NCBI GenBank assembly: GCA_963930775.1
Contig: OZ005689.1
Span: 15,128,923 to 15,192,922 of the forward strand
Source of the DNA: Cliona cf. orientalis
Taxonomy: Eukaryota; Porifera; Demospongiae; Clionaida; Clionaidae
Reading direction: 5' to 3'
Length of the DNA stretch: 64,000 bases
Shown here piece after piece: positions 1 to 64,000 of the stretch. Numbering within the stretch: position 1 is the stretch's first letter; each line of letters opens with the position of its first letter. The notes beneath the pieces were generated by a model. The model ran no database searches. It had not been told where the DNA came from and worked only from the letters and a program-made list of their open reading frames with translations. Position numbers and translations under genes: made by a program.

Positions 1-515
1 TTTTCTGTTCAATTAACTTTTCGCTTTGACTTTCGATTGTTCACATTTCATTGTTCTATAACCCAGATCAGGTTCCAATGCTCATTTTCATGAGTGTAAT
101 GCTGTCTCTCAACAATAATTTACTTGCCTGGCGACCTTTATTAGTTTTATTAGCAAGAATTAACCACTGTGAGGTTCCTATCATTCAACTTGAGAGCAAT
201 ATTTCACTTCGGTTTGTGCTGCATTGAATATAATAAATGTCACCATGCAAGTTAAATGTAATTATTGTTGAGAGAGGATTGCACTCTAATGAAAATGACC
301 AATGGAACCTGTTCTGGGTTATAGAGTAATGGAATATGAAACGATTGAAAATCAAACAAAAATTTAACCGAGAATCAAGTGAAAAATCAAATTGAAGATC
401 ACATTGTGAAAGTCAAATCGAAAATCGAATGGAAAATCAAATTGAAAATCAAATCAAAAATTGAATTGAAAATCAAATTGAAAATCAAATTGAAAATCGA
501 ATGAAAAGTCAAAAT
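1..515. repeat. Palindromic element followed by a GAAAATCAAATT-type array
   Basis: Positions about 52-120 reappear as an imperfect reverse complement at about 252-330 (shared core TTCTATAACCCAGATCAGG and its inverse). The pairing continues outward to the window edge, so the element is cut by the start of the window. From about 340 to 515 a degenerate array of short AAATCAAATTGAA-like units follows. No coding sequence is visible. Confidence 0.75.
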
Positions 516-1042
516 TTAAACTACGAACAAAATGAAAACTTTATTTCACAGTTGATACTGCCCGATCACATTATATTTCACATTCTAAATCAAAATTCTG
601 ATTTTTGACACAAAATAAGCTCCATACTGTAGCATGCATGCATACATTATGAGTGTAACTATAGTATACTGAAGTTGGACTAAGCATAGCGTAAAACCTC
701 GATTATCGGCCGACTTGTGTTATCGGCCGAGCGTAGATCAATTATCGACCACTATTTTAGGGTATACAATGCATCAGGGGTGCTCGTTCCAGCATTGGAC
801 ACGCCACCAAGTCCCCTGCTCCACCAATGGACTTGGTTAACTCTGAATTGGCCTTTATTTAAACTCATAATCATTACTCTGTCTTATAAAATTTGTTTTT
901 TATCTCACACTTTACCTCAGTCATAGCAATGTCTGCATTTTTGCTTATTCATTATTGCCTACAATAATCTGATACTATTTTACGGACATTTACGCGTTTA
1001 TACGGAAAAATTTACAAAGATGATGCGGAGCTCCGTTTATGC
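516..1042. other. No gene seen; AT-rich, with a decayed TIR-like stretch
   Basis: Nothing coding is supported. Near 690-735 the sequence AAAACCTCGATTATCGG followed by TTATCGGCCGAGC resembles the terminal sequence of pogo-like DNA transposons. No partner end was found, so it is noted only as a possible relic. Confidence 0.3.
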
Positions 1043-2865
1043 TCGAAGACTTTATGACCAAATGGCTAAGCAAGCAATTTATCTCCATTTGAGGTGGGAT
1101 AGCATGTCCCCAGGTCTCTTCCTGGGAATGATCTGACACTGAATGAATATTAAACTATCCGATCAATGAAAAGAAAGTATAGCATAGACACACATGCACT
1201 CGTTGATCATGCTGGTGCAATTACAATTCTTCCGACATAAGTAGTCCCCATAACAACAGTACACGACAGTCAAGTCCAACTTAACGTCAGTAACATGTTT
1301 GTGTCTACATGACAGGGTAACTCTATTAAATTAGCTACATACTTGCGATTATCGTATAATAATAATTAATATTACATGTAGCTATCACGACTGTACATCT
1401 TATTATCAATTTTGTGGGGATACTGCAAAACCTGGACTCTGGACTGGACCGTGGACTGGACTATGGACTGGACTGGTGACGACCAATACCAGTTTTCTGA
1501 GGCAGAGATTAGTGTTTTGAAGGTTGGATGATTCACAGATCACTCGTTGTACACTGCCAAGTATGACAAGAGTTCAAATTTGTACTTGTGCTATACTACC
1601 CAATGGCCACACAGTTGACCATGGTGAAAAATATATTCAGTAGCTACGTCAAATATATACCACTACTGATCCTCCTAAAGTGGTCCCGTAATTTGTCTGC
1701 TCTGTGAGCCTGGGTTCAAGGCTCAGCGAATGGTAGAGCCACTTTTTATGTGCTTAGCTAGGGAAGTAGGTCAATATTGCTGTTTTATTCCATGGAAACT
1801 CACCTATTATGAGTTGCTCATGGACACGAGCAGTCATGACCATACTCTAATATCATGCACTGTTTGGGGACCATGATCACCAGTTGGCCCAGACTGTGAC
1901 AGTAAATAGTCCCAGGCCACTGTTCACTAATTGCTTATCTCTGACATATATACACTAAACAATAACTCCGTATTGTTTTGGCAATAGCTGATGATTACCT
2001 ATATTTTGAATAAGGAACTGTGATCTGTATAAACCAATCAATAGTGAACATCTTTGTCACAGTTGCCAAATCAGGCTCTCAGAGCCTTGTGACAGCTAGT
2101 AGACATTTGGATTACAGGCTGAATAGGTTACATTCTCATCATATATAATCTTTGCATTTCTACAAGCAGTGGGGTTTATATCCAATGTGCTGATACCAGT
2201 TTATACACTAAAGATTATAGTGTATACCGGGGGTATTATACTGGTAGCGTAAGTACAAATTTGGACTCTGGTCATATACTTTTGAGTCTACAATGAATAT
2301 ACAGAGTGACTTCAATCCTTTGTGAGTCATCAGGTTTTCAAAACACATGCACTACTTGTCACTTTTTCAGTCTCAGAAAGCTGGTAATGGTTGTCACTAG
2401 TCCAGTCCATAGTCCAGTCCACGGTCCAGTCCAGAGTCCAGAGTCCAGGTTTTGCAGTTACCCAATTTTGTGTCACTTTGAGTGTAGTGTCATAGCTACT
2501 ATTAGTGTCATGTATACAAGTACAATGTAGCTATGTTTCTGACGTTAAGTTGGACTCGACTATCATGCACCTGAACTAGTCTGGGGTATATACCAGCCTG
2601 CGAAGGGGCTGGTACCCCACAGTACACCTGGACAGGATACCGTTGTTATGGGGACTATATATCTCGGAAGAATCTAGCTAATTGCACCAGCTCAGCATGA
2701 TTAAATGAGCGCATGTGTACCTATTCTTTTCATTGATCAGTTAATATTCATTCAGTGTCAGATCATTCCCAGCAAGAAACCTGGGGTCATGCTATCCCAC
2801 TTCAAATGGAGATAAATATTATTGCTTGCTTAGCCATTAATTTTGGCCATAAAGCCACAAGGCCA
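1043..2865. repeat. Large foldback (inverted repeat) with a second element inserted at its centre
   Basis: About 1043-1408 matches the reverse complement of about 2473-2865. Shared stretches include the one around AAATGGAGATAAAT, the GATCTGACACTGAATGAAT region and TCCCCATAACAAC. The right arm carries an extra insertion of about 70 bp near 2580-2640. The centre is occupied by the TIR element at 1417-2463. Palindromes of this kind are typical of foldback or MITE-like DNA transposons. No gene is present. Confidence 0.8.
1417..2463. mobile_element. Non-autonomous TIR/foldback element with TGGACTGGAC-rich ends and 9-bp TSD
   Basis: The left end begins GGGATACTGCAAAACC and is followed by repeated TGGACTGGAC. 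The right end is its inverse and finishes GGTTTTGCAGTTACCC. Exact 9-bp direct repeats AATTTTGTG flank it at 1408-1416 and 2464-2472. The arms stay inverted well inside (for example CAAATTTG..ACTTG and its mirror near 1575 and 2255). A 9-bp TSD with long inverted ends suits Mutator or FB/NOF-type elements; the superfamily is inferred. A second member lies at 43270-44340. Confidence 0.88.
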
Positions 2866-2899
2866 AAGGCCATTAGGCCGTCTTATTCTATAACCCCAC

Positions 2900-3165
2900 T
2901 CGCCCCACCAAGCTATAGGGGGCTAATTGAAGTTTTTTGTATGCTATTTTTGGGGTCAAAGGCGAGTCCAGTATTCCAGTCCAGTAGTCCAGTCCAGTGG
3001 TCCAGTCCACTGAATAGAGACTGCCCCCTACACTGCTCTATTGCGGTAGTCTCTATTCAGTGGACTGGACCACTGGACTGGACTACTGGACTAGAATAAT
3101 TGACCCCAAAAATAGGCATTTAGCCTCCTTATAGCATGGTGGGGCAAGTGCTACCAAGAGTAGAT
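2900..3165. repeat. Head-to-head palindrome of GTCCAGTCCA element ends
   Basis: The sequence from about 2900 to 3030 mirrors 3036-3165 around a centre near 3033. Each side carries GTCCAGTAGTCCAGTCCAG followed by CACTGAATAGAGACT or its inverse, then the flanking TTTTTGGGGTCAA. The right half is the left end of the element at 3046-4261. The left half is an extra, opposite-facing end of the same family without a visible body. Confidence 0.75.
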
Positions 3166-4261
3166 ACTCTTGGTGCTATTTAATGTTGTGTTGAGCATGA
3201 GCTGCGTGACCTATTTCAGTACCGTGGTAGCCTCAGCTGCAGGTGCCTACATGTATGCATGCTTGAGTGAATGTATATACTAGAAGGGTTTGGGTTCGGG
3301 TTTGGTGTAAATGTCTGCGTGAGATTAAATACCAAACTTCAGCCACTATGCTGTGGATATTTGCCATTTAAAGTAGTTGTAACAAATCCAGCCTGCTATT
3401 TAATAAGACAGGCTTAACGTTACAGGATAGTGTTCCGCGATAATTCGGTATGATCCTCTCAGCAAAGACGGGTTTCACACAGATAATTCACTCTAGTTAG
3501 CTCTACTGGAGTGCCTATAGCACCGGACCATAAATTTCCTTATGTTGTGCTTACCAAACATGAGCTTTCCTACACCTGTTTGTCACAGGATAGGGCAGAA
3601 GTTTTGTAAAATAAATGCAATGTATAGAAAAGTTTGCCCTATCCTACACATTTCCTATATACATGAAATCCATTATTATCATCTAAGATTGCAGCCACAG
3701 ATTAAGTCACAACACCCCCCTCCCCCATGTTACGTTTTTCCCAAAAACCATGGAAGAATACTAGCATAATATTATGCCTTTAGTAACATGTTGAATAAGA
3801 CACAATCATTCTATTACCTCTAATCTAGATACTCGGATGTGGACAACAGTTGTATAGTGTTAGGTAGCTAGCTATATAAAAAGTGAAATGACAAAACTGC
3901 AGGAGCAATTTAACAAAATGCTACATTAAGAGTCGACCCCTAAAGTAAGCAGTATTAGTCTGTAGATATTGAAGAGGGCAGGTGTGGCCGGCCTAGGGAG
4001 AGCCATGAAGAATTCACTCGTTTGAATTAGATAAACTATGCTAGGCTAAGCTGATTGAAATTGATGATCCAATAATATAATTAGGAAGCCCATTGCATGT
4101 ACAGGTACATGTATGCATTGACATAATTATAGGGTCATAACTGCATTTTAGGGCGATCAAAATCTAAAAAATGCCCGTATTTTGGGATCAAAGTTGAGTC
4201 CAGTATTCCAGTCCAGTATATAGTCCAGTCCAGTGGTCCAGTCCACTGAATAGAGACTGTC
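3046..4261 (+). mobile_element. 1.2-kb TIR element, GTAGTCTCTATTCA family, copy 1
   Basis: The ends are inverted: TAGTCTCTATTCAGTGGAC at the left and GTCCACTGAATAGAGACTG at the right, each with TGGACTGGAC-type iterations. Possible diverged target duplications are CTCTATTGCG (3036) and CTCTATTGTA (4262). The whole body recurs inverted at 8286-9510. An internal hairpin near 3585-3650 pairs GGATAGGGCAGAAGTTTTG with a downstream inverse. No transposase is encoded. Confidence 0.82.
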
Positions 4262-4271
4262 CTCTATTGTA

Positions 4272-5077
4272 GCCCGCAGTCACGTTTGCAACCACTTAGG
4301 CCTCACTTCTCCTACAAGCCACACCCCTTATGTTTTGCATATTTTAGCCACCTCTCTAATGCAGGCACAGATATTTGGCCCAATGGTGACAGCTTTAGAC
4401 AGGTTCCACTGTATTGCCCACATTTGAATTTTGAGTTTCTGTTACAAGATAATGCATTGCAAATTGAGAAGTCTATACCAGCTCAACACTCTATAGAGGG
4501 GGATCGAGTCTGCTGGCTCTATGACAAGGACTATCCATGCCGTAGATAAACTCCATCAATTTATTCCGTGGCACTATTGCTTATATAGCTAATATTACAG
4601 GAATAGCTCAACCTTCATTTGTACATAATAATACTAATATTCTTATGCTTGTTGTAATTTATAAATAATTTCTGGCTATACCAGTTGCCCTGAAACCCTT
4701 AGGTTTTCTCAAAGCCAGGTGGCTACTGAACTACTAATGCCGCTAGCTATATGGTGCTAAAATTTAATTTTTTTGATCAATTTTTAGTGTTCTATTTTTA
4801 ATGTTTACCAGAAACTATGGAGAAAATAAATACACCACTGAAAAACAATAATCGTTAGCCTGTGGAGTACTTTGCATTGTATGCTTTGCCTTAACTTGTA
4901 GGTATGCCTTTATGACAAGATTCCTGCAAGCCTAGCCTTATAAAATCATAGATACCTTTCACAACACAAGCTTATATTATGGTAAACATGTAGCTCACCG
5001 GAACTATACAAGGTTGCATTGAATCAATTACAAACACTTCAGGAACTAAAATGACTATTGTACAAGTCAACACCAAA
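4272..5077. other. No gene seen
   Basis: AT-rich sequence. A stretch with some coding-like composition at 4286-4549 has no recognisable domain, no splice context and no match elsewhere in the window, so it is not called. Confidence 0.4.
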
Positions 5078-5535
5078 AACGCCAAGTCAATGTACAAATG
5101 TGACCTGCTATGAGAAAAGGGACCACTCGGGATGTTTTATAAAAATTGAGTTTTTGGCATGGATTGATAGTTCTATGTATGTTGAATCCAATGGTGCAAG
5201 TTTCATGAAAAACTATTTCACAAGCAGAGTTATGACCATTTTTATGCACACAGGTAGGTATATTCGTTTTTCGGTAAATGCACATTTTAATTCGAATTTA
5301 CATTAATTTGTATGCGCCCAAGTAAATAATAATGCCACATAACTATAGTTTATGCTGCAACTCTATGAACATAGCATATCACTATGAAGCCAAAAATCTA
5401 CATTTTCTAATAGACCAAAAAACAGAAAAGTGAAAAATAATCTTCCACACATCTTAGAAAAATTAATATTAGAAAATGAAATCCCAAGTGGTCCCTTTTC
5501 TCATAGCGGGTCACAAATTAAGTTGGCAAAGTCAC
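5078..5535. mobile_element. Short palindromic MITE
   Basis: GTGACCTGCTATGAGAAAAG near 5100 is mirrored by CTTTTCTCATAGCGGGTCAC near 5497-5516, followed on both sides by a GGGACCACT..GGG block. The element is roughly 450 bp with at least 30-bp inverted ends. A convincing target duplication was not found. It has no coding capacity. Confidence 0.75.
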
Positions 5536-5673
5536 CCATGCTGCATTGAATAATGAACAGTGTCCTATTTATTCTTAACTATTTTAGTAACGCTATATTA
5601 TTATAATAAAACTAGCATTCAGATTAAAACATAATTATATCACTCATCAGAAGGTCAGATGAACATTAAAAAT

Positions 5674-6844
5674 GGCTGTATACAATCGGTGGACTGGACT
5701 GGTGGACTGGACTAGTGGACTGGACTACTGGACTGATAGATTTTCATCTAGAATGCACGGAGATGCTCCATAAATGTTACCCAAAGTACCACTGTGGTCG
5801 ATTAGCATGCTGGGTAACACGATCTTCGAAGCTTCTAGCCTATACTGCTAGGGTGCTGACTATTCAATAAGTGTGACGACCTTAACCATATTACGTTCAG
5901 GGGTATGGACTGGAGGCAGGGGAACAAAAATATGGGGACAGACTACAGTACTACCATAGATGGCATGCATGGATAAGGCTCAGATTCTCACAATAAAAAA
6001 ATATCTTCTAAATACCCCTGCCCCAGTGCCTATCACTCAGGAAATCACGTACTAGGGTCTGTATCTGTATCTAAGCCGCCTAGCCTAGGCTGCACCAGAT
6101 AGGGGTCAGTATCTTGGATCATGACACCTAGATTCTCTGTCACATTACCACTCTTGACATTATCTACGTATCAATGCATGCAAGCTGCATGTACTATGGC
6201 ATACAGTAAGCTACACGTATGACAGGAAAGCTACTCAAAGAAAGTACTACGGCTTGCCTAAAGCTTGAAGTCTGTGCCAGGGCCACCCAGCATACAGCGT
6301 GAAGTTGAGGGAGGAGGGAGCTCAGGTGACAGATAGCTACAGCTACTGGTATCCGGCAGCAAATAAACCGTTTCAGTTGAGGCTGAAGCCACTATAGCAT
6401 ACCTTCCAAGTCTCACTCCTTGGGAGTGAGTCTCACTCCTATCTACCTAATCTCACTCCCGACACCAGCAGGAAAATGTATTGTTTTATATTGGATCTCA
6501 CTCCTGGTACTCTAATCGTAAAGTATTGTACTATTGGTGGCGAGTCTGAATCTCACTCCTCACCATGTTGAACCCTTGGCAGCTATGCTATAGCTAAACA
6601 TACAACAAGAACTCAGTCTCATTTACCTGTGCTTTGAGCCCCAATAGTGGGCGTGGTTGATAGGCGCCACGGGGCCAGTAAAACCAAGACAGTCCGAGTG
6701 TTTCTACAGGTGGAGCTATTCAATTGCCTCCATTGCACCTCATTATAGAGCCTCCAAATGTGCGTTTTAAATGCAAATCTATCAGTCAAGTAGTCCAGTC
6801 CACTAGTCCAGTACACCAGTCCAGTCCACCAATTGTATGCAGCC
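5674..6844 (+). mobile_element. TIR element, GGCTGTATACAATCGG family, long copy
   Basis: The left end is GGCTGTATACAATCGG followed by TGGACTGGAC iterations. The right end is CCAATTGTATGCAGCC preceded by GTCCAGTCCA iterations. The body is collinear, in inverted order, with the shorter copy at 7508-8252. The long copy holds about 400 bp more (about 6205-6605), which includes the GAGTGAGA palindrome. The flanking 9-mers do not match, so its target duplication has decayed. Confidence 0.8.
6393..6592. mobile_element. Palindromic element with repeated TCTCACTCC motif, copy 1
   Basis: This is a roughly 190-bp element containing five occurrences of TCTCACTCC or its inverse. It is bounded by TATAGCATACCTTCC and CTTGGCAGCTATGCTATA. 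A near-identical inverted copy lies at 40927-41109. It falls in a segment missing from the shorter sister element at 7508-8252, which supports it being an insertion. No gene is present. Confidence 0.78.
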
Positions 6845-7507
6845 ATTTCTTAGAGAGCCCAGAGCATGATAATAATAGTATTATTATTGAAAGGTATTCA
6901 TTATCATTATCATGCATATGGCTAAACAAATTGTTGCAGGCCCTTCCTTGCATGTCATTGTGAAGCATACAGCTTTCAATGTCACATGTTAAAAAAGACA
7001 GGGAAGACAAGTTAAAGTGTACCATCTTATAGATCTACCATAAATCTGCAACCAACAATCACTGCGCGTAGTTGAAGATGCCTCAACATTGCCATGCACA
7101 TGTACCTCTTTGTGGGTGGGGCTGGCTTGTAGGGGACGTGTCGGTGGCAATAGCTTGTTTGTGGCTTTTATTGACAGCAAATCGGCGGCAATAGCCATTT
7201 TGTGGCAGTTATTGACACCGATAGTCGGTGTCAATAGCCTTGGCCTATAATCATACTAGATTAATATTCTGCTATTTTGTGTATGCATAATAATACCATG
7301 CAATATAATAATATATTATTATAATTATATTATTATAAACTATACACTAGGTAGCTAGCTAGAAGAAAAACAAAACTTCTGTAGCCTATTATTAGCTAGC
7401 TACAGACAGTGCATGCATGCAGTGTTCCACTGATATATATATAGCTATAGTCTACTGAGTCCAGTCACGAAGTCAGCTGGAATGATAGAATGGGCCCTGA
7501 TTCGCAA
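6845..7507. other. No gene; short tandem repeat near 7138-7235
   Basis: The interval separates two related TIR elements. Within 7138-7235 a unit of about 45 bp containing GTCGGTGGCAATAGC, TCGGCGGCAATAGCC and TAGTCGGTGTCAATAGCC recurs in diverged form. From 7280 to 7350 the sequence is nearly pure A/T. No coding region is supported. Confidence 0.45.
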
Positions 7508-8252
7508 GGCTGTATACAATCGGTGGACTGGACTGGTGGACTGGACTAGTGGACTGGACTACTGGACTGATAGATTTTCATTTAAAACGCACATTTGGAG
7601 GCTCTATAATGAGGTGCAATGGAGGGAAATAGCTCCACCTATAGAAACACTCGGACTGTCTTGGTTTTGCTGGCCCTGCCTATCAACCACACCCACTATC
7701 GTGGCTCAAAGCACAGGCAAAAATGAGACTGAGTTCTTATTATATGCTGTAGTATATGCAACTTGCATGCATTGGTAGATAATGTGACAGAGAATCTACT
7801 GGGTATCACAATCCAAGACACGGACCCCTATCCAGGCTATGCGGCTTAGATACAGATATAGACCCTATAGCTAGCTAGTATGTAATTTCCTGAGTTATAG
7901 GTACTGGACCAGGGGTATTTAGAAGACATCTTTTTTATTGTGATAATCTGAACCTTATGCATGCATGCCATCTATGGTAGTACTGCAGTCTGTCCTCATT
8001 TTTTTGTTCCCCCATGCACCTCCAGTCCATATCCGAGTCTGAACATAACATGGTAAAGATTGTCACACTTATTGAATAGTCGGTGCCATACCAGTGTAGG
8101 CTAGAAGCTTCGAAGATTGTGTTACCCAGCATGCTAATCAACCATAGTGGTACCTTGGGCAACATTATGGAGCATCTCCGTGCATTTTTGAATGAAAATT
8201 TATCAGTCCAGTAGTCCAGTCCACTAGTCCAGTCCACCGATTGTATACAGGC
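7508..8252 (-). mobile_element. TIR element, GGCTGTATACAATCGG family, short copy with perfect 9-bp TSD
   Basis: The element runs from GGCTGTATACAATCGG to CCGATTGTATACAGGC, with TGGACTGGAC iterations inside both ends. Exact 9-bp direct repeats GATTCGCAA flank it at 7499-7507 and 8253-8261. It is an inverted, internally shorter relative of 5674-6844. The 9-bp duplication suggests a Mutator/FB-like mechanism (inference). Confidence 0.9.
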
Positions 8253-8285
8253 GATTCGCAAAAGGCATAGCATGCCCCGGGCCCA

Positions 8286-9510
8286 GGCAGTCTCTATTCA
8301 CTGGACTGGACCACTGGACTGGACTACTGGACTGGAATACTGGACTCACCTTTGATCCCAAAATACCAACTTAGCTAAATGGGTATATGCATTTTCAGAT
8401 TTTGATTGCCCTAAAATGCAGTTATGACCCTCAATGCATACATGTACCTGTACATGTAATGAGCTTCCTAATTATATTATTGGGTCATCAATTTCAGTCA
8501 GCTTAGCCTATAGCATAGTCTATCTAATTCGAACAAGTGAATTCTTCATGGCTCTCCCTGGGCCGGCCACATCTGCCCTCTTCATTATCTACAGGCTAAT
8601 ACTGCTAGTATTCTTCCAGTGCTGCCAAAGATTAGGATTTTTAAGCATCAATTTTGCTTCATTAGCATAATACAAATTAGGAATATTTAGCATTCTACTC
8701 CCATAAGGTACAGTGTTTTCCATGATTATCTCAGGATTTGGGGTATGTTTCTTAGGATTTATTGTCAAAAGATTATGGCAGCCCTGATTCTTCCAAAAAA
8801 TGTAAATGGGGAAAATATAACATGGGGGAGGGGGGCGTTGTGACTTAATCTGTGGCTGCAATCTTATGTAGCACTAGATGATGATAATGGATTTCATGCA
8901 TATAGGAAATGTGTAGGATAGGGCAAAATTTTCTACACATTTCATTTATTTTACAAAATTTTGCCCTATCCTGTGACAAACAGGTGTAGGAAAGCTCATA
9001 TTTTGGTAAGCACGAAATAAGGAAATCTTGGTCCAGTGCTACAGGCTCTCCAGTAGAGCTAACAAGCATGAATTCTCTATGTGAAACCCGTCTTTGCCGA
9101 GAGGATCATGAATTATTCGCGGAACACTATCCCATAACGTTAAGGCTGTCTTAATAGCAGGCTGGATTTGTCACAACTACTTTAATAATGGCTAATATCC
9201 ACAGCATAGTGGCTGAAATTTGGTGTTTAATCTCATGCAGACCATTACACCAAACCTGAACCCAAACCCTTCTACTATATATTATTATACATTCACTCAG
9301 GCACACATGTAGGCATATATGCCCTACAGCTGAGGCTACCAAGGTACTGAAATAGGTCAGGCTCAACATAACATTAAGTAGCACTTGTACACTTGTCCCA
9401 CAAAGCTATATGAGGCTAAATGCCTACTTTAAATTTTGGGATCAAAGGTGAGTCCAGTATTCCAGTCCAATAGTCCAGTCCAGCAGTCCAGTCCAGTGAA
9501 TAGAGACTAC
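8286..9510 (-). mobile_element. 1.2-kb TIR element, GTAGTCTCTATTCA family, copy 2 (inverted)
   Basis: This is collinear in reverse with 3046-4261 over its whole length. It starts CAGTCTCTATTCACTGGAC and ends GTCCAGTGAATAGAGACTA, and includes the internal block with TTTGCCCTATCC hairpins near 8925-8970. Together with copy 1 and the 5674/7508 pair it makes a nested mirror arrangement across 3-9.5 kb. No gene is encoded. Confidence 0.82.
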
Positions 9511-9801
9511 CATATGCCCCATGCATGCATGCAGCCCACGGCATATATATAAGGCATCAAGAGTACTAAATGATGTTTAGGCCACAAACCCTCCTGGCAC
9601 GCTACGCTACGTCCACACATACAATGATCATGTGACAACCATTTCCTGTCCAATTTGTCCACCGAGTCGTTAGGTATAAATTTCGTGATATTTTAGCCTG
9701 ATCTGTAGCTTTTAATACTTGATTTCTATTGGCCGTTAAAAACTTGTGCAGTATAGCTAAGGAAGCAAAGTAGCTACGTACCAGCCACAGTGTGATTAAT
9801 T

Positions 9802-10274
9802 ATGGGCTTCAATTGGATGCTTTATACATTCACAGCTACTACATTTTTAAGCATTGTCCTCATCGACGGGCAGACGACTTTTTTGAAGGAAGTTCAGGAT
9901 TTCTATAAAGAATATGAAGAAGCACTAGTGACTAATGAATCAAATCTGGTCATTTTGCAGCATACATTTTTCAATCCCTCTATTTCAGAGTCTGCCACGT
10001 CTGTCTCAATTATTGTAAAGGACTTGGCATATTTTCCTGCAAATTGTTCGATTTTGAATGGGTTTCACCACGTTTGTCTTCTGTCATTAATTCACAATGT
10101 GCACTGCCGCTTTTATATGGAATGGAGCCTATTACTACGGTAGCCCTATTACATTCAAGATACGGGGTATCACTCAGATCATCGTACATCTCTCTTGAAC
10201 ACAACACAACTCAGAATTACACCAAGGACTCAAACGATGCAAGCCTCTATGCTCTATCTGTGCTAATTAGTTGG
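9802..10274 (+). pseudogene. First exon of a secreted/membrane protein gene, frameshifted
   Basis: The ATG at 9802 opens a peptide with a hydrophobic signal-like N-terminus (MGFNWMLYTFTATTFLSIVL) and a likely cleavage near DGQ, followed by an acidic, N-glycosylation-rich ectodomain (NCS, NTT, NYT sequons). The frame shifts by one base around 10025-10050: the first frame soon stops, while a second, equally protein-like frame (FEWVSPRLSSV onwards) stays open to a donor site TTGG|GTAAGT at 10274. The exon ends in phase 0, exactly what the acceptor at 17380 needs, so it may be the 5' exon of the multi-pass gene at 17381-18503. The family is not recognised. The shift could be a real lesion or an assembly error. 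Confidence 0.55.
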
Positions 10275-10350
10275 GTAAGTGTCTTTTAGCTACTTGTATT
10301 GATATTAAATTTTTATGCTGATAATTACAAGTATGTTTAAGACTTATATT

Positions 10351-10730
10351 GGGCTATTCCAGATAATAGGTGTACACCCCTATGGAGGAAGATATTTATT
10401 TTCATTACCCTAAATACCAATTAAAGTGCAAAAATAACCATCAAAACTAATCAATTTGCTCATTTTACCCTATAAAACTAATCAATAATCTCGATTATAC
10501 CTCACAAAACTAATAGTAATTCCTCCATACCCTAACCAGCTAGCTACTCCATCAATACTAATTATTCACTGCCATGCCCCCTCAATACTTCATTACTCTC
10601 TACAATGGTGCCTACAATACCTCATTAAAATCCATAAAAATGCCCTCAATACTTCTTCATTAAATCTTGACCCTACAATACTAATCAACCTTCCTCCATA
10701 GGGGTGTATCCTCATTATCTGGAACAGCCC
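10351..10730. mobile_element. MITE, GGGCTATTCCAG family, copy 1
   Basis: Inverted ends GGGCTATTCCAGATAAT and ATTATCTGGAACAGCCC enclose an AT-rich body with a recurring AAAACTAATCAAT motif. ATT flanks both sides (10348-10350 and 10731-10733), giving a 3-bp target duplication. A second copy at 22685-23055 has AAA on both sides. It lies within the interval between the two halves of the membrane-protein gene. Confidence 0.85.
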
Positions 10731-11270
10731 ATTGTGCACAGTATATACAGTAGAATCACAATCATGGAATAATGTTGCTAGTATGCGTGACCAGTACATG
10801 CTCACAAAACATAGACATAGGTGACCGGATTTGGAGTAAGGGATCCGCGCGCGATTCGTGCAATGTGCGCGTTTTAGTAGCTCAAATCGAATTTTGTCAA
10901 AATCCAAATTTTGTCATAATAATATTATTATTATACATGTCGAACATCCCTTCTTCTAACTGTTACCGTCGTCTACGGAGGCTAGTTGTACTATACAAAG
11001 GCGAAGTAAGCCTTCATTTTGACCCACCTAATCGGCCCAGCTACCGATGGTACCCGGAGCTATGGGTGCTAATCAGAATTCCCGCCAGCGGGCTATCTAG
11101 ATACAGCTAGATTAATCAATTACTATAAGTTAGCTCACCTTTTAAGCTTCTTGGGTATCGAAGAACAATCGGTTGTCGCTTTAGACGACGAAATTCAACG
11201 CTTGCTCGATCTTTACGTTCATTTCGAACCGCTCCGCCCATGGCCATTTCATTGATTTCCGGTTCACGCG
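10731..11270. other. No gene seen
   Basis: No domain or splice-supported exon is visible. GTGACCGGATTTGG near 10819 is mirrored near 12397-12412, outside the 11271-12253 foldback. This might mark the ends of a larger container element but is too short to rely on. Confidence 0.3.
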
Positions 11271-12253
11271 TAGAGTCAGCAATCAAATATCAGCCACCAC
11301 ATATAATCAGACACCTGTATCTCAGGAATGGAAAGAGCTATGATCACCATTCATGTGCTGACTGGTAGCTCTAGTCAAATACTGATCACACACCAAATCC
11401 AAAGTCTTTGCGATAAACCACGTGTGAGCTAGAGACAAAAATGTTCACCCGTCTGATTTATGCAACTACCAGACGTTTGTAGCTACCAAATTTCAGACAA
11501 TTACTTCCCTCACCGCTAAAAATGATGTGTGAAGTGCCAGATTTGGAACTTATGACCACCTACCCTTACTGTCACTGGCTACCAAATTTTAATCCACAGT
11601 GTTACTTAAATTGAATATGACAAGGCTTTAAGTAGATACTCCTCATGTCATCAATATTCAGACACTTTTTAAGGAAATCAGGTGCAAGACTTGGCTAAGA
11701 AATTCAAAATTGGGTAAAAGATCTTCAATTCATTAAATTAAGACATATACAGCCTAGTTATATGTTCTATTGGTCAATTTGTGATTATCCAAGGGTTGCA
11801 AAGGTGATTTTAAAAATTTTATGATAATTTTGAATCCTTGAATCAGGAAAAATGGAATAAAAGTGTCTGAATATTGATAACTTGAATAGAATCTATTTAA
11901 AGCCTTGTCACATTCAATTACAGAAACATTGTAGGCTAAAATTTGGTGGCCAGTGACAGCAAGGGTAGATAGTCATATGTTCCAAATCTGGCAGTCCACA
12001 CATCATTTTTAGCGGTGAGGGAACTAATTGTCTGAAATTTGGTACAAACGTCTGATAGTTGCATAAATCAGATGGGTGAACATTTTTGTCTCTAGCTCAC
12101 ACATGGTTTATCGCAAAGACTTTGGATTTGGTATGTGATCAGCATTCGACTAGAGCTACCAGTCAGCGCAAGAATGGTGATTATAGCTCTTTCCATTCCT
12201 GAGATATAGGTGTCTGATTATATGTGGTGGCTGATATTTGATTGCTGACTCTA
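11271..12253. mobile_element. Large foldback element with arms of about 400 bp
   Basis: The ends are TAGAGTCAGCAATCAAATAT and its exact inverse ATATTTGATTGCTGACTCTA. The arms pair over about 400 bp, including GTCTTTGCGATAAACCA and TAGCGGTGAGGGAA-type blocks. The central part, about 11612-11910, recurs alone at 18795-19110. No coding capacity and no clear target duplication were found. Confidence 0.85.
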
Positions 12254-13741
12254 GTATGCGGAAACGCCATACGCCCATACATACATGTGCATAGCAACGC
12301 CTTTAGACCGTAATTTCTCGATTATTGGGGGTGTGGCGCGATCACAAACCATACATCAAACTCAATTTCCGGGAAAAAAAATCCCATACGGAGGGTTTTC
12401 CCAAATCCGGTCACATAATAGAGTTGTCGGACAAATCATAGATTATATATATAATCTATGGACAAATCAATTATTCGGACACCAATATCGGGAGAACAGA
12501 AATAGCTACGATCGTCGAGGATGTAGTCCCACCCACGAAATGCTTACAAACCAAATAGGAGCTTGGAGCGATGTTGCGTTTTCACAATATTCCGCCAGAA
12601 ACGGGCCTTGATTATTTGATGCCACAAAGGATGTAAAAAAAAAAATAAAAAATTAATAGAGTAATGAATAAAGGAGTTTCAAGCTTAAAAAGAGGGTACC
12701 TGGCCTTCATGAAGGGCCAGGTCGATGGCTTCAGTGGTGGGGGGTGTGGTGAATGGGGAGAAGGTGGATCGTGAACCTCGAATGCACATAATGGCTGATC
12801 TCATCAAGGAGAAGTTCAATCTACATCTTAGCCAGTGTAGTGTTGAGCTGTAAGATCTTCCTTGCTTCTCGATCGGCTAGGAGAGAGGCCGGCCTCTTGT
12901 ACACAACTGTACTATAGCAATGGTGCCCATACCACCAGCAGCTGAGAAAACCAGTGAGGAGAAAGAGCCATGTTCTACTTCTCGTACACACTCCTCATAA
13001 TATGCCCTCTTCTTTTCCAGCTCATTTTTCCGATAGCACTGTGCTAGGGTGGAACTTCGATAGCAAGGTGCGTACGGGTTGAAAACCCTGACATCAAAGA
13101 ATGCACTCTGTCACTGGGCAAATATCCATCTCCCAAACTATTGGATTGATGGTGGATTGATATAGGAAATTGGATGTGTCTTGATATGTCCTAGACTGCA
13201 TGGCAGTTCAAATTTCTGCTGATGTGCCCACCGCAGGATAGGGCTAAGTGCCGGGTAGCGGACAGATAGTGGGCACATCATGTGTCATACAGCTGTACTC
13301 TAGCAGATAGATGTTGGAGCACATGAAATATCCTACAGTCATCCAATACAGGGAATGTTACAACCACATGAACTATCCCATGCACGCCACGTCACCCCAC
13401 CATTATACAGAAATCAGTACAACATTCCATAACAAATTTACAGCAATCAAGGAATCTAGTATAATAATAATAATTATAGCAAACTTGTGTCTCGAAAGTT
13501 TTCTCCACAAATTGGTATTCTTTGAGTTCTTCCTTCACCTGACACCATCATATCAACTCCATACGGCTTTTAAGATACTGCCAGCGCTAGTGCAGGCATC
13601 GCTGCATTTTTTTCATTTCTGTCGTTTCTTTCTCTCTTTTTTTCTGGACCAATCCTTCCCACTGATCCTACAAACAGTAATGATAATCACACTCCATCGA
13701 AATACACAATCATCCAAAGCCAGATTGATGGAAGTAAAAAA
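12254..13741. other. No gene recognised
   Basis: It contains a short perfect hairpin around 12440-12462 (ATAGATTATATATATAATCTAT). Open stretches at 12285-12611 and 13311-13835 have no recognisable motif, and the latter runs straight into the minisatellite, so neither is called. Confidence 0.35.
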
Positions 13742-14290
13742 AAGCCCAACATATCAGACTCCGAATGTACTCCCACAAAGCCCAACATATCAGACTGACG
13801 GACGTACCACCACAAAGTCCAACATATCAGACTGACGGAAGTTTACCCACAAAGCCCAACATATCAGACTGACGGACGTACCACCACAAAGCCCAACATA
13901 TCAGACTGACGGAAGTATACCCACAAAGCCCAACATATCAGACTGACGGACGTACCACCACAAAGCCCAACATATCAGACTGACGGAAGTATACCCACAA
14001 AGCCCAACATATCAGACTGACGGACGTACCACCACGAAGTCCAATATATCAGACTGACGGAAGTATACCCACAAAGCCCAACATATCAGACTGACAGGAA
14101 TGCTGCCAATTTTAGCTTGTTCCGGTACCATAGCTTGTTCTCAGTTCAGAAGTCAAACACTTTAAGTTATTATCATGAAATTGGCAGCAATCCCAACATA
14201 TCAGACTGACGAACATACACCCACAAAGCCCAACATATTAGACTGACATAAGTACACCCACAAATCCCAATATATCTGACTGACGGACAT
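13742..14290 (+). repeat. 37-bp minisatellite with an alternating two-unit pattern
   Basis: About a dozen copies of a 37-bp unit based on CCCAACATATCAGACTGACG are present. Two variants alternate, one ending GACGTACCACCACAAAG and one ending GAAGTATACCCACAAAG, giving a 74-bp higher-order period. The array is interrupted at about 14093-14190. There are no spacers, so it is a minisatellite and not a CRISPR array. Confidence 0.9.
14093..14190. mobile_element. Tiny TIR insertion (about 97 bp) inside the minisatellite
   Basis: The foreign segment begins AATGCTGCCAATTTTA and ends TGAAATTGGCAGCAAT, so its ends are inverted repeats of about 11-14 bp. It splits a single 37-bp unit. The size and structure fit a very small MITE. 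Confidence 0.6.
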
Positions 14291-14299
14291 AGAACCCAA

Positions 14300-15839
14300 A
14301 CAATATTGACCTCGGAAAGGTATTTTCTTTTTAATGCTCACCCTGCAGCACGCTATAAATATGGGATTTTATAGCTATAGGCCTAATTTTATGCCAAAAT
14401 TAAATAAGCTTACCTCCTGTTGACGTTTATATGGCGCAGAGAACCCGCCCAGAATGCTGTCCTTTCACTTAAAGCAAGTGCATGTTAATGTTCTTAGCTT
14501 CTCAGAGACACATGGAAACACTCCAACTTTTGGCGCCAGATCTTGGGGTACAGAGTTCACCGATCAGCTGCAGATTTAACCCCTTGGTTTAACTCCGCCC
14601 CCTGATGGCCTCACAGTGCTAGCGCTAGCGCTGGAGCTGCCAATCGTGAGAAGACATGGAAGATAGCTTTTCTCCCAGTGAGCCTATGATAGAAGCGGCG
14701 AGTATCAACTTTAGAACAGTGTACCATGCTGATCATGAATGCAGATCTCTGTCAGAAACTATCAGCTATAACATAGTACTATGCAAGTTGATCTATCCTG
14801 ATAGAAGTGTTAGGTTTATGACAGCACAACTATCCACAACATGATATGCAGTATGACGTACGTAAGATAGTTGTAATATCCTGTATCTGGGATAGGCAAA
14901 ATGATAGTTGGTGTGGCCAGTAGTGGACAGGTGAGGGATAGTAGCAGCTGGTCTATCCTCCATCTATCATGCACATCGTGACGTATAGGATAGTTCACTT
15001 TTTGCCCAGTGTGTCTATCTCTTCCCCAAAAGCTTTGTGCTACAATGTCAAGTCGGGCACCATCTTCTCGGTTAGCTGTCCTGTGCTCAAACTGCTCCTG
15101 AGTTACAGGCTGGTAGAGCCATGATTGCTCTCATGATCAGTTAATTGCTATTGTCCAACCTAACACTTGAACTCACATTCAAGATGTACAGTATACGTGC
15201 ACGTAGCTACATGCCAAATGAGTGCAGTTAACTGCACGTGCTGCTCAGTTCCTCCAGTATCCAACAGTATCCAATGGCATATTTCGTACTGATTGATTAT
15301 TTTCGACACTGAATTAGTTTAGTGAAGAGGTATGGAGGTCACAGTGGTAAAGTTTCCTATGTGTCATCAAAGCCCTTGGTTTCATCCATGGGCATTGGAC
15401 AACTGCAACCACATGGCAAGGATGGGGGAGGAGGCTCAAAGACCTAAAACAGAATGGGGGGAGCTAGTCTATTGCCAGAGCTATTTCAGTTTAAATCAGT
15501 ATTCTAAGAAGGAATGTTGACCTATCCAGCTATAGCTAGGTCCCTATGCTGTACATCTATCACTGAATGTATTATTTAGCTGATAATCAATACGGGTTGG
15601 TAACATTAGAACATCATCGGATAGTTAGCTATACAGTCACCATAACAGATCTGTTATCTACCTAGTTTCAATCACAAGCATAGTCTCAGCGAAGTACAGT
15701 GATACTGTAGCTAATCCTGAATAAGACCACCATTAGCATAGGGAAATGAAAGGACTAACTTGCAAAACTGACATCGGCATTCAAATCAACTATCATCCAA
15801 CAAGTAAATGAGAGGATGTTAATGGTTCTTCTAAATCAT
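14300..15839. other. No gene recognised
   Basis: Short open stretches (14656-14844, 15332-15520) lack domains, splice support and compositional signal. No repeat boundary could be fixed in this interval. Confidence 0.35.
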
Positions 15840-16460
15840 CGGAGGACACATATGCGAGGGGGCGAGAATTGCTTCCACCTCTATGACCGCAGTAGTCAAC
15901 TCATCATAAATGAGCTTCACCCGGCCTATCATCTTCTCTTCATAGACTTGATCAATTTTTAAAGATCCCCCCCCTCCCCCGCTCCCACCAGGGAGCTTTC
16001 TTGAGGTTAAAACACCACTTCACACCATTCTGTGACAGATATCGCTTAACGTCCTTTTGGTCCATAATGGATCTAACTATTATACCTTGGCGGCAGCTTT
16101 AAAGGTCTTGCCATTATCTGAGAGGATCTTGTGTGGGAGTCCCCTCCTTGCATAGAACTGCTTGAGACTCCTGATCATGAAAGTGTAAGTGATCAGATCT
16201 GGTACTATGTCCAAATGTACTGCATGAGTTACACAATAGGTGTAAAGGCAGATCCAAGTGTTACCGCTCCTCGTCACTCCTTGCATCTGAGTGTAGAGAG
16301 GTCCAGCAAAGTTGACAGCAGTATATGAAAAGGGTGGTTCTTCCTTCAAACGGAACGGAAGTGGTGAAAGTCGATGAAGTGGCCTCCCCTCAAACTTTTG
16401 GTAGAAAGTACTTTTGTAGATTATAGATTGGATGAAGCTTCTACCCTCATACTTGGATCT
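15840..16460 (-). pseudogene. Degenerate BEL/Pao-type retrotransposon integrase
   Basis: Reading the minus strand from about 16460 downward gives, in order, a KFEGRPLHRLSPLPFRL-like linker, then PFSYTAVNFAGPLY (integrase core start with the first acidic position changed to N), HAVHLDIVPDL, FYARRGLPHKILSDNG (second catalytic Asp), a KWCFNLKKAPWW segment and ELTTAVIEVEAIL. This order is diagnostic for BEL/Pao-family retrotransposon integrases. Frames shift between blocks, the segment after APWW is shortened, and no LTRs or reverse transcriptase were recognised, so it is a dead fragment. Confidence 0.8.
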
Positions 16461-16464
16461 TGCT

Positions 16465-17043
16465 TCTGTAAGTGTCTCCTTGATGATATGTTATGCTGCA
16501 CCAGACTATGAATATCCTTAATTTGTAATCAAAGTGGTTAGGTGATGTCCCCTGCTTAGCAACACAGGAACCCCTGGTGGATTAGTCAAGATCTGCATTT
16601 CCAAGTCTCGAACCACATCTTCAGACATTAATGGCATAAAATTTTGCAATAAGATTAAATTGCCTCTTCCACGTTTCGTGACTCAGTGATCCAAAGCTTT
16701 TCAGCTTGGCAAGGTCATCATATTATTGTTGTTAATAATATAAACATTGACCAGGGTTGAAGGTCAACTATGCTCATTAGGCACCATGGATTAGTTAAAT
16801 AGGTCACTATCTGGACTTCGGCTGTAATTTTCTTGAGTGTGTGCTGGGGCTCAACTTGACTATAGCTAGCAGCGTCTTACAGCCATCCTGGAATGTATCA
16901 ACAGCTGTGAGGTCGTCCTCAACCCTACCCGTTAGTTCCAAACTACTATTCATAGCCGTCAGCATGAGGCACTGGGATTGAAACTGAAGTTATTCATGGT
17001 GATAACAATCAGTCAGACAACGAGGAAGGAGGGTCAGAGTTAA
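16465..17043. other. Probable decayed continuation of the retroelement; no gene
   Basis: The minus strand gives scattered short retroelement-like peptides but no block that can be assigned with confidence. No promoter or splice signals of a host gene are seen. Confidence 0.25.
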
Positions 17044-17203
17044 ACTGGTACAATTATACTAACGTTGGGAGAGTTGGAAGTCTATTTTAAAGAAGTTGGC
17101 AGGGAGCACCATAATCACATGGTACTGGTACAATTATACTAACGTTGGGAGAGTTGGAAGTCTATTTTAAAGAAGTTGGCAGGGAGCACCATAATCACAT
17201 GCA
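17044..17203 (+). repeat. Exact tandem duplication, 80-bp period
   Basis: The sequence starting ACTGGTACAATTATACTAAC at 17044 repeats without change at 17124. The perfect identity over nearly 80 bp indicates a recent duplication or an assembly artefact. Confidence 0.92.
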
Positions 17204-17380
17204 CTATTTATAAAGTAACCAGTAGTAAAAATTGTGTCAAAATAGCTAATTGACTTTTTTGTAATAATAATATTATTATAGGCTAAGTTTCTTTATTATC
17301 ATGCGGTAGATTTAGTAGCTATCCTATAGCTACCTGTATGTCATACTCATATAAACCCCTGATTTTATTCTTTTCTGCAG

Positions 17381-18503
17381 GTAAAAGTTTATGCCAGTAA
17401 AGGTAAAGCAATAACAGAAAGAAAATAAAGTGACCAAGGGGTAGTGCTTTTCGAGTGTAGACGTATAGACGACCTAACGGTTATTGATGGATCAAATTTC
17501 CTTGACTTCACAAGAAATATCATATTTTCATCTTTCGCAATGCTCAATATTTTCTTACTGGGTGTAACCTTGACTTTCTTCTCAAAATTTTTCAAATGGC
17601 TATATCACACAACTGATGAAATGAAGGGAATATATTTTTCATTATCAGTGGTTGCAATTCTTGGGAATGTAGGATTTTTCATTGCTGAAGTAGTCTATAC
17701 TACTGAGTTCATTGAATTAGGTTATTTTCTGAATGACTTCAAAACTTACATTGCAGTTAGATATACTCTAACTACAATAATATTTATCTTGGACATTGTT
17801 ACCACAGCAAAATGCATATTCAATGAAATGATGGATAAAAAAATTGAAAATACTAAATGTGATAGAGTAATGCAAAGGATTAAAATTGCGTTTTATATCA
17901 TATCATCATGTAATATTTTGTGGTCTATCCACCGTTGTGCCTCCGCCCTTATTGTGTTTGCACTAAACATTCCTGTGGTACCTGCAGCCTCTATTGGTAC
18001 ATTATCATTAGCTTTATTAGCTACAATCGGCTGTGTTTTAGTGATTTTTTTATTGGAAAAATCTTAAATCTCATTGTAATTCAGGTAATGATAATTCTGG
18101 TTCATCAGGAATTGTTTCAGGTGTTGATCATCCTCTTTCATCAGGAATTACTTCAGGTGTTGATCATCCTGTTTCATCAAGAAGCACTTCAGGTGTTGAT
18201 CATCCTGCTGCTGGTTCATCAGGCGATGATAATTCTTGTTCACAGTCCGTGCACAATATCATCACTACCTGTGCAAGAGGTCTTGTGCTGTTAATAGGAG
18301 TTGTTGTTATCATTATGTTGATGCTATCGTATCTGTTAATACTCTGGGATGGAGCACGATCTTCAGGAATTGAGGGATTCCTCCTAGCAGTGCTTCCAGG
18401 TATTGCTCTTACAGTTATTGGGTGGATAGTTGAGAAGAAATCTGAATATTTACGCAATACTCTGTGTGCAAAACCAGAACATGGTACATCAGATATATCT
18501 TAA
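17381..18503 (+). pseudogene. Multi-pass membrane protein, 3' exons, with an in-frame TAA
   Basis: After the acceptor TTTTCTGCAG (17371-17380) one frame reads 15 codons, meets a TAA at 17426, then continues for about 213 codons with four or five hydrophobic helices (around FSSFAMLNIFLLGVTLTF, IYFSLSVVAILGNVGFF, YTLTTIIFILDIVTT, IAFYIISSCNILW and a final one before a stop at 18067). An alternative is a splice from 17996 (ATTG|GTACAT) to 18085 (AATTCAG|GT), both phase 1. This joins a Ser/Gly linker with three SGVDHP repeats and two more hydrophobic segments (LVLLIGVVVIIMLMLSYLL; GFLLAVLPGIALTVIGWIV) before a stop at 18503. The two outcomes would give different C-termini. The phase-0 start fits the donor at 10274. 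The family is not recognised, and the TAA may be a lesion or a sequence error. Confidence 0.6.
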
Positions 18504-18794
18504 TCTTGAGTTTTAATAGTCTGCTTTGAACGATGCATCATAAGAAAATTAATGTTTTGTAGCTATAGTATATAGTTGAGGTATTATGTACAGAAAAAAA
18601 TACTTCTCATTCATATAGTATAATTATTTGGTTGTGTTTATTAGTTCTTGGAACCAAAAAGTGTCAAATGCCGGTGCTTTAATAATATTGTGTCAAATAC
18701 AAAATATTATTTGTTGTGTTGTGTTATAGCTGCAATGTCATAATAGCTACATGATATTGTATTGTGCCATTTATCTGTTAGCTACTTGAATCAA

Positions 18795-19110
18795 ATAATA
18801 TTATGACAAGGCTTTAAGTACATACTCCTCATGTCATCAATATTCAGACATTGTTTATAGAAATCAGGTGCAAGACTTGGCTATATAAGAAATTTAAAAG
18901 ACCTTCAATTCATTAAATTAAGACAAACTCAACCTAGTTAATACTTATACGTTCTATTGGTCAATTTGTGATTATCCAAGGGTTGCAAAGATTTTAGATA
19001 CTTTAAATTTATGCATGATAATTTGAATCACTGAATCAAGAATAATGGAACAAAAGTGTCTGAATATTGATGAATCAGATGTGAGTAGAATCTATTTAAA
19101 GCCTTGGGTA
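18795..19110. repeat. Short copy of the foldback core
   Basis: It is collinear with about 11612-11910, including GACAAGGCTTTAAGTA at the start and CTATTTAAAGCCTTG at the end, with AAAAGTGTCTGAATATTGAT inside. The large outer arms of 11271-12253 are absent, so it is either the simpler ancestral element or a deletion derivative. Confidence 0.8.
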
Positions 19111-19241
19111 GGGAAGGGTAGCTATACAAGTGCTGGTTCTTGGTGCCCATTAGCTATATCAGAATCCTTTTCCCGGGAAGAAAATCTTGGAACTTGTATA
19201 CAAGTGCTACAATAATGAACTAGAGCTCTGTAGAGCACATA

Positions 19242-19634
19242 CCCCGCGCGCTCTGCAATACTCTGCAATATTGCAACTTGGGCAAAGCTGTTTTATGACT
19301 TGACGACCCTTTTCAACACTGAGCTTGAGCATGCGCAGTTGCATCAGCATACTAAAAGAGTGGGTGTGGTCGACAAACCATAGGCATGCAGAACAGAAAA
19401 TGCACGATTTGTAGCACTAGTAAGCCTTTTTGAGCAATTCGAAGCGCGTATAAACCAGTTTTTCACCGATATCTATCGATTGGTTGTGCTTACAACACGC
19501 ACAGACGCCTAGAACTCGAGATCTGGCGATTTTCGTGCCGACGACAACTACAACAACAACAACAACAACAACAACAGACATACAAACCGATTGCTTTACC
19601 CCGCGCGCATTACCCCTTGCGCATGCGCGCGGGG
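19242..19634. mobile_element. TIR element with CCCCGCGCGC ends, copy 1
   Basis: The left end is CCCCGCGCGCTCTG and the right end GCATGCGCGCGGGG, with TA on each side. A diverged copy lies at 55744-56108, a fragment near 20160-20260, and a decayed relative at about 58870-59390. An (ACA)n microsatellite occupies 19547-19576. About 20 bp upstream (AGAGCTCTGTAGA) is shared by both full copies, so the true boundary may extend left. Confidence 0.7.
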
Positions 19635-19789
19635 TAATTATTGATGAGTTACGTAGGCCTGATGGCTAGTGCATCTAGCCGAGAGCCACAGAGACAGCAT
19701 CATCACTGCCAGGAATATTTCACAAGAGAAAGTTATAACCTTTCTAGGGTTTTAGATGCACAAAATGTATGAGGGTTACAGGTGAGTTC

Positions 19790-20165
19790 AGATAATGAAG
19801 TTTGTTAACTTCATTTTTTATGGTCAAGCTGGCTTATAATGCATGTACTTGTGATGTAGAATCTATAGATCAGATTCTGTGATGCTATAGTAGTACAGTT
19901 CGGTGGCTAATAGCTACAGACTAGCATGAATGAATGCAAAAATTAAGGCTCCATCTATTATATTATTTAACTACTATCTTGATATTGTGTATACTGCATG
20001 TGTCTCAGTCCATGAGTCACTTGATGGATGAGGAAAGTTCATATCGGATGAAAGAGGGTTAATCTACTTTTTTTCAAGGCTATGCACCTCAGCTGCTCTG
20101 TGGGAGTAAGGATGGGCACGAGGCTATATAGCTGCTGCTCTGCCTTTTACCAGGATTAGGTTTCC
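19790..20165 (+). repeat. Dispersed repeat, copy 1 (partner at 30508-30925)
   Basis: From GGTCAAGCTGGCTTATAATG to TTTTACCAGGATTAGG-type sequence it is collinear with 30508-30925 in the same orientation, with small indels. Upstream blocks at about 19125-19215 and 19637-19670 also match 29040-29088 and 29939-30025, so both belong to one larger dispersed repeat broken by later insertions. Confidence 0.8.
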
Positions 20166-20566
20166 ATGAGATCTCCAGATTTGGCGATATTTTTGTTGAT
20201 AATGACAACGACACGACCGATTACTTTACCCCTTTGCGCATGCATGCGCGCTAGGTAAATATCCTGCCATTGGATTATCTTCATGTGGTTGAATGTATTT
20301 TGAAGAATTTTGATCAGATACAAGCCACAAGTAGCTAAGTCACAAAAACTACAAAAGAGTGTGTTAAAAAACCCTATACAACAGAATTGAACCAACTGAA
20401 CATGAAACACACTTTACTCATAATATTATGTAATGTATGCCATGGGCGTTTCCAGTCCCTTTCCCCCTTTTAATGTCTATACTGTTGCCTGATGGTATTC
20501 TAAGTCGACTAACTTAAAGACATGTACACATGCTATTAATGGGGCCATCAAAGGTTTATGTAATAT

Positions 20567-21242
20567 CAAGGGCTTATCGAGCCGCCGTAGGCGGCGAGAG
20601 GGCATGTAACGTACGTAGACGGCGAAATCCAACATGTTACTAAAAATAGATTTTATGGACTATCTATGAAATTTTGTTTGATGGCTTATTAGCCCGTTCT
20701 TTTCGAGATTTGACAAAGAAGAGAGGCTATCATGGTCCTTTCAGGTGGTTCTCAACGCTGCCAAGTGTCAGAAACAAAATCGAGCGGAGTCTGAGCCTCC
20801 AGCAGTGTAAAGCTCCCGCTCATTTTACCGCCCAACGACAGAGACAGAAGCGATGGGGTAAGCTTCTGGTTTTGTTGTATTGAAGACTAGCTTAGAATGA
20901 AGGCCTTCGACGTCTCATGACCCCAGCTTAGTCTGATAGAGTGTGTGATGGCGTTTTGTCAGCTCAGAGCTGTTTTTCACCGCCACCGTCTCTGATCAAC
21001 TCGAGTATAGCTTCGTTTTCACTTGTCTCGACGATTGGTGTTGCCTTCTGGATCTTCGGTGCTGCCAATAAAGGCTTAGCGTGGAAGTAGGTCGCTGTAA
21101 AACCAGGTACAAACGTTGCCTATGCTAGTTTGTTCATTGAACGTTTTGCTATTTTTAGTAACAATTAGGATTTCGCCGTCTACGTTAGCACCACGCGGGT
21201 TACATGCCCTCTCGCCGCCTACGGCGGCTCGATAAGCCCTTG
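20567..21242. mobile_element. TIR element CAAGGGCTTATCGAGCC with 7-bp TSD
   Basis: The ends are exact inverses for about 35 bp: CAAGGGCTTATCGAGCCGCC at the left and GGCGGCTCGATAAGCCCTTG at the right, then a continuing GGCGAAATCC block. GTAATAT precedes it at 20560-20566. The matching right copy, GTAATA plus T, is split by the next element and resumes at 23364. A hAT or P-like origin is possible but not shown. The internal sequence encodes nothing recognisable. Confidence 0.85.
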
Positions 21243-21248
21243 GTAATA

Positions 21249-23353
21249 GGGATCGACTAAGTTCACCCTGTTTGAAACGGTTACGTCATTGGTCCCACCC
21301 ACTTCACGCGGCGCAGCGCATCGTTGGCCGCCGCTAGTACTTGCACTCTGAACCACCCATATTGAACAGCCATCACCAAAGAAGTCAGAGTTTAGGGAAG
21401 GTTGTGTCTGCTTGTGCCATGGCCTGAAGAAGAAGTAGTAGTACAGCAGGGATGTTCAAGCCTGGAGGAGCTTGGATTGTTTCCATGTAGCAGACCTACT
21501 GCAAAGGTACATGCACTCATTTAGCCTCGTCCCAAGGGCCTGGGGACGAGGCAAGCACTCATTAGCCTCGTACCCAGGCTCAAGAGCTGAGTCATCTTTA
21601 TTAAAATTGATAGTAAAGGTACTTGTAGAGGTGCAGATTCTACAGTGGCAGCTTGCTCTGTTAGTCAGTTGGTCATAAATCAATGGTGAAAATTACTAAT
21701 AACTTAATTAGCTTTGTAGTCCACAAATCTGCAATTGCATATCGACATCAAGCTCTCCCTTGTGTACACATCTTCACTGTACAAAACTATGAAACTTTGA
21801 AGTTATATAGAAACACTAAGTTTATTATACTGATTGGTTTGACTGGTAGTTACATATGTCACTGTGTCAAGGGACTTCCGAAAGGAATGGTATATACCTG
21901 CTATGAAGGATAGGATACCTTGAGCTGCTCTCATCACATGCAAAGGCAACGTGAGTAGCTATGGTACACACGCACGGTAGACCATCAAAATCCAGGTCTG
22001 GAATAACCTTGTACCCAGGTCAATTCACAAGGCTAGGTCTAGAAATACATTGTCCGTAGAAAAGAGAATAATATTATCAGTACATACACACAAATTAAAA
22101 TAATGTAAAAATACAGTTATATAAATAGAAATAGTCACTTTGATGTTCACTCTTTGCCAAATATGTCCTGTACAAAGGGGAAATATTCCTCTATACAATA
22201 CAGAATTTAATTTTGCTTATGGAAGGTGCGTTAAAATTAATTAAAACATTGGAAACTAAGGACAAACATTCTAAATAGCCAATTGCTACATGTACAACAA
22301 TGTATGCACACACACACGTACACATACACATACACAAGTACATACATACAGTGTTATTATCCAGTTACAGAGTACCCAAAGTGGTCAGGAACATGAACCC
22401 GTGTACTTACGTTTTTCATAATGTGGGTACGTTTTCCATAATGCAGCTGGGACCAGAAAGAGGAGTGGGTGTGGCGATTGCCAAGGCTGTGGCTACCGAA
22501 CAACAGGACTGTGGCACCTGCATCAATTGGGAAATTGTGTACTTAAATCTTTGATATATTCAAGTATTAAAGACACCCTATCACCGTTGATTTATGTTCA
22601 ATTAGGCATTCACTTGACTAAGAGAGCAAACTGCTACTGTAGAACCTGCACCTTCACCTTACCTTCACCATTAATTTTAATAAAGGGCTATTACAGATAA
22701 TAGGCGTACACCCCTATGGAGGAAGAGATAGATGTTCATTACCCTAAATACCAATTAAAGTGCAAAAATAACCATCAAGACTAATCAATTTGCTCATTTT
22801 ACCCTATAAAACTAATCAACAATCTCGATTTCACCCTACAAAACTAATAGTAATTCATACCCTGACCAGCTACTCCATCAAATTATACTAATCATTCACT
22901 ACCATGCCCCCTCAATACTTTACTATCTACAATGGTGCCTACAATACCTCATTAAAATCCATAAAAATGCCCTCAATACTTTCCTTAAATCTTGATCCTA
23001 CAATACTAATCAACCTTCCTCCATAGGAGTGTATCCTCATTATCTGGAATAGCCCAAAGATGAGTGCACGTACCAAGTTTGCAGTAGGTCTGCTACATGG
23101 GAACAGTCCAAGCTCCTCCAGGCGTGAACATCCCTGCTGTACTACTACCTCTTCTTCAGGCCATGGCACAAACAGACAGACACAACCTTCCCTAGCTCTA
23201 GCTTTGACTTCTTTGTAGATGGCAAAATTAATTTTGGTAATATGGGTGGTTCAGAGTGCAAGTACTAGCGGCGGCCAACGATGCGCTGCGCCGCGTGAAG
23301 TGGGTGGGACCAATGACGTAACCGTTTCAAACAGGGTGAACTTAGTCGATCCC
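21249..23353. mobile_element. Long-TIR foldback element GGGATCGACTAAG with exact 10-bp TSD
   Basis: The ends GGGATCGACTAAGTTCACCC and GGGTGAACTTAGTCGATCCC begin inverted arms of about 270 bp that include GGTCCCACCCACTTCACGCG and the GCCATGGCCTGAAGAAGAAG-like block. CTTGGTAATA flanks both sides exactly (21239-21248 and 23354-23363). It landed across the right junction of the 20567-21242 element. Its right arm is interrupted by the MITE at 22685-23055. A related 588-bp copy at 45117-45704 also has a 10-bp duplication. The TSD length suits Mutator/FB-like elements (inference). Confidence 0.92.
22685..23055. mobile_element. MITE, GGGCTATTCCAG family, copy 2
   Basis: Inverted ends GGGCTATTACAGATAAT and ATTATCTGGAATAGCCC are flanked by AAA on both sides. 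The body aligns with 10351-10730, including the CCCTAAATACCAATTAAAGT block. It is inserted in the right arm of the 21249-23353 element and so is younger than it. Confidence 0.87.
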
Positions 23354-23363
23354 CTTGGTAATA

Positions 23364-24522
23364 TTATTATCCATGCACTTTTAAGAACGCCCTTTATATT
23401 ACTTACTAAACTCGTAGCAAATTGTGCTACATGAGATTATACAAGCCAGTGTGTTCAGTAGCTCTCTGTAATCAGGATTGCATAATTGTGGCTCCACATA
23501 ATGATATCCACACTTCTCCAAAGTCACTCTATAAACTTTCCTGGAGTTTTTTGAAAGTAATATCTAATTTATAGCATCGTAGTTAATATAATAAAGTTAT
23601 AGGCTAATTAAAAGCTGCAGGACTAAATTGCATATCAGTAGTTGTATTACATGGTCAACCTGTGTGTATACGTGTGTATGTGTCCACACACATAATATAG
23701 TATGTACTGGTATGATTGTGTGTTTTTATTGGGACTCTGAAGTTACCTACTACAGCTTGTGGTACAGGATGAGTGTAGGTGATCATCATCAACTACTATG
23801 TGTGTGCATATGGGGATAAAAATTAAAATTACAGTATGCGTGTGGGAAATTCTTAGCACCGCCCACTAATATAATTAATTAGCACCTCCACCTTTATAAT
23901 GCTTCCTACGCCTATCAGTGTAAATTAGAGTAATATCAATGTGATCATGCGTTATCACACACCCCTTTGTGTTAGTGTGTTCAGAGGGGTTTCTCCTTTT
24001 AAATTATATGCAGAAATGTAATATATTGTGTGCGTGTATATCTGTATAATACCATTCCAACCTCACTGATGATGCACACCAATTGGCAGAACTGTGTCTT
24101 TTGTCCGAATACGAAACAATTTACCTCTAAATCGTACATAATAATAATAATTATTATTATTATTATTATTAAACTGCAATAACAATCATTATTGTGGCAA
24201 TTACATAATATGTACGTTTGTGACAGCATTCCCCCTAAAACTAGGTAATTGAGGAATATATACATGCAATGCACATTAATTTCAAATCCTAGACTATCCT
24301 TCTTACACCGTAACATTATTACATAGTCAGCATAAATCTCCCAAGTATGTAATTGCTCATGGAAGTGTTCCCTAGGTACATATAGCTACTGACATTAAAT
24401 TTTGTGTTTTCTTGGTAACGTATTAATACAAGTATAATAATGTAGTGCTCTGAAGCATTAACTGTGCATTATTTTTTACTGTATCTTGAGGTTTGAATAT
24501 TTTTTTCTTCATTGGAATACAC
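23364..24522. other. No gene seen; microsatellites only
   Basis: A TG/CA-rich stretch near 23660-23690 and an AAT/ATT run at about 24137-24172 are present. No domain or splice-supported exon is visible. The 3' flank of the minus-strand gene at 24523 falls here. Confidence 0.4.
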
Positions 24523-25200
24523 TCATTCACTGATGCCTGGGGGCATTCCTAATTCAAGCTGAACTTTTTTTAACTCTGCTTGAAACTGCACCACATTTTT
24601 TAATACTTCCATTGCTTCATCAATCATTTGTTTTTCTTCACTCTCTCTTTCCAGTAACTTTGCTTGACGTGATATAGCCCAAGTAAGCACCTGGGGATCT
24701 GTTGTAGTCAAATCGATGACTCGTTTGCAAAGAAGGATCCCAACCACACCTTGTGTATCAGTTATTATATTTGTACTGGAAAAGTTCCAGCGATAGCAGT
24801 ATGCATCATATCGCAGAAGTGCATTGTGATTCCACACAATAAGCATTTGTGTTGTTTCATATTCTCCCATATATGCATTTTCAAGGACTGATTTAATACC
24901 CAGTCCAACTAGCTTTCCTAGTCCTGACATAATGTGGCCCGTGAAAAAGTCGGAAATTCCCCCCTCAATATCATCTGTGCTACTTTCTAGTACAATGTTC
25001 ACCTGCTTGAACGACTCAACTATGGTTCCAGAGTGTATCTGCTGATCACCTCGCTCTCCTGCAAGTATTTGTTGATGCTGTATTTGAAGACGGCTGTCAA
25101 CCATCTTTTCTAGAATTTGCAGGCGCTCCACTAGGTCTCGTTTAGTTTCATCATTTTGTTCCTTAATTTCTGCACGAAGTTTTGATGCAGATTTTCCCAT
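24523..25200 (-). CDS. Predicted N-myristoylated coiled-coil protein, orphan
   Basis: This is an uninterrupted 225-codon reading frame. The frame is open 22 codons further upstream, but the start at 25200 is preferred because it gives MGKSASKL, a canonical MGxxxS myristoylation signal. Residues about 5-50 are charged and heptad-like (EIKEQNDETKRDLVERL), as are the last 50 or so (LLERESEEKQMIDEAMEVL). Between them lies a Gly-rich amphipathic segment (GGISDFFTGHIMSGLGKLV) and a Trp/Tyr/Cys-rich block (YDAYCYRWNFSS). No signal peptide or TM helix is evident. It would be expected on the cytosolic face of membranes if the lipid motif is used. The family is not recognised. It looks intact and single-exon, unlike neighbouring host-like genes. 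Confidence 0.75.
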   Translation of the reverse strand: MGKSASKLRAEIKEQNDETKRDLVERLQILEKMVDSRLQIQHQQILAGERGDQQIHSGTIVESFKQVNIVLESSTDDIEGGISDFFTGHIMSGLGKLVGLGIKSVLENAYMGEYETTQMLIVWNHNALLRYDAYCYRWNFSSTNIITDTQGVVGILLCKRVIDLTTTDPQVLTWAISRQAKLLERESEEKQMIDEAMEVLKNVVQFQAELKKVQLELGMPPGISE

Positions 25201-25529
25201 GGTACTGGCAGGACTGTGATCTGATTGCAAATTTGAAATGCTCAACTGAAAATTCAGCCGTAGCACAGCTTCTTAAATAGTGATCTAGTGAACCTTAGGA
25301 TACACATTTGCACCAAAATGCGATTCATTTTTTTTGGTACAATATCAATGAGTGGAAGCATGTGCATAAACTGAGCATGAGGATGATTTATGCGGCGTGA
25401 CTGCCCTGGAGGAGTATATGCTATAATAATTATTATCACCACACGTACATACAGTACGTATACCCTAATTATGATTCAGTGTTGTTCATGGACAATAGAA
25501 CTAATGGATAGTTTGTATGACTCTATGGT

Positions 25530-25760
25530 AGACAATGATGGGTGTTCCTGTTAACATGTCATGGTGGACTCATGGATTGGGTTGGATTATAATATTATTA
25601 TCATTGTGGCTATAAATGTACAATATACATAAACGTAAAGGTAGCAGAGCTTGTTAATGGATAGTTTGAATGACTCTATGGTATGTAAGTTAAGCATCTT
25701 GTCACATAGATCCAATCCAACCCATGTTAACAGGAACACCTGTCATTGTCTCTGTTTCTT
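25530..25760. repeat. Small inverted repeat (CAATGA.GGTGTTCCTGTTAACATG)
   Basis: CAATGATGGGTGTTCCTGTT at about 25531 is mirrored by AACAGGAACACCTGTCATTG at about 25738-25757. The direct repeat GGATAGTTTG.ATGACTCTATGGTA also occurs at about 25507 and 25659. It is probably a small palindromic element. A related GTTCCTGTTGACATGACATGG occurs near 37220. Confidence 0.6.
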
Positions 25761-26398
25761 GAATTTGTGACCAAAAGAGAATTCAAACCACTATACTGGT
25801 AATAACATTAGAACTTGTTGGCTTACTGAGCTTGAAATATTAATAGCTAATTGCCAACATTATCAACCTTAGTGATCATAATTTTTCATCTTGTGAGCAT
25901 TAATTAGCTATTACACAACTGTGTGAGTTAAGTGGATAAACCACAAATTAATTTTGATGTATAGTAATGATCTCAAATCATTTGAGTCTGCACGGAGGAT
26001 CATGAATCAAACTGTATGTATACACACTCTCAGTGCAAAATTACATAATATGCACCCTCAGAATCAGTACACAATCATTGTCATGCCAGGTTTATTGCCC
26101 GCTACTACATGCATATAAAATTAATAATAATCTTGAAGTCTTGTAACACAATTTTACAGTACAATAAACACTAGTAGTGAAGTACCCATATGAAGAAATA
26201 ATGGTAGTGTAAGAACATTCCTATATACACCTATGAATTAGTGTTGCCTTTGAGACTGCTACATGTTAATCATACTCCGGATCCAGGCATGAATGTCACT
26301 TCATCTCCTATAGAACATAGCTATGCTACTACCAGAGTGAGTGTACTAAAACCCAAAAATGTCTGACCTAATTATAAATAATCTTAAATTCTTGGAAT

Positions 26399-26655
26399 TT
26401 GCTGCTCAAAGTCACCCCAAGGTATTATTCATTTATCCTGCAGGTGGCAAATTTTGTATATTATGTAGGCTTAACAAGAGTTATGATTGAAGATACCAAT
26501 AAGCAGGATATTCATGTTCAGCCCTATAATTATACTTTGTACAGCAAAAATTACAAAAGTAAGAAATTTGAGCTCAAAAACGACGGACCTAAATTTTGTT
26601 TAAAATCTTCATCAGACAACTCTTATAGGCCCAATTAAAATTTAGTGTATCAGGT
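26399..26655 (+). other. Possible exon or exon relic, low confidence
   Basis: A 79-codon open frame includes a pyrimidine-rich acceptor-like TTATCCTGCAG at about 26433-26443 and a donor-like GGTG|GTAAGT at about 26655, but a TAA (26636) falls before that donor. The peptide (VANFVYYVGLTRVMIED and onward) matches nothing recognised. It could be a broken exon or chance. Confidence 0.2.
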
Positions 26656-26960
26656 GGTAAGTTTTTTTTAATTTGCTTGCTATTGCTTGCAAACTTGGAA
26701 AATAATATACAAAAAATGAGTAAAAAACCGGCCATTTTTAGTATGATATAGTGTGAAAGTGTGTTAATTATAGTGTAATGTCCTCATCTTTCTTCATATG
26801 ACAGGTATAGATAAAGCAGTAGCTACTATAAAATCAGTACTAAAATTATTATTATAATTTGATCGAACTCATAATAATATTATAGCTGCTGTACTTTTAA
26901 AGATCCTAGAATATGCTTACAGTACATGTAATCATCAAGTCTATAATAATAATATTTATA

Positions 26961-27744
26961 CTCAGGTGAATTAAGGACTGGGACCGCGCACGCGCATGCA
27001 ATAATTGGTGGGCGTGGCCAACGTCAGTGGTAAAGCCGGCCAAGAGGACCTCTAACATAGATTCTAAGGCAGAATACGTGGACTATATGTGAAATAGAGT
27101 GTACAAGACGCCAAAATGATCGAAGAAGGCTTCAAACTACGCTGTTTCAGCGGTCTGCTCGATCAGCAACCTGCCTGGTCACGTGATCCTGCCACACCCA
27201 TTCCTGTACAAAGTATAGGCAACCTAGTAGGGTGGCTCGATCGGAGAACAAAGAAGCCCCTGATGCCTCGTTTAACATTTTCTACAGTTTATTTGTACCT
27301 ACCTGAAGTAATCTATCCTTTGGCATTTTTGAAAAATTCGACAAGACGGCCGTGAGGTAAGCTTTTGTAGTTGGGCGGATAGCAAAAAAATCATGATTTA
27401 GGCTATAGCGCCTAAACTAAGGCAGCTTACAAAAAGCACAGGGGCAATATTGTAGATTAGGATGTGTAGATTCTTATGAATGCCCTACCATGATGCTAGC
27501 AAGGGTGCTTGTTCTCCGGATTTTGGCTTTAATGCTGTAATAGTGCACGTACGAGATCAGCCACGCCCTCCAAACTGATGGTGGGCGTGGTTAATTAGTA
27601 AGCGCCTTTGATGTGGTAAAAGATTAACATTCATATGGAGTTTGTTTCATGTCTCTGACATGCTCACAAATGGAGATCTAAGGCCTTGTATACAAGGGAC
27701 TTATCACTGTTTTAGTGCTGGTCCCGGTCCTTAACACACCTGAG
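26961..27744. mobile_element. TIR element CTCAGGTGAATTAAGGAC, TA-flanked
   Basis: CTCAGGTGAATTAAGGACTG at the left is mirrored by CGGTCCTTAACACACCTGAG at the right, with TA outside both ends. Inner blocks with GTGGGCGTGG recur near both ends. The TA duplication suggests a mariner-like mechanism (inference). A 79-codon open frame inside (27116-27355) has no recognisable domain. Confidence 0.72.
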
Positions 27745-28779
27745 TACTCATGCAGTACCTGGTACATTGTGTTCAACATTACCAGTATTATATAATTTCT
27801 AATCTCATGAATCCTCTAGCCCAACGGCAAAAGACCAGGCATGCCAGGCCAGTGCATTAATTAGTTCTCAGCCTAATAATTATTTTAATAAAAGTATGTA
27901 AAACTTGTATGGAGATCTTTTCCATCAGGATATTGGATGAAAGGCTAGGTCTGTGAATTATGGAATTTGTCCGTGTAGATAATTCAAACCCAGTTCTACA
28001 TCGTTTAAAATGGAGTACATAATCTCCTCTGGCAAATAATAATAATTATTGGGACAATACAGAAAATGATATTAATGGGGAGAAATTTCATGATTCCTTA
28101 AGTGGGATGCGTGGATGCTTCAAAATGCTCTCTTTCTTGAGAATGATTGTGTAGGGATCAAACTCACTGGAAGTCAACCATGCATTTGTAAGTATTATTA
28201 TTATATAATCTGTTAGCCACACATTGAAAATAGGGGTGTGTCAATATTATGTATCATTATGTATCATTATGACGTGTAAGTTATTATATAATAGCTAATT
28301 CATGGCCATAATATAATGTGCCACAAAATTACACAATACTAGCTTAATTAATAATTATACCAAGAACAAGTAGCTAATTGCTAGTAGCACAATAATAATT
28401 ATTATTAATCAGTTATGGTGGTGTAAAATTAATGCTGTGTACAGCAAACGAAATCACAATTCATTGCTGTGATGTAACTCCGATTAAAAAGATTACTTAG
28501 AAACATCACACATGCAGACCTGTATGGTAGAATATCACTTACTATCAAGGCAATGTAGCTATTACACTTATGCCTATGGCACATCTAGATCTTATCACTA
28601 TAATTAAACCATAATGCAGGTGTATTGAGTAATTAAGGCCAGCTATCTGGCTACCAGTTGCATTAGAAGGAATCAAGTCACTACCAAACACTCGTTCTTA
28701 ACTGTCAAAGATCTATCCCAGCAGAGGAAATATAATTAGCAAAAGTTATACTGAATACCATGGGCTACAAATATCTCTC
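27745..28779. other. No gene seen
   Basis: AT-rich with AATAATTATTATT-type runs near 28035, 28195 and 28390. No repeat boundaries and no coding signal could be defined. Confidence 0.4.
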
Positions 28780-28960
28780 TGGTCAAGCGGTGCGTGTAAA
28801 AGCAGTTTAATCCAGATTAGTTCAAACTGGTTTGGTATGTGCAAACGGGGCTATTGATCATTACACTAACTGTAGCACTTGTAGCTATACAAGTCCCAAG
28901 ATTTTCTTTCCGGTGTGTGGGTTCGATCCCCACTCAAGTTCTGAGATTTTCTTTCGAGTC
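28780..28960 (+). repeat. tRNA-like (SINE-type) relic
   Basis: GTGGGTTCGATCCCCAC at about 28920-28936 forms a perfect 5-bp stem with a 7-base TTCGATC loop, as in a tRNA T-arm and polymerase III B box. TGGTCAAGCGG at 28780 resembles an A box but lies about 130 bp away, too far for an intact tRNA. It is most likely a decayed tRNA-derived SINE. Confidence 0.35.
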
Positions 28961-29088
28961 CTTACATTTTCAGTATCATTAATGCTCTATCAATTATTGT
29001 CAATGAGCTAGCTACCAAGCCCTTGGTGGAAAGGAAAGGTATAGCTGCAAGTGCTAATTCTTGGTATCCATTACATCAGAATTAATCC

Positions 29089-29760
29089 TATGGAAGCTGA
29101 GAAGGGCAATTTCACCAGCATTCTGCAAAGTTAACTTTTATATATTATACTGTGAGTGTCCAACTATAATGTATGGCGGATAACTAGCTGGTTAAATTTA
29201 TCAAGGAGAGCTACGATTTTGTGGTGGACCTACCCGGCAAAGTTAACTGCGCTTTCACGATCTTTTAGCCACGCCCCTTTGAATGGCCGTCCTGTATCGT
29301 GACAATACTTGCATGTACTTAACACTGTAGAGGCATTAGTCGCCACTAATGATTATTATTTTGTGGACCTTCGTGGCTGCATGCCGGGTAGCTCCACCAC
29401 ACAATCGTAGCAATCATCGATAAATTTAACCAGCTAGCTATCCGCTAAACATTATAGTTGGACACTCACAGCAGGGGCGTAGCCAGGATTTTCTGAGGGG
29501 GGTTCCTAGCAGTTGCGCGCAGAGCGCACGCGAATAATTTAAAGACCACGCCCACTTTTCGGCCACGCCGTCTAATTAACGATCGCCATTTTCAGCAAGA
29601 TTTTGCTCGATTCTCGATATTTTGGCAGAGAAAAGCACAAAAGAAGGAGATCTAGGCTAAGTTTTAGGAGATTTTAGTGCCTGCACATTGAATCTGGAAA
29701 CCAAGGGGGTTTCCTGATAGCTAAATCATACTAAGATATTAAATACTGAATCTGACCGCT

Positions 29761-29791
<31 letters not shown>

Positions 29792-29937
29792 TCCGGGCAA
29801 CAAGGAAACAACTAAGCTACGCCCCTGCACAGTGTAATAATATATAAAAGTTATAATATAAAGTTAACTTTGCGGAATTCAGGATGCGGATTGCGGGTTG
29901 CGGAATCGAACGAAAATTGCTCTCCTCGGCTTCCATA
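29089..29937. mobile_element. Foldback element TATGGAAGC..GCTTCCATA with 5-bp TSD
   Basis: The inverted arms pair over about 190 bp, including TAAATTTATC..CTAGCTGGTT and GCAAAGTTAACTTT blocks. AATCC occurs on both sides (29084-29088 and 29939-29943). The right arm is interrupted by the hAT-like MITE at 29472-29827. It splits a dispersed repeat whose other copy near 19180 is uninterrupted at this point. Confidence 0.8.
29472..29827. mobile_element. hAT-like MITE (CAGGGGCGTAGCCAGG)
   Basis: It starts CAGGGGCGTAGCCAGG and ends GCTACGCCCCTG, the terminal pattern of many animal hAT elements. CACAG is present on both sides (29467-29471 and 29828-29832); hAT elements normally give 8 bp, so the duplication is only partly matched. 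A run of about 29 G lies at 29761-29789. Confidence 0.75.
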
Positions 29938-30239
29938 GAATCCCTTTTCCCCGAAAGAAAATCTTGGGACTTGTATACAATTGTTACAGTAATGAATTAT
30001 TGATGAGTTAGGCCTGGTGGCCTAACCCACAAATGTTGAGTTTAATAGCCCCACTAATTTTGAAAACATGTTTAAAATGCATTTCATGAGCAACAGAAAA
30101 TTCACATTTTTGAAAATTTGAGTGATTTGGTAGAGTAGGGTGTTTGGTTTTTAGTCCATTTTTGAGCATTTTAGACAATTCCCCGCATTCAATTTGGGGT
30201 TATGCCACTCTGGTTCTCGACCCTTCATAATGTTATTAA

Positions 30240-30479
30240 GGCCACACAAACTTGAATATTAGTTTCTCGTCACCTCCCGCGTCCGTTTCAACCTACTGCT
30301 TCTGCCTTCATTATTGCCTTGAAACACCAGCCACACCTCTTTTTTGCTAATTATTTGGGCGGTTCCAGGAAACCACACCCTCAAAATGCCATAATATTGA
30401 ATAATGAATAATGATCGCCCGCCCGCATAGAAATATAAAAATGGGTGGACGAGAAACTAACAATGTAGTTTGATTGGCC
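30240..30479. mobile_element. GGCC-ended MITE, ATTAGTTTCTC family, copy 1, TAA TSD
   Basis: The ends GGCCACACAAACTTGAATAT and TAGTTTGATTGGCC plus the inner block ATTAGTTTCTCGTC and its inverse define the element. TAA flanks it on both sides. A 3-bp TWA-type target and GGC-starting ends suit PIF/Harbinger-like MITEs. Relatives are at 37710-38147 and 54714-55025. Confidence 0.8.
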
Positions 30480-30929
30480 TAAAGTTTATTAGCTAATTTC
30501 ACCGTGTAATATTGTGGTCAAGCTGGCTTATAATGTACTTGAGATGTAGAATTTATATAGATCAGATTCTATGATGCTATAGTAGTACAGTTCGGTGGCT
30601 AATAGTTAGCTACAGACTAGCATGAATGAATGTGAAGGCTCCATCTATAATATATAATTAATATTAAATTTTAATTATCTTGACACTGTGTGTACTGCAT
30701 GTGTCTCTGTCCATGAGCCATTTGACAAATAAGGAAAGTTCCCATGGGATGAAAGAGGGATAATCTACATTTTTCAAGGCTATGTACCTAAGCTGCTCTG
30801 CCTAGCCTTGTGACCATCCTTATTTCCACCTGAAGATGTACGTGGGAGTAGCTACTAGGGATGAGCACGAAGCTATAATATTATATACTCTGCCTTTTGC
30901 CACTATTAGGTTTCCATAAGAGGGGAATG

Positions 30930-32503
30930 TAATTGATAGCTACCTTTTAGGATTTAGTATAATAATTGGTTAATGTGACTATTCATGCATGCTCATATGC
31001 ATACATGTATTGAATGTTGTCAAACTGATCAAATCAACAATACAATGATTATCATACCCGGTATATAGTAAGAATGTAAATTACTGATTAACCCACAATG
31101 TCATCAATGTTCACATGCACTCCCCCTCCCCCCTCCCCCCCCCCCCCCCCCCACATCAAATATTAATTTTTTGCACTGGACGACACCCTAATAATTTTTT
31201 ACGCATTACAATATATTATGCAGTGGATGCATACATGAACTAATCAAGTATGCACCCAGGTGGTTAAATGAATGACATAAAACGGACACACAAAACATCA
31301 CATTATAATTATAATTAATTTATTCGTTATTCTTGAATGATCTAAGACTGTCTGTAACAACCTGATCCTCATCAAGTGAGTTAATTGTAAACTAGCTACT
31401 TAAAGATAATTAATTTTAGTTAAGGGAATATTACAATTTAATCTGACTGGTACTGTACCACTGCTCGATGGCTCCCTAACATGAACATGAATCCTGATCT
31501 CGACCATGCCAACTTTTAACTAATGATGATACCAAAATCTGTTGCTCAAGGTCTTGACTAGCTGAACATGCATAGAGAATACCAGATTACCCAAGGTCCA
31601 TACATGTAGTTAAGTTATGATGGGTCAATAACGTTTATACTTTAGTGTAACAATGTAATGTTGTGTTTATAGAGCTTCAGCATTGTACTATGATTACAAC
31701 TGAATTCCTTTCATTGGGTCGTTAACTTTTGTTCATAACATTAATATATTACTCTGTGATAATAATACTTAGTGATAATAATTACGATGTATAATGTAGT
31801 GAACTATCGTTACTTGAATTTCCTTTCATCTGCACGCTTAATTATTCCATAATTAACTGCTACGAACATCTAGAACGAGCTATATAGCCAATAATATGGT
31901 ATTTATGAGCACGTATGTATGCAAGCTAGAGAATCATCATCCATAATACCTCACACTAATCTAACATAACTGTTTCCTTCATTTCATGGATTGGTCATTA
32001 ATTAAGGTTTCCTTCTTCACCCCCCCCCCCCCCCACCCCCTTCCACCATGGCCACACAAGAGTCTAATGTTATAGCAGATATAATACTATAATACTAAAT
32101 ACCATAATACTGTACGTATCCAGATACAAAAGTACACCCAGTATCATTAATGGATCGGGTAGACCTGGATCAACAAAAGACGTTGAAAGTACCAAGTGGC
32201 TTATATGACCTTGGAGAATTGAAATGTCTCCAAATACACTTCGTAAAGGCTATTAAATGAGATTGCTTAATCAATTCACAAGTACAGTAATCAACCAAGC
32301 CTAAACATCCTAATCCAACCGGCAGTTAAAGATAATAATATTATGAATGCACACTTGACAAAAATTGATGCCACTCAAAATGCCCGTATACCCTTAATTA
32401 ATTTAAAGCGTGCCTGAGCACCCTTGGACACTCACTGAAGTTCCACCCACAGCTAGGGTGTACCTATAATTATTATTAGTATGATTCCATAGTGGGAATT
32501 TGC
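30930..32503. other. No gene; AT-rich with two long C tracts
   Basis: C-rich runs lie at about 31123-31152 and 32021-32041. The rest is AT-rich without visible coding signal or defined repeats. The 3' flank of the minus-strand glycoprotein gene ends here. Confidence 0.4.
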
Positions 32504-33228
32504 TCAATAATAGCAACATAGTACGAGCACAAAGCAAGTAATAAGCTTGAGGCTATATGCTCTAAAAAGTGGCAAACTTCCACTAATGTTCATGCTGTTA
32601 CCAGTACACAAGACAGCACTCTCTGTAGAACTCTTGCTCTCTGCAACACTTGTGGAGTTATTAACATCTGGAGTAGTAACTTTACTGAAGTTATCAAGGG
32701 AGACATGAATATAGGCAACATCAGACTTCTCATTTTTCCTTCCAAGATACAGAAATTGGACCTCAATTAATAATTATTGTGAGAAAACATCAGATTCTGC
32801 TATTTCACGTAATTCAGTCATGAGTGATTCATTAAAGGAGATAGCAAACAGCGCAGCTTGAGTGCAATCTCCAAGGCGAAGGAGCTCCTTACTCTGCAGA
32901 TGCATCTTGATATCCAAGTATGTTCCATTATCATGTAGCAATTGAAACTCGCCATGAATAGTTCCCAGAGCACTGTCATTAACAATTGCAAAAGCTTCAT
33001 AGTGATCATCCGATTCCACTGTGACATTCACAGGCTGACTCAACAGGAATGAGTTAAATGATTTGCTTAAGATGGCTCCAACCACAACTATACAATAACA
33101 AAGCAAAATAAAATTAATAATATTGGTTTCCATGCATTTATATCTAGCTATACACCTAGCTAGCTACCTTTAGCAGTTGAGATTTGCCATGATGTGCAGG
33201 ACAGGAGCACCGTTGTCAGCAGTAGCAT
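32504..33228 (-). CDS. Secreted or GPI-anchored glycoprotein, two exons, possible in-frame stop
   Basis: Exon 1 (33168-33228) encodes a signal peptide (MLLLTTVLLSCTSWQISTAK) ending at AAAG|GTAGCT in phase 1. The intron ends TATTGTATAG, and exon 2 (33087 down to 32774) continues in phase to a TAA, giving 124 residues with sequons NVT, NDS, NGT and NES. The same frame then stays open for 89 more codons to 32504, with a Ser/Thr/Asn-rich stretch, further sequons and a hydrophobic C-terminus (LKLITCFVLVLCC) that looks like a GPI-anchor signal. The TAA is therefore either the true stop, a nonsense mutation or an error. It is divergent from the receptor gene starting at 33507, and the two start codons are 279 bp apart. 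The family is not recognised. Confidence 0.65.
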
Positions 33229-33506
33229 CCCCTCTTGCTTCAGGATACTCTTGATCAGTATTTCAAGATCAGAAGATTGAGGTATAATAACCGTGAAGGT
33301 AAATTAAATACGATAATTGATCGACATTGAATTATACGTATGCGTTCCATCTACATTCGGAAATCCATGTCGAATAGTCTCGCGAGCCAGCCCCTCCTAC
33401 GCAAGGAGGGGCAAACCAGACAAGGATGTGAAATCGAGGTTGGTAAAGATCGTCAACCATTGCACAATACCTCCATTTTCGCTATGCCAGACTAGTGTCA
33501 GTAGTG
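33229..33506. promoter_or_regulatory. Presumed bidirectional promoter between divergent genes
   Basis: These 278 bp separate the start codons of the glycoprotein (minus) and receptor (plus) genes. No clear TATA box is seen. Assignment rests only on the head-to-head arrangement. Confidence 0.35.
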
Positions 33507-36500
33507 ATGATTCTACTACTAGTACTGATGCTGCTGGGTCCGTTCTCCAGCGGCTCCATCGGAGGTAAGAAACTAAACACTTTGTAAAAATTCAATCATG
33601 TATTAGCGAGTGCACTTTTCAGAATGCGCGCGCACTGCTGAATTTTTGTTTGAGTAATTTTATATAATATTGCAGCTGAAATACTGCTCCATCCAAAGTC
33701 GAGGCTAGCAGCAGTCGGCGTCGAGGTAGCATTCCATTGCAACATCAAGAACAGCGATGAACCTCACTGGGTGGTGAATAACCAAGCTGCACTGTACCCT
33801 TACCAAAGGGATCGCCTGGCTACTTCGAGGAAAGGCATGAGGGAGGTGTTATCATGCTAACAGTGAAGGTGAATGCGACAGCAGATAAGAATGAAACAAA
33901 ATTGTATTGCATCTCTCTACCTTGGCCGGGTGTATCAAGTCACAATGCAACTTTACTGATAATTGCAGGTAAATACTTGTGGTCTAGCTAATAATCATTA
34001 ATTTGATGACATTGTATTACCATAAATATTCATGATTCAGTTGATCCCAGCATCATAGCTACTAGGGTATTTATAGAATAGCTAAGAGCATATGCATTGG
34101 TATTATTACTGAATTAGTACATTAATAATTTTTACCTACTATGATACCCTATATATAGTGTCTCGGGCAAGCTACCACTCCTGGGTAAGAGCCCATGTAC
34201 CGCATTTCAAGGGGCCACTGTAGCAGCCTCTATAGTATAAGGAGTTTTGATCCTGGGTATATAAGTGCCCATGTGGGCCAAAAGTGCTATAGTTATGTTT
34301 AAGCGCCCATGGGCGCTTACCCTGGACACTAATGTATGTAAGATCATAAACTATTTTAAAAGTAGATCCTCCGATATCTCCCAATCCATCCATTGCCAAC
34401 CCGACTGCGGACTCCATTACATTGAAGTGGTCCCCTCCTTTCCTCTGGCCTGGAGTATCCATCAAATACTATGTTGTTGAAATCACAAACACGAGAGGAG
34501 AGAGCACACACCATCCTGTCAACACAACCTTTAGTGATGCAGCTCTTTCCTTCACTGTTTTTGCTGATGATGACGAAATGACAGAAGCTTGTGATAGCTT
34601 ATACATTATCATCTCTGCTGTTGGTAGTGATCAGGAGAATCTCCCAACATTTACTGTTAGTGGAGGTTACATACCATGTAAGTATTTGATACGAATATCC
34701 CCTAATAATGATGTGCACATGATCATATTTATCTCCAGTGAACACAACCATTTCTTTGGAAGTAAACATCACCGTTCTCTTTGATGTAACCCTATTGCCA
34801 CATGTTGTGGTTTGCATTGAGGTAAACTCTACCACACTGATAATGTGTGCATGATGGCGTTTGCATACCACGCTTGTGTGTTTTTTTTGAAGCACCATAT
34901 TATTGGAGTGTATGAAGTGAATGATTCCGCTGTTGTATACATGTAATTATTATGTCTCCGATACTCCTAAATTAGCCGGCAAAAAAGTGTGTTTCACTGG
35001 ACCAAAAGTAAAATTTCCTTTATATCGTGCTTACCAAAACTTGAGCTTTCCGACACATGTTTGTCAGAGGATAGGGCAGAGTTTTTGTAAAATAAAATAA
35101 AAATAATGTGTAGAAAATTTTGCCCTATCCTACACATTTCCTACATGCATGAAATCCGAGTTTTTGTCTAGTGTTTGTGTGTGTAAATTTTACGTAATAA
35201 TATTGTTTAAGTTTTGTGATTCTCTACCTATTATGGTATTATTTAGGTTTTGCCGATGATTTGTGACCACCAGGAATTGAGCCTTACAATCTTTGTCGCA
35301 AATGATAACACAACTTGGCCCCTACCAGCACCGTGGCCCTGACGCTATTAGTCTAACCATATCATCTGGGTTGGAAGTAGGCAATGAGTATATTTTGTGG
35401 GCTAGCGTGGAGCTCATCACTGGAACAGTCACCTCTCAGGAACAGACTTTTGGTAAGCGTATGTACATCGTGATTTCAAGGTATGTCTAATCAGCTGATC
35501 ACCATAACATTGATAGCTTCATCCCCAGGTCCAGTCTCCCTCATATTAGCATGCCGCTTAGTGATACAAAGAATACCATGACATTGTTCTATTATACTAA
35601 AATTTAATGCTAGAGCAAGTATCAGCTAAATTTCAAGTTTCTGTATCTGCTTCATAGTCATAACTTAAGATTTTCATCACTGAGGTACGGTGTAGCAAGA
35701 TGGTTTAGTACTGTATAGTCTAGTGATTTTTGTGACCTACTTTACACTGCTTGCAAACCACATTGATAGCAGCTATACTAGACTGGGTTTCCAAGTCACC
35801 AATGGCTAATTAATAAAACCACAGTACACCCACAATAGTCCAGTGGTTTCTCCCTCCACTCACAATGGTAAGTTATCACACCATCTTCACTAATCTCATG
35901 CCCAGCTACCTTCATGCACACGCGAGAAAGGGTCTGGGGAGTCGTGTATATCCGGTGTGTCCAAGCAGAATGCGTGATACATGTAGGGCGTAATCAATAT
36001 TGATGTTTTTGGTCAATGCACCACACACGCTGCTGCTCTGAATGTTACTCAAATATTTGAGCGCATGAAATTAATTACATTCCATGTGTTCTTGAGCTAT
36101 TATGTGCCACATACTGCAATCTGATTGGTGCCTGAAAATTCCTAAACAGGGACAAGCCGGATATGCACGATTCCCCAGACCCTCTCTCTCTCCCCAGGTG
36201 CATAGGAGGGGCTGGGTATGAGACTAAATCTTCACAGGGTCAGTGAGAAGCATAAATCAACTGTCTACTTTTTTGGTCTCTCTTTTTTCTCCCTCTAACA
36301 TAATATTATTATGTATCTCTCTCCTTACTGTATGCAGATACAAAATTTAAGTGTTCAGATGATCAAAAAGGTACACTAGTATCACTGTATTATGATATTG
36401 AAACTAAAGTTAAATCTTATGTGGCAGGGTCTCAATCAGTTATTGTCTATGGTGTCATAATATTTGTGGTTGGTTTGACTGGGATGTTGTTTCTCATGGT

Positions 36501-36922
36501 TATTGTTTTGCTGATTTCTTATGCTAACCGTTGGAATAGTAAATTCAACAGTGAACAAGGTGAGGCACAGCTATTAGTTGTTAGGAGTATACAGGTCACT
36601 AAAATGGAACATATTAAATCGAGAATCAGTTTTGCAAACAGCATAATATTATACTTCTACATTCTACATTTACACTCAGACTAAAATTACACCATGGTCC
36701 CATAGGTCACTCATCAAGGATTTCCTGATTAGCAGATTAGACACAAATAATCTAAATTAATTCACAGAATTCTCTGAACGCCCATCAATGGTGGATTACA
36801 GTGAGGTGGCAGATAAGGGGAGAGTGGCTGGTGGTGAACAACAGCAGAAATATGCTTCTGAATCAGCTGGAAATGTTTCTGTTGGTGGGGAAGAAAAGGT
36901 TTGTGGATCAGATTTCTACTAG
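33507..36922 (+). CDS. Ig/FN3-like single-pass receptor with ITIM-like tail, two frameshifts
   Basis: Seven exons fit by splice sites and phase: 33507-33564, 33676-33968, 34363-34677, 34739-34821, 35247-35452, 36338-36559, 36768-36922. Exon 1 is a signal peptide (MILLLVLMLLGPFSSGSIG). Exon 2 is an Ig-like fold (FHCN to LYCIS cysteine pair). Exon 3 is a complete FN3-like domain (ITLKWSPPF, YYVVEITN, SLYIIISAVG). Exons 4-5 form a second beta-rich FN3-like domain. Exon 6 carries a TM helix (VIIFVVGLTGMLFLMVIVLL). Exon 7 is a 51-residue tail with VDYSEV, matching the ITIM consensus (V/I/L/S)xYxx(V/I/L). Most junctions are phase 1, usual for extracellular modules. Exon 2 lacks one base and exon 5 has one extra (in a CCCC run near 35322), so the gene is either recently broken or mis-sequenced. 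About 443 residues are implied. The exact family is unknown. Confidence 0.75.
34995..35165 (+). repeat. Fragment of the GTAGTCTCTATTCA element inside a receptor intron
   Basis: This stretch aligns with about 3520-3670 of the element at 3046-4261, including GATAGGGCAGA..TTTTGTAAAATAAA and TTTGCCCTATCCTACACATT. No element termini are present, so it is a partial copy in the intron between exons 4 and 5. Confidence 0.75.
35924..36188. mobile_element. Short palindromic MITE in a receptor intron
   Basis: GAGAAAGGGTCTGGGGAGTC near 35924 is mirrored by GATTCCCCAGACCCTCTCTC near 36168-36188, followed inside by ATATCCGG and CCGGATAT. It is about 265 bp without a clear target duplication and lies between the FN3 and TM exons. 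Confidence 0.75.
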
Positions 36923-37526
36923 TGATGGTTGCACTAAGTATTGAAGGAATGCATGGTTATGATTATAATATCATGTATGCACATGTACACACAATTATTA
37001 TTATTATACAGTAGTTACTAAATTAATTAACTATGGTGTGATTACATAGTATTATTACATTGAGCATCAGATTCTTATGTACATGTTTTTTGCATATTAA
37101 TTTCTAGTGTATTTACAATATTTTAATAGTAAATGAAGTCATCCACTCGTGTTCAGTAGAAGGTTGCATGCATACATTATAATAATAGGATGGAGTACTG
37201 CTACATGCTTCTGAGGAAGTTCCTGTTGACATGACATGGTAATACATTCAGTTTGATTGATCATCAGCAATAAACTTTTATTGTATTTTATTTCTTCTGA
37301 ATACCTCATAGTTCTTGAGCACTAACATAACTATCATACATTCAATCTTCATGTACTTAGCATTTTTTGACATACCAAATAGTACGCAGCACGTGAACAT
37401 GCCTCGCGACTCATTCTCAATGGCAGGTACAAGAAAAGTATCAATAAATACTTAGCAGGCTTCTATAGGAAACAAATTCTAACCTTCTACATCAACAAAG
37501 GGGGCCCTGAATCTCCTAAGTTTTAT
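36923..37526. other. No gene; 3' flank of the receptor gene
   Basis: AT-rich with no reading frame of interest. ACAATAAAC-type and GCAATAAACTTTT sequences near 37268 could serve for polyadenylation. Confidence 0.3.
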
Positions 37527-37639
37527 TGTTGGCAGTAGCCTCGTCCCCAGGCCCCTCCCAACGCGGGGAGAAGGGCCTGGTACACACCAACTGCGCATGC
37601 GCCAATTTGTACCCAGAATCTGGGTACATCGTATATTCC

Positions 37640-38451
37640 CAGTGGCGTATCCAGGGGGGGTGCTCGGGGTGCTCGAGCACCCCCCTTAGGTTCTGAGAGG
37701 ATACAATTAGGCCCCAATTCGTTGATTATTAGTTTCTCATCAACCGCCCGCATCAATTTTTCAAGTTGGAATTTATCACCATTATTTCATTAGTGCATTC
37801 CAATGACGTAATAAAAGGCGTGGACAATCACGTGACCGACCGTGTTCAGCAATTAGCTACGATGTTGTTGAAGAGCTAGGGGGGTGCCATGGCTCTGGTA
37901 AGCATCTGTGTACTGCCTAACCATGCTACTTTCATGACTGACACTCTTGATGCCACTTTTGTGACTAGTATACTGTTTGTGTGTGCCAATAGCAATGTTT
38001 GCCCAGGCAGCACCATGCATTTTATGTGCCTTTCAAGTGTTGCATATGTTGTGGTCAACATTAATTAAATAATGGTAATACCCGCCCGCCCGCATGGTAT
38101 GTTGGGAAACTACCTGATGAGAAACTAATAATCAAGGAATTGGGGCCTTAATTAGTGCCAACATGCCTTAGTTTACATCAATAAATAATGTTACTAGCAT
38201 TTTGCTAGATAAAACGCTATACTAAAGCTTCAAAATCGCTAGCTAGTTCATTAGTAGCTGCTCACCTGAACGGTTTTTATGGTTTTTGAGCGGTGAAGAG
38301 TGAAAAGCATGGGCGATTCTTAATAATGCACACCCAACAACGGGCGAAAATGGTGGGTGTGGTCAACAAAAGTGGGCGTGGCTTCCAAAAATTTTTTTTC
38401 CCAATTCCAATTTTTTTTTCTTCCCTTTATTAAATCCTGGATACGCCATTG
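37640..38451. mobile_element. hAT-like element (CAGTGGCGTATCCAGG)
   Basis: It starts CAGTGGCGTATCCAGG and ends CCTGGATACGCCATTG, a widespread hAT terminal sequence. ATTCCC is found just outside both ends, an imperfect remnant of an 8-bp duplication. No transposase is encoded. Confidence 0.82.
37710..38147. mobile_element. GGCC-ended MITE, ATTAGTTTCTC family, copy 2, TTA TSD
   Basis: GGCCCCAATTCGTTGATTAT and ATAATCAAGGAATTGGGGCC are inverse ends, with TTA on each side and the family block ATTAGTTTCTCATC. It is inserted in the hAT-like element at 37640-38451. Confidence 0.88.
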
Positions 38452-38740
38452 ATTCCCATAAAATATTCAGTAAACTAAGTATTTAAGATTACGTCATCCT
38501 TTCCTTTTGCTCGCGTATGGCCAAGGAACGCACGATGTGAACTCAAACAGTTTGTTCGAGCAGCTGGCTGGCCAGCGAAAGCACCTGTTTAAGCAAGCGA
38601 TCGAATTGCCACGCGGTAAGCAATAGTATACGGACAATTTTACAGAAAATGTACGGATAAAATGGCGCATGCGCAGTCGATGTGTACCAGGCCCTTTTCC
38701 CCGCGTTGGGAGGGGCCTGGAGACGAGGCTATGTTGGCAG

Positions 38741-39404
38741 CAGCTAGCTCAGTACCCGGCATAATTTTATGATCTGTACGTTGCCACTTCTCGAGCCTTG
38801 TCTGAGCCTTCGTATTGATATCTATCAGTGATCGATCCAGCGGAGCACTAGCGCTGCACGCGCTAGCGAGTAGCTCGCCTATGCCTAGCACCTTACCGCT
38901 CCTCGAGCTTTGCACCTTCATATTCATGATCGATCCAGCGCACCGCTGTACGCGCTATAGACGACTTAAGGCGTGATCGTTTAGCCCGTTATCTGCATAG
39001 TTGCTGTTGCTATCCGCCATTTTGGTGGTCAAGCGGCAATACCGCGTGTACTACCAGTATGCCAGTAAAAGCTCGCAACTGAGATCGATCATGAGCAAGA
39101 CGTACGATATAGTGCATGATTTGCGACCTGCAATCCCCTTTTATGTATTGCTGTAAGACTAACTGTATGGCAATTATTTATACAAGTTCGATACTATGTA
39201 ATAACATACAAAGATACGATGACACAACTGTGTGACCGGTGCTTTCCACTGAGGCATACACTATACTAAGAGTGACTGATTTGATTACTCTGTGGTAGCA
39301 ATATTAACCACTTCTCACTGCATGATCAGTGTGTGCTTATACATTCAATATTACTCTTGTCTCCATGCAGCTAGCTATAATTATATCTCTTCTGGAAATC
39401 CTTA
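38741..39404. other. No gene seen
   Basis: A locally GC-richer stretch (38810-38960) with repeated AGCGCTGCACGCGCTAGCG-like palindromic words, then AT-rich sequence. Nothing coding is supported. Confidence 0.35.
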
Positions 39405-40520
39405 CATATTGAAAATTTCCTTACTGTAGCTACCAACCAAACAGGCACAGTGCATGCAACATACCTCTCCACGTATCCATCCCCTGTCTCTCTGGAAAAT
39501 CCTTACAAATGGAAAATTTCCTTACAACCAACCAGTGCATGCAACACACCTCTCCATGTATCACTCCCCTGTCTTACTGGAAAATCCATACAAATGGAAA
39601 ATTTCCTTACAATAGAGTGCATGTACCATACCTCTCCATGTATCCATCCCCCGTCTCTCTGGAAAATTCTTACAAATTGAAAATTTCCTTACAACATAGT
39701 GCATGCAACATACCTCTCCACATATCCCTCCCCTGTCTCTCTGGAAAATCCTTACAAATGGAAAATTTCCTTACAACCAACCAGTGCATGCAACACACCT
39801 TTCCATGTATCACTCCCCTGTCTTACTGGAAAATCCATACAAATGGAAAATTTCCTTACAATATAGTGCATGTACCATACCTCTCCATGTATCCATCCCC
39901 CGTCTCTCTGGAAAACCCTTACAAATTGAAAATTTCCTTACAACATAGCTAGTGCACGCAACATACCTCTCCATGTACCCCTCCCCTGGCCTATCTCTCT
40001 GGAAAATCCATACAAATGGAAAATTTCTTTACAACATAGCTAGTGCACGCAACATACCTCTCCACGTATCCATTCCCTGTCTCTCTGGAAAATCCTTACA
40101 AATTGAAAATTTCCTTACAACATAGTGCATGCATCATACCTCTCCACGTATCCCTCCCCTGTCTCTCTGGAAAATCCTTACAAATGGAAAATTTCCTTAC
40201 AACATAGTGCATGCATCATACCTCTCCACGTATCCCTCCCCTGTCTCTCTGGAAAATCCTTACAAATGGAAAATTTCCTTACAACATAGTGCATGCATCA
40301 TACCTCTCCACGTATCCCTCCCCTGTCTCTCTGGAAAATCCATACAAATGGAAAATTTCCTTACAACATAGTGCGTGCAACATACCTCTCCACATATCCC
40401 TCCCCTGTCTCTCTGGAAAATCCTTACAAATGGAAAATTTCCATACAACCAAATATCCCTTCCCTGTCTCTTTGGAAAATACTTAGCTACAAATGGAAAA
40501 TTTCCTTACGACCAAACACT
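39405..40520 (+). repeat. 82-bp satellite array, about 13 units
   Basis: The unit includes ACATACCTCTCCACGTATCC, CTGTCTCTCTGGAAAATCC and AAATGGAAAATTTCCTTAC. Three consecutive units at 40129, 40211 and 40293 are exactly 82 bp apart and almost identical. Because 82 is not a multiple of three, several frames stay open by chance and produce repetitive peptides that should not be taken as genes. Confidence 0.95.
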
Positions 40521-40854
40521 GGAAAAAATAAATAGCTAGGATGGCATTGGCACATAATTTGAGCATGAAAATTAGGACTCTGGTGCAGGTGGTGTGTTCA
40601 TTAGAGAAGCGCCTTAATTAGAACACTAAGTTCTGTAATGACACAATTTGAAACTCGAAATACTTGACATGAAAACCTAATCAGGTAATGAATTATTAAA
40701 AGCAGAGTTTACGCCATCATTTACCTTAATCAAGGACAATTTTATTTACAGATAGCTGCTAAATTTAGCGAAATTAGGAAACTACAAAAGGATATGGCTA
40801 AAATTTAATAACTTCGTCCAAGCTGATGGCGGAAGTAGCTAGCACTTAAAAATT

Positions 40855-41160
40855 TCGAGGAGAAAAAAAAAAGAGAAGTCGCTCCAAGTGTAAAATGAGA
40901 TTTGAACCCGGTACATAGCTACATAGCTGCCAAGGGTTCAACATGGTGAGGAGTGAGATTTAGACTCGCCACCAATAGTACAATACTTTACGATTAGAGT
41001 ACCAGGAGTGAGATCCAATATAAAACAATACATTTTCCTGCTGGTGTCGGGAGTGAGATTAGGTAGATAGGAGTGAGACTCACTCCCAAGGAGTGAGACT
41101 TGGAAGGTATGTACATACTGCTCCACACACAAGGGCTCCAACCACTAGACCACCGCTGTA
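40855..41160 (-). repeat. tRNA-derived SINE split by an insertion
   Basis: On the minus strand an A box TGGTCTAGTGG (41152-41142) is followed, after removal of the 183-bp palindromic element at 40927-41109, by a B box GGTTCAAATCT (40908-40898) about 50 bp away. This is the spacing of a tRNA-type polymerase III promoter. The A-box region (GCGGTGGTCTAGTGGTTGGA) resembles a tRNA 5' half. A-rich sequence is not clear at the 3' end. Confidence 0.65.
40927..41109. mobile_element. Palindromic element with repeated GGAGTGAGA motif, copy 2
   Basis: Inverse copy of 6393-6592, from CTGCCAAGGGTTCAACATGG to GAGTGAGACTTGGAAGGT, with the same five GGAGTGAGA/TCTCACTCC words. It separates the A and B boxes of the SINE. 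Confidence 0.85.
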
Positions 41161-42316
41161 TATTGTCACTGATGGCAATCGTTACCTTTCATAGACAAAA
41201 CCCTAGAGACCAACCCTGCTAACCACAGGCAGCCCCTCCCATCCATACCGTGCATACATGTAGGGTATGGCTATATAAGAGTCACCCAACCTGATGCAGT
41301 GGATAAGTCACACCCACACGGGCTCGGATTCTCACATGAACAGCATCAGCTTGGGTCAGTTGTTATTGAATGAAAACACCACGCGATTATACTGAAATTT
41401 TGTGATTGTCAAAGTCATGTAGCCATCTCTGAAACTGCTCGATGGAAAAACATCATTCCAGTCTCATACTGTAGAGCAGCACAAGAGCTATTGAATGGTG
41501 TTTGAATAATGGGAATCCATCCAAGGGAACTAAATTGTGCCACTTTTTGCACGAGGCACGTTTTGTGAGTGCTTGCGAGTAGCATGCACAAAAGTGCTTA
41601 CCATGGAGCTCATAAATGTCTCCGAGATATTGGACTTCAACAAGTAGAAAGTAGAAGATTTACTCTGTCTTTTTTGAAGTCCAAAGAATGACCTGAAAAA
41701 ACGGCAAAAAATTGCAATGTGGCACCAGATACGCTTCCTGGATCTGTGTGTTTAGGACGACTGGGGTGAACTTACCCATGTATACACAATTACAAAAAAA
41801 TCACAAATAATAGTGTTATGTGAAAATTATAGTTGGAGGAAAGACGTTTTGCATAGCTAATTAGAAAAGAAACAAAATTTAACTTTGAGAGCACACACAT
41901 GCCAGGCTACCTGGTAGCTAAGTCAGTCTAGATTTATAATTAGAAATCTACTATCTGAGATGTCTAATTCTTTATCACTGAAAGCTGTCTGATAGCTAGG
42001 TGTCAAAACTTGAGACTATAATCCGCTAAAAGTATTAAAAGTGAAATTCATAGGCTCCAACTTTTCCTGAACAATTCCAGGGACATAGATCACACCCACT
42101 AGACCCGCCTAACATTAAATTAAAAATTCCACCCATACCACACCCAATATCATCAAATTTTGATGATTATCAATGCCTAAAATTTCTAAAGCATAAATTA
42201 ATTTGCAAGCGGAGTAGACCTCTTATAGTGTTGTTAGCTACTGCAAAACCAAAGTTTATAAAACACTAGCTACCACAAGCTGCTTGTTCAATCATTTTAC
42301 GACCAATAGTTGATTA
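41160..42316. other. No gene recognised
   Basis: No splice-supported exon or repeat boundary was found. Two GACACCTAG-like and AAACTTGAGACT-like words are not informative. Confidence 0.35.
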
Positions 42317-42619
42317 GGCCACACAGAATAAATTGTTTGTTTGAACTAACATGACCACAAAATAGTAGGGTCGGTCCGTCGGGCGGATGATAATTTAACC
42401 AAAGACTTTTAATTACAAGTGTCGGTGTTTCTATGTAAACCTGTAGTATTCCAGCTGTCTAGAGGCTTGTGCTGTGTGGTAGCTTAAAAATACATTTTTA
42501 AGACAGTCCTATTAAAAGTCTGAGTCGGTATATATGCCTGTAGTAAACTCAGCTATTGGATGCTTTAAATTTTACAGTCGGTCGGATTAGTTCAAACAAA
42601 CATTTAATTCTGGGTGGCC
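42317..42619. mobile_element. GGCC-ended MITE with TTA TSD, second family
   Basis: GGCCACACAGAATAAATTGT and TTTAATTCTGGGTGGCC are inverse ends, extended inside by GTTTGAACTAA and TTAGTTCAAAC. TTA flanks both sides (42314-42316 and 42620-42622). The body differs from the ATTAGTTTCTC family. PIF/Harbinger-like (inference). Confidence 0.82.
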
Positions 42620-42795
42620 TTAGTTCTAGTACTATACCAGTTTTTATGCTAGTGTCTGGACCTCATCGGGACCAACAATTAGTCAATACAACTATAGTAT
42701 ATAGAGCCTTCCAGGAACTAGGACAATTGCTAAATATCCGAGACTGTCCCGGTATCTATTGGAGCCTATGGAAATTCGCTAAAATTAAAGACTCA

Positions 42796-43110
42796 GTAGC
42801 ATTAAAGTGCGCGAGCTTGGGCGGAGGATTGGATAATTCAGTTAGAGTGAATCGTAAGGGATGTGGTGAGGAGGCCATACGAGTGTTTTTGGTCAAAGGT
42901 GGGCGCGTGTCCAGAAAGAGCCAGGGATAATTATGTGTGTGTAATTAGCAGCCGGAAGTGGCCCCTGAAGAAAAGAACGGTAATTACCCACATCAAAAGC
43001 AAGATCAAAGCATTCTTCCTTAACCGCAACGAAAAAACTAATTAGGCGCGTTCCAGGCATTGTGTGTAGTGTGTGCGTGCATGTGCGTTTTATTGCTTCC
43101 GATTGGGCGT
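42796..43110 (-). repeat. Diverged fragment of the TTAA transposon right end
   Basis: It aligns in inverse orientation with about 50000-50280, including GGCCATACGAGTG, GGGCGCGTGTCCAGA and GCAAGATCAAAGCATTCTT. It has many more differences than the two nearby full ends, so it is an older copy. Confidence 0.75.
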
Positions 43111-43269
43111 GGCTTAATTGTAGCCCTAATTAACTTAATGTAAGTACTTGAATATGCATTTCAAATAGGCCATTGATAGTTAAATTGTTGTTTCAACTTA
43201 AAATTCTGATGTAATGAAAATCGTCTTACATCTGCACACATGCGCAACTCTAATATCGCAAATAGTGCG

Positions 43270-44340
43270 GGGTTGGTGCAAAACCTGGACTGTGGACTCT
43301 GGACTGGACTCATGGACTGGACTGTGGACTGAGATTTGGACTCGATTTTGGACTGATGCGCAGGGCAATGACGACCATTTCCAACAATCAAGAATAAAAT
43401 TTACAATAAACTGTAACGTTGCGTTGGAGGCCGATACCGGTAGAATGGGCTATGAATGTACTAAGGAGCTGCTTGTATTTATAAAGCATGTAGAGGTAGA
43501 GCTGATTATTTCCCTTGGAAAATTGGTGAAGGGTGCATCTCCTCAGGGCATTGGGCATCAAGTTGAGACTCCGATGCAGTGAAAGATAGTCTCATTCAGC
43601 AGTAGCCAAAACCTTTTCTACTTAGTGTGTAATTTGAGCAATACAGAGTACAATGACACTGATATAATGAGTTAAAAAAAACCATGTAATGGAGGTAAAA
43701 AAGTTGGTTCAAAACAAGATAGTCTCATTCCCAGCCCCTTTTCAAGCATACGGAGCTGGGGACGAGGGACTTGATAATGACCATAGCTCTACAACTGAGA
43801 GAGTAGGCCAAAGAAGCCTTGAACGCAGACTGATTTTCAAGGAGCCTGAATTCGAGACTAAGTTTGAGCATAAGGTAGATACTTTCTATATCCAGATCTT
43901 TGTATTATAGTGTTTTTATAAATCTACTCTGACTTATCCCGAGTCTCCACATAACTTGAGCGCGTGAGGGTATGGGGCTATTAGTCTCATTGTCCCCTTA
44001 GCCTTCGTAGGCGTCTCGGTGATATTTAAGTCCATTCCTGTGAGGAGATGCCATCCCAGCCGGGCTCACCGATTTTGCAACTTCTACATGCTTACAAGTA
44101 GCCTCCAGGATAGCTCCTTGTGACTTAACCTCGTACCCTGAAGGGCCTGGGAACGTACGTACAAGACTGCTTGTGACTAGCCTAGCTTGCAATTGTAGTA
44201 CACGGTGCCTTCTATCCATAGTCTCTTGGAAATGGTCGTCATTGCCCTGCGCATCAGTCCAAAATCGAGTCCAAATCTCAGTCCACAGTCCAGTCCATGA
44301 GTCCAGTCCAGAGTCCAGAGTCCAGGTTTTGCACCTACCC
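43270..44340. mobile_element. TIR element with TGGACTGGAC ends and exact 9-bp TSD (partner of 1417-2463)
   Basis: Left end GGGTTGGTGCAAAACCTGG and right end CCAGGTTTTGCACCTACCC open arms of about 110 bp with TGGACTGGAC iterations and GGCAATGACGACCATTTCC. AATAGTGCG flanks exactly at 43261-43269 and 44341-44349. No transposase is recognised inside. Confidence 0.92.
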
Positions 44341-45116
44341 AATAGTGCGGCATATGAGACGTACACCGACAGTTTGTCTGGAGCAGCCAGAGAGCGTTAC
44401 ATCCTCAGTGCCTTTAAGGACTGTCTCAAGTCTTATCGCGCGCGCCGTACTAACGGCCACTTAGCGTGCATGTTTGTGGCCAATTAAGGTACCATTAAAT
44501 TGCGTGGGCGTGAGGTGGGGGATATGACACCTAAACCACATCAAAGTCATTAGTGAGGTGCATGCTGTGTAACCACGCCCTTTTAATTGCACAGGTCTCA
44601 GGGGTGTGGCTGCTAGAGCCGGAAGTGTTCATTTAATATCCTCCATGGACCGGAAGCCGAGCCGGAAGGGAGGGGCCAGGCCACGCCCAAAACAGCCCCA
44701 CCCTGTTCCCCAAGGACCACCATTCTCAATCAAGTGCCTACTAACCACCGGATGTCCACCGGAAGCCCACAATCAATCCCAATTAAAACACACAGCTTCC
44801 TCAAGGCCAAAACACACACAAACACTTGGAGGCCGTTCTGCCACACCGCCCACACAAGAGCTCACCTCATTTCCTGTGTGGGCGGAGTAACAACACGTCA
44901 TCGCTACCACATCCGCTTCAAACCATCGTCCGCTTCCGTCCAGCCGTACAGGCCCCTCGATCGCACCGCCGTACAGTGCCTCATTAACAGACATGGCCTC
45001 ACCTTTGACCTCCTGCCACGCCCCCAAAGCCTCCTGGACGGGTTCAAAGGTCACCACCGCATCCGGGACACGCCCACCTATCGCCGCAGCCAAGTCCCCG
45101 GCCCCGATGTCCAAGC

Positions 45117-45704
45117 GGGATCGACTAAGTTCACCCTGTTTGAAACGGTTACGTCATTGGTCCCACCCACTTCACGCGGCGCAGCGCATCGTTGGCCGCC
45201 GCTAGTACTTGCACTCTGAACCACCCATAACACCAAAATTAATTTTGTTTGCCATCAACGAAGAAGTCGGAGCTAGAGCTAGGGAAGGTCTGTTTGTGCC
45301 ATGGCCTGAAGAAGAGGTAGTAGTACAGCAGGGATATTCACGCCTGTAGGAGCTTGGATTGTTCCCATGTAGCAGACCTACTGCAAAGGTACGTGCACAT
45401 GGTGCACTCATTTAATAGCCTCGTACCCAGGCTCAAGAGCTGAGTCATCTTTATCAAAATTAATAGTAAAGGTACTTATAGAGGTGCAGATTCTACAGTA
45501 GCAGCTTGCTCTGTTAGTCAGTTGATCATAATTCAATGGTGAAAATTATTAACTTAATTAGCTTTGTAGTCCACAAATCCGCAATTGCATATCGACATCG
45601 AGCTCTCCCTTGTGTACACTTCTTCACTGTACGAAACTGCGCCGCGTGAAGTGGGTGGGACCAATGACGTAACCGTTTCAAACAGGGTGAACTTAGTCGA
45701 TCCC
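45117..45704. mobile_element. Foldback element GGGATCGACTAAG, short copy, proven 10-bp TSD
   Basis: The ends match those of 21249-23353. ATGTCCAAGC flanks both sides (45107-45116 and 45705-45714). The sister repeat at about 50943-50960 has ATGTCCAAGC once, followed directly by ACTGGCCCG. It is thus an unoccupied site confirming both the boundaries and the duplication length. Confidence 0.96.
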
Positions 45705-45828
45705 ATGTCCAAGCACTGGCCCGTGAAGCCACGCCCAATCGGAAGCAATAAAACCTGCAACGAGCATGTGTTGAATAAATATTCCGTACGTACGCGTTAC
45801 TTTCGCGAATCGCGATCAATGAGGGCGG

Positions 45829-45851
45829 AGTATAAAAGGGGGGTGGTCAGG
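45829..45851 (+). promoter_or_regulatory. TATA-box promoter of the Cys-rich transposon gene
   Basis: GTATAAAAGGGGGGTGGTC lies about 230 bp upstream of the ATG at 46063. The same sequence with one change is present in mirror orientation at 49940-49963 before the transposase gene. Confidence 0.6.
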
Positions 45852-46062
45852 CCGGAAGTTCTTGACCATGCGCATAAATATGGCGGATGAATTTCAAATT
45901 CAAAACTAGTCCAGAATGCCCGCGATTCTCTGTCTTTCGAGGCTACACAACACGCAAGCGCAACAGGATCGGACACGCTCTGTTAGCTTAGACACGTGTT
46001 TACTCCAGCCACATGCACACAAACCAGAAGTCCTTCAACCGTCCTGTCACGCTGCCGCTAGT

Positions 46063-46834
46063 ATGGCCTCATCAGCTGACAAGAGAGTGATTACAGTAAG
46101 ATATTCATAGCAGTACTATCATATAACCAAGAACAATAATATAAACATAACACAAAACTACTAAAACTAGGTGAAAGTAGAATATACACACACTCCTCCT
46201 CAAGTTTTTGTATCGCGTGTGAACCGTATGGTCCATGAAAGCCAGCTGCCTGCTTTGACGGTTCAACTGAGATGGGTACGTCTCGAGGAGGATGAGCCAC
46301 CATCCACTGACAATGAGACCCAGCAGCAGGGTAGCACAGGTAGCTACATGTACAAACTCAGTAAAAATATACTCAAATATATGACACTTTAGGTGTTACC
46401 TTTCCGAGTCACCCCGAAGGCTATCGGCAGTCAAGCAGTTGTCCGATTCTTCGTGGCAGGAATAATTGCCCCAACTGTTTGTGTTCCCCTTGCGTCATTG
46501 CGTTGCCCCCTGACTTCCTGCGCGGCGCCTGCGGTCCCCATCCGGCGAATGATGAGAAGCGGTACAGATTGTACAAAGCGTTTTGGAAGTTGCTCAACAC
46601 TCTCGGCGTCTTCCAGGATGAGGAGTACCTCCTGAGAAAGGAGCGGAGAACTCTAAGGGCAGACAAGAGGGAAATAATTCCGAAATGTGTCATTACAGTA
46701 AGCAAGGATTGCACTGTATCAAATAGGTAATATAATGTTTCTGTCTATAGGAAATCAGAAGAAGATATCCTAGCCATGATGGCGAATATAAAGATTATAT
46801 GTCTACTTTCGAAGCTGAAAGTGCACTTGATTAA
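46063..46834 (+). CDS. Cys-rich companion protein of the Kolobok-like transposon
   Basis: Four exons fit canonical sites and phases: 46063-46095, 46171-46339, 46393-46697, 46751-46834, giving 196 residues. An upstream in-frame ATG at 45916 would add 49 residues. The N-terminal half is Pro/Gln-rich (VSRVNRMVHESQLPALTVQL). Exon 3 holds a zinc-binding-like cluster CxxCxCxxC in RNNCPNCLCSPCVIALPP, then a basic helical region (KRYRLYKAFWKLLNTLGVF) and REIIPKCVITEIRRRYP. It converges on the transposase gene. This small protein pattern resembles uncharacterised invertebrate proteins, a recollection rather than a search result. A role as DNA-binding or accessory factor for transposition is inferred from context. 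All frames are intact. Confidence 0.78.
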
Positions 46835-46859
46835 ATTTAAGCAAGAGATATAATTATGG

Positions 46860-47040
46860 TAGTCACCGGGGAAACTGCTGGGGGAGACACACAATAAGAA
46901 TATCATAACACTGTAATGGGGGGGGACACACAATACGAATATCATAGCACGGGGGGGGGGGGGGGGGGGGGGGGCAAAATACGAATATCATAATAATATA
47001 GCACAGGGGGGGGGGGAATACGAATATCATAGCACTATCC
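46860..47040. repeat. Tandem AATACGAATATCATAGCAC units separated by G runs
   Basis: Four related units containing AATAYGAATATCATA alternate with G tracts, one about 24 bases long at 46951-46974, in the space between the two convergent transposon genes. G tracts on this strand may be unstable in length. Confidence 0.8.
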
Positions 47041-47230
47041 TGTGTGGATGAGATCAGCAATACTGTCCTGTGGGCAAGGAGGTCGGTATGGACTCGGTGA
47101 GAAAGTGAGGTCAGTGCACATACATATTACATAAACCTAAACAGCAACAAAAGTATATGCAAGTGGAGCCAGTAACACCATATCAGTCAGTGACATAATA
47201 TTATACATACATGTAGTCTTGTGAAATTGC

Positions 47231-49747
47231 TTAGTCGTCATCCGATTCTGCCTCGGATAAAAGTGTGCCATCGTCAACTTCTCCATCTAGGTCACCAGTC
47301 TCCTCATCTTCAGTCTCCTCATCTTCAATCTCTCTAAAGATAAAAAACAATTTTCACATAATATATAAAGTATAGGATGATGTACGATACATACCTGATG
47401 TCGGGTTTGTTGTCATCAACATATGCTGTCCACACAAGCTCAACAAACTTGAACGTCTTCTCCACTAGGACCTTCATAGGTGTACGCCTGTCTGGTCGTC
47501 GAAGGTCTTTCACCTTGTGTACACTGGTATGAGTGCGATTCACATTCTCATTCTGCATAATTTACAACGATATAGATATAAAGATACAAACAGCATAAAT
47601 CATGCATCTGACCCAGTCCATCACTGCGAGGTTCATTCTTATATTGAACACCCTGGTGGAAAAGTGAATCCGCTTCGGTAAGTATGTGAGCAGCTGGTGG
47701 TTGAAACTCTCCACCCAGTAAGTGTCGCGACACTGTATACATGTAATATAAGCTAAATATTGCAAGAGGACTGACTGTGAAAACCATACATACCCGACAG
47801 AAGTCATCGGCATAGCGGTACACGTAGGTGTCCTTCAAACCTTTGAGCAGTGCCTGACATGCTTGAGGGTTAGTGAGCTTCAGCCTACTGGGAATGTATC
47901 CAGGATCATGACATGACGAACTTGGATGGCAGTCAGAGTGGATTCCCTGTAAGTAAATATATATACGTGAACAGCTTCCATATTGTATGACGTAGGACGA
48001 ACGACTGCTAATACCATATAATGGTTGGGTATGTTGAGAATGAGCTTGCGGAGAGCATCTGAACATCCACCACAGTTTTTCATGGCCCAGTAGAGATGAA
48101 TTTTAATACTTCTTCCTGAAAAAGTACACTACATTATCCACATAACTACACAGTACATACAAGTGGCATACGTTTATCCGTAAGCTCAGTAAACCATGTC
48201 ACATCACGATCTCTTACTCTGCCCTTGGTGATTTTGGCGAGCTCCTTGGCAACATTCTTGGTTCCTACACACAATGGTGTAGTCGCATCAATTCAAATAT
48301 AAAGTATACCATCCATTTCGTACCATGCCATGTGTCAAAGGAGTTGAGGAGCTTGAGATCTTGCTTCACATAGCGTCCAACAGCAAGCTGCATATCATGT
48401 GCAATCTCAACGATTTTCAAACCTGGATGGACATACACAAATTTTATACACATACACACAACACATTATAGTATACATCACATTGTATATAACCTACCTC
48501 GAGCAATGACTTGGGGCACAACTACCTTAGTGCATTCAAGTTCACGAGTTTGGGCCACATGATGTTCACTTCGCGAAATGGTAGAAATGCCAACAATCTT
48601 CATGGTACTGTATGTACATAGGGTACAATAGAAACAATTAGTATTGTCAATGAAAAGCATTGTCACCTTCCAGAAAGGCAAGGCACAGTGGTGTGGTAGG
48701 CATTAGCAGTTGAGTCATGTCTGGCGTCAGTGATGACCCACTGTGAACATAGAACATCACTCATTTGTATACATGTACATGTACGTTTATACAAACCTCT
48801 CCCTTTGTTACATAGTCTGGGAGGGTCTCCATCTCTTCCACTGCTTTCTTCATGAATTGCTCGGCCAAACGATCCACTATGCCAATGTACCCACGGCGAT
48901 TGTATACTGAAATGTTATTGAATTCTTGAAATAAACCAGTGTATATGCATGACAATTACCTTGTCTGATGTAGCCATGTCCAACACTGCCCATGCCTGAA
49001 AACTTGGAAAAGTTGATGTACTGAGTAGGCAACACACCAGCGCAAGTGAAACCATGAACCAACCTACAACAACACAAACGGTAATAAAACCACTCTACTC
49101 GACACTAAAATTTACTTCTGATTAGCTAAGTAGAGCCCACTGAGTACTCTTGAACTTGACCATGTCCTCCTTTGCCGATGGCAACGGCGGCAAGAGAACA
49201 GCACACGCAACACATGACCTTTCTATGGGACAAGAAGATCATGACAAACAGCTTGCTATACTTGACGCTACAATATTGTAACCTGTTTGATAGACTCCAC
49301 AGCCCATGGCTTTATTGTCAGCCCACAGGGACATGGGGAGCAGAGTCCTTCAACCAGGTCAGAAAAACAGCACTCTTCGGTCACAAACAATGCTTGGTCT
49401 TCCTGGTGCTCATCACTTACATACACTCCTATGTGATGCATACACACTTGAACATAGCTATCATATATAGTCTGCACATACTCAGCCTTACCACTGTTTC
49501 GTAGAAAGCTCCTTGTTTCCACGCGCTCATTACCCGGGGAATTGTCCTGTGGTCTCGCATTCCGTTCTACCGCATCCAACAAGGCGCATAACACACCGTG
49601 ATTGTCTAGAGTGGGGGCTCCTACGGGTTGTAGGAGCTTGCAAACGGCCTCAAATCGACGCTCAAAGGCTTCCTTCTCCCGGTAAGTCGAGAAAGTCGCT
49701 TGTAGAGTGAAGCGATGACGCTTTCGGGAGGAATTAGAACTCGACAT
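47231..49747 (-). CDS. Kolobok-like DDE transposase, 13 exons, intact
   Basis: Exons, from the 5' end: 49283-49747, 49116-49222, 48960-49063, 48797-48906, 48667-48740, 48498-48607, 48324-48422, 48172-48264, 48015-48115, 47794-47946, 47613-47732, 47395-47552, 47231-47333. All junctions are GT-AG, all phases match, and introns are 52-75 bp. The total is 1797 nt, 598 aa. The N-terminus is basic (SSRKRHRF). Residues about 135-180 hold a Cys cluster (CSPCPCG, SCRRCHRQ). The catalytic triad is readable as D267 (WVITDARHDS), D353 (SFDTWHGTKN) and E480 (YWVESFNHQLL). D-x-WH-xxK and E-x-F-x(6)-PK spacing resemble Kolobok-type transposases. The C-terminus is very acidic (EDEETEDEETG). Exon 1 contains a possible 45-bp optional intron (CAA|GTGTGT to CACCAG). 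Family assignment is by motif memory only. Confidence 0.85.
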
Positions 49748-49939
49748 AATATCACAGATCAGCTTCGAAACAAATAATATGCGAACACGTGCTATTTGGA
49801 GCGCTCTTGCTTTTATTCGCGTTTTTGACGGTTGTTAGTGTGTGTCTATGGGTGTAAAAGTGCGAGAACGGTCACTTGGCAGAAGGCAGCCATTTTGTAA
49901 GTTCAAAATTTTAGCGAATGACATTTTTGGCCTGACCAC

Positions 49940-49963
49940 GCCCCTTTTATACGGCGCATGCTC
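49940..49963 (-). promoter_or_regulatory. TATA-box promoter of the transposase gene
   Basis: The minus strand reads GTATAAAAGGGGCGTGGTC, about 200 bp upstream of the ATG at 49747, preceded by AACGAGCATG. Both features recur in mirror image before the companion gene (45764 and 45829). Confidence 0.6.
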
Positions 49964-50295
49964 GTTTAACGCACACGCACACACTCCACACAGTGCCAGG
50001 AACACGCCCACATGCTTAATTAGGCCTAATTGGCTTTTTTTTTTTTTGTCGTTGCGGTTAATAGTTAAGCAAGAATGCTTTGATCTTGCTTTGATGTGGG
50101 CAATTACCGGCCTTTTCTTCAGGGGCCACTTCCGGTCGCTAATTACACGCGCATAATCATCCCTGGCCGATTCTGGACACGCCCACCTTCGACCAAAAGC
50201 ACTCGTATGGCCTCTTCGGCCACGCCCCTTCACGATTCGCTAATTGAATTAGCCATTCCTGACGCTCACGCCCACGCAATTAAATGGTACCTTAA

Positions 50296-50319
50296 GGTAC
50301 CATTAAATTGCGTGGTACC
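50296..50319. mobile_element. 24-bp transposon end relic between two TTAA sites
   Basis: GGTACCATTAAATTGCGTGG plus four bases, closing on GGTACC, lies between TTAA (50292-50295) and TTAA (50320-50323). It keeps only the terminal repeat of the neighbouring transposons and has GGTACC at both ends. Confidence 0.85.
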
Positions 50320-50323
50320 TTAA

Positions 50324-51752
50324 GGTACCATTAAATTGCGTGGGCGTGAGGTGGGGGATATGACACCTAAACCACATCAAAGTCATTAGTGAGGTGCATG
50401 TTGTGTAACCACGCCCTTTTAATTGCACAGGTCTCAGGGGTGTGGCTGCTAGAGCCGGAAGTGTTCATTTAATATCCTCCATGGACCGGAAGCCGAGCCG
50501 GAAGGGAGGGGCCAGGCCACGCCCAAAACAGCTCCACCCTGTTCCCCAAGGACCACCATTCTCAATCAAGTGCCTACTAACCACCGGATGTCCACCGGAA
50601 GCCCACAATCAATCCCAATTAAAACACACAGCTTCCTCAAGGCCAAAACACACACAAACACTTGGAGGCCGTTCTGCCACACCGCCCACACAAGAGCTCA
50701 CCTCATTTCCTGTGTGGGCGGAGTAACAACACGTCATCGCAACCACATCCGCTTCAAACCATCGTCAGCTTCCGTCCAGCCGTACAGGCCCCTCGATCGC
50801 ACCGCCGTACAGTGCCTCATTAACAGACATGGCCTCACCTTTGACCTCCTGCCACGCCCCCAAAGCCTCCTGGACGGGTTCAAAGGTCACCACCGCATCC
50901 GGGACACGCCCGCCTATCGCCGCAGCCAAGTCCCCGGCCCCGATGTCCAAGCACTGGCCCGTGAAGCCACGCCCAATCGGAAGCAATAAAACCTGCATTA
51001 ACGCACACGCACACACTCCACACAGTGCCAGGAACACGCCCACATGCTTAATTAGGCCTAATTGGCTTTTTTTTTTTTTTTTTTTCAAGGAGACCAGAAC
51101 ACTAAGCAGAAAAAAAAATTGTCCAAAACCACCACATAGTTGAGCTGGACGCTTAGTAGAGCCATACAATGCAAGCAGGCACCCTATACTCCAATTTTGA
51201 CCAAAATAGGTAAAGGTCGTCACGTTTGTGTGCGCGTGCCTAACTGGGATTCCCCGTTTTTCACGTAGCGCGTGGGCGGAAAACATTGCAAACTCATGGC
51301 TTCCCTATACAAACATATGGGAAAACTTCAAAGGGCCGTAACTTCAATTCAAAGGCGTGAATCAAAATTCTTTCAGGTCAAATCTCTAGTTTCGATCCAT
51401 TCTGCGTGCCCATGTAAAAATTATGTCCCCAAGTACTCCCAAACCCCCCATGAATTAGATTATTTATTTAATTATTTAAATTCTTTTTTTTTCTCTTAGT
51501 GTTTTAATGTCGTTGCGGTTAATAGTTAAGCAAGAATGCTTTGATCTTGCTTTGATGTGGGCAATTACCGGCCTTTTCTTCAGGGGCCACTTCCGTTCGC
51601 TAATTACACGCGCATAATCATCCCTGGCCGATTCTGGACACGCCCACCTTCGACCAAAAGCACTCGTATGGCCTCTTCGGCCACGCCCCTTCACGATTCG
51701 CTAATTGAATTAGCCATTCCTGACGCTCACGCCCACGCAATTAAATGGTACC
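50324..51752. mobile_element. Gene-less deletion derivative of the TTAA transposon
   Basis: Its left 674 bp (50324-50997) matches 44488-45763 minus the foldback insertion. Its right part (50998-51752) matches 49968-50291, with an extra insertion at 51086-51508. Both promoters and genes are missing. It is flanked by TTAA at 50320-50323 and 51753-51756 and ends with the same GGTACC termini. Only scattered base changes separate it from the autonomous copy. It is a candidate non-autonomous partner that could be moved by the transposase encoded next door. Confidence 0.92.
51086..51508. mobile_element. Insertion with AACACTAAG..CTTAGTGTT inverted ends
   Basis: It is absent from the matching position of the autonomous copy (after the T run near 50048). 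Inner inverted ends GAACACTAAGCAGAAAAAAA and TTTTTTTCTCTTAGTGTTTT are visible. It sits directly after a T run. No gene is recognised inside. Confidence 0.75.
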
Positions 51753-51756
51753 TTAA

Positions 51757-52519
51757 GCGGTTAGACGTGACGTCACCCGATAGTGGCGTAGTACAAGCCA
51801 CGGCTGTGTAGCCGCATAGCTGCAATAATCGAGCAAATTTTTTCGTTCTGCGAGTTCCAACATTGTTCCAGGGGTTATTTCGCAGTTTGAATGATGGAAA
51901 GCTAAACTTCCAGACATTTATCGAGGATCTGCCGAGGGAGCAGTTGACTGCTCGCTCCGCTTTGTGGGCGTGTGCGAAAGATCGTACCGTCAGGGTGGCT
52001 GAAAAGGCGTTTTTTGCAATTATTTTCTTAACACGATGTTATTTCCGAATCTCCCTCGGTGAAAATCAAGAAAAGCAGCTTAGATTTAACTTTGTCTACT
52101 TAAGGTAAGGAAAATCTGGCAGGAACAATGTTGGAAAACTACAAATAGTGTTTCAGAGGGCGTGGCTAATCGCAGTTATACCGCTTAATTGATTAAATAT
52201 TTGTGGTTTATTGTTTCATATTATGAAAGTACTAGAGTTGGGCTTCAATTTCAATATCATGATCAGTACTCAATTGTCACACAAAGGTACTAGTATTTAT
52301 AGCTCCTGAAAATGTGCATATTTCATTGATGAACACAGATGAGACAGTCCTTAACTGCACTGAGTCCGGAAACTTCAATGCCTGTACGGTGTTGTACGCT
52401 GTATAAAGGTATGGCAGCGTTGACCACCAATATGCGCAGTTAATGGGCTAAATGGTCACGCCTTAAGTCGCCTATAGCGCGAGCGCTAGTAGCTAGCTCG
52501 CGATCGCCTAGGGCACGGC
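51757..52519. other. No gene recognised; one open stretch
   Basis: An 81-codon frame at 51863-52108 follows an acceptor-like ACATTGTTCCAG but has no recognised domain (MFQGLFRSLNDGKLNF start). It may be an exon, but no partner exon was found. Confidence 0.25.
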
Positions 52520-52842
52520 TAGTCTCGCGCAGCCAGGCTCTTACACCTCGGGAGGGGGAGGGAGAGAGTCTGGTAAAGTGTTATACATCGAGTTGTCCAA
52601 GCGCCTGCATGGTATGAGGCGCGACCAATCAGATTGCATCTTTATGGCAGTACATAGTTGCGGTGGCGTATCCGACTGTGAACGGACGGGATACTATTGC
52701 GCACGCGTGTTTATTTTCCGTTCACAATCGGATATGCCACCGCAAACTAAATATGCAATCTGATTGGTCGCGCCTCGTACGAGGCGCTGGGACAACTCGA
52801 TGTATAGCAGTTTAGGTGTAAGAGTCTGGCTGCGCGAGACTA
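52520..52842. mobile_element. Palindromic element TAGTCTCGCGCAGCC with 9-bp TSD
   Basis: TAGTCTCGCGCAGCCAGGCTC-like left end and its inverse GCTGCGCGAGACTA enclose arms of about 140 bp with GCGACCAATCAGATTGCAT and its mirror. The flanks are GGGCACGGC (52511-52519) and GGGCGCGGC (52843-52851), an 8-of-9 match. The ends resemble the TAGCCTCG family. Confidence 0.85.
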
Positions 52843-52851
52843 GGGCGCGGC

Positions 52852-54346
52852 CAGGCGCTGTCATATGACTTCACCATGGCAACAGATTCCGAGCATGCGC
52901 ATTATATCAGACACACCCAATCGTTAATGCGCCGTACACACCCACTATTACGTAACTGTCGAGATAACGCCAAACTAGCGTGCCACTGCACTGCGCGCTA
53001 CAAAATAGAGTGGATTTATATGAGAACTAAGGTGAGAGGTTCAGACAGTCTTGAGTCAGCCCTGGAAATGAGAAAGAAAAAAGAAAGAAAGGAAAAAATG
53101 AGAAATGGCCATTTTTTTGAACATCTGGTTCTGGCATGTACAATTGATTTGATAAATGATCTTGGTCTTGTTAAATACACTTAGAGATTTCACAAAATTA
53201 TTTATTTTGAGATATTTGGGTATTTTTAATGTATTACATATATGGCATATCCGGGCCATCCCTGCTTATAGTCTACTGACTCTATGATATAGCACTTTTT
53301 TTTTTCGAGGAATGCAACTTTTATGGATAGGTGACAATTACTTTTATTATAAAATTATTATAAAAATTAATATGCAGGATTAATCTTCATGGCTACACTA
53401 GTTGATTGCTAAATTTCTCACTATACAGATACAAACATGGGAAATGCCCGTGAACCCCTCTCCCGACGTTCATCTTGCCCCGACATGTGTTTCCCAACGT
53501 GTGAACTCCTCTCCTGACAAAGTAGGTTTTCATGTAGGTCCTATATACAGCTAATTACACACCACAAAATCAACAATATTAATTAGTACATAATTATTAA
53601 AGAGTTCGGAAGTGCCTGATCAGTGTACTTCTGAAAGCGGCATTTGTTTCTAGGGATCTTATTGCATTAGGAAGGGTATTGAACATAAGGGAACCTTGAA
53701 ATCAAATGAGTTTCTATAGTAGTTTATGTTACTAGGTCTTTTATGTGAAGTTTGTTTGCTCCCCTTGTACTGCTATAACCAAAATTTGAATTTGTCACAA
53801 TTTTTTTTATTTAGCTAAATAAAATCGGGCACATCTGTGGAGGCATCTATGAACTTGGAGTAGGATAGCATTTTGCCTTCTAATCTTCAGTGTGCCAGCA
53901 CCTCTCCAGTCGTCAACTAGCTAGCCGCCATCGTGACCAAGTCATAAGTGTCCAGACTTTCAGGGATATTCTGATGCATGGATCTAAACTGTCTGCTACT
54001 CCTAAACATCATGAAAGCGATTCTGCTCCACAACAACACTGTAAAACTGTATGATAGAACAGAAATTAAAATAGCTAATACGCGATAGCCCTGTCAACAA
54101 TGTGTATACATGTAGCCTCGTTCCAAGGCCACTCCCATGTGTGTTGAAAAAGATCGGGGACGAGGCTAGATGTCATGACATTCTTAGTCTGGTGCCCAGG
54201 AGGGGCTGGGCACGATTAAAATGTAATAGCTAGTTTTTATAAGGCCAACCTAGGAATGTCAATCAACAAGCGCCGTGCGCATGCGCTTTTGTACATTCAC
54301 CTATACGAGTGGGCGTGGCGCGCTAGATCTCAAGAGTTTATTAAAG
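52852..54346. other. No gene recognised; one small TIR relic
   Basis: An open frame at 52876-53184 lacks domains and splice support. A 56-bp TAGCCTCGTTCC..GGGGACGAGGCTA relic lies at 54113-54168. TCTCAAGAGT just before the ATG at 54347 is part of the death-domain gene leader. Confidence 0.35.
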
Positions 54347-54701
54347 ATGTCCGAAAACATTTCAACTGACGAAGTCTGTCGTCTCCTCGAGGCGCTCGAT
54401 ATCGATGAGTGGGAGGAGGTGGCACTACACCTCGGTCTCTCAGATAAGACCATTCGGGAGATTCGCGAGCTTTCTGGCGGAAACAGCTTGCGTAGAGAGG
54501 CCATGGTGACCAAGTGGGTTCAGCGTGAGTATCTGGAACCAAGCTGGAGCAAGCTAGAGGAGGCGCTGGTTCGTGCCAACCAAGATCCTAATGCCACCAA
54601 GATAGGGGTCGCTAGATCGCGCACTCCTACAAATCCAGCGATTACCGCCGCCGCCACCTCGGACGACCTAAAGGAAGCGAACGATCATGACAGTGAAAAA
54701 G
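54347..54701 (+). CDS. Death-domain protein, first coding exon
   Basis: The ATG at 54347 (MSENISTDEV) opens a 118-codon exon with a death-fold: VCRLLEALDIDEWEEVALHL, GLSDKTIREI, a W-containing helix (AMVTKWVQRE) and SWSKLEEALVRAN, the helix order of a death domain. A Thr/Ala/Pro-rich acidic linker follows. The exon ends AAAAAG|GTATTG in phase 1. Unspliced reading would run into the MITE that starts 12 bp later and stop at 54736. The acceptors at 63442 and 63758 are also phase 1, so a second death domain at the window edge may belong to the same gene. Death domains act in apoptotic and innate immune scaffolds. Confidence 0.8.
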
Positions 54702-54713
54702 GTATTGAGTTTA

Positions 54714-55025
54714 GGCCACTATTGGTTGAAGATTAGTTTCTCATCCCCCGCCCGCATGGAATTTTGCCCCCGCTTCAATCTCGTCATTATGCCATTATAT
54801 GCTACTACGCATGTGCAGATCTGCCTCGCGAGCTATCTGACCACGCTAGTATTGCTTCTTTGTGTGTGCATTTTGTTATTTTAAGGATCAAGAAGTGTTT
54901 ACGTAACACATTTCCTGGAATGCACTAATGTAATTAAATAATGGCATAATGGTAATGTACCGCCCGCCCGTATACAATTCTGGGAAAGTCCCTGATGAGA
55001 AACTACTATTCAACAAATAGTGGCC
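54714..55025. mobile_element. GGCC-ended MITE, ATTAGTTTCTC family, copy 3, TTA TSD
   Basis: GGCCACTATTGGTTGAAGAT and TATTCAACAAATAGTGGCC are inverse ends, with TTA at 54711-54713 and 55026-55028. It lies 12 bp after the death-domain exon donor site, so its insertion just spared the splice site. Confidence 0.88.
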
Positions 55026-55313
55026 TTATATTCAGCTTGGGTCTTTCTCTAAAATGCCTACACTGATGGTGTCGTAGTATTATATAGCTAATAGCTAATA
55101 TGCCTGGCCAGATTGATATGTACACCCAGGCCAGATCCTTAAAGCCAAGTATGAGCAGTTTCTGTAACCTTTGCATCTAGGGACATGTTTGAAGGCTGCC
55201 AACATTTATAGCGGCTTGTCAATAATTATGCATCAACCATATCCGCAACAAAAGCTGAGTCACAATGTACAGTAGAGCCACAGATTCAGTATAATATGAA
55301 GCTTCTGTACGTC

Positions 55314-55529
55314 TAGTTTCGTCACTAGACCCCACCTGCTAAAGGAGGATAGGATCTGTGGACGTTGCAGGCATTTTCTTGACCTTGTGCACCATCACGT
55401 GACTACATGTGCTCCAATACAAACCTATGCAAATAATCACATGATTGCTGAGCTTGCACAACCAAGAATCACTGCCAATGCTCCCAGACTCTTTCCTCGC
55501 ATGCGTGGTGGGGTCTGAGAACGAGGCTA
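55314..55529. mobile_element. Small TAGCCTCG-family element
   Basis: TAGTTTCGTCACTAGACCCC and GGGGTCTGAGAACGAGGCTA are inverse ends. The flanks CTGTACGTC and CTATACTTC match at 7 of 9 positions, a decayed 9-bp duplication. Confidence 0.65.
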
Positions 55530-55743
55530 CTATACTTCATGATAGAGCAACTGCCTCATAATAATATTATAATGACTCTTCCTACTACTTAATTTTTGCG
55601 CGTGGTTTTGCACATGTTAAGTGCACAGTAGGCTTTCCTTTCCTCTTTATTTTTGGAGCAGGAAAGCCTAGCTGGTATGAGACTACATCAGGTATGCACC
55701 AAGGGTAGTGAAAAAGTAGTCTAAGAGCTCTGTAGAACACATA

Positions 55744-56108
55744 CCCCGCGTGCTCTGTAGGCACTGCAGTGGCATAATAATAATAGCTATTTTATGACTT
55801 GACGACCCTTTCCGACATTGAGCTTGAGCATGCGCAGTCGCATCAGCATACTAGCTAAAAGAGTGAGTGTGGTCGATAAACTACATGTATGCTGAACAGA
55901 AAATGCATAATTTATAGCACTAGTAAACCTTTTTGAGCAATTTGATGCACGTACAAACAAGTTTTTCAACGATATCTACCAATTAGTTGTGCTTACATCA
56001 CGCACAGATGCCTAGAATGCAAGACCTGGCAACTTTCATACCAACAACAACGATGACAGACGGACAAACCAATTGCTTTAACCCTTGCACATGCGCATGC
56101 GCGCGGGG
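55744..56108. mobile_element. TIR element with CCCCGCG ends, copy 2
   Basis: It is collinear with 19242-19634 (ATGACTTGACGACCCTTTC, GCATGCGCAGTCGCATCAGC and GCATGCGCGCGGGG). TA lies outside both ends. More diverged than copy 1 and without the long ACA array. Confidence 0.72.
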
Positions 56109-56109
56109 T

Positions 56110-56640
56110 AATGAGGAGTAATGATAGGAGTGCCCACAGTATCAAGTATGCCATAGACTGTCTACATGGAATAGTATCTGCAGGTATACTGCATGCCATC
56201 TGTAGTTCAGAAATGCTATAATAATTATTGTTATGTAAACACCGTTAGCCTCATCGTGACTAGGCATATTTGTGGTATCTTTACCACAAATAGACGGCTA
56301 GTGTACTATCTAGCTACCTATAACTATACTCACAAGTTGTGAACATCTATGCCTAGCTACACTTCACTGTGGTTTTCTTTAAAGTGCACAGACATACAGG
56401 GTAGTACAAACATATGAGACAGCTACAGAAGACTGACCGACAAAACACAACATTGCATTGCATTATATAGGTAAATCTGTGGGCATGGCACAAGAAGTGT
56501 AAGTATACCACGATAATCTTAGATTATTCCTTACACTTTCTTGGTATACATAACAATAAAGGAGGCTTCAAGATACAATTTGGTCTTTGTTCTGTAAAAT
56601 TCCATTGAGGTAGGGCTGTTTCAAAATTTCAAAATATAAC
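56110..56640. other. No gene seen
   Basis: A hairpin TATTTGTGGTATCTTTACCA plus CAAATA occurs near 56268-56290, and a second pairing TTACACTTTCTTGG with CAAGAAGTGTAAG near 56488-56545. No coding region. Confidence 0.35.
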
Positions 56641-56642
56641 TA

Positions 56643-57957
56643 CCGTACTCACTCTAATTATTCGAACATTCTAATATATAGCCCGAACAGCAAGTTTAAG
56701 TAATTCATTTCCTTCCTAATTCGTCGAACATCTTCTCATGCATGTTAAGGCCTGGGCCAGGCCATACGCGCGCGCGCGGAAGTATACGGAGAAAATTGAA
56801 TATTATACGGAGGTGTGGCTTTATTTTACGGAGGCGTGGCTATGGCTGACTTGGCAGTCCATCAAGAAGCGAGTGGCTAGTGAGTTTAGAAACGTAGTTA
56901 GTTAGCTATCTACAGTGTCAGTCGTTAGCTTAGGCCTCTATTTAACGTGTAGTGAATAGTTTGAGTTCGTCGCTAGGCTTTTCTCGTTCTACTAGCGGGT
57001 CAAAGGCGGCAGCCGTATCGAGCGATGAAAACATTCGTCGAATACGGATTTGAAAAGAGCTAATATAGGCTCTATCTAAGTATGACATAGAAACTACTCA
57101 AGCTACTCTACAAGATGAGCTGCTGGGAGTTGGCATTCATCATCGTGCAAGTCTGTAAAACTCGATAGAAGGGTGCTCGAGGTAAGCAATTTTTGTAAGT
57201 ATAGCATGTCTAGCCTTCATGAAGCTTTGAAGCTACATTCCCAGCAGCTCAATATAATATTTACATAGCATTTAACATAAAAAACCTAAATAGAAGCCTT
57301 CATGTAAGGTATTTCAAATCCGTATTTGACATTGTTTACCAAGATAGTCGATGACTTCAAAGCCACGCCTACCGATGGTTAATTAACTAGGGGGCGTGGC
57401 AATTGTTATTGAAGTAAAGGAAGGTCCACTCTTTTGTTTGATACCCATCAACTGTTGCCAACTTGCTTATAGCCTTGAGTAAAATCAATTATATTATTTA
57501 CATTTTATTGGCTTTAGTGGCCGAGACAGACCTTAACACCCATGAGTTGAATTTCAAATTTTCTAATCCGCTCTAAATCAACCAAATGGCCATGCGGTAC
57601 GGCATGGCAGGAGCTCGAGACAACTTCCACATTCATCGAAGAGTGTGGCTACCACATCTTGGACAGCATATTATATTAAAGAGCGGAAAGGTAACACAGA
57701 CACAGACGGTGATCATTTTGCGATCGATTCTGAGAGCACAGCGATACTGGGAACTCTAGAGCTGACAACGATAAACCTATAATTGGACATCGACTGCTGT
57801 TTCTTCGTCGCTATAATAGTGCTTTCTCCATTTGCACCGGATCCGTTCTATTTACACTCGAACAAACCATTGCCCGAATTTATTTACTTTCTATTTAACA
57901 CCGAACGGTGATATTAATAATTATTTTTGGCCGTTCGGATAATTAGAGCGAGTACGG
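56643..57957. mobile_element. TIR element CCGTACTCACTCTAATTATTCG, TA-flanked
   Basis: CCGTACTCACTCTAATTATT and AATTAGAGCGAGTACGG are inverse ends with TA on each side, which suits a Tc1/mariner or pogo-like mechanism. Inside are CG-rich repeats (GCGCGCGCGCGG near 56768) and repeated TATACGGAG/TTACGGAGGCGTGG words. No transposase was recognised. Confidence 0.7.
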
Positions 57958-58599
57958 TATACATTTTTCTGCCAGGTGCGTGTGTACTATTCCTATAGGG
58001 GAGTGGCACATAATGTATTAATTGCTTTGGAGGCCTATAACTCAAAAAGTACACAACTGATTGACTCCAAACTTGAAATAATAGCACATAGGTACCTCTC
58101 TATTTATTCTACTGATGAATTTAACATGCATTAATAGACGTTTTACTATAGGTAAAACAATGTTAACCCTGGAGCGACCGGCCAGCATGCAGGCGGTGAT
58201 GGGGCTGGGCGCATGCGCAGTTTGCGAGGCATACTGGTAGCACGTGATCGCTTTAGCTGCCATGCTGGTTTGTTGGCTGCCTGAATTGCCTATGCAGAAG
58301 CAGCATTGGATTGTCAACTTCAAGCAGACACCCAAGATCTAAAGATGTCACGGGACAAGTCGGAGGGAAACCCCTCGCGGCCATGACGATCACATGCAGT
58401 GGCACAGGCCCGACAGAGGGAGCCGAGCAGCCAAGGAGCGCTGTGTTATCCATGGACCAGCGTCAGACAATGGTAAAAACTGGGTTCAATACAGGCCGCG
58501 CGCTGCCTTCCCTCGAAAGGCGATCGCGGACAAGCGGCGCAATCTCGGCAAGCTCAAGGTAAGCTGCTATAATGGGGCGATAAATTATTAGGCCATTCC
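57958..58599. other. No gene recognised
   Basis: A GC-richer stretch at 58311-58562 is open in two overlapping frames but has no domain. It may be a decayed 5' part of the retroelement at 60.7 kb; this is not supported directly. Confidence 0.25.
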
Positions 58600-59960
58600 C
58601 ATTTAATTGCATGCTCGCCAATTGGCGCCATTGTTAGTACGCACGCGAAAATCACGTGCTGGCCACGCGTCAAGCTATATTACCCCATAGTTTGCGCTCT
58701 ATGTACCATGTTGGCCACAAATGGGGCCCTATGGCTTGATAACAGCACCGTGGCGGCTACATCAAAAAGTACTACCACTTGTTCATATTCCAAAAGGGCC
58801 CAGCAAACATACAACCCTCCAGTACAGCACATCCACGCGCTGTAGCATAGTATTGCATGCAGAGCTGTTTTTGTGGCGGGACGCTCACTTTCCGGGGCTG
58901 AGCTCGGGCATGCGCAGTCGCATTACCTCATGCATGCACTGACGGTATGGCTTGAGTCGTGCTTCGTTTCTGATGGTTCACCCTTGGTTAGGCTTTAAGC
59001 AGCTTAAATTTGGTAGCTACTTCAAGGAATAGATCGAACTACATGATGCTACTTCAGTTACACGAGTAATTACCCTGACGACCATTTCCGGTATGAATGT
59101 TCATGGCGCAGATGCGCCAATGTAGCCGCTGCACCCCCTCGCTGGCCAGCCTTATTGCTTACTGCGCCCCTGCCGTCAGTGGGGTTAATGGACAGCGGGC
59201 ATGCCGAGGGGAAAGGGCATGATTTATAGTACTAGCATAGCCATTTGGTAGTTCAGAGCATGGAAGCGGCTTTCACTGATAGCTAACAATTACTCGCGCT
59301 GGCAGCGTGCAAGAAGACCTAGTTAACACAAGACCATGCCCCCCCCCCCCCCCCCCCCCCCCGCCTTTGTGCATGCGCATGGGGTAACTATATGATCTCC
59401 ATACCCAAGCCGGCAGGCTAACCATTACCACTACCCTCACTCATACGAAAGCCAGGGCGCGCAGCGGATCTCTTTATTCATTGCCCTATCATTGTCAGAT
59501 CAAGCATACACTATTATAGGGGGATAGGCCACTGATTTGTGCCATGGGTAGTACGCTTGCGCCAATCTCGTGCTGGCCACACGGTATCCTCTTACCCACA
59601 AGAGTAGGCCCGTACCTTATGCGCTACTATAGAGGTACATTTTCGGCATGTGAAGGGGTGGTGCGAACCGGTCAAAACGGGTCTCTTGATGGGTTTGGGC
59701 GACTGTTATTTAGGCGTTTTAAGTGTTGCATGCATTACAAACATATTATGGCGCGATTGTATTTATACGGATACAAATTTATGCGACTGCCGCTGGACTC
59801 GCATAAATTAAATTCGTGCAGAGGGATATCGATTACCATATTCGTTTTGAATGGTTGCCCTATGGCTTGGTAACAGGTGCGCTGGGGCTACATTACAAGA
59901 GCAATACTAGTTGTCACTCATATTTCACAGGGGCCCAGCAAAAGGCAGTACTCCAGATTC
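58600..59960 (+). repeat. Diverged direct duplication
   Basis: 58610-58830 and 59540-59960 share, in the same order, GTAGTACGC.GCG, CGTGCTGGCCAC, CCCTATGGCTTGRTAACAG, GGCTACAT and GGGCCCAGCAAA. The second copy has extra sequence in its middle. A C tract of about 23 lies at 59340-59362, and a decayed CCCCGCG-type element is between the copies. They may be terminal or internal repeats of the DIRS-like element that follows. Confidence 0.55.
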
Positions 59961-60306
59961 CCCACTTACCTAACTACCTGAGCATAGGTTAAGGGGATAT
60001 GCCAAGACTCTACTAGACAGCTACTTCCACTGACAAGCAGCGATGATACAAAACGAGGCAGGAGCCCACCTAGAGGCAGCTTTAGGAACAACACATTGTG
60101 GCAGGCAAAAGCGAAAAATGCACTCCAAAGATGACGCTAGCCATATAAAGATAGATGCTGGCGGGAACAGTGCCAAGCCTGTGGACTAGCCGCGGACCGA
60201 TCCATACACCACCATTTCAATCTGCAAATAGAATTTGTGGGATACTGTATCACTTAGTTCGTATGCACCAACACGGTGTTCGAAGTGCAACTCCACACTG
60301 CAGTGG

Positions 60307-60430
60307 TGACTACCTTTTCAGACGGATGCAGCAAGGATGCTTCAGCCACCTCACAACCATGCGCATCAGACTACCGTTTCAGACAGATGCAGCAAGGATG
60401 CTCCAGCTACCTCACAACCAGGCGCATCAC
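60307..60430 (+). repeat. 62-bp direct duplication
   Basis: GACTACC.TTTCAGAC, GATGCAGCAAGGATGCT and CACCTCACAACCA..GCGCATCA recur with about 62-bp spacing. A C tract follows at about 60462-60474. Confidence 0.8.
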
Positions 60431-60689
60431 CACCCGTCAGAAGCATGCTTTTCCTTTTTACCCCCCCCCCCCCCATTCACCATTAATGAGCGAAGGCCTG
60501 GTTGTTGCACCCCGGCAAACAAGATTGTGGTCCTAGGCTGAATTCCCTTCGCCGAAGAGCCAACAAAGCCAAGCATCTATAGACCACTGGATACATCTTA
60601 CATCGGACATCAAGTCCGACCTAGAAAGGGGGTGCACCTTTGGAAGCGGCACATCTATGCACGGTGTGGGTAATCACACACCCACATGC

Positions 60690-61340
60690 ACAGCCCTGAG
60701 CCTTACAATCACTACAGATGCTACAGGTAGCAGGAGCTGTGGGGCATATCAGCCTGAAGCGCATAACAGGCTGCAACACCACTGGCAAGGATTGATGCCA
60801 TTTAAGTCAGCACGACTCCTAGATCCAGTTCGATACAATACCAGGGCACCCCTGGCATATGCTATATACTTTATATAGGCATGGTATAACTTTCACCTAA
60901 CTACCAAACATATTGCTGGTAGCGATAACCTCATTGTTGATCAGCTATTTCGCGCAATCTCTCACAAGTTCTTCTCCCAGGTGCCAGAGGCTGCCTTGCC
61001 CACTCCAATCCAGAAGCAACCATGGGACAACAGACTGGCTCAACAACCCGGCTGGTGGCCAGGCATCTGGCGAACATTGCTAGTAGCCTCAGCGACAACA
61101 ACCTCGCCCCCCCCCCCTTAATTCCAGAAAATGTACTCCTCCGCTTAAGCAAGATATCTAAACTTCGGTTCACGCACTGTGCATCTCAACTCACTCCCAG
61201 TAGACCAATAGCAGCTGATACTCTTTGCAGTGGACCTCTCCAAGACTGTAGCATACACATCCCGTTGAACTACCCTGGCAGGGATAGCACTCAATATTCA
61301 GGTTGCTCCTCTAGCATGGAGACCACCGCAACTGCCTCTA
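60690..61340 (+). pseudogene. DIRS-like retroelement relic (RNase H end, then tyrosine recombinase start)
   Basis: In order on the plus strand: an RNase H start LTITTDATGSRSCGAYQPE (catalytic D of the TDAS motif kept), then KHIAGSDNLIVDQLFRAIS (the HxxGxxNxxADxLSR-type end with its D), FFSQVPEAALPTPIQ and QPGWWPGIWRTLL. About 100 bp further comes a shifted frame with LFAVDLSKTVAYTS and LAGIALNIQV, the start of a tyrosine recombinase. RT/RNase H followed by tyrosine recombinase defines DIRS-type retrotransposons. Stops and frameshifts show it is dead. The reverse transcriptase core was not recovered. Confidence 0.72.
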
Positions 61341-61735
61341 CCGGAGGAATTCTGGAAGCAACAATACAAACGCTAGGAGCAACCAGTATAAAAGGCAAGT
61401 TTGGCTACCTCAAAGCAAACTGGCCAGCATTTCATCCCAGCTCATCCAAGAATAACTCAAGTCGGGGGTAGCGATAAGGACAAGCATTGGCACATGCTCA
61501 TAACACCTTGCATGATATTCAATTATGCTGTGTGTTCTCTCAGACTTTACGGTATTATTTAGATAATTTGGATATCCTGTGATTTGGGGAAAGATCACCT
61601 ATGGTGATAAGGTTTATTTATTTGGGGTATTCCCCATCATCACAGGAGTATTGAAAATGGTAATAATTATTGTACCAGCAATTTGCAAATGGGTAAACCC
61701 CCTGCAACAGAGAATGTACTGGCATATATCTCCCT

Positions 61736-62290
61736 AGCAGCAGTGGCACATGCAGCACATGCAACACATGCATGCAGCATGCAGCACATGCCATGCAGCA
61801 CATGCAGTGGCACATGCAGCAGCACGTGCAGTGGCACATGCTGCGCACACAGCAGCACATGCATGCAGCATGCAGCACAGGCAGTGGCACATACAGCAGC
61901 ACATGCAGTGGCACAAGCAGCACACGCAGCACATGCAGCACACACAGCAGCACATGCAGTGGCACATGCAGGAGCACATGCAGTGGCTCAAGCAACACAC
62001 GCACCACATGCAGGACATGCATGCACCATATGGCACATGCAGCAGCACATGCATGCACGTGCAGCGGCACAAGCAGCACATGCAGCACAGGCAGTGGCAC
62101 ATGCAGCAGCACATGCAGTGGCACAAGCAGCACACGCAGCACATGCAGCACACACAGCAGCACATGCAGTGGCTCAAGCAGCACACGCAGCACATGCAGG
62201 ACATGCATGCAGCATGTGGCACATGCAGCAGCACATGCACAAGCAGCACATGCAGCACATGCAGTAGCACATGCAGCAGCACATTTAGCA
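61736..62290 (+). repeat. GCAGCACATGCAGTGGCACA minisatellite
   Basis: The stretch is made almost entirely of CACATGCAG, CAGTGGCACA and CAGCAGCACA words in irregular order. Because of this simple composition several frames on both strands stay open for 180-220 codons with Cys/His/Ala-only peptides. These are artefacts and not genes. A near-palindromic CATGCATGCAGCATGCAG unit recurs about five times. Confidence 0.93.
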
Positions 62291-62299
62291 GCAAGTGGG

Positions 62300-63442
62300 A
62301 GGGCATGACCCTCCCACAGCAGCGAAGCCCAGCCCTATCACCACTTACCAAATACAACCAATTGGTACGGATTGGTGTTGCATTAGATAATAGCGAACAG
62401 GAGTTAATGAATAAAACAATTTAGTGTGCATACCAGTTTGGCTGCTATTGTAACTAATACTCCACTGCCTCAGAATTCCAGAAGCTGGCTTGATGCATGA
62501 TTTTTTTGAAATTACAACTTTAGATGTCCACTCAAACAGGTCTCATAGTGGTACACACGCATGTTCATGTGTGCATATGCTCATATGATATTAATATTGC
62601 TTTCTGAAGTGAAATCTATTCTTGAAGTATAAGACTAGCCCTAAGTTCTTGAGAAACAATGAGTTCAAAGTGCATGCACTTTCTATACCGTAGGTCAGGT
62701 TTTGAATGCGTAGTTAAACGATTGCGAATGGTGCTATATAAGCCAGATTGCAATTCTAATGATTGCAAATAGCCAAACTGAAACTTCATAATATTAGATG
62801 TGCGCAGGTTTTGTATACGAACTTTTTTGGGGTTATGACATGCCTACTTATATATGCATCCACCTGTACTGTACAGTCACCTTCGTTTGCTTGCACCCGG
62901 TTAAGAATTAATTTTATCTAGAGATGTTACCGGAAGCCTAGAGTGAGGTTGCTTACTATTAGGTTGATAGGCTAGATAAACAATAAACTATGTATTTATT
63001 AAGCTACTTAATCGAATAAAAGCCACACCCCGATTAATAGCCACCCTTGAATAGTAGCCACATATGGTCTCTGTGAAAGAAATAGTAACCACCCTCGAAT
63101 AGTTGCCGCACACATGCACGAACATAATAAAGTGGGCATGGCCACGATCGCAAGCCATGAACAATATGTTAGTTTGAGGCAAAAACATGGCAGAAAATGT
63201 CCTTGGCTTGGTTCTATTGCTATTTTTAATCGATCATCTATCTTGCACAATTTAAAATCAGTCCTGAAAATCGAATCTGTTATGTCAGCGTCACCAAGAG
63301 GTGTCACTCCAAATTAATAATACCCTAAGAGCCTCCCTCGATTAGTAGCCACACTCCAGCAAGGTTTATATTCTGCTTCCAACCTATACACATGGTCAGT
63401 TAATTGAAGTGATGATCGATTAATTTTTGTTACTCCATATAG
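62300..63442. other. No gene; ATAGTAGCCAC repeats near 63020-63350
   Basis: Between 63010 and 63350 a degenerate word CCTCGAATAGTAGCCACA recurs four or five times (63018, 63045, 63090, 63335), probably a decayed element. The rest is featureless. Confidence 0.4.
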
Positions 63443-64000
63443 ACAATGAAGCACTTCTCTCCACCATCGACAACAAGACTCTCAGTAAGATGATTGTCAT
63501 AATTTGTACACATCTACATATCCCTTCCCTCATCTCTTCCATGTGCATTCACACATACTTGCAGGATTTTTTTTATTTCAAGGGAATACATTATAGGTCC
63601 CTTGGAATTGATTCCTCCCTTCTTATGAGTTTGCTTTCAATGTCATTAATAATATGGGGCTGCCACCCCTATTGGTTTTGGTACAGATGTTTCCTCCTAC
63701 ATTAGCGCAATCCCGAAATAACCACTGCAAACGTGTATGCACCTCCCTCTCCCTACAGCCGAGGATAATTGGAATGTCGTGTGTATTGAGTGTGGCTCAG
63801 TAGCTGCCAAGTGGGAGCAGCTCAGTGCCTATCTTGGTCTTGCTAAAGCTGACATTGATAGAATAAGGGAAAGCCGTCCCAGGGACATCGCTGGATGCTG
63901 GAGTGAGGCCCTCAGCCAGTGGATTAAACAGAACTACTCTACTCAGCAATTTGGTTTACCATCATGGAGATCTCTACTTAAAGCTGTGGCTACAGTGGAC
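63443..64000 (+). CDS. Death-domain protein, two further exons, cut by the window end
   Basis: A 42-nt exon (63443-63484; acceptor CCATATAG, donor CTCA|GTAAGA) encodes NEALLSTIDNKTL and is phase 1 at both ends. The next exon begins at 63759 after CTCCCTACAG, also in phase 1, and is open to the window edge. It encodes a death domain: DNWNVVCIECGSVAAKWEQL, SAYLGLAKADIDRIRESRP, then GCWSEALSQWIKQ and LPSWRSLLKAVATVD. Phase and domain type make it a plausible continuation of the gene starting at 54347, giving two tandem death domains across an intron of about 8.7 kb. The link is inferred; a separate gene with an unseen first exon remains possible. Confidence 0.75.

Follow-up and report, generated by a model that had tools for sequence, protein, structure and literature searches.

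A nested two-gene transposon of the sponge Cliona cf. orientalis with a Kolobok-like transposase and a companion probably related, distantly, to the P2X7 ballast domain

A 64,000-nucleotide stretch of the Cliona cf. orientalis genome (contig OZ005689.1; hereafter the window) carries a two-gene transposon that appears to be a divergent, Kolobok-like variant of a known pairing between a transposase and a ballast-type protein, and that resembles the Kol0 lineage of Kolobok. In the reading that we consider the most probable, it is a cut-and-paste transposon of Kolobok type, divergent from Kol0 and nested in another TTAA-flanked element, with the companion protein acting as a cofactor. All copy and pairing counts given below come from this one genome (GCA_963930775.1).

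Results

Ends, copies and nesting of the two-gene transposon

An earlier note on this DNA, made from the sequence alone, had taken positions 44488..50291 for one intact transposon with exact TTAA flanks. These flanks are present, and together with inverted ends of 27–31 bp at 44488 and 50291 they speak for a single 5.8-kb element. The ends of the two-gene transposon, however, lie further inward: comparison of genome copies placed it at 45760..49965 (4,206 bp, ends ACGAG...CTCGT, with 9-bp inverted ends ACGAGCATG and CATGCTCGT), because 17/17 copies with both ends read showed the order TTAA-ACGAGCATG...CGT-TTAA. Of the 18 other copies, L015, whose right end lacks its last 7 bases, was left out; one of the 17 reads GCACGT for GCTCGT at its right end. 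The window copy itself has lost the left TTAA (CTGCA-ACGAG) and retains the right one (49966..49969). The inner left segment matched 18 other genomic places. In 17 of them the match begins at query position 1272, which is window position 45759, and in the remaining one at 1266; at no place does it continue into the outer left segment, 44488–45116.

The stretch 44488..50291 is made up of a 1,010-bp outer TTAA-flanked element with ends GGTACC...GGTACC, which is interrupted twice. One insertion is the two-gene transposon; the other measures 588 bp (45117..45704), has perfect inverted ends of 68 bp and shows the 10-bp duplication ATGTCCAAGC. The uninterrupted length was measured in 2 of the 5 outer-element copies read, the remaining three having no match to the exact right-end pattern; the left TTAA was seen in 5/5. 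The empty site, CTGCATTAAC, was found in all five and in a second copy within the window at 50988, and the two-gene transposon appears, from these sequences, to have inserted into an internal TTAA of the outer element. Positions 1–629 of the outer left segment recur in at least 21 other places, with 40 of 1528 candidates scored. At locus L013, a reverse outer-type copy lies within about 1 kb of a copy of the two-gene element.

With genome copies ending at the inner ACGAG/CTCGT (17/17 read) and the outer element uninterrupted elsewhere (5/5 copies read and the second window copy), we rejected the single 5.8-kb element, to which we give almost no credence. For the 18 other copies, 44488–50291 is refuted as the unit that transposed; a one-time move of the whole unit via its outer ends could have taken place.

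Searches with both the left and the right end gave a family size of 19 copies. The left-end search, in which all candidates were scored, returned 23 matches, 19 of them full-length (201 bases, 98–100%) and four partial (78–83%), and the right-end search returned 20, corresponding to the same 19 copies with one match split in two. Aligned pieces were 97.0–99.8% identical to the window copy, apart from one that reached 91.4%. Given this identity, the open frames and the ends shared among copies, we read the family as young and recently active. The junction TTAA-ACGAG also occurred in four of six relatives examined (L028, L029, L030 and L098; chance expectation 0.25 in 32,906 bases) and was not found in the other two, L031 and L099. 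A strict end-plus-TATA pattern search was uninformative, its pattern misfitting the window element's own end too.

Just inside the ends lie two inverted 29-nt arms, 90% complementary and both containing TATAAAAGGGG (left, 45825..45853, plus strand; right, 49929..49957, minus strand), each holding TATAAAA. The mirror-image promoters of the earlier note thus exist as sequence, with a putative promoter role. In relative L029, a TATAAAAGGGG-like sequence adjoins the right end.

The window had no Rfam match at gathering scores. It does hold a match to the Death domain (33 bits, cut-off 22.6), which points to animal DNA, whereas a fibronectin type III match fell under its cut-off. A search for relatives in viral contigs gave 62 pattern stretches, none confirmed, and none were found in PHROGs.

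The transposase gene

The DDE transposase gene occupies 47231..49747 on the minus strand, and the model proposed earlier (598 aa, 13 exons, GT-AG junctions, open frame) was reproduced exactly. One of its exons was probably misread: relative L029 carries two stops in the counterpart of a 63-nt in-frame stretch of exon 1, so this stretch is probably an intron, giving 14 exons and 577 aa. Among the catalytic residues named earlier, D267/D353/E480, the first and last were retained, whereas D353 sits in DTWH, a DxxH signature. D333 (in AHD), kept in three of the four relatives compared (L028, L029 and L030, with L031 lacking coverage there), is the more likely second catalytic aspartate, and the likely catalytic set would comprise D267, D333 and E480, plus D353xxH356. 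An H/C cluster, HSDCH...SSSC (424–432), recurs in modified form in the relatives when read by eye; Kojima and Bao (2022, PMC9587614) describe a zinc finger located between the DxxH signature and the final E in all Kolobok lineages except Kolobok1.

Pfam Mutator matched the transposase at 27 bits (cut-off 26.5). A piggyBac domain was absent among the Pfam matches listed for it (up to E 5, and up to 0.1 in a second scan), and a piggyBac identity was not supported. A PDB sequence search with the transposase gave no useful match.

The companion gene and its likeness to ballast proteins

The companion gene lies on the plus strand at 46063..46834 (exons 46063–46095, 46171–46339, 46393–46697 and 46751–46834, stop included) and encodes 196 aa, or 245 aa from an alternative upstream start at 45916. 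Here, too, the earlier four-exon model with GT-AG junctions and an open frame was recovered without change. Five companion families share 40–66% identity with the window protein. A scripted splice search yielded exon 4 for L028 and L032 only, and the others were read by eye.

Several comparisons suggest that the companion is of KolX or ballast type and a distant relative of the inner P2X7 tail. Pfam P2RX7_C matched the companion at 21.3 and 22.3 bits, below its cut-off of 23.5, and 5/5 companion families gave matches with E values no higher than 1, the best being 7.4e-5. When profiles were compared, the companion matched this genome's canonical ballast proteins with a probability of 95.4 over 29 columns. 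Among positions described as conserved or GDP-binding by Rump et al. (2020, PMC7016195), R546, Y550, Y/F553, P570, C572, R578, F/Y581 and P582 are kept in 5/5 families, the two blocks having been aligned by eye. At position 568 four families have I or V and one has L, A549 is replaced by L in all five, and H547 and R574 are not kept in the five families compared. Four cysteines, arranged as C-x2-C-x4-C and P-x-C, are invariant in 12 companion sequences, and the protein is probably zinc-binding.

The canonical ballast proteins of Cliona cf. orientalis match P2X7 in PDB (E 1.1e-19). In six regions read, out of 32 P2RX7_C matches, ORFs at L065, L066, L067, L069 and L070 look like pieces of canonical Kolobok transposases, for example GDGRMDSPGF in L065 and TDRHKQINKWLR...DVWHVAKG in L070. 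A Pfam scan of two of these ORFs gave no match. The window transposase matched weakly in L065, L066, L068 and L070 (E 0.001 to 3e-6), with no match in L067 or L069. Such a neighbourhood fits the view of Kojima and Bao (PMC9587614), who regard ballast proteins as frequent companions of Kolobok.

The companion could instead be an unrelated small zinc-cluster protein whose ballast likeness is convergent, a reading that would agree with the P2RX7_C score under the Pfam cut-off, the failure of PDB sequence searches with the companion to find P2X7, the different N-terminal cysteine patterns (CxxCxxxxC vs CxCxxC...CC in canonical ballast proteins) and the roughly 16 additional residues between the two conserved blocks. 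We consider it very unlikely, as it is opposed by the equal spacing of the conserved positions in 5/5 families, by the profile–profile result and by the Kolobok-looking ORFs that also adjoin this genome's canonical ballast genes.

Pairing and constraint

Companion exon 3 was present in 19/19 family copies. Intact frames and splice sites were found for the companion in 15 copies, for the transposase (13-exon model) in 12 and for both in 10. The earlier note had named mobile copies lacking the companion as evidence that would count against its pairing; searches with the ends and exon 3 revealed no companion-less or end-only copy in the 19-copy family.

In the wider lineage, where the transposase was searched with exons 12–13, a transposase lay within 6 kb of 63/71 companion loci (61 convergent, 2 divergent), and of 44/52 once the 19-copy family was set aside. 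The partner was missing within 6 kb at 8/71 companion loci and 7/71 transposase entries. Second pieces of a locus already counted were removed from this tally (31 of the 102 rows for the companion and 57 of the 128 for the transposase); two of the 71 transposase entries still represent one locus. The earlier note had also named the companion occurring as an ordinary host gene outside TTAA ends as evidence against its reading; the eight companion loci without a transposase match could in principle include such a gene. One of these eight, L099, was read and had no transposase in 5.5 kb. As for the seven companion-less transposase entries, two are the L066 and L068 regions, which hold a canonical ballast ORF, L098 does contain companion pieces on reading, and four were counted from the tally alone.

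Companion and transposase distances were correlated (r = 0.83 across 23 elements and 0.61 across 10 representatives; 0 of 5000 permutations each), as expected if the two proteins stay together, although physical linkage alone would give the same result. Between families, companion exon 3 had pN of 0.23–0.41 and pS of 0.74–0.91 in 10/10 pairs, with dS saturated in 9/10, a pattern that points to constraint on the companion at this level. Within the family, there were 7 synonymous and 11 non-synonymous changes in the companion (ratio 0.45; 15 copies) and 6 and 17 in the transposase (ratio 0.80; 9 copies), too few for strong constraint to be visible. Judged from these sequences, the pair is a lasting association, and the earlier idea of a Kolobok-like, TTAA-targeting transposase with a conserved Cys-rich partner holds in 19/19 family copies and 63/71 wider loci.

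Discussion

Role of the companion

In the mechanism that we favour, the DDE transposase, bound to the ACGAG ends, would cut the element out and integrate it at a TTAA site, and matching TATA promoters at both ends would drive the two genes. The convergent companion gene would give a small, probably zinc-binding protein of KolX or P2X7-ballast type, serving as a transposase cofactor either in the DNA-bound complex or by recognising subterminal or TTAA DNA. Insertion at TTAA and a conserved partnership are shown by the genomic copies themselves; that the companion contacts the transposase, and is needed for movement, we infer.

This last point leaves room for the companion to be a regulator or anti-silencing protector outside the transposition machinery, with the mirrored promoters or some host process as its target, and retained for raising the persistence of the element. 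We regard this as a tentative alternative, on the unlikely side. The similar subterminal promoter-like arms of both genes would suit it, none of the present observations demonstrates contact with the transposase, and PMC9587614 and PMC7016195 report that ballast proteins such as P2X7 and Nanor have uses on the host side. Against it, co-divergence with the transposase fits a direct partner, although linkage alone would also produce co-divergence.

The window element extends the transposase-plus-ballast pairing beyond the canonical seven-cysteine KolX and shows that it persists despite deep divergence of the companion (40–66% identity to the window protein in five families). The young family, with its 10 copies in which both frames are open, offers a natural comparison for the role of KolX in transposition, which bears on the origin of the P2X7 tail. 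More broadly, KolX-type proteins could be partners of TTAA-specific DNA transposons in general, with the P2X7 tail as a retired cofactor and the four-cysteine form as the minimal core. We think this unlikely; it is suggested by the C-terminal ballast block accompanying Kol0, the window lineage and, in Kojima and Bao's account, some piggyBac elements. If it were true, the ballast block might serve to recognise or process TTAA DNA, or act at the step in which this DNA is joined.

Comparison with known systems

The earlier note's proposal of an undescribed two-component system does not stand: Kojima and Bao (2022, PMC9587614) already report that the Kol0 lineage of Kolobok encodes a transposase and KolX, a protein with the P2X7 ballast fold. 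Among the papers listed by our literature search (30 of 99), KolX occurred in that one, and the window lineage may already be listed in Repbase or in the supplementary files of that paper. Like Kol0, the window element has TTAA duplications (4 bp, in 17/17 copies read), two proteins, a DxxH-bearing DDE transposase and a ballast-related companion, whose P2RX7_C score lies under the cut-off. A further source on Kolobok is reportedly Kapitonov and Jurka (2007), cited by Kojima and Bao.

Kojima and Bao (PMC9587614) give Kolobok termini as 5'-RR ... YY-3' and seven conserved zinc-binding cysteines for KolX and ballast proteins, whereas the window element ends in AC...GT and its companions have four invariant cysteines in 12 sequences. 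On account of these terminal dinucleotide and cysteine features, we call the element Kolobok-like and not a strict Kol0 member. Its transposase also differs from those beside the canonical ballast genes of the same genome, the best similarity across the six regions read being weak (E 3e-6).

The companion resembles the P2X7 ballast and the stand-alone ZCD/Nanor proteins, as described by Rump et al. (2020, PMC7016195), in the eight positions kept in 5/5 families. It differs from the P2X7 ballast in having L for A549, neither H547 nor R574, fewer cysteines and a longer gap between blocks, and in being encoded by a transposon. A few piggyBac families, according to PMC9587614, carry a KolX-like C-terminal part without most of the seven cysteines; compared by description, the window element shares with them a C-terminally KolX-like protein, reduced cysteines and TTAA duplications. 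Unlike piggyBac, its transposase matches Pfam Mutator and had no piggyBac domain among the matches listed.

Outer-type elements and their use as target sites

The outer element enclosing the two-gene Kolobok-like transposon is immediately followed by a second outer-type element (window 50292-51752), and the junction of the two is formed by GGTACCATTAAATTGCGTGGTACC, a short palindromic repeat flanked by TTAA on both sides. Approximately 420 bp within this second element (window 51080-51501) had no match. Another genomic copy of the two-gene element (L026) occupies the TTAA at one end of an outer-type element, with a left flank reading ...CACGCAATTAAATGGTACCTTAA, and the outer elements therefore supply target sites.

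Companion orientation and canonical ballast ORFs

At two loci of the same genome, L047 (C1:23262785) and L048 (C10:3050284), the companion gene was divergent from the transposase, in contrast to the 61 convergent loci.

Among the regions with P2RX7_C matches, canonical ballast ORFs were read in L066 (3652-4692, 347 aa) and L067 (2623-3465, 281 aa), both carrying additional cysteine-rich stretches N-terminal to the ballast domain; the former also gave a weak, below-cut-off match to CSRNP_N. A third such region, L070, contains an ORF that appears THAP-domain-like by eye (7103-7501); a Kolobok-looking ORF lies nearby, as does a short ballast match.

Other features of the window

A Death-domain ORF was detected at 54254-54733 (domain match of 33 bits). 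A further TTAAACGAG is present on the minus strand (27267-27275), its count being about that expected by chance.

Inside the first outer element lies a 588-bp element (45117-45704) whose perfect inverted ends are each 68 bp long and which shows a 10-bp duplication; stretches at 21249-21788 and 23064-23358 are related to it. Its long inverted ends, together with the 10-bp duplication, suggest a Mutator-like element.
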